A stretch of DNA of 23,427 bases from a virus. Below, piece after piece: positions 1-23,427 of the stretch; within the stretch, counting starts at the first letter, position 1; every line of letters starts with the position of its first letter. Made by a program: the position numbers and the translations under genes. The notes below the pieces were generated by a model that saw only the letters and a list, made by a program, of their open reading frames with translations, had not been told where the DNA came from and did no database searches. The stretch is from the IMG/VR virus record IMGVR_UViG_3300043395_000716, positions 1 to 23,427 of that record; one strand, 5' to 3'.

Positions 1-824
1 ATATAGGTATGGTATTTACCTGGGTTAACTCTTATGATAAGTCTACAAGATTTCATTGTAGCATTGGTCTACACTTTAAAGATACAGATGGTATCATGAT
101 TACTTCTGATATGGCATTCTTTATGCGCAAGCATACTGGTACTGCAGATGTAGAAATGGTTGATGCTGTAAAGGACCAGATATCTAGAGCTGACTATTTA
201 TATAATGAGTTACTAAATAGAAAGTCTCAACTAGAAACCCAGATTATAAGTAAAGATGAGATGGGTGATATTATTGGTAGAGCATTTGTTAATGATCACC
301 TAAAACCAGACCAACTTACTTCTACTAAATGGAGATATGAGAAGGCAGGTAATGATGACATTACTCTATGGAATGCTTATCTGATTCTAGCAGCATCTAT
401 TCAGCACTCACATCCAAAGAGTTATACCAGATCTCACATTGGTTGTTTTGATGTAGTATATGAAAAGTACTTAACTAAGCATGCATTAAGTCTAACACCT
501 AATCAGATTAGTGAGCAAGTAGCATTGTCTATAACTCCGGAAGTTGCTGATAATCAAATAAGTATCTTTGATGTTATTGATGAGCAAGATTCAGAAATAC
601 AGGTAGACATTAGTAATGATTTACTAATTCCTGGTTTTGATTATGATGTAGATAAACAAGAAGTATTTGACTTTGAAGAAGAGGTACCGTTTGATACTAC
701 ACCAGTACCAGATGCATTCTATGAAGATCAAGTTACTGAAGAAAAAGTAGAAAATAATTTGCCAGAATCTGATGAATTATTTAACTTTGGTGATGTAGAC
801 CAACTAGATTTACCTGAACTTTAA
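1..824 (+). CDS. DUF932-like phage protein, 3' part (5' end outside window)
   Basis: The first ATG is at 9, but the frame is open to the left edge, so the true start probably lies outside the window. From that ATG there are 271 residues. Residues 4-45 contain N-S-Y-D-K-S followed by a stretch ending R-K-H-T-G, and residues 115-135 contain D-D-I-T-L-W-N-A-Y. Both remind me of the second half of DUF932 (phage/plasmid TIGR03299-like) proteins, whose biochemical role is not established. The last ~70 residues are strongly acidic with many D/E and few K/R, a tail that could mimic DNA or bind a partner (inference). It is followed after 59 bases by two nucleotide-hydrolase-like genes on the same strand, which suggests the early/replication block. 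The family call is from memory of motif layout and is only moderately secure; that it is a real coding region is clear. Confidence 0.6.
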   Translation, partial: IGMVFTWVNSYDKSTRFHCSIGLHFKDTDGIMITSDMAFFMRKHTGTADVEMVDAVKDQISRADYLYNELLNRKSQLETQIISKDEMGDIIGRAFVNDHLKPDQLTSTKWRYEKAGNDDITLWNAYLILAASIQHSHPKSYTRSHIGCFDVVYEKYLTKHALSLTPNQISEQVALSITPEVADNQISIFDVIDEQDSEIQVDISNDLLIPGFDYDVDKQEVFDFEEEVPFDTTPVPDAFYEDQVTEEKVENNLPESDELFNFGDVDQLDLPEL

Positions 825-829
825 AATAT

Positions 830-880
830 GACCCGGGGGTGTGCAGACCCTTGCATGCCCCTTCTGGGTCTAACTTTTTG
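830..880 (+). terminator. GC-rich extended hairpin with U-tract; possible terminator or leader element
   Basis: This is the only markedly GC-rich stretch in the 59-base gap between two plus-strand genes. An inner stem pairs 836-845 with 852-861 (10 bp, two G-U) around a 6-base loop, gaccct (846-851). An outer stem pairs GACCC 830-834 with GGGTC 866-870. It is followed by taactttttg (871-880). The shape fits an intrinsic terminator after the gene ending at 824. However, the loop carries the same GACCC as the outer arm and could instead pair with 866-870 as a pseudoknot. The element ends only a few bases before the ATG at 884, so it could also control translation of the next gene. Confidence 0.45.
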
Positions 881-883
881 ATT

Positions 884-1414
884 ATGAATAAGATAGAATT
901 TAACAAACAAGTAGATGAGCGTATTAGACTTATCCAATCTGTATTACAAAAGAAAGGTGCTGAGTATGCTAATGATAAAGATGTATTTCACAACTTTGAA
1001 GAAGGTACTAAGATGTCCTTTCATGACACACGTGAGATGGTAGCTTGGGAGTATATGATGAAACATATGATATCTATTAAAGATATGATATCTAGTAAGC
1101 AGTCATACTCTGAACACATGATCCGTGAAAAGTTTGGTGATGCTATAAATTATCTAATCTTAATGGAAACTATGATGTTAGAGTCTAACGGTATTCAGAA
1201 AAGATTTTGTAATGCTGTAAAAGAAACTAGTCAAAAGGCTGAAAAAAAGATAGAGCAATTACGTACAGAAGCTCATGAAAGAGGTATAGATCAAATGGGT
1301 CTTCCTAAACTACCTAGTAACGGTACACCTGATAAAATAGGTTACTCAATAGATAAACTTAAATTACAACAACTACCACATAACTATGATGAGTGGTATT
1401 ATTCTAGTTATTAA
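884..1414 (+). CDS. DUF1599/Nmad1- or MazG-like all-alpha phage protein
   Basis: 176 residues. The ATG at 884 was chosen over a GTG at 839, because the 15 extra codons would run through the GC-rich hairpin. Residues 23-38 read K-G-A-E-Y-A...D-V-F-H-N-F, followed by W55...K60-H61 and then E82-K-F-G-D86...N-Y90. This K/Y-N-F, W-x4-K-H, E-x3-D-x2-N-Y layout is that of small phage proteins of the DUF1599 / nucleotide-modification-associated and MazG-like all-alpha NTP-pyrophosphatase group, which are thought to bind or hydrolyse nucleotides through acidic metal ligands. The C-terminal ~75 residues are a lysine/glutamate-rich extension that I do not recognise. The next gene starts one base after the stop and is also MazG-like, so the two probably act together on the nucleotide pool. 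Enzymatic activity is inferred from motif layout only. Confidence 0.65.
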   Translation: MNKIEFNKQVDERIRLIQSVLQKKGAEYANDKDVFHNFEEGTKMSFHDTREMVAWEYMMKHMISIKDMISSKQSYSEHMIREKFGDAINYLILMETMMLESNGIQKRFCNAVKETSQKAEKKIEQLRTEAHERGIDQMGLPKLPSNGTPDKIGYSIDKLKLQQLPHNYDEWYYSSY

Positions 1415-1415
1415 T

Positions 1416-1799
1416 ATGCAAGAAATAATTAATGCTGTAAAGCAATTCCATGATGTGTTTGGACAACACTATGCAACAGAACCTAGTTTAATTAAAGAAA
1501 AAGAATACCAATTAAGACATGATCTACAAGCTGAAGAACTTTATGAATATCTTATGGCTTGCCGGGAGAATGATCTGGTGGGTATTGCTGATGCTCTTGG
1601 TGATCAGTTATATATACTGGTGGGCACCATTCTTAAACATGGTTTGCAAGATAAAATCATCGAAGTATTTAAAGAGATCCAAAGATCTAACATGAGTAAG
1701 TTAGGAGAAGACGGCTTACCTATTCTTAGAGAAGATGGTAAAATTCTTAAAGGTCCTAATTATACTAAGCCAGATATTAAAAATATACTAAGCGTTTAG
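1416..1799 (+). CDS. MazG-like NTP pyrophosphohydrolase (PRA-PH type phage protein)
   Basis: 127 residues from the ATG at 1416, one base after the upstream TAA; an earlier in-frame ATG at 1386 would overlap that gene and is less likely. Residues 8-12 (K-Q-F-H-D) begin the first helix. E40-E41-x2-E44 and D59-x3-D63 supply the expected acidic metal ligands of the MazG / phosphoribosyl-ATP pyrophosphohydrolase fold. After D63 come the Q-L-Y-I-L-V-G-T helix and the C-terminal signature S-N-M-S-K-L (91-96), then D-G-L-P...R-E-D-G-K...K-G-P-N-Y, typical of phage members. The likely reaction is hydrolysis of a (possibly non-canonical) nucleoside triphosphate to the monophosphate and pyrophosphate; the substrate cannot be read from sequence. 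Its TAG stop (1797-1799) overlaps the TAA of the convergent minus-strand gene. Confidence 0.87.
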   Translation: MQEIINAVKQFHDVFGQHYATEPSLIKEKEYQLRHDLQAEELYEYLMACRENDLVGIADALGDQLYILVGTILKHGLQDKIIEVFKEIQRSNMSKLGEDGLPILREDGKILKGPNYTKPDIKNILSV

Positions 1800-1936
1800 C
1801 CCTGACCACGATAAAGTTTTACGTAGTTTTTGCTAGACTTTAGTTTACTTGTTTTCTTTTTAGCTACAACCCCAGGACGCTTTTTACGAGCGTTCTTGGG
1901 TGCGTAGTTATTTTTAGCAGTATTAACTTTAGCCAT
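1796..1936 (-). CDS. small basic phage protein (46 aa)
   Basis: Found by direct translation. It runs from the ATG at 1936 to the TAA at 1798-1796, starts 3 bases after the stop of the 93-residue gene, and is the last gene of the minus-strand unit. It is about one third K+R. Key segments are K-K-R-P-G-V-V-A-K-K and S-K-N-Y-V-K-L-Y-R-G-Q-G at the very C-terminus. I recognise the combination K-R-P-G-V ... S-S-K-N-Y-x-K-x-Y-R-G-Q-G as a recurring short conserved peptide in phages of Bacteroidota, without known function. The high charge suggests binding to nucleic acid or to acidic virion surfaces (inference). Tight spacing and the conserved-looking C-terminus support it being real. Confidence 0.7.
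   Translation of the reverse strand: MAKVNTAKNNYAPKNARKKRPGVVAKKKTSKLKSSKNYVKLYRGQG
1871..1915 (+). terminator. possible plus-strand terminator inside the convergent gene
   Basis: 1871-1881 pairs with 1889-1900 (11 bp with one bulged T at 1893 and one G-U) around a 7-base loop, followed after 7 bases by the T-rich stretch 1908-1915. It lies about 70 bases past the stop of the plus-strand MazG-like gene and could end that transcript. It also lies within the coding sequence of the small basic protein, so the pairing could be coincidental. The T-tract is not directly adjacent to the stem, which weakens the case. Confidence 0.3.
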
Positions 1937-1939
1937 TAT

Positions 1940-2221
1940 TTAGCATTTTTTATTTTTCATAGATCCACCTTTCTTAAGCATCATAGGTGCAACTTTCATT
2001 GCTGTTCCTATTAACTGATCAGGTTTCATTCCTGTTAATTGAGATGCACCTCCTATAGGATCTCCTCCTGCAATTTTACCTAAAGCATTCATCTGGTTTT
2101 TCTTACCATCTAACATACCTTTAAAGAAACCAAGACCCAACTCTGCTTTAGGTAACTGTCTTGCTTGTTTAGCAATAGCATCCAGATTGTTATTATCTGG
2201 TTTCATTTTTTTATTCTTCAT
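1940..2221 (-). CDS. uncharacterised small basic protein (93 aa)
   Basis: The ATG at 2221 follows the 51-codon gene after a 12-base A/T-rich gap; M6 is a possible alternative start. The first 10 and last 12 residues are lysine-rich, and the motif M-K-N-K-K occurs at residue 1 and again near the C-terminus, which ends in Cys. The middle is a low-complexity G/A/M/L segment with two similar-looking turns (I-A-G-G-D-P-I-G-G and L-T-G-M-K-P-D-Q-L-I-G). That segment could form a short helix or associate with membrane, but no clear transmembrane segment is present. I do not recognise the family. Its position at the end of the late/lysis unit suggests a late or virion role (inference). Confidence 0.65.
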   Translation of the reverse strand: MKNKKMKPDNNNLDAIAKQARQLPKAELGLGFFKGMLDGKKNQMNALGKIAGGDPIGGASQLTGMKPDQLIGTAMKVAPMMLKKGGSMKNKKC

Positions 2222-2233
2222 ATAATAATATAA

Positions 2234-2389
2234 TTAAGATCCGCAATATAAACAACCATCCTCATCATTATCATACCAGTCATTGTTTTTTTCCATTATG
2301 CGTTTAATCTCTTCATTAATCTGTTCTTGTGACCAGGTTGGATTCATTGCTCTGATCTGTGCTCTTAAAAAGTAGTAGTTTCCGTCCAT
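2234..2389 (-). CDS. uncharacterised small protein (51 aa) with C-terminal CxxC
   Basis: Found by direct translation. The ATG (2389-2387) overlaps the TAA of the preceding spanin-like gene as TAATG, the same junction seen at two other places in this unit, which is good evidence for a translated gene. The protein starts M-D-G-N-Y-Y-F-L-R. It has a helix-like middle containing N-P-T-W-S-Q-E-Q-I-N-E-E-I and ends with an acidic stretch followed by G-C-L-Y-C-G-S. A C-x2-C pair right at the C-terminus could bind metal or form a disulphide, but one pair alone is not a full zinc site. No known family recognised. Confidence 0.7.
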   Translation of the reverse strand: MDGNYYFLRAQIRAMNPTWSQEQINEEIKRIMEKNNDWYDNDEDGCLYCGS

Positions 2390-2853
2390 TAGTTTGTGAG
2401 TATAAGTAGTAGTCCTAATATTAAGGTACTACAACCTAACCCAATGTTCCAATTAATAGATTTAGAATGTTGTAATTTTAACACATTATGCTCTTCAGCC
2501 AGCTTATTATGTACTTCTAAAAGACTATTATAATTCTGAGCATAGACTTTTGCATCACCTATACATTTGTTATACTCTATTGTTAATAACTTAAGTTCAA
2601 AGCTTTTATCCCTTATAGAATTATTCAAATCTAGGATTATGCTATCCTTTAGAAGTATACTATTAGAACAATACTTATAGTCTATAAGTGCTTCAAGTAA
2701 TACTTTCTCCTGAGCAGGAGTTAATATTACACCAGGATTACCATTAATGGTTAATCTTTGGGGAGTAAATTGACCAAAGACTGTCAAGCTGCTCATCAGT
2801 AGCATACTTAACAATAGCAAGATCTTTGTCACGTTGGTTTTTATTTCCATCAT
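2389..2853 (-). CDS. spanin-like periplasmic protein with signal peptide and C-terminal TM (outer/unimolecular spanin candidate)
   Basis: 154 residues. Residues 10-27 form a strongly hydrophobic signal sequence ending V-F-G|Q, which looks like a signal peptidase I site rather than a lipobox: no Cys follows. The mature part is helical and coiled-coil-like (about 45-130) with Cys at 62 and 97, and residues ~133-152 form a C-terminal transmembrane segment. The first 110 bases overlap the end of the preceding gene in another frame, the nested arrangement typical of Rz/Rz1 spanin pairs that disrupt the outer membrane at the end of lysis. A unimolecular spanin would have a C-terminal TM as here, but also an N-terminal lipid anchor, which I cannot find. 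Function is inferred from topology and neighbourhood. Confidence 0.55.
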   Translation of the reverse strand: MMEIKTNVTKILLLLSMLLMSSLTVFGQFTPQRLTINGNPGVILTPAQEKVLLEALIDYKYCSNSILLKDSIILDLNNSIRDKSFELKLLTIEYNKCIGDAKVYAQNYNSLLEVHNKLAEEHNVLKLQHSKSINWNIGLGCSTLILGLLLILTN

Positions 2854-3100
2854 CTTTCTTTTTTAAACGTTTAATATTTGCTACACGAAGACTATCTATA
2901 TGTGCTAGACTATCATGTGTTATTTTCATCTTCAGAGAATCTATAGTTATACTATCTGTATGAATCTTATTTAAATACTTATACTTAGATTGTTCTTCCT
3001 TACCATACGTAACTAAGAAGTACATAAATACAGTAGTTACAACTACTAGCAATACTAGTATTACTATTTCTTTAATTAGATCCTGTTTCTCCTGAGTCAT
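2744..3100 (-). CDS. inner-membrane spanin-like protein (Rz-like)
   Basis: 118 residues from the ATG at 3100; an upstream ATG at 3130 would add 10 residues and lengthen the overlap with the previous gene from 29 to 59 bases. A single N-terminal transmembrane segment (about residues 10-31, I/V/L-rich) follows a short charged cytoplasmic stretch. The rest is a hydrophilic, helical periplasmic domain with regularly spaced D-S-L repeats (D-S-I-T-I-D-S-L-K, H-D-S-L, I-D-S-L-R) and a K-rich middle. This is the topology of an i-spanin, which links the inner membrane to an outer-membrane partner. The partner is probably the overlapping downstream gene. No sequence-level family match is claimed. Confidence 0.55.
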   Translation of the reverse strand: MTQEKQDLIKEIVILVLLVVVTTVFMYFLVTYGKEEQSKYKYLNKIHTDSITIDSLKMKITHDSLAHIDSLRVANIKRLKKKDDGNKNQRDKDLAIVKYATDEQLDSLWSIYSPKINH

Positions 3101-3338
3101 TGTTGTCTGATTTGGGATGTTTTTTTTCAAAAATTTTTTCTATAACTGTTAGACCTAACCCTCCTCCTGCAATCAAACATAACGCATCAAACATAAACTC
3201 GGGAGTTATGTGATCATCATTCCTAAAAGTAGCAATGTATGCAAGTATTATTACATTAACTAATGTAAATACTGCAGATACTCTTTTACTTGATAGAGAT
3301 CCTCTACTGCTAAACATATCATAAAAGAACTTCTTCAT
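3072..3338 (-). CDS. small holin-like membrane protein, two TM segments (88 aa)
   Basis: Starts with an ATGA overlap with the previous gene. Residues 18-20 carry K-R-V directly before a first hydrophobic helix (about 21-38). A second helix (about 52-68) with a G-G-G-L-G-L-T turn leads into E-K-I-F-E-K-K and a highly charged C-terminus. The layout S-S-K-R...TM...TM...G-x-T-x-x-E-K is common in small two-TM proteins annotated as phage holins. It is the third of three tandem small membrane proteins between the peptidoglycan enzyme and the spanin-like pair, so it may be a holin, an antiholin or an auxiliary pore component. Which one cannot be decided from sequence. Confidence 0.6.
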   Translation of the reverse strand: MKKFFYDMFSSRGSLSSKRVSAVFTLVNVIILAYIATFRNDDHITPEFMFDALCLIAGGGLGLTVIEKIFEKKHPKSDNNDSGETGSN

Positions 3339-3610
3339 TTTTTTACAAAGTATTTAAAATGAAAGATGGCCCCCCAGGTAAACACTACAGCAAGTCCTAT
3401 ATTCAAAATGACTTCTGAGTCTTGAGGATGAGAGCATGTCAAAAAATTGAATAATGATCCAGCACTAACTAGAGCTAGTCCAGCTTTGATAGATACTCTT
3501 TCCAGAGTACTAACTCTATCCATCATATTGCTTTTACCAAATACAAAAATCATAAACATTGCAACAGCAATGGTTATTAATAAATTAGCTATTAGGTTTA
3601 GGAGTATCAT
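3335..3610 (-). CDS. small holin-like membrane protein, three TM segments (91 aa)
   Basis: The ATG overlaps the preceding TGA as ATGA (3610-3607), suggesting translational coupling. Three hydrophobic segments are visible: about residues 3-23, 42-58 and 68-84. Between the first two is a short polar linker with M-D-R-V-S-T-L-E-R. This is the size and topology of class I holins, which make inner-membrane lesions that release the endolysin or depolarise the cell. Located two genes downstream of the L,D-transpeptidase-like enzyme in the lysis module. Family-level assignment is not secure. Confidence 0.6.
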   Translation of the reverse strand: MILLNLIANLLITIAVAMFMIFVFGKSNMMDRVSTLERVSIKAGLALVSAGSLFNFLTCSHPQDSEVILNIGLAVVFTWGAIFHFKYFVKK

Positions 3611-3891
3611 TTTTTTGAAGATTTTACAAGTTTGTTACTTACTAGCTCAACACCTTTAAGACCTAAGAAACCCAACACAAATCCTACAGATATCTCATAC
3701 TTAGGGTCTAGTCTGATAATATCAATAAACACCGGAGTAAGATAGTTAGCACTAGCTACTCCTGAGATAATAGAAAAGATGCTAGTCTTCCATTGTAGTG
3801 CTGCATCTTTCCCTATAAGTATCAATGAGCCAAACAAGCCTGCTACTGATATACCTATATTGATACCTATCTCCTCTAGTATTTCTTTCAT
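3607..3891 (-). CDS. small holin-like membrane protein (94 aa)
   Basis: The ATG (3891-3889) overlaps the TAA of the peptidoglycan-enzyme gene as TAATG. The protein has a hydrophobic, glycine-rich helix at about residues 10-26, a middle region of moderate hydrophobicity (about 35-52), and another hydrophobic segment at about 66-82, ending S-N-K-L-V-K-S-S-K-K. A basic C-terminal tail after the last membrane segment is common in holins. Direct coupling to the putative peptidoglycan-degrading enzyme makes a holin role plausible, but similar small membrane proteins also occur as virion accessories. Confidence 0.6.
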   Translation of the reverse strand: MKEILEEIGINIGISVAGLFGSLILIGKDAALQWKTSIFSIISGVASANYLTPVFIDIIRLDPKYEISVGFVLGFLGLKGVELVSNKLVKSSKK

Positions 3892-4436
3892 TAAAATTCT
3901 TTTAGCAAGGTATAAGTAAACTTTCTAAACCCAGACTTCTTGCATTTGTCTAACAACTGTGCAAATTGTTTTGGGTCATTAAGTACTTGACATCCCGCAG
4001 ACCATTTGTCTATAATCTTAGATATCATACTTGGGTTAGCGCGGTGTATATTAATACCAAACAACCCAGTATCCTCTTTACCTTGTTCCTCAGCTACATC
4101 GTCACGATCTGCATCTCTATAAACAGTAATAGGTGCGCATTGAACTAAAGCCTCGTATTTACCTTGATGTAAACCTATCTTCCAACAATCATCCCATTGA
4201 CCTGGCTTTAATACAGCCGATCCTTTTGGGTTAAGCAAGTTTTGTAACCAGTGTGTCCCAGGATTAGTGGTACAAGAATACCAACTAACTGTATCTTTTT
4301 CTACTACACCAATAAGATCATCAAACTGATTCTTAGCATTTGCATTAGATCTAATACCTACTAAGTGAAATACTGGCCATGGATAACCTAGTCTCTCAAA
4401 CTCTGCTTTAAGTTCTTTAGTTGTATACTGTCTCAT
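3891..4436 (-). CDS. L,D-transpeptidase-like peptidoglycan-active protein (candidate endolysin)
   Basis: 181 residues from the ATG at 4436, which overlaps the preceding TAA as TAATG; an ATG 7 codons upstream (4457) is possible. Key features are G-I-R-S (27-30), T-T-N-P-G (56-60), K-P-G-Q (77-80), V-Y-R-D-A-D-R-D (105-112), and at the C-terminus F-G-I-N-I-H131-R followed by S146-A-G-C149-Q-V. H...S-x-G-C is the catalytic His/Cys arrangement of YkuD-type L,D-transpeptidases, and the whole pattern matches a family of phage proteins often annotated as hypothetical or as lysis-linked. It probably cuts or rearranges murein cross-links. It directly precedes three holin-like genes, so the endolysin role is a reasonable inference; a virion-associated murein function is the alternative. 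No signal peptide, so export would depend on a holin. Confidence 0.7.
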   Translation of the reverse strand: MRQYTTKELKAEFERLGYPWPVFHLVGIRSNANAKNQFDDLIGVVEKDTVSWYSCTTNPGTHWLQNLLNPKGSAVLKPGQWDDCWKIGLHQGKYEALVQCAPITVYRDADRDDVAEEQGKEDTGLFGINIHRANPSMISKIIDKWSAGCQVLNDPKQFAQLLDKCKKSGFRKFTYTLLKEF

Positions 4437-4858
4437 TATTGAGGGTTTATTATCCAAAATTGAATGTCACCTGTTATTCTGTTAGGTGGGATTGGATTTA
4501 CTGTAAAATACATACTCGTTCCATCTATGGTTTTTGACATACCTAAATATGATTTTAACTGAGTTAATTCGCCTGACCCACTTGCTACTAAATTATAAAA
4601 TACAATACTTTCAGTTGTAAGTTCATTATTATTTATCCTGATATAACCTGCACTATTTAAATTAATATTTTTAATAATGCCTGCTTTTGTATTTAAGTTT
4701 ATAGTTATTGTAGGATTAATGCTTAATTCAAGATCATATGTAGTTATAGAGGGAGTTACAGTTTCAGCTAGTTTATTTATATGCCCATACCTAGCAAGTA
4801 AAGCATCTGTTTTATCCTTTATATAATTGGATAATTTGTAAATATTTATAAAGTCCAT
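4436..4858 (-). CDS. virion-type protein, paralogue B (140 aa)
   Basis: Full-length paralogue of the 139-residue gene immediately upstream, separated from it by one base. The N-terminal ~33 residues share the pattern M-x-F-I-x-I-x5-Y-x-K-x3-D-A-x2-A-R-x-G-H-x-N-x-L-A-E. Both then share G-x-x-R-I-x-N-x4-T-x-x-S-I in the middle and an I-x-D-G-T stretch near residue 111, before a beta-rich C-terminus. The N-terminal A-R-x-G-H-x-N module and a C-terminal T/V-rich beta domain are common in small phage structural proteins. I read it as an N-terminal attachment peptide plus a beta-sandwich (head fibre, decoration or tail-tip protein). Which virion part it belongs to is unknown. It is low in charged residues. 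Confidence 0.6.
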   Translation of the reverse strand: MDFINIYKLSNYIKDKTDALLARYGHINKLAETVTPSITTYDLELSINPTITINLNTKAGIIKNINLNSAGYIRINNNELTTESIVFYNLVASGSGELTQLKSYLGMSKTIDGTSMYFTVNPIPPNRITGDIQFWIINPQ

Positions 4859-4859
4859 T

Positions 4860-5279
4860 TTATAGTACTATAAAGTTAATTTTTAAGGCTCCTGTTGTTG
4901 CTCCTGTAGTAGACCAGGCAACATCAAAAGTTCCATCTGTAATATTTAGTGGTGCAGAGAATACTAAATCAAGTCTATCTGCCACGCTTGAATATTCAAC
5001 AGATGCTATTATAATACTATTGGCTGTTACCTTAGAATTATCTATTCTAAAACTACCAGTAGCTCCTGCATCAGGTGCTGCGGGTAATGCTGCAAACATA
5101 GTTACTTGTCCTACATAAGAATTAATAGTTACCGGTGTAGTATTACTAGTTTGTTGAGTTACATACTCTACTGCGGTTATTCTTTCAGCAAGTCTATTTA
5201 CGTGACCTACTCTTGCTACTGTTGCATCAGAAGTTTTCTTAAAGTACTTCTTGTAATTAAAAATGTCAATAAATGCCAT
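4860..5279 (-). CDS. virion-type protein, paralogue A (139 aa)
   Basis: First of the tandem paralogous pair, starting 40 bases after the stop of the 1,884-residue gene behind an extremely A/T-rich leader. Residues 1-33 hold the conserved module (Y12 ... D18-A ... A-R-V-G-H-V-N-R-L-A-E). The next segment is Q/T/N-rich. The C-terminal half has the repeating beta pattern G-S-F-R-I-D-N-S-K-V-T-A-N-S-I ... I-T-D-G-T-F-D-V ... K-I-N-F-I-V-L. This half resembles a beta domain that I know from many phage structural proteins (a V-T-x-x-S strand, a G-x-F-x-V strand, then a final hydrophobic strand at the C-terminus). Structural role in the virion is inferred from this and from the neighbouring giant virion proteins. 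Confidence 0.6.
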   Translation of the reverse strand: MAFIDIFNYKKYFKKTSDATVARVGHVNRLAERITAVEYVTQQTSNTTPVTINSYVGQVTMFAALPAAPDAGATGSFRIDNSKVTANSIIIASVEYSSVADRLDLVFSAPLNITDGTFDVAWSTTGATTGALKINFIVL

Positions 5280-5319
5280 ATTTTTTTATTTTTAAATGTT
5301 TACATATATAATATACAAA
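5280..5319 (-). promoter_or_regulatory. A/T-only-like leader, possible internal promoter
   Basis: The 40 bases between the 1,884-residue gene and the tandem paralogues contain only three G/C. It is the largest intergenic gap in the minus-strand unit, where other junctions are overlaps or 1-12 bases. On the minus strand the region starts just inside the end of the giant gene with aatttgtatattatat and ends with an A-rich run up to the ATG, as expected for translation starts in Bacteroidota, which rely on A-rich rather than Shine-Dalgarno leaders. I could not place a clean -33 TTTG / -7 TAnnTTTG pair, so promoter activity is a guess. Confidence 0.25.
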
Positions 5320-8300
5320 TTATCCTTCACCTTTCCTATTTAAAGTGCTAATAAAATCTTTAGTTGCTTTTACAGGATCTGTGGTGCTTCCGGTAAATCC
5401 AAACATTTTAAGGAAGTAATTTTCTGCTTTACTTCCTCCCTGCTGTTGGTGTTCATAAGGACCTGCAGCTCTTTTATAGTAAGCACTTTCATCCCCTGTT
5501 AATAAGTTAATACTTTGACTTAATATTTTAACATAAGCTTCTATTGTAGATGTTACAGCTAATGATTGGAAATTTAAATAACTCGCATAAGCAGAAAGTC
5601 CCATCTTTGGTAAAGGTATCCAGTTTAATTGTTCTTGTCTAGTCTGTAAAGTAAGGGCTAATAAGTTATTAGAAATGTATCCTCCCATATTAAATGGATG
5701 TTCTGGATCATCAGCTGTTTTAACTATACCTAAGAAATTAAATGGAAGAGACCCGGATTTTTTTCTGAGCTTTTCATACTTCTCATCATCATCAGCATCA
5801 AATCCAAATAGCATACTAATCATCATAGTCATAGCTATAAGGATAGCAGCATCCATAATTATTCTCATAAAGGCTTGCTTCTGTTCCTTAGTCATAGCTG
5901 AGAAAGATTTGCCTCCTGTGGCAATACCTTCTTTCATAGTACGCAAAGCCTCTATATAGAATCCCATATAAGTATCATTAAGACCTGCATCATATCTAGC
6001 TTTAGGATCTAGTAAATTTCCTCTAAACTGAAATCTATTCATAAACATACGAATAAACCATCTCTTCAAGAACATTACTTGTCTATATAGTAAATATCTA
6101 TCAGCTTCAGAATAGTCAAATTTACCAAAGGCGCCATTAAGGTTATTACCTACAGCTTGTATTTTATTTCTATATATTTTAAAATTAGCACCACCTTGTC
6201 CCCAAGATGGATCAACACCTTCTTTTAGTTTAGCTTGTCCATCTACAATTTCCCAAGCTTCTATATAAGGAATCATTCTAGTTTCTCCATCAACTATTTG
6301 TGGTACTTTTTGTGAATACATCATAGCTCCGAAGATGCTATAGGCAGCGTTTAATTCTGTCCACTTTCTAGTATTAGTAAGTAAGGAACCTATCTCTACA
6401 GCATCTTTCTTAAATGTTCTAGTTAGATTTTCTCCAAATTTCATATCATCACCTTCAGCATAGAAGCCTGATGTTGGATCAAATAATTCTGTAAGCTGTA
6501 CATTAAGAGACTTAGGTCCATATTTATATATCTGAAATGAAACCTCAGCCATAGTTTTATTTGCCCACACTGTACCTTTAGCAAAATCTCTATTGTTATA
6601 AAATCTTCCAGCAGCTCCTTCGATAACTCCTTGTATTCTAGCACCCATAGAGTTTTTAATAGCAGAAGGTATATTCAAAGCAAAGTATCCTAGGGCAGAA
6701 CTATGAAGCATAAAGTTAGATAAGTTTGTTACCCACTTATTATTTGCAAGCATACCTGTCTGGTTTTTACCTTCAAACTCTCTTTCAATAAAATTATCAA
6801 TTGCCTTAGAACGTATAGTCTGACCTTTTTTAGTAATCTGTTTTTCTAAAGATCTATTTAGCATAGCTCTTTTACTATAGGTATTGGTTTCTTTAGCAGC
6901 ATTTACCGGGTCACGGAGAACTTCTTGTAAAGCTCTAGCCGTAGGACTCATCTCACGTAGTTTCTGATTTTTTTCTAGAGATAGCATGTATCTCATAGTA
7001 CCAGTTAGAATGTCTAATGATGTGTCTACTAGATCTAATCTATACTTACCTGTCATAGGTATATTAGATATTCTGTCATCAAACAAGTCTGTATTTACAA
7101 ACTGTTTTTGTTCTTCAGCATTAAATCCTCTTTGAAAGTCATCAGCTCTTCCTTTCCAGAAGGCTCTAACTTTATTCATAAATACTGATATAGGATTTTG
7201 TTTTACTTCATTACCCTCAGCATCTATAAAGTTTCTTGACTGTAAAGCTTCTAAGTTAGACTTTTCATATCTAGGAATCTCTAGACCTAGTCTTTCTTCA
7301 GGAGCTTTGTTTTCTTGTAAAGCTAAATGCTCATCTATAAGTTTAATAAGAAGATTGTAAAGAGCTGGGTCTGAGTTCTTTACCTTAAAGAATTCATTCT
7401 CTACATAAGTAGTGTCAGGTGTACCATCTTGGTTACGAACATCAAGTTTAGGTAGCCAGTTAAATCCATCCCAGTTAGCTTTTGTAATATCTCCAGCAGC
7501 TATAGCTTCTCTAATAGTTACTTTCTTAGTTACAAATCCTGCAGCAGGTTCTTGCTTAACTTGGTATCTATAGTATTTACCAATAGGGACTCCTAAGATT
7601 TTTCTAGGTGAACCATCAGGATTTACTATTTCTGTTGTTTCATAATGATCTATACTAGAAGGTCTAGTTACACTCCATGCTGCTGTTCTTTTATATTTAG
7701 TCTCGGATTGTCCAGACTGTGAATTATAAAAGTTTTCTTCTACATGATTTTCATCAAACCATTTTTTAAAGTCCTCGTTATTATTACGCAGTACTTCAAC
7801 AAAGTAAATGTTATCAAAGATATCTATGTTCTCTAACGTAAACTCTTTAATGCCCATATTTAAGAATACTTGTTTTACATCATCAGAAAACTCTGAGAAG
7901 TAACTATTAAGAACTGTTATATAATCATCTGTAGGATCATTAGTCTGAATATTTTCTAAGTTCTTATATAACTCTAGCATTCTATCATATACTTCCTGTT
8001 CTCTTTTTAAAGCAGCCTCTGCTTCAGATGACAAGTTTTTACTTTGTCTTTTAATTCTTTTATCTATAAGCTCTCTACGTCTAGCATACTCTTGTTGAGT
8101 AGGTTGTTCCGTAGACATGCCGTATAAGAAGTTATCTTTCTTTTCACTTAATCTATTAAGCTCAGATTGTTCTGCTTTAGTTAATCCGCTTCTTGTAAGA
8201 AGTTGTTCTTTAGCAAGTTTAATCTTGTCTTCTAATACTTTTACTTTTTCAAGAATTTCTGGTGTCATTTCTAAAGATGCCGGTTGCCCATCTTTATCTC

Positions 8301-10974
8301 TATACTTACTTACAAGTAATGATCTTTCTTCATATAATTTAGTAAGTTCATCATTGACTACGGGTTGATTAGCTAATCTTAATAAGTTCTTTTGTTCTTC
8401 TTTTAATGTAGCTAACTCATCAAATATAGCAGCTCGTTGTTCATAGAAGGTAGGCTTAATTCTAATTCTAGTATTTAGTTTTAACCAGTTGTCTATGTGC
8501 TGGTTATACTCATCAGATCCGGGTTGGATGTTTTTATCTACCAAGCTTTGAGCAAAGTTTAAGAATGCATTCTGGAATACCCCACGTAGAGGGATCTCAT
8601 CATACATATCTTTGCTGGCTTTTTGAAACTCTTGCAATCTCTTTGCTATTTCAAGATCTAGTCCTAATTTCATTTTACCCCTTTCATCAAGTAGAGAGTA
8701 AAGTTGTTTCTTTCTTCTATGGAGTACTTCTAACTCTTGCATGTACTCATACTGTTCATAGTCTGAAGCAATAGCGTTGTTGATGTTTCTAATCTCAGAT
8801 TCAATTTGGTCTAGTCTATGTCTAGCTTCTTTACCAATGTCATCTCTTTCTAATATATCATACTTAGCATAGTACTTATCTGTGTACTCTGTATGCATGT
8901 ACTTTCTTTCCCAGTCTCGCTTTTGATTAATCAGATCTGTAACTTTAGAATAGTCTTTGGTATCTACAGCTTCTTTCTTAGCTTCTTCTATCTTAAAGTT
9001 CCATTCATCAATATCTTTTTTATAGTGCTTCCAAGGATTTAAGTATGTATAAGCTTGATAAGCATTAAATTTATTTTTATCTCTTCCTCCTACTAAGTCT
9101 ACAAAAGTAGTTCTCTTACCAAGTTCAGCTATATTACCTGGATTAAATCCTGCAGCTTTTAGCAAAGGTTCTATTTCTGTAGCATATCTGTTAGCCTGAA
9201 GTTGTGCTTTTGTTTGTACATCTGTAAGATTATTCTTTACATACATTGCAAATCCAAAAACTATAGGATCTTGGTTATTCATGTACCCTTCTAAGAAAGA
9301 GTTAAGAGCATGAGCATCTCCAAGTTCTCCTTTCATAAGAGCCTCTATCTTTTCGGGATTAAGTTTTAATTCTTCGTATTCTCTTTTTCTAGCTTCTATA
9401 ACTTTCTCGGGAGCATTCTTTTTTTCTAAGAAATCAATAAGCTCTGTATATTTTTGATCTATAGATTCTTTAAGAGGAATAAGAGTATCATAAATAATAT
9501 CTCTAGTTCCAGCCATATATACTTTATTGGTAAATACTTTAGATTGTTTTATATTACCTTGTATTTTATTTGCTAATTGGTATATGGCACTGTTAGTCGT
9601 AAGACCGGCTAGTGTAAATGCTTGGTCATATTCATTTATGAAATTTTGTAATGTATTAATAACATTATTCATATAGAATACAGCTTGTAAGTTTTCTTTA
9701 TTATCTGGGTCTTTTGATAGTTCCTGAAGTTTTTGATTAATTTTAAGAGTTATAACATCAAGCCTTTCCATACTATTAATAAAGGCCGTCATCTTAGCTC
9801 TTTCAAACTCTATAGACTGTGCAGCTGCTCCAAGAGGAGTTCCAGATATAGTCTGGTATCTGCGTATAGAAGAAAGAATCTCACGTAGATCAGATCTATC
9901 ATACTCATCTCTAAGTAGTTGTGCGGCTAGAGTATAGTCCTTGTTCTTCTCAACTTTATTTACGGTGTCCTGTATAACATCAAACATCCGGTTAATACTA
10001 GCCTGTAACTCACCAGCTCTTTCAAGTTTGCGTAAATCATTAAAGTATTGAGTATGATCACGGACATAAGCAGCAAAGTCAGAATCAGTAATAATGTCGG
10101 TATTAAAAGTAAACTCAGTACCAGCCTCAATCATCTTAGCTAAGTCAGACAAAGAAGTAGTAGGGGAAAGAGACTCAACAGAAACTTTGCGTCCAAAGGC
10201 TTTGCGTAATAATTGCTTTATAGCGTAAAGTACTTTGCCAATAAATGTTTTCTGTACAGGAGTAAGGTTGTTGCCTAGTGCTTGTAGATTAACAAGGTTA
10301 GATAGGTGTGTTACTATCACCTCCTCCTTAAAGTATTCACTCCCCTCTTCCAAATAATTATACTTCTCCTTAATCTGTTCTATTAATTCTGGGTTACTAG
10401 CTAGTACTTCTGAGTACATACTATCTATAGCTCCCTTCTGTCCTGCTCTAGCTATGGCTCTTACAAAGGGATGCACAAATTCATGTAGTACAGAGTTTGC
10501 ATCTATGTAATCTGTTACTAGATATACTTGTCCTCCTAAGAAAAATGCTTTATCTCCCTTTCTATATTGTAGTTCCTGAGGTAATGACGCAGTAGCTGCT
10601 ACAGCCTGGTCTTCTGTTACCATAGTATATGATATCCCAAACTGTTGTTCTAGCTGGTTAGCCATGTCTCGGATAGCTCCTATAGACATAACCTTATTAG
10701 CAGCTTCCGTAGTTACTTCTATGGGCTTTGCAAATACTGAGTACTCTGGCTTAGATAATACATCTCTTCCAAAACCTTCATAGTTATCTACAAAAGGTGC
10801 TGCCTGAGACTTCTCTAAGAACTTACCTTGTTCATTTAGTATAGGTAATAACTCTTCAGGAGTCATCATGGGTCTATTCTGCATCTCTGCGGTTACGGCT
10901 TCTCTCCAAGCAGTAGCTTCATCAAATGCATTTTTTATAGCGTCAAATTCCGGGGTTATGTTTTTACAGGCCAT
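5320..10974 (-). CDS. giant virion-type protein with zincin metallopeptidase domain (1,884 aa)
   Basis: Starts one base after the stop of the giant polymerase fusion. Residues 161-170 read S-V-L-H164-E-F-V-H168-P-F, a zincin HExxH motif; the E-E at 217-218 is a candidate third metal ligand, matching the layout of MPTase domains of phage polyvalent proteins. Residues ~300-1010 are mostly charged helical and coiled-coil-like sequence. Residues ~1090-1300 are mixed, and ~1410-1660 are rich in aromatic and basic residues (R-Q-V-M-F-L-K-R-W-F-I-R near 1631-1642). A strongly hydrophobic membrane-like helix lies at about 1703-1724, just before an acidic D-A-D-D-D-E segment. By analogy with crAss-like phages it should be one of the large proteins stored in the capsid or tail and ejected with the DNA. 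The late membrane segment could let it insert into, or form a conduit through, the host envelope (inference). The protease could act on host proteins or process the giant proteins themselves. Confidence 0.8.
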   Translation of the reverse strand: MACKNITPEFDAIKNAFDEATAWREAVTAEMQNRPMMTPEELLPILNEQGKFLEKSQAAPFVDNYEGFGRDVLSKPEYSVFAKPIEVTTEAANKVMSIGAIRDMANQLEQQFGISYTMVTEDQAVAATASLPQELQYRKGDKAFFLGGQVYLVTDYIDANSVLHEFVHPFVRAIARAGQKGAIDSMYSEVLASNPELIEQIKEKYNYLEEGSEYFKEEVIVTHLSNLVNLQALGNNLTPVQKTFIGKVLYAIKQLLRKAFGRKVSVESLSPTTSLSDLAKMIEAGTEFTFNTDIITDSDFAAYVRDHTQYFNDLRKLERAGELQASINRMFDVIQDTVNKVEKNKDYTLAAQLLRDEYDRSDLREILSSIRRYQTISGTPLGAAAQSIEFERAKMTAFINSMERLDVITLKINQKLQELSKDPDNKENLQAVFYMNNVINTLQNFINEYDQAFTLAGLTTNSAIYQLANKIQGNIKQSKVFTNKVYMAGTRDIIYDTLIPLKESIDQKYTELIDFLEKKNAPEKVIEARKREYEELKLNPEKIEALMKGELGDAHALNSFLEGYMNNQDPIVFGFAMYVKNNLTDVQTKAQLQANRYATEIEPLLKAAGFNPGNIAELGKRTTFVDLVGGRDKNKFNAYQAYTYLNPWKHYKKDIDEWNFKIEEAKKEAVDTKDYSKVTDLINQKRDWERKYMHTEYTDKYYAKYDILERDDIGKEARHRLDQIESEIRNINNAIASDYEQYEYMQELEVLHRRKKQLYSLLDERGKMKLGLDLEIAKRLQEFQKASKDMYDEIPLRGVFQNAFLNFAQSLVDKNIQPGSDEYNQHIDNWLKLNTRIRIKPTFYEQRAAIFDELATLKEEQKNLLRLANQPVVNDELTKLYEERSLLVSKYRDKDGQPASLEMTPEILEKVKVLEDKIKLAKEQLLTRSGLTKAEQSELNRLSEKKDNFLYGMSTEQPTQQEYARRRELIDKRIKRQSKNLSSEAEAALKREQEVYDRMLELYKNLENIQTNDPTDDYITVLNSYFSEFSDDVKQVFLNMGIKEFTLENIDIFDNIYFVEVLRNNNEDFKKWFDENHVEENFYNSQSGQSETKYKRTAAWSVTRPSSIDHYETTEIVNPDGSPRKILGVPIGKYYRYQVKQEPAAGFVTKKVTIREAIAAGDITKANWDGFNWLPKLDVRNQDGTPDTTYVENEFFKVKNSDPALYNLLIKLIDEHLALQENKAPEERLGLEIPRYEKSNLEALQSRNFIDAEGNEVKQNPISVFMNKVRAFWKGRADDFQRGFNAEEQKQFVNTDLFDDRISNIPMTGKYRLDLVDTSLDILTGTMRYMLSLEKNQKLREMSPTARALQEVLRDPVNAAKETNTYSKRAMLNRSLEKQITKKGQTIRSKAIDNFIEREFEGKNQTGMLANNKWVTNLSNFMLHSSALGYFALNIPSAIKNSMGARIQGVIEGAAGRFYNNRDFAKGTVWANKTMAEVSFQIYKYGPKSLNVQLTELFDPTSGFYAEGDDMKFGENLTRTFKKDAVEIGSLLTNTRKWTELNAAYSIFGAMMYSQKVPQIVDGETRMIPYIEAWEIVDGQAKLKEGVDPSWGQGGANFKIYRNKIQAVGNNLNGAFGKFDYSEADRYLLYRQVMFLKRWFIRMFMNRFQFRGNLLDPKARYDAGLNDTYMGFYIEALRTMKEGIATGGKSFSAMTKEQKQAFMRIIMDAAILIAMTMMISMLFGFDADDDEKYEKLRKKSGSLPFNFLGIVKTADDPEHPFNMGGYISNNLLALTLQTRQEQLNWIPLPKMGLSAYASYLNFQSLAVTSTIEAYVKILSQSINLLTGDESAYYKRAAGPYEHQQQGGSKAENYFLKMFGFTGSTTDPVKATKDFISTLNRKGEG

Positions 10975-10975
10975 T

Positions 10976-13900
10976 TTATATACTGCAGCTTAGTGCTTCA
11001 TTTTTAAGTTTATTAAATAGTTCAAGCTCATTTACTCTCTGGTTACTTTGTACTGTATTTACTATAGTATTAGAACCTAAAGAGTTAGGATTTATGAAAC
11101 CAAATTCTTCATATAACCTCTTAGACAAATATACGAAAGTTTTAGGTGCGGGAGACTTATCTAGTATAATAGTACTAGGACTTAATGGGTCTCTACCTAG
11201 TAACTCTTGACCATAACCATTAGCATCAAGCACTACATCTTTGTCACCTAAGTTTTCTACAATCTGCTGAATAGCATCTTCTATTACTTGGATGTTATCA
11301 TCATAGGTTTCATCTGTCATTATAGAGTTTGGAATCAAGGTTCCGTCTTTCTTATAAACATTAGGTAAGTACTTGTACGGAATACTTCCGTATGAACCAG
11401 GTCCTAGTTGTACTAGTGTGGTATTAGATCCTGCATAACCTGTAGTGTTTCTAGTAGTAGCTCCAGGTTTGATAGCTATGCCTGATCCAATAAAGATGGT
11501 ATTAGGATTAGCTTCTTTAATAGCATTGATGTTAGTTTGGTTAAATGTCTTAGATTCTACAGTTCCAACCTTATCATCTTTAGCTTTAACTCCGGGAATA
11601 CTAAATGTAGGTACACCAGTTCTCTGTTGTTTACCCATACCTAGTACAGTTGTTACAGGAGTTGCTACAGGTTGTGATGCTATCTGCTGGTTAGTAGTAT
11701 TTACTTTACCAATTTTTGCAGGACTAGTAGGCATACCTGCTTCTAGGTCAGCAGCTCTTCTAAATGTAAGAGTAATTGTATAGTTTTCTACAACAGTTCC
11801 GTTAGGTAAAGTAATAGGTGGAAACTTCTGATCTCTTTTTACACCTTTAGGTGTGTCATGAGCTAGTTCAAATCTACCTTTACCATCCATACCAAAAGTA
11901 TAAATAGTTCCATTTTGAGTAGGTATTTCTTTTCTAGAATTAGATGCAAAAGATGGTGAACCAGGATTATTTTTATCTTCATAAATTCCAATTCCACTAT
12001 TATTACCTATAGTATAAACTACAACTGGGTAGTTTCTAGCACTAAGACTTTCTGTAGTATCTCTATGTGTTGCAATATTTTGACCCGGTAAATATATATT
12101 ACCAATTACAGCATCATAGTTAGACATGTCAATACCTAGAGCATTCTGAATCTCTGTAATAATAGGTTGCAAATCTGAAACAGGAGCTAATGGATTTCCG
12201 TTTTGGTCTAGTGTATCATATACATATGTATCCTTAGCTTTAGCATCTGTAATAGGTAATCCTTTGTTTGCATAGCTTTTATTATTAAGAGGTGCTTTAG
12301 CAGTACTCTTTCTAGTCCAACGTAGTCCATACATGAACATGTCATTAGCTGTACCAGAAGCATTTTCTTTATAAGCTTGTGCTCTAATCTGGGGTTGGAT
12401 AAGATCTACAAAATCCTGAGTCTTATCAGCAGATGGTTTAGTTTCTGCTACCACTACACCATAAGGTTCAGATACTACTTGCTGGTTAGTACTTACAGAA
12501 GTTTGTTGTTGAGTAACTTCAGGATTTTTACCCCAATAGTTGTAGCCCTTAGAAGTCTGTCCTGTAGGTTCACCTAATTGTTCTTGAACCAAAGCTTCAC
12601 CACTTGCATTCCAAGATCTATTAGCATCTATAGTAGAATCCATGATGACTGTACCACCTGCTTCAATAATTTCTCTAGCTGCTAAATATGTATCTTCAAT
12701 TTGTTTATCTGTAGCTTTATTGTTACCATTTACAGATACCATAGCAATGACATCGGGTCCAGCTTTTATTTCATTATTAACAGGAAAACCTTGTTTTTTA
12801 GCATCCTGCATATACTGATAACTAGAAGTGCCACTATTAGGATATGTTATAAGTGCATTAGCTAAATCAGCTTTACCTTGATCTTTACCTTTTTTGTCTA
12901 TTGATAGTTTAAATCCTTTTGCTTTAACACTAGCTTGTTGTTGAGATGGTTGTACTTCTTCTTTTTTCTTAGGTGTTGTAGCTTCAACAAAGTCTTTTAT
13001 AGCTTTATCTGACATGTTAGGGTCAGCATAGAATCTAAAGTTAGGATCATCAAAGATTTTGTATCTCTTGCTAGCAGAAGTTTTTTTAGATGGATTAGCT
13101 TTCTTAAATGCTTTTAAGTAACTATCTAAGATTAATTCTTGTAGAGGTGTTTCACCTACTTGCATGCCTTCTACTTTATCAATAAGAGATATAAAGTTAT
13201 TTACAGAAGGCATAAGCATCTTACCTATCTCAGATGGATTAGCAATACTTAGCACATTAAACGTACTCTTTGGTGTGGTAGCTCCCTGAATATAGGCGTA
13301 TGTAGTAAATCTTGAGAAGAACTTAGCAATGTCTACAGCATCTTCCATAGAGATGTTAGCAAACTTGTCTTTAATTGTTGATGCGTCAGAAAGCTCTGCT
13401 ATGTTTTCAGCATATAGATCTTTTTGATCTTTGGTTAATCTGCTATCTCTAAGTACTAAGTTTATAATAGGATTCTTATCATTAGATGAATTCTTATCTA
13501 AAGCCTCCATTACAGGATAATACTTACTAAGAGTTGGGAATGCTTTCTTAATATTCATAAACTGGTCAGCATAACTATTACTACCGTGGAATAAATGACT
13601 TGGTAAGTTCATATTATCCATAGCTGCATTACGCAAGTATGTTTCATATGCCCAAACTGCAGCTGTTGCATTAGCATCTTTTACCTTAGTTTCTATTTCT
13701 TTTCTTGTTTCATCTGGAGTTTCTTCTGTCATCTCCATCTCAGCTTTAAACAGATCTTTATTATGACTACGGTAAAGATCTTTCATCTGGGAAAGAATAC
13801 GCTTATACTCTTTAGTCTTAGATACTGTATCAAAGTTGTAGTCTGAAGAACCTCTTAAGCTTTCTCTTTCTAGTAAGAATCTTTGATATAGTTCTTTAGC

Positions 13901-16900
13901 TTTAACATCATTAAATCCAGAAAAGATATTAGGTTGTAATGGAGCTACATTGTTCTTAAGGAAGTACCTGTATATATTAGAAGCGCTTGATGAGTAGTCT
14001 TTATTATTAAATGTTTCATTTACAGTAGCTGTATCATAATAGATTTTACCATCTTGGTATAATGCACCTCTTCTTAGAAACTCTGCTCTCTTTAAAGCAA
14101 ACTCGCCATCTATTTCTCTACCGCGATATACTTTACCTATCTTGAAACTATAGTAGTCATTTTGGAATAAAAAAGGAATAATCTGTGATCTAAATGATTC
14201 AATAGCTCCTTCTGGGTCTCCTGCAAAAGAAGTACCGCGTGCTATATATCTACCTATGTTTTCTTCACTAAGGTAGTTATTCATAGCTGGAGAAGAAGTA
14301 ACCGGGAAGAAAGGCTCCCATAGTTCAAGCATAAAGTCTTGGACCTTAAAGCTTCCTATTGGAGAGTTTGCAATGATAGCTTCAAATACCTCTTTGTCAA
14401 AACCTCTTTCTTTAGCTGCTTTATTTTCTTTTTCCAATTTAGCTCTTGCTTCAAACAAGCTACCACTACGTGTAGTATCATAGTTCATAGCAAGCTTAAT
14501 TTCCGTAAGACCTTTAGACATCTGCTCCAGCTCTAAGAAATGCATAAATGCTTTTCTATCTTCTTTAGTATATTTTTGGGTACTGTTAAAGTTTTCTATA
14601 TTCTTTTTTAAAGCTTCTTTTGTAAATAGACTAGCATCTGCATCAGATACTAGTTCTTTTATAGCATTAAAGATTTGCCATTTATCAGGCTTACCTGTAA
14701 AGCTACTTTGGCTGGTCATGCTCTGAGGATCCCAGATAAAACCAAATTTAGGATCTAAGAATAGAATATTATTTCTAGCATCTACAGCATGCTGATTTTC
14801 ATCTGACTCCTTATCAATTAAAGGAGCAAACGTACCTCTTCTTAGTTTAGAATCTTTTACATACTCTCTAATCATAGGTTGAGATACAAAGAGAGCTGCT
14901 TGCTCTAAAGATACTCCGGACTGTACTAATAATAGTAATATAGGAGCTAGCTCTTTATTTCCTTGTAAGTCAAAGATCCATTCATCTTTTTCTACGTCTA
15001 CCCAACCATTAATCAACTGAGAGAATACATCTGAAATTTTATTTTCATTGTTTACATCATACATATGAGAAAGAGAGATCTTGCCATTTATAGTGTTATG
15101 TGGCATCAAGATTCTATTTGTCAAGTAGTATGGGTTTCTTTCTTTCTTGGTCTGACCTTCTGTTGTACTAATTTGAGTTACATCAGATAAGTAAGCACCA
15201 ATACGGTTAAAGATAGTATTATAAGTATTGTCTACAGCTCCTAAACCTAGTGCTGCTTTACCTACAGCATTATAGTCAAGCTTGTAAATATTATAAAGAG
15301 GCTCATAGATTCTTGTAGCTGAGAAACCTTTATCTTTACTTGCAAACTTGTTACGTGAAGAGTACTCTCTAGTCATCTTTCCTAAATCTTCTGATATAGG
15401 CTTAGCAATGTCAGTACCATTAGGAGTAACCAAGCTAACAAAGTTTGCCGGATCTGAAATAAGATCTATAGAAGCATACATTAAACCATTTTCTAATCCT
15501 TTAATGGAAATATCATCCGTAGGTAAACTAATCTCAAAGTCTGTTTTTGATTCTAGAATGTTAAGTATCTCTTGATCTTCTGGAGTTAAAGTATATACAC
15601 CATCTGTTCCTTCAGCAGCATCTAAAATTATATTTACATTATCCTTGCTAAAATCTAAATCAGGATTAGCTTCTTGTAACTCATTTAAAAATTTACTAGT
15701 TAACTTAGCTTTGTTTACTTTTTGACTAATGTTAGGCATCTGAATTGTCATCTTATCAATGTCAAAGTCAGATCCTGATTTAGCTACAATCTCAGCTGGA
15801 GGAATAATAATATTACCTGCTTCTTCTGGTAAGAACTCATATACTTCCATGAATTCCATAGAGTTCAAACCTTGTACAGGAATACGAACTCCCATCATGG
15901 TAATCATCTTTCTGTTATTACCTTCTGATAACCAAGCTTCATCTTTAATTAATCTATTAAGAGCATCTGTTTTACTAATACCTTCAGACTCAGATAGTTC
16001 CGCTACTTCTTTTAAATTAAGTAGTTTCTTAAACTGTCCTTGTAAAGCTACTTTAACTTTCATAGCCTTGGTACCAGCTGCATCTTGCTTATAGAAAGGA
16101 AGATCATTACTACCGTACTTTTCTATATCAGCTTCTGTAGCATTAGCAAATTTACCTGCTGCTTCAAATCCAGCACCAGATACTTGAATAAGAGCTTCAC
16201 CATTAACCTTTTGACGGATTAATCTTTTATTGACTACAGCTGTCAAAAGTTTTTCTATTTGACCTCTATAACTAGACAAGTCAAAGTTTACATTAGGTGA
16301 AGTCTTAAGATCATTGATAAATTCTAATTCATTATCAGCAATCTCTTGTCTAGATAATTGTTTTTCTACAAAATCTAGTAACTTTTTAAGATCAGGAGTA
16401 TTAGTTTGTTCTGTCCAACCTACTTCTCTAACAAGCTGTTGTTTTAATTTAGCTGTAAGAAGTGCTAACTTAGATTCATAAGTTTTTACTTTCTTCCAAA
16501 GTTTAGATTCACCTTCTTTATCTTCTACTTTACGCCATTCTTCTACACGTGTTTGCTTGTCTGTGATCTGGGGCTCAAAGTCAATAGGTACTCCATTTTC
16601 TATAATACCTTCTTCTACAAGCTTACGTAGCTGGGTAGAGAATGTAACTTTACCTTTGTATTCTGGAGCCACCTCTGTTTGATCTTTCATGTAATCAGCA
16701 AAGACAACATTAGGTGTAAACTTATACTCCGGATCATTTATACTAAGCTTACGCGTCTCATTATCAAGGAAGTTATCAAACTTACCATTTGTGCCTATAG
16801 TAGCAATCTTAGAACCTGATTCAAATAAAGAGTAGTCTATTTGTTGTTCTACCATTTTATTATGAAGCTGCTCTAACTTAGTACCTTTAATTACTGTTGG

Positions 16901-19900
16901 CACCAAAGGCATTAATGAGAATTTATGAAATGCGTATACAGGAAGCCCGTCTGTTGCTAGAGGTCCCCAGTATTGCATCTTCTTAACTGGGAAGAACTTA
17001 GCTACATCTAACGCAGATACTTCCTCACCAGCTAGGATTTTATTATAAAGCTTTTCATGTACATTAGTATCCCACTTATTAAGGGATTTCATAAGAAGTC
17101 TATATGAGTCAAGAGTAATCCACCCTTGAGCATCTCCTTCTTTCATAGCACCATAAGCCTCATCAAATCTTTTCTTAATAACTTCTTCAGCTTTATTAAT
17201 TTGTTCCTGAGAAGCATTTAAAGATTTAAGTCTTGTTGTTTCTGCATCTATTGCAGCTTTAGTATATTCTTTTAGATATTCAGACTTAGTTACTTTATCA
17301 GCAAATACAGATGATCTAAATGTACCATCATAAGCTCTTTGCTCTACTGCAGGTCCTGTATACCATTTAGATTTAGAGTAGCTACCTCTTTTGTTATTTA
17401 CAAAGTTTTGGAAGTCTACTCCAGTTCTTGGGATTTCTCCTGTAGAACCTATACCCGCATTACGCTTATGAAACTCTTCTTTTAAATGATTATATAAAGC
17501 AGGATCACCGTAGAATACAATACCTGTTTCTACATTATGGATGTACTGATTAAAAGTAAATGCTTCTATTAAAGATCTTTTTACATCTGCAGGGTTTAGA
17601 TCTGAGAACTTTTCTCCTGGCTTCATGATCTTGTTAGTAATAGCTCTAAATAAATAAGGGCTATCCATAGCACCGGAAGCATCTAAAAGAGCTATACTTT
17701 CATTAACAAGCTTATCAAGATAACTATTAAGTTGTGTATCAATATCATTCAACAACTTAACATTAGAATCTAAGTGCTCTAAGAACTGTTCTACTGTAGT
17801 AATGTCTTTATCTTGTAGCTTAAGTAATTCTGTTTTTTGATCAGCCGTTAAGATGTCATCAAACATTTGGAACTTGCTACCTGTATCAGCAAGAGTAACA
17901 ATCTTACCACTCTTTCTATAGAGTAGTTTATCTTTAGCAGACTCTTCTGTTTTAGCTTTATGAATTCTTTCAAACTCTGCAGCTAAGTATCCACGCATAG
18001 CACCAAGTACTTTAGATCTTCCGGGACTAATACCCATGTTATCTGACCTAAAGTCTGAAGGTTCAAAATAATGTTTACTCTGACTCTTTACACCTTCTCT
18101 AGCACGTACAATCTGGTATAGAAATGTAGAACTCTTACCAGCATGACGCACAGCTTCTGATGTACCATATACAAGATTCATGTAGAAGTCTTGTAAGAAC
18201 TTAGTAGTAGGATCTGATATAGATGACTTGATACCAGCAATTTCAAATTCTTCATCACGGATTTTACTTCCGTCCATGTCAAGAATATTAATTCTTGCTT
18301 GTACAAGCTTCTCTCCTCCTACAGTTACAATTCTTCTAAACTTCTCAGCGCTCTTCATGTCATAAAGCTCATCTAATAAAAGACTTACTTTAGACCAAGG
18401 AGTTCTTTCTGTAGAAAGGTGATTCATTCTAGATATAGTACCATTAGCTGTATTCTGTACAACATCTGTATCTTGTACTACATCCTGGAAGTTCATACCG
18501 TCATTTAAAGAATCCGCCATCTTTGTGATGGTGTTTGGATTACTTCTTTCATACTTGGTTTTACCCATAGTAGTAGTAACAGTACTATTAGAGAAGTCTC
18601 CAGTCCAGCGTAAATAAAATTTACCTAGCTCTTTCTTAATTGTATTACTTGCACCTAAGTTATACCCTGTTTTGTAGTTAGGATTAGTTAGGTCGTTGAA
18701 TATATCATTAACATTTTCAATAACTATGATGTCCTTAGAGTTACCTTCCTTGATTCTATCAGCATTAAATCTGTTAATAGTGTTTAGCTTCATAGCCAAA
18801 CCTTTAATCATTTCCGGATAACCTGTTGCCTTATCCTGAAGACCATTTCTTACAGCTTCTACATTAGGCATTGTAACTCCCATAGCTTCTAAAAACTCAA
18901 ATATTCTAGTAGGATAGTTACGGTTAAACTCTTTCATCAAAGCTTCTGTATCAAGATAGTTTCTTCCTGTCTTAGGATTTCTCTTGATATAAGCTGTTTC
19001 ATTAGAACTAAACTGGGACTGCATTTTATTGTAAACCTTTGTAGTCTCGCGACTTGCTTCACCAGGTTTAACTGTAACTTTAGCAATCTTTTTTGTAGTT
19101 ACTTGAGTTTCATTACCAGCATCATCCTTTCTTGTAACCTTTTCTCTTTGAATCTCAACATCTAGATTTACAACATTAACACGGGGCATTGTAAGAATCT
19201 TTTCAATGCTACCCCACATGCTATTCTCTAATTCTGTTTTTACTTCTAAAGGACTTCCTACTTTATTTAGGAACTGACTTACTATATAATTTGAGCTAGC
19301 TAATTTCTTTAGTGTATTATAAACCTCTATGGCATTTTTAGAACCTTCTGTTAAGTTAGAAAGCTCATTGAATACTTTAATCTTGTCTTCTAACTCCGCA
19401 AAACCTAGGTCATTCAACACAGGTTTGTTTTTCTTAAAGTCTTCTTCAGAATCATACTTGCGTATGCTAGACATGACACTTAATAATTTAGGATCTGCTA
19501 AATTAATAGAAGCTATTTCATTACCTGATTTATCAGCATACTCACTTCTACTAGTAATATCTTGTTGGTCTGATTCTTCTGTGTATGCTGAGAATCTTAG
19601 TTTTTCATATTCTCCAATAACACCTAATCCATTTTGAGCATATTCAGACTCTCCAAAGTTATTTATCATCCAAGTAAGAAGATCTATCTTCTTTTTTAAT
19701 TGGGCTGGAACTCTAGAAGTTTTGCTTGCTCTTTCATTAAGTGCATTAAGTTTATCTTGTAATGTTTTTTGTACATAATTATAAGTACTTTTTCTAGTCT
19801 TAAGATCTGTAAGAATTCCTAAGGTATATGGTGCAGTTGCTTTGCCGGCAATCTTAGCTTTTGCATTTAGCTCATCTACAGCATCAGACATAATAGAATC

Positions 19901-22900
19901 TATAGTAGCAAATGCTAGATGGGATTCCGCATTACTTAAAATCTGAACAGGATCTTCTTTTCTAGTAGCTTTAATTTTATTAAGACCTTCTGAAAAACTT
20001 GCTTCTATTTCAAAGTTAGGTGTACTTAAATCTCCTACACGTAGTTTTTCAAACATGTCAGAGATATTCTTATCTGCTTTTGCATCTGCTAAGGTTTCTC
20101 TTGTAGAAGACCCACCAAACAAATGCTGCAGTGCTGTATAAATAGCATCAAAGATTTTAGCAATAACAGATTTTTTAGACTTCTCATACTGACCTTTACC
20201 TCCACGCAACATGTGCTCACGGAACTGCTCAGCTAACCATTCTTCTGCTTGTAGTTTATTAGCTTCAGAATACTTAACTTCATTCCCCATATAGTCTGAG
20301 AAACTACCTTTCTTCTTACGTACTTGATTATATAACTCTTCTCTCTGAGCATTGGTTAAGAACACCTGAGAGAAACCATGCCATGCTTCATGATACAAGT
20401 CTGATGTGTCAGCGCCTTTCCATAGAGTAATACCGGCTTTAGTCCAGGTAGCTACACCAGCAGAAGTCATGTTTACAGCATTGAATGCTAACGTCAAAGG
20501 AATAATATCGCTAAGCTTTCTACCATCTGGTAAAGTAAGACTCATATACCAAGGAATAGCTTGACTTAGTTGTTCTCTTGTAGCTGCTAGATTTCTTTTC
20601 TTTTGAGTATCCAGCATATTAAAGATATCTGGATCATTTAAATTATCTGCAATATTATCTAGAATATCTTTAGCACTCTTAGATGAGTTTTGAATATCTG
20701 AATTTTTGATAGCCTCTTGAGCCTTTTGACTTTTTAAATCAACAAGATCTTCTATTTGTGCATTAAACGCATCATTTATATTAGCAAGAACTTCAATAGA
20801 AGGCATAGGAAATACTAAATCTTTATGCCTGGGATTTCCAGCAGATCCTAACTCATGGGATCCACGACCAAATCCACCAAAGTAAGAAGATGTGACATGT
20901 ATAATTTTTTCATCATCTGTTACGTTAATTTTGTTAGTTTGATTATCCTTGGTGTTACCTGTTCGCTGAAAAGTTTCATCATAATACTTTAACTTTTCAT
21001 AAAGATTTAATAAATACTTACGTGTATCTGCAGAAAGTTTTGCTAAAGTTTGCTTAGATATATCATTGGTTCGTTTATCATTAGCTTCATAAAATGCTTT
21101 TTCAAAAATTCTAAAAAGTGTTTGTTGTGTAATATTAGGCAGATTTGCAGACTTGGTAGGTGCTGGTTGAGTTGGTTTATTTTCTACAGAAGTTTCTTTA
21201 GTAGTTGTTTGTTGAACAAACTTTTTAAATCCTTCTATATCTTGTTTAGAACCTAATTCAGTAATAACATCTGAATCAAAAACTACATATACATCTTCAG
21301 GTTTAGTTTGATATCTGCTGTCATAAGTATCTTTAATAATTAATCCGTCATGTCCTAGTTCTTTAGCTTTCTGAATTCTTTCAAAGTAAGTTTCTTCTCT
21401 ATATTTTTCTCCTTTGTCTGAGACGATTAAAGGATTTTTTAGTTTAAGAGTAAAAGGTCTAATAAATAAATTTTCAAAAGGTTTATCAGTTATACTTCTA
21501 TCTTTGTCTATATATACACCAGCATCTGAATCATAAGTATCCTTTAAATGCTTTGTTCTTTTTTCAAGTTGATCTGTGAATTTAATTTTTGCTTTTATTA
21601 TAGATCTCTTAGACGGATCAATCAACTTGCTTAAAATGTTTTTAGTAGGTTTAGGAGCCAACTCAGCATTTTTACTATTTTCTAATTGCTTCTCTGCTGA
21701 TAATAGTTCGTTTTCTCTACCTGGATTTTTTTCTACTATTTTTTTATACCACTCTACAGACTCTTCAGCCCATTTTATATCTTTCTTTTTAGTTTCTTCA
21801 GGTGATTCTAGTTGAGATAAATCATAATTATCAATATCTGTATATACATCACCGTACTCATCACTGGAATCAAGCACTGTTCCATCTATATAAATAACAA
21901 CTGTATGGTATATAGTATCATAATCCTCTATATCTTCTTCATAATAGTAGCGTCCTATTTCATCAGAAGACTGAAGCCTTAATTCGGGTTTTTGTTTAAT
22001 TAAAGAATCTACATTAAGAGTATCTCCTCTTTTATCTAAGTAGGATCTGGATACATCTCTTGAACCACCAAAGAAAATACCTTCTTTTGCAGAAGCGGCT
22101 CCTGTATAACTTCCAAGTTTTGATATATCAAACTTTTCAAAGTATTCCGGACTTCCATGATAAACAATAGGTGTATCTTTAGTATTAAGATATTGAGAGT
22201 ATTGTTCAGGTGTTCCTACACTAGCTAATTCAGGATTAGAATCAAATAGTTCTGCTACTTCTGGTTTAGTTTTAGTAGTTTCTTCAACACCTAAAGCCGC
22301 TGCAACAAACTTACCTGTTGGTAAGAAGTTAAGATATGAGTTAAATGGAGTAAAATCTCCACCTTCTATCTTTTTACCTACGGATGCATTTTCTGTAACA
22401 AACTGGCTGTAAGGAACTATGTTTTCAGATAATGTAAATACTCCATTAGATTCTTTAACAGAGAACTTGTTTATGTTCTTAGCTGTGTTTTTGTAAACAT
22501 ATCTGCTGGGTACTATATTACCTTGAGAATCTTTTGTTTCAGTTAAAGCTTTTACAATCTCTTCCTCACTAGCTTGAGCTATAGGTTTTCCATTTAAGAA
22601 ATACTCCTTGCTTTTAGAATTAAAACCTAATCCTGTAGTAGTACTTGGTGCTAGATATGGAAATAATAAGCTAGCTTTTTGAGTTGTTGTTAGTTTTTGA
22701 CCACCTCTTACTACATCATTAAGCAAAAGACGAGCTATGTTTCTAGCTACATCTTCCGAAAAGTTATTCATTATTATGGCTACATCCTGCTGGTATCTAG
22801 GTACTCGCATAAATGGAGCTCCTGACTCATCAACTCTAAACTCTATAGTAGGGTATAATGATTTAGATAACTGTGTTAAAGGCACAAGGGCTTTAGAAGA

Positions 22901-23427
22901 ATCTAAAAAACCTAAGCTTCCACCTGTAATAGCTGAAATAATTTGATTTGAGTTTGGATTACTACTAATGTAATCAATCATCTCACCTAAGTAAGCTTCT
23001 TGCTTTTTTAGTGTAGCAGCTTCTTCATCTGTCTTAGGTTCTTGCACTTGTTCTAAAGATAGACGTACAGGAAAATATACAGGCATACCTTGTTCTTTAG
23101 TGGTAACATTACCTTCTTGATCAAAGTAAATTATATTTCCTTCAGAGTCTGTAACTGTCTGAATAAATACTTTATCATATCCTTTAGCTAGGTCTGGGTT
23201 ATTTTCTGTTTCCCTCTGAGTTTTAGGATACATCTTACGGACTGGTAATCTAGACATAGCCATCATAGTAAGATGAGCTTGTCCTTTTATACCAGGATAA
23301 TTAGGATTTGAAACTAAGGCTCTTTGTACTTTATAGTACATAGCCATTTCAGGATCCTTTACATTATTTTCCGGGATTCTATTTTCTTCGTCTGTTTGAG
23401 CTTCTTGACCTGTGGTAGCAAATAAAG
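10976..23427 (-). CDS. giant multidomain virion RNA polymerase fusion (>4,123 aa, 5' end outside window)
   Basis: The first ATG in the window is at 23347 (4,123 codons; residue numbers below count from it), but the frame stays open for 26 more codons to the right edge, so the start may lie outside. Domains in order: PolyVal-type ADP-ribosyltransferase-like, about 395-697 (Y-H-G-S 396-399, G-I-F-F 423-426, G-H-D-G-L-I 665-670, V-V-F-D 688-691). Zincin metallopeptidase with H986-E-A-W-H990 and E-E-W-L-A-E near 1035. RNA polymerase core, about 2370-2750, with R-L-I-R-Q-K-V-N-G-E upstream, then M-G-V-R-I-P (2485-2490) and G-S-D2527-F-D-I-D2531-K-M. The last part corresponds to the R-x-P ... N-A-D-F-D-G-D motif region of cellular beta-prime. 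Unassigned alpha/beta domain about 3485-3610. AlkB-like Fe(II)/2-oxoglutarate dioxygenase about 3655-3866 (N-I-Y-L-P-G, H3761-R-D3763, H3830, R3863/R3864). Unassigned C-terminal domain about 3945-4095. The polymerase should be carried in the virion, ejected, and used to transcribe early genes. Polymerase identity is very secure; roles of the fused domains are inferred. Confidence 0.92.
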   Translation of the reverse strand, partial: LFATTGQEAQTDEENRIPENNVKDPEMAMYYKVQRALVSNPNYPGIKGQAHLTMMAMSRLPVRKMYPKTQRETENNPDLAKGYDKVFIQTVTDSEGNIIYFDQEGNVTTKEQGMPVYFPVRLSLEQVQEPKTDEEAATLKKQEAYLGEMIDYISSNPNSNQIISAITGGSLGFLDSSKALVPLTQLSKSLYPTIEFRVDESGAPFMRVPRYQQDVAIIMNNFSEDVARNIARLLLNDVVRGGQKLTTTQKASLLFPYLAPSTTTGLGFNSKSKEYFLNGKPIAQASEEEIVKALTETKDSQGNIVPSRYVYKNTAKNINKFSVKESNGVFTLSENIVPYSQFVTENASVGKKIEGGDFTPFNSYLNFLPTGKFVAAALGVEETTKTKPEVAELFDSNPELASVGTPEQYSQYLNTKDTPIVYHGSPEYFEKFDISKLGSYTGAASAKEGIFFGGSRDVSRSYLDKRGDTLNVDSLIKQKPELRLQSSDEIGRYYYEEDIEDYDTIYHTVVIYIDGTVLDSSDEYGDVYTDIDNYDLSQLESPEETKKKDIKWAEESVEWYKKIVEKNPGRENELLSAEKQLENSKNAELAPKPTKNILSKLIDPSKRSIIKAKIKFTDQLEKRTKHLKDTYDSDAGVYIDKDRSITDKPFENLFIRPFTLKLKNPLIVSDKGEKYREETYFERIQKAKELGHDGLIIKDTYDSRYQTKPEDVYVVFDSDVITELGSKQDIEGFKKFVQQTTTKETSVENKPTQPAPTKSANLPNITQQTLFRIFEKAFYEANDKRTNDISKQTLAKLSADTRKYLLNLYEKLKYYDETFQRTGNTKDNQTNKINVTDDEKIIHVTSSYFGGFGRGSHELGSAGNPRHKDLVFPMPSIEVLANINDAFNAQIEDLVDLKSQKAQEAIKNSDIQNSSKSAKDILDNIADNLNDPDIFNMLDTQKKRNLAATREQLSQAIPWYMSLTLPDGRKLSDIIPLTLAFNAVNMTSAGVATWTKAGITLWKGADTSDLYHEAWHGFSQVFLTNAQREELYNQVRKKKGSFSDYMGNEVKYSEANKLQAEEWLAEQFREHMLRGGKGQYEKSKKSVIAKIFDAIYTALQHLFGGSSTRETLADAKADKNISDMFEKLRVGDLSTPNFEIEASFSEGLNKIKATRKEDPVQILSNAESHLAFATIDSIMSDAVDELNAKAKIAGKATAPYTLGILTDLKTRKSTYNYVQKTLQDKLNALNERASKTSRVPAQLKKKIDLLTWMINNFGESEYAQNGLGVIGEYEKLRFSAYTEESDQQDITSRSEYADKSGNEIASINLADPKLLSVMSSIRKYDSEEDFKKNKPVLNDLGFAELEDKIKVFNELSNLTEGSKNAIEVYNTLKKLASSNYIVSQFLNKVGSPLEVKTELENSMWGSIEKILTMPRVNVVNLDVEIQREKVTRKDDAGNETQVTTKKIAKVTVKPGEASRETTKVYNKMQSQFSSNETAYIKRNPKTGRNYLDTEALMKEFNRNYPTRIFEFLEAMGVTMPNVEAVRNGLQDKATGYPEMIKGLAMKLNTINRFNADRIKEGNSKDIIVIENVNDIFNDLTNPNYKTGYNLGASNTIKKELGKFYLRWTGDFSNSTVTTTMGKTKYERSNPNTITKMADSLNDGMNFQDVVQDTDVVQNTANGTISRMNHLSTERTPWSKVSLLLDELYDMKSAEKFRRIVTVGGEKLVQARINILDMDGSKIRDEEFEIAGIKSSISDPTTKFLQDFYMNLVYGTSEAVRHAGKSSTFLYQIVRAREGVKSQSKHYFEPSDFRSDNMGISPGRSKVLGAMRGYLAAEFERIHKAKTEESAKDKLLYRKSGKIVTLADTGSKFQMFDDILTADQKTELLKLQDKDITTVEQFLEHLDSNVKLLNDIDTQLNSYLDKLVNESIALLDASGAMDSPYLFRAITNKIMKPGEKFSDLNPADVKRSLIEAFTFNQYIHNVETGIVFYGDPALYNHLKEEFHKRNAGIGSTGEIPRTGVDFQNFVNNKRGSYSKSKWYTGPAVEQRAYDGTFRSSVFADKVTKSEYLKEYTKAAIDAETTRLKSLNASQEQINKAEEVIKKRFDEAYGAMKEGDAQGWITLDSYRLLMKSLNKWDTNVHEKLYNKILAGEEVSALDVAKFFPVKKMQYWGPLATDGLPVYAFHKFSLMPLVPTVIKGTKLEQLHNKMVEQQIDYSLFESGSKIATIGTNGKFDNFLDNETRKLSINDPEYKFTPNVVFADYMKDQTEVAPEYKGKVTFSTQLRKLVEEGIIENGVPIDFEPQITDKQTRVEEWRKVEDKEGESKLWKKVKTYESKLALLTAKLKQQLVREVGWTEQTNTPDLKKLLDFVEKQLSRQEIADNELEFINDLKTSPNVNFDLSSYRGQIEKLLTAVVNKRLIRQKVNGEALIQVSGAGFEAAGKFANATEADIEKYGSNDLPFYKQDAAGTKAMKVKVALQGQFKKLLNLKEVAELSESEGISKTDALNRLIKDEAWLSEGNNRKMITMMGVRIPVQGLNSMEFMEVYEFLPEEAGNIIIPPAEIVAKSGSDFDIDKMTIQMPNISQKVNKAKLTSKFLNELQEANPDLDFSKDNVNIILDAAEGTDGVYTLTPEDQEILNILESKTDFEISLPTDDISIKGLENGLMYASIDLISDPANFVSLVTPNGTDIAKPISEDLGKMTREYSSRNKFASKDKGFSATRIYEPLYNIYKLDYNAVGKAALGLGAVDNTYNTIFNRIGAYLSDVTQISTTEGQTKKERNPYYLTNRILMPHNTINGKISLSHMYDVNNENKISDVFSQLINGWVDVEKDEWIFDLQGNKELAPILLLLVQSGVSLEQAALFVSQPMIREYVKDSKLRRGTFAPLIDKESDENQHAVDARNNILFLDPKFGFIWDPQSMTSQSSFTGKPDKWQIFNAIKELVSDADASLFTKEALKKNIENFNSTQKYTKEDRKAFMHFLELEQMSKGLTEIKLAMNYDTTRSGSLFEARAKLEKENKAAKERGFDKEVFEAIIANSPIGSFKVQDFMLELWEPFFPVTSSPAMNNYLSEENIGRYIARGTSFAGDPEGAIESFRSQIIPFLFQNDYYSFKIGKVYRGREIDGEFALKRAEFLRRGALYQDGKIYYDTATVNETFNNKDYSSSASNIYRYFLKNNVAPLQPNIFSGFNDVKAKELYQRFLLERESLRGSSDYNFDTVSKTKEYKRILSQMKDLYRSHNKDLFKAEMEMTEETPDETRKEIETKVKDANATAAVWAYETYLRNAAMDNMNLPSHLFHGSNSYADQFMNIKKAFPTLSKYYPVMEALDKNSSNDKNPIINLVLRDSRLTKDQKDLYAENIAELSDASTIKDKFANISMEDAVDIAKFFSRFTTYAYIQGATTPKSTFNVLSIANPSEIGKMLMPSVNNFISLIDKVEGMQVGETPLQELILDSYLKAFKKANPSKKTSASKRYKIFDDPNFRFYADPNMSDKAIKDFVEATTPKKKEEVQPSQQQASVKAKGFKLSIDKKGKDQGKADLANALITYPNSGTSSYQYMQDAKKQGFPVNNEIKAGPDVIAMVSVNGNNKATDKQIEDTYLAAREIIEAGGTVIMDSTIDANRSWNASGEALVQEQLGEPTGQTSKGYNYWGKNPEVTQQQTSVSTNQQVVSEPYGVVVAETKPSADKTQDFVDLIQPQIRAQAYKENASGTANDMFMYGLRWTRKSTAKAPLNNKSYANKGLPITDAKAKDTYVYDTLDQNGNPLAPVSDLQPIITEIQNALGIDMSNYDAVIGNIYLPGQNIATHRDTTESLSARNYPVVVYTIGNNSGIGIYEDKNNPGSPSFASNSRKEIPTQNGTIYTFGMDGKGRFELAHDTPKGVKRDQKFPPITLPNGTVVENYTITLTFRRAADLEAGMPTSPAKIGKVNTTNQQIASQPVATPVTTVLGMGKQQRTGVPTFSIPGVKAKDDKVGTVESKTFNQTNINAIKEANPNTIFIGSGIAIKPGATTRNTTGYAGSNTTLVQLGPGSYGSIPYKYLPNVYKKDGTLIPNSIMTDETYDDNIQVIEDAIQQIVENLGDKDVVLDANGYGQELLGRDPLSPSTIILDKSPAPKTFVYLSKRLYEEFGFINPNSLGSNTIVNTVQSNQRVNELELFNKLKNEALSCSI

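Follow-up and report, generated by a model that had tools for sequence, protein, structure and literature searches.

The giant proteins that crAss-like phages encode in a run with their virion RNA polymerase are almost free of cysteine, except at the ends by which consecutive members of the run face one another. We consider it likely that these terminal cysteine pairs couple the otherwise cysteine-free chains, which would be packaged and threaded as one covalent train that can be released by a change in redox state. Couplings and fusions would then be interchangeable, so that cargo can be added, swapped or merged. The pattern emerged from a single viral sequence, hereafter the window, which is a complete IMG/VR record of 23,427 bases, and was followed through more than 120 related phages.

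A cassette of giant virion proteins

The giant virion RNA polymerase protein of the window, which we term B, is encoded by P1 (positions 10976–23425, minus strand; 4,149 codons), whose 5′ end is cut by the end of the contig. The P1 reading frame contains no internal stops and is still open at the contig end; an alternative genetic code was considered and proved unnecessary. As its start aligns with approximately residue 170 of relatives, P1 is short by about 165 N-terminal residues. The P2 gene (5320–10974, minus strand) begins 1 base past the P1 stop and encodes a protein of 1,884 amino acids, termed C, which the sequence-only reading had grouped with P1. Its orthologues are phi14:2 gp76 and crAss001 gp49, which a P2-family profile matches with E-values of 2e-16 and 1.1e-26 respectively; the orthology resides in the C-terminal part of P2. 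P2 also carries a second zincin motif, HEFVH, at residues 164–168 (10471–10485, minus strand). PHROGs searches with P1 and P2 gave no match. Downstream of P2, between positions 1796 and 5279, lies a block of small minus-strand open reading frames (ORFs), several of which have membrane-like stretches.

To place these genes in context we fetched 80 related loci (L001–L080), in which ORFs were called mechanically, with the first ATG taken as the start. Nearly every locus of sufficient length has the same run of consecutive giant genes, A, B and C. The best explanation for the missing upstream member A of the window phage is that it is located past the contig end. Tandem mass spectrometry of phi14:2 virions underlies the annotation of three products (gp76, gp77 and gp78) as structural, and mass spectrometry of crAss001 virions detected gp47, gp49 and gp50, which are placed in the cargo zone of the capsid (Bayfield et al., PMC10172136). 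Packaging of A, B and C in the virion is supported by orthology. The packaging and ejection that had been proposed from the DNA sequence are thus well supported for the phi14:2 and crAss001 orthologues, and it is this orthology that extends them to the window phage. An A-family profile built from the window clade had no match in the named phages, and cross-clade orthology of A is therefore assigned from position and cysteine only. The same proposal had described a single-gene 'entry kit', a description that we revise: three or more separately encoded giants appear to form the kit, and its accessory enzymes are optional.

Domain composition of P1

All domains are given here from the N-terminus of P1 and lie on the minus strand. 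Residues 1–400 (22226–23425) form the N-terminal domain of B, which is present in 68 relatives. The next module, residues 401–790 (21056–22225), is movable and resembles ART-PolyVal, with a profile match at residues 420–574 (E-values of 1e-4 to 1.5e-3) that scores 19.7–23.4 bits against a cut-off of 31.2. It has a YHG motif, within VYHGS at 22151–22165, and its copies differ strongly among relatives. The ART-like domain claimed earlier therefore stands as a putative, ART-PolyVal-like module, its motif being in place and its scores below the cut-off.

The metallopeptidase claimed for P1 is borne out. Its zincin-like region (19646–20620) carries HEAWH at residue 1012 (20378–20392), followed downstream by a Glu-rich LAE motif that would provide the acidic ligand expected after HExxH. 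The region has no Pfam match, so that its assignment depends on the motif and on the conservation of that motif. Since HE[AGS][WF]H occurs in every relative long enough to include the site, the peptidase belongs to the constant core of the window clade.

The RNA polymerase core occupies about residues 1261–3490 (12956–19645). A phmmer search aligned 789 residues of P1 (2071–2859) with the RNA polymerase of phi14:2 (PDB 6vr4; i-Evalue 1.5e-21), and the DxDxD catalytic motif is present as GSDFDIDK at residues 2551–2558 (15752–15775). By this homology P1 carries a crAss-type virion RNA polymerase, as had been predicted for the single giant chain. The crAss-type enzyme is the sole PDB sequence match of P1, which sets it apart from the T7-like single-subunit (N4-type) polymerases.

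Three further domains follow. The first, u1 (residues ~3491–3640; 12506–12955), is common to the C-terminal or N-terminal bays of relatives; its structural model is weak (pLDDT 51), and a fold search of the PDB with it gave no significant match. The second (residues ~3655–3895; 11741–12463) is an AlkB-like 2OG-Fe(II) dioxygenase module that matches PF13532 with an E-value of 6.7e-6, under the curated cut-off. Its catalytic sites are HRD at 12056–12070, the second His at 11852–11866 and the Arg at 11756–11773, and all 10 aligned copies retain the HxD, the second His and the Arg, in agreement with the earlier prediction of a dioxygenase. The third is a C-terminal DUF7831 domain (residues ~3905–4130; 11036–11713), for which Pfam E-values are 0.011 in the window and 6.5e-5 in L002, both under the curated cut-off; its model matches DUF7831 proteins with a Foldseek probability of 1.00 and has no significant match in a PDB fold search. 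The 'two unknown domains' of the sequence-only reading are thereby reduced to u1, which has no assigned family. In about 50 loci a DUF7831-type domain is the final one ahead of the terminal cysteine, and DUF7831 is also found in giant eukaryotic viruses.

Exchangeable cargo around the polymerase

Comparison of the loci shows that the predicted ART, u1 and AlkB domains behave as swappable cargo in bays before and after the polymerase, with ART also occurring in protein C. ART homologues lie before the polymerase in P1, after it in L016, L017, L053, L057, L068 and L070, and within the N-terminal part of C in L008, L038, L050 and L073. The AlkB domain follows the polymerase in most carriers and precedes it in L021 and L037/L063; it was found in none of 11 isolate or gut crAss-like records. 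Other bay contents are a PIF1-like helicase, NADAR, SLOG (cpYpsA), a zeta-toxin-like kinase and further domains. The cargo that rotates through the C-terminal bay among L001–L080 (PIF1-like helicase, NADAR, SLOG and kinase) is a possible counter-defence set.

The AlkB domains of L038 and L058 are 84.8% identical and their polymerases 37%, whereas those of L049 and L058 are 42.5% identical and their polymerases 70%. As read from these identities, the history of AlkB is uncoupled from that of the polymerase. The closest relative of the window, L003, has flanks that are 77–80% identical and lacks both u1 and AlkB. With regard to domain order across the related loci, the peptidase proved constant in those long enough to include it, and ART, u1 and AlkB shift sites or drop out. 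Degenerate accessory domains, raised beforehand as an objection to a multi-enzyme protein, are not what we found for the peptidase and AlkB, in which the key residues are kept.

Cysteines at the ends of the giant proteins

Alignment of the C-terminal bay exposed an invariant cysteine close to the end of P1. P1 has no cysteine other than this one, at residue 4147 of 4149 (codon at 10985–10987, minus strand), and we propose it as a coupling residue; its proposed partner, at residue 3 of 1,884 (10966–10968, minus strand), is likewise the single cysteine in P2. This feature, a single cysteine in each protein, had been missed in the sequence-only reading. The N-terminal cysteine expected of P1 lies outside the data, as the window does not include the start of B.

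The pattern can be stated as a rule. Protein A ends with a cysteine, B begins M-x(1-4)-C and ends with a cysteine, and C begins M-x(1-4)-C, with no cysteine at the start of A or the end of C; a protein was taken to end with cysteine when one occurs among its last 10 residues. In the discovery set of 54 non-redundant loci, the residue is present at the C-terminus of A in 42/42 cases, the N-terminus of B in 44/45, and the C-terminus of B and the N-terminus of C in 54/54 each. At the outer ends it was found in 0/18 (A N-terminus) and 0/51 (C C-terminus). The sole miss at the N-terminus of B, in L051, is a frameshifted gene with an MVNCSL start upstream. Four loci (L042, L044, L049 and L051) have an extra protein between B and C, and in 4/4 cases it carries a cysteine at both ends. 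Such inserted proteins, located at L042:15645-16370, L044:16077-16832, L049:17940-19904, L167:15769-18030 and L135:16749-19361, have no Pfam match.

Away from the ends, cysteine accounts for about 0.003–0.005% of the residues of the giant proteins. Because neighbouring mechanically called ORFs (1.23%) and off-frame readings of the B gene (1.4% and 7.3%) are richer in cysteine, base composition is not the cause of its scarcity. The residues that flank the terminal cysteines, and their exact spacing, vary. A literature search that covered sources other than the phi14:2 structure paper found no mention of terminal cysteines in crAss-like giants.

The rule in a fresh set of loci and in named phages

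We then assembled a new test set of 70 loci with the polymerases of phi14:2 and crAss001 as queries; the crAss001 scan gave only two, and scans with the polymerases of p-crAssphage and cr118_1 gave no loci. Cysteine occurs at 185/188 junction ends of this set and at none of its 113 ends that are outer or fused. Like those of the discovery set, these counts are not independent events, because the loci are interrelated. By position, it is present at 38/39 A C-termini and 54/55 C N-termini, and absent from the outer ends (0/36 at the start of A, 0/53 at the end of C). The N-terminus of B carries it in 39/39 cases when A is separate and in 0/15 when A is fused, and the C-terminus of B in 54/55 cases when C is separate and in 0/9 when C is fused.

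Fusions were verified by profile hits for the polymerase and C within one ORF, and the A part was recognised from length and position, except in L138. Five loci (L148, L151, L155, L169, which is cut at its start, and L170) encode the polymerase and C together with a long N-terminal part in ORFs of 5,178–5,639 residues that have no cysteine at all. The truncated L152 and L164 are likewise fused and cysteine-free, bringing the verified polymerase–C fusions without any cysteine to seven. These seven fusions also lack HExxH.

The named phages, which played no part in forming the rule, follow it. In phi14:2, gp78 has a single cysteine that is its last residue (1797 of 1797), gp77 has two, at residues 3 and 2179 of 2180, and gp76 has one, at residue 3. 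A reading in terms of gene junctions or translational coupling was dropped because the pattern persists in crAss001 and cr85_1, which encode A on the strand opposite to B and C; the rule therefore acts at the level of the protein. The fused A–B protein of the Suoliviridae and cr108_1 has no N-terminal cysteine, and the fused B–C protein of the Intestiviridae has no C-terminal one. Gut phages with fusions hold some internal cysteines, among which Cys 2180 of cr4_1, near the expected A/B boundary, may be a leftover of that boundary. On the polymerase tree, which has two long branches that make exact placement uncertain, fusion of A and B arose at least twice, fusion of B and C at least once, and insertion at least once. 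In one lineage, that of Dulem virus 41, the homologue of the B zincin sits at the end of A, which indicates that chain boundaries shift and the cysteines stay at the boundary.

Departures from the rule are few. The one real exception is L135:7370-16676, in which two overlapping ORFs encode the polymerase, no cysteine occurs where it is divided and the rule is broken at two ends, possibly through a frameshift. In a further exception, L143, the cysteine lies about 19 residues from the end. Four loci (L149, L150, L153 and L165) have 13–41 internal cysteines and still keep most of the terminal ones; their hosts could live in anoxic habitats. In L026:16450-17705 the B gene is in two ORFs, and its near-copy L065 is intact.

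A proposed coupling mechanism

The cysteine pair vanishes once a peptide bond joins two proteins, and so the pair appears to replace that bond. We propose that the C-terminal cysteine of one protein would form a disulphide with the N-terminal cysteine of the next, and that the absence of other cysteines would prevent mispairing. The covalent train A–B–C would then pass through the tail in order and be uncoupled once reduced in the host cytoplasm, leaving the polymerase free to fold and to transcribe early genes. Further cuts in the chain may subsequently be made by the zincin. As the triple-fusion group lacks HExxH, with the exception of L175, zincin is not needed for release there. In the first minutes of infection, ART may act on host protein or nucleic acid, and AlkB on methylated or alkylated nucleic acid. 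Native ligation or splicing was dropped as a route to joining, because the N-terminal cysteine is mostly at position 3–7, not 1, and its position is variable.

Several disulphides in the crAss001 virion, which link tail proteins or lie in a portal-vertex protein (PMC10172136), show that the virion environment can support such bonds. The text of that study, which compared virions of crAss001 with and without reduction, mentions no coupled cargo. It also counts against a disulphide train that some hosts are gut anaerobes.

Alternative explanations

The pattern reveals a pairing of ends and not its chemistry, and coupling could instead proceed, for example, through a thioether, a metal bound jointly by the two ends, or a thiol protein of phage or host that captures them. 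Thioredoxin-like proteins are indeed annotated in some crAss-like genomes. There is, however, one cysteine per side, no further conserved ligand was seen, and flanks and spacing vary, so that we regard such chemistries as unlikely.

We give still less credence to simple avoidance of cysteine, under which stray disulphides would block passage through the tail and the terminal cysteines would have no joint role. A precedent exists in N4, whose virion RNA polymerase (vRNAP; 3,500 amino acids) and two neighbouring virion proteins hold no cysteine, and this very reason has been published for N4-like vRNAP (PMC3915230). Avoidance leaves unexplained the near-invariant cysteines at junction ends, their absence from outer and fused ends, and the cysteines at both ends of inserted proteins. 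It is very improbable that the terminal cysteine is instead a packaging or processing signal, read by the prohead or the zincin, and not a link between proteins. Such a signal would accord with the constancy of zincin domains in the window clade and with the polypeptide processing that Iyer et al. propose for such domains, but it should persist at outer ends and in fusions, where cysteine is absent; moreover, no conserved motif surrounds the residue, and the depletion elsewhere would be unaccounted for. Finally, polymerase homology and the precedent of polyvalent proteins would allow an ordinary crAss-like vRNAP with polyvalent domains and an inherited, functionless cysteine pattern, but this can hardly be credited, because the cysteines follow the chain ends through repeated fusions, an insertion and shifted gene boundaries in lineages whose polymerases are highly diverged, and the pattern is thus most likely kept by selection.

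Relation to known systems and implications

Coupling through terminal cysteines would add to several systems that resemble the window cassette in part. The RNA polymerase of phi14:2 (PDB 6vr4) and crAss001 gp50 share with the window the DFDxD catalytic core and the A–B–C protein set, and are packaged in the virion; the window B is about twice as long and additionally carries the zincin, ART-like, u1, AlkB and DUF7831 domains. N4 (Schitoviridae) vRNAP gp50 is likewise a giant ejected polymerase with a zincin motif. It differs from B in its unrelated T7-type fold, in being one chain, and in being free of cysteine, the termini included. It was also used as a founding polyvalent example (Iyer et al. 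2017, PMC5512222), in which a metallopeptidase is the invariable fusion partner and ART one found in a single phage, so that the union of virion polymerase and polyvalent protein, which had been put forward as joining two separate themes, was already published for N4-type vRNAP. The annotation of p-crAssphage, too, already reads 'RNAP associated protein fused to zincin protease'. P1 qualifies as a polyvalent protein, having zincin, AlkB, ART-like and RNA polymerase domains in one chain. Polyvalent proteins as described by Iyer et al. are likewise large and ejected, with peptidase, ART and other effector domains. Unlike them, the window has a crAss-type polymerase as its scaffold, its cargo enters the neighbouring protein too, and its chain ends carry cysteines. 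Exchange of cargo around a crAss polymerase appears to be new, as does the cysteine coupling rule. Podovirus ejection proteins (T7 gp14–16, P22 gp7/16/20) also comprise several proteins that are ejected ahead of or with the DNA. To our knowledge, those of T7 and P22 are described as non-covalent assemblies, not as chains coupled end to end.

Phages of the crAss-like group are among the most abundant gut viruses, and they push several giant proteins in order through a narrow tail. Ejection order has been considered likely to be set by packing and protein–protein interactions (Bayfield et al., PMC10172136). The cysteine rule offers a concrete, testable answer to the question of ordered ejection, suggests a redox trigger for release, and predicts the membership of the ejected set in uncultured phages; were it confirmed, coupling through terminal cysteines would represent a new principle. 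The movable bays, for their part, show that enzymes ride on virion polymerases as exchangeable cargo, with possible roles in host modification or counter-defence.
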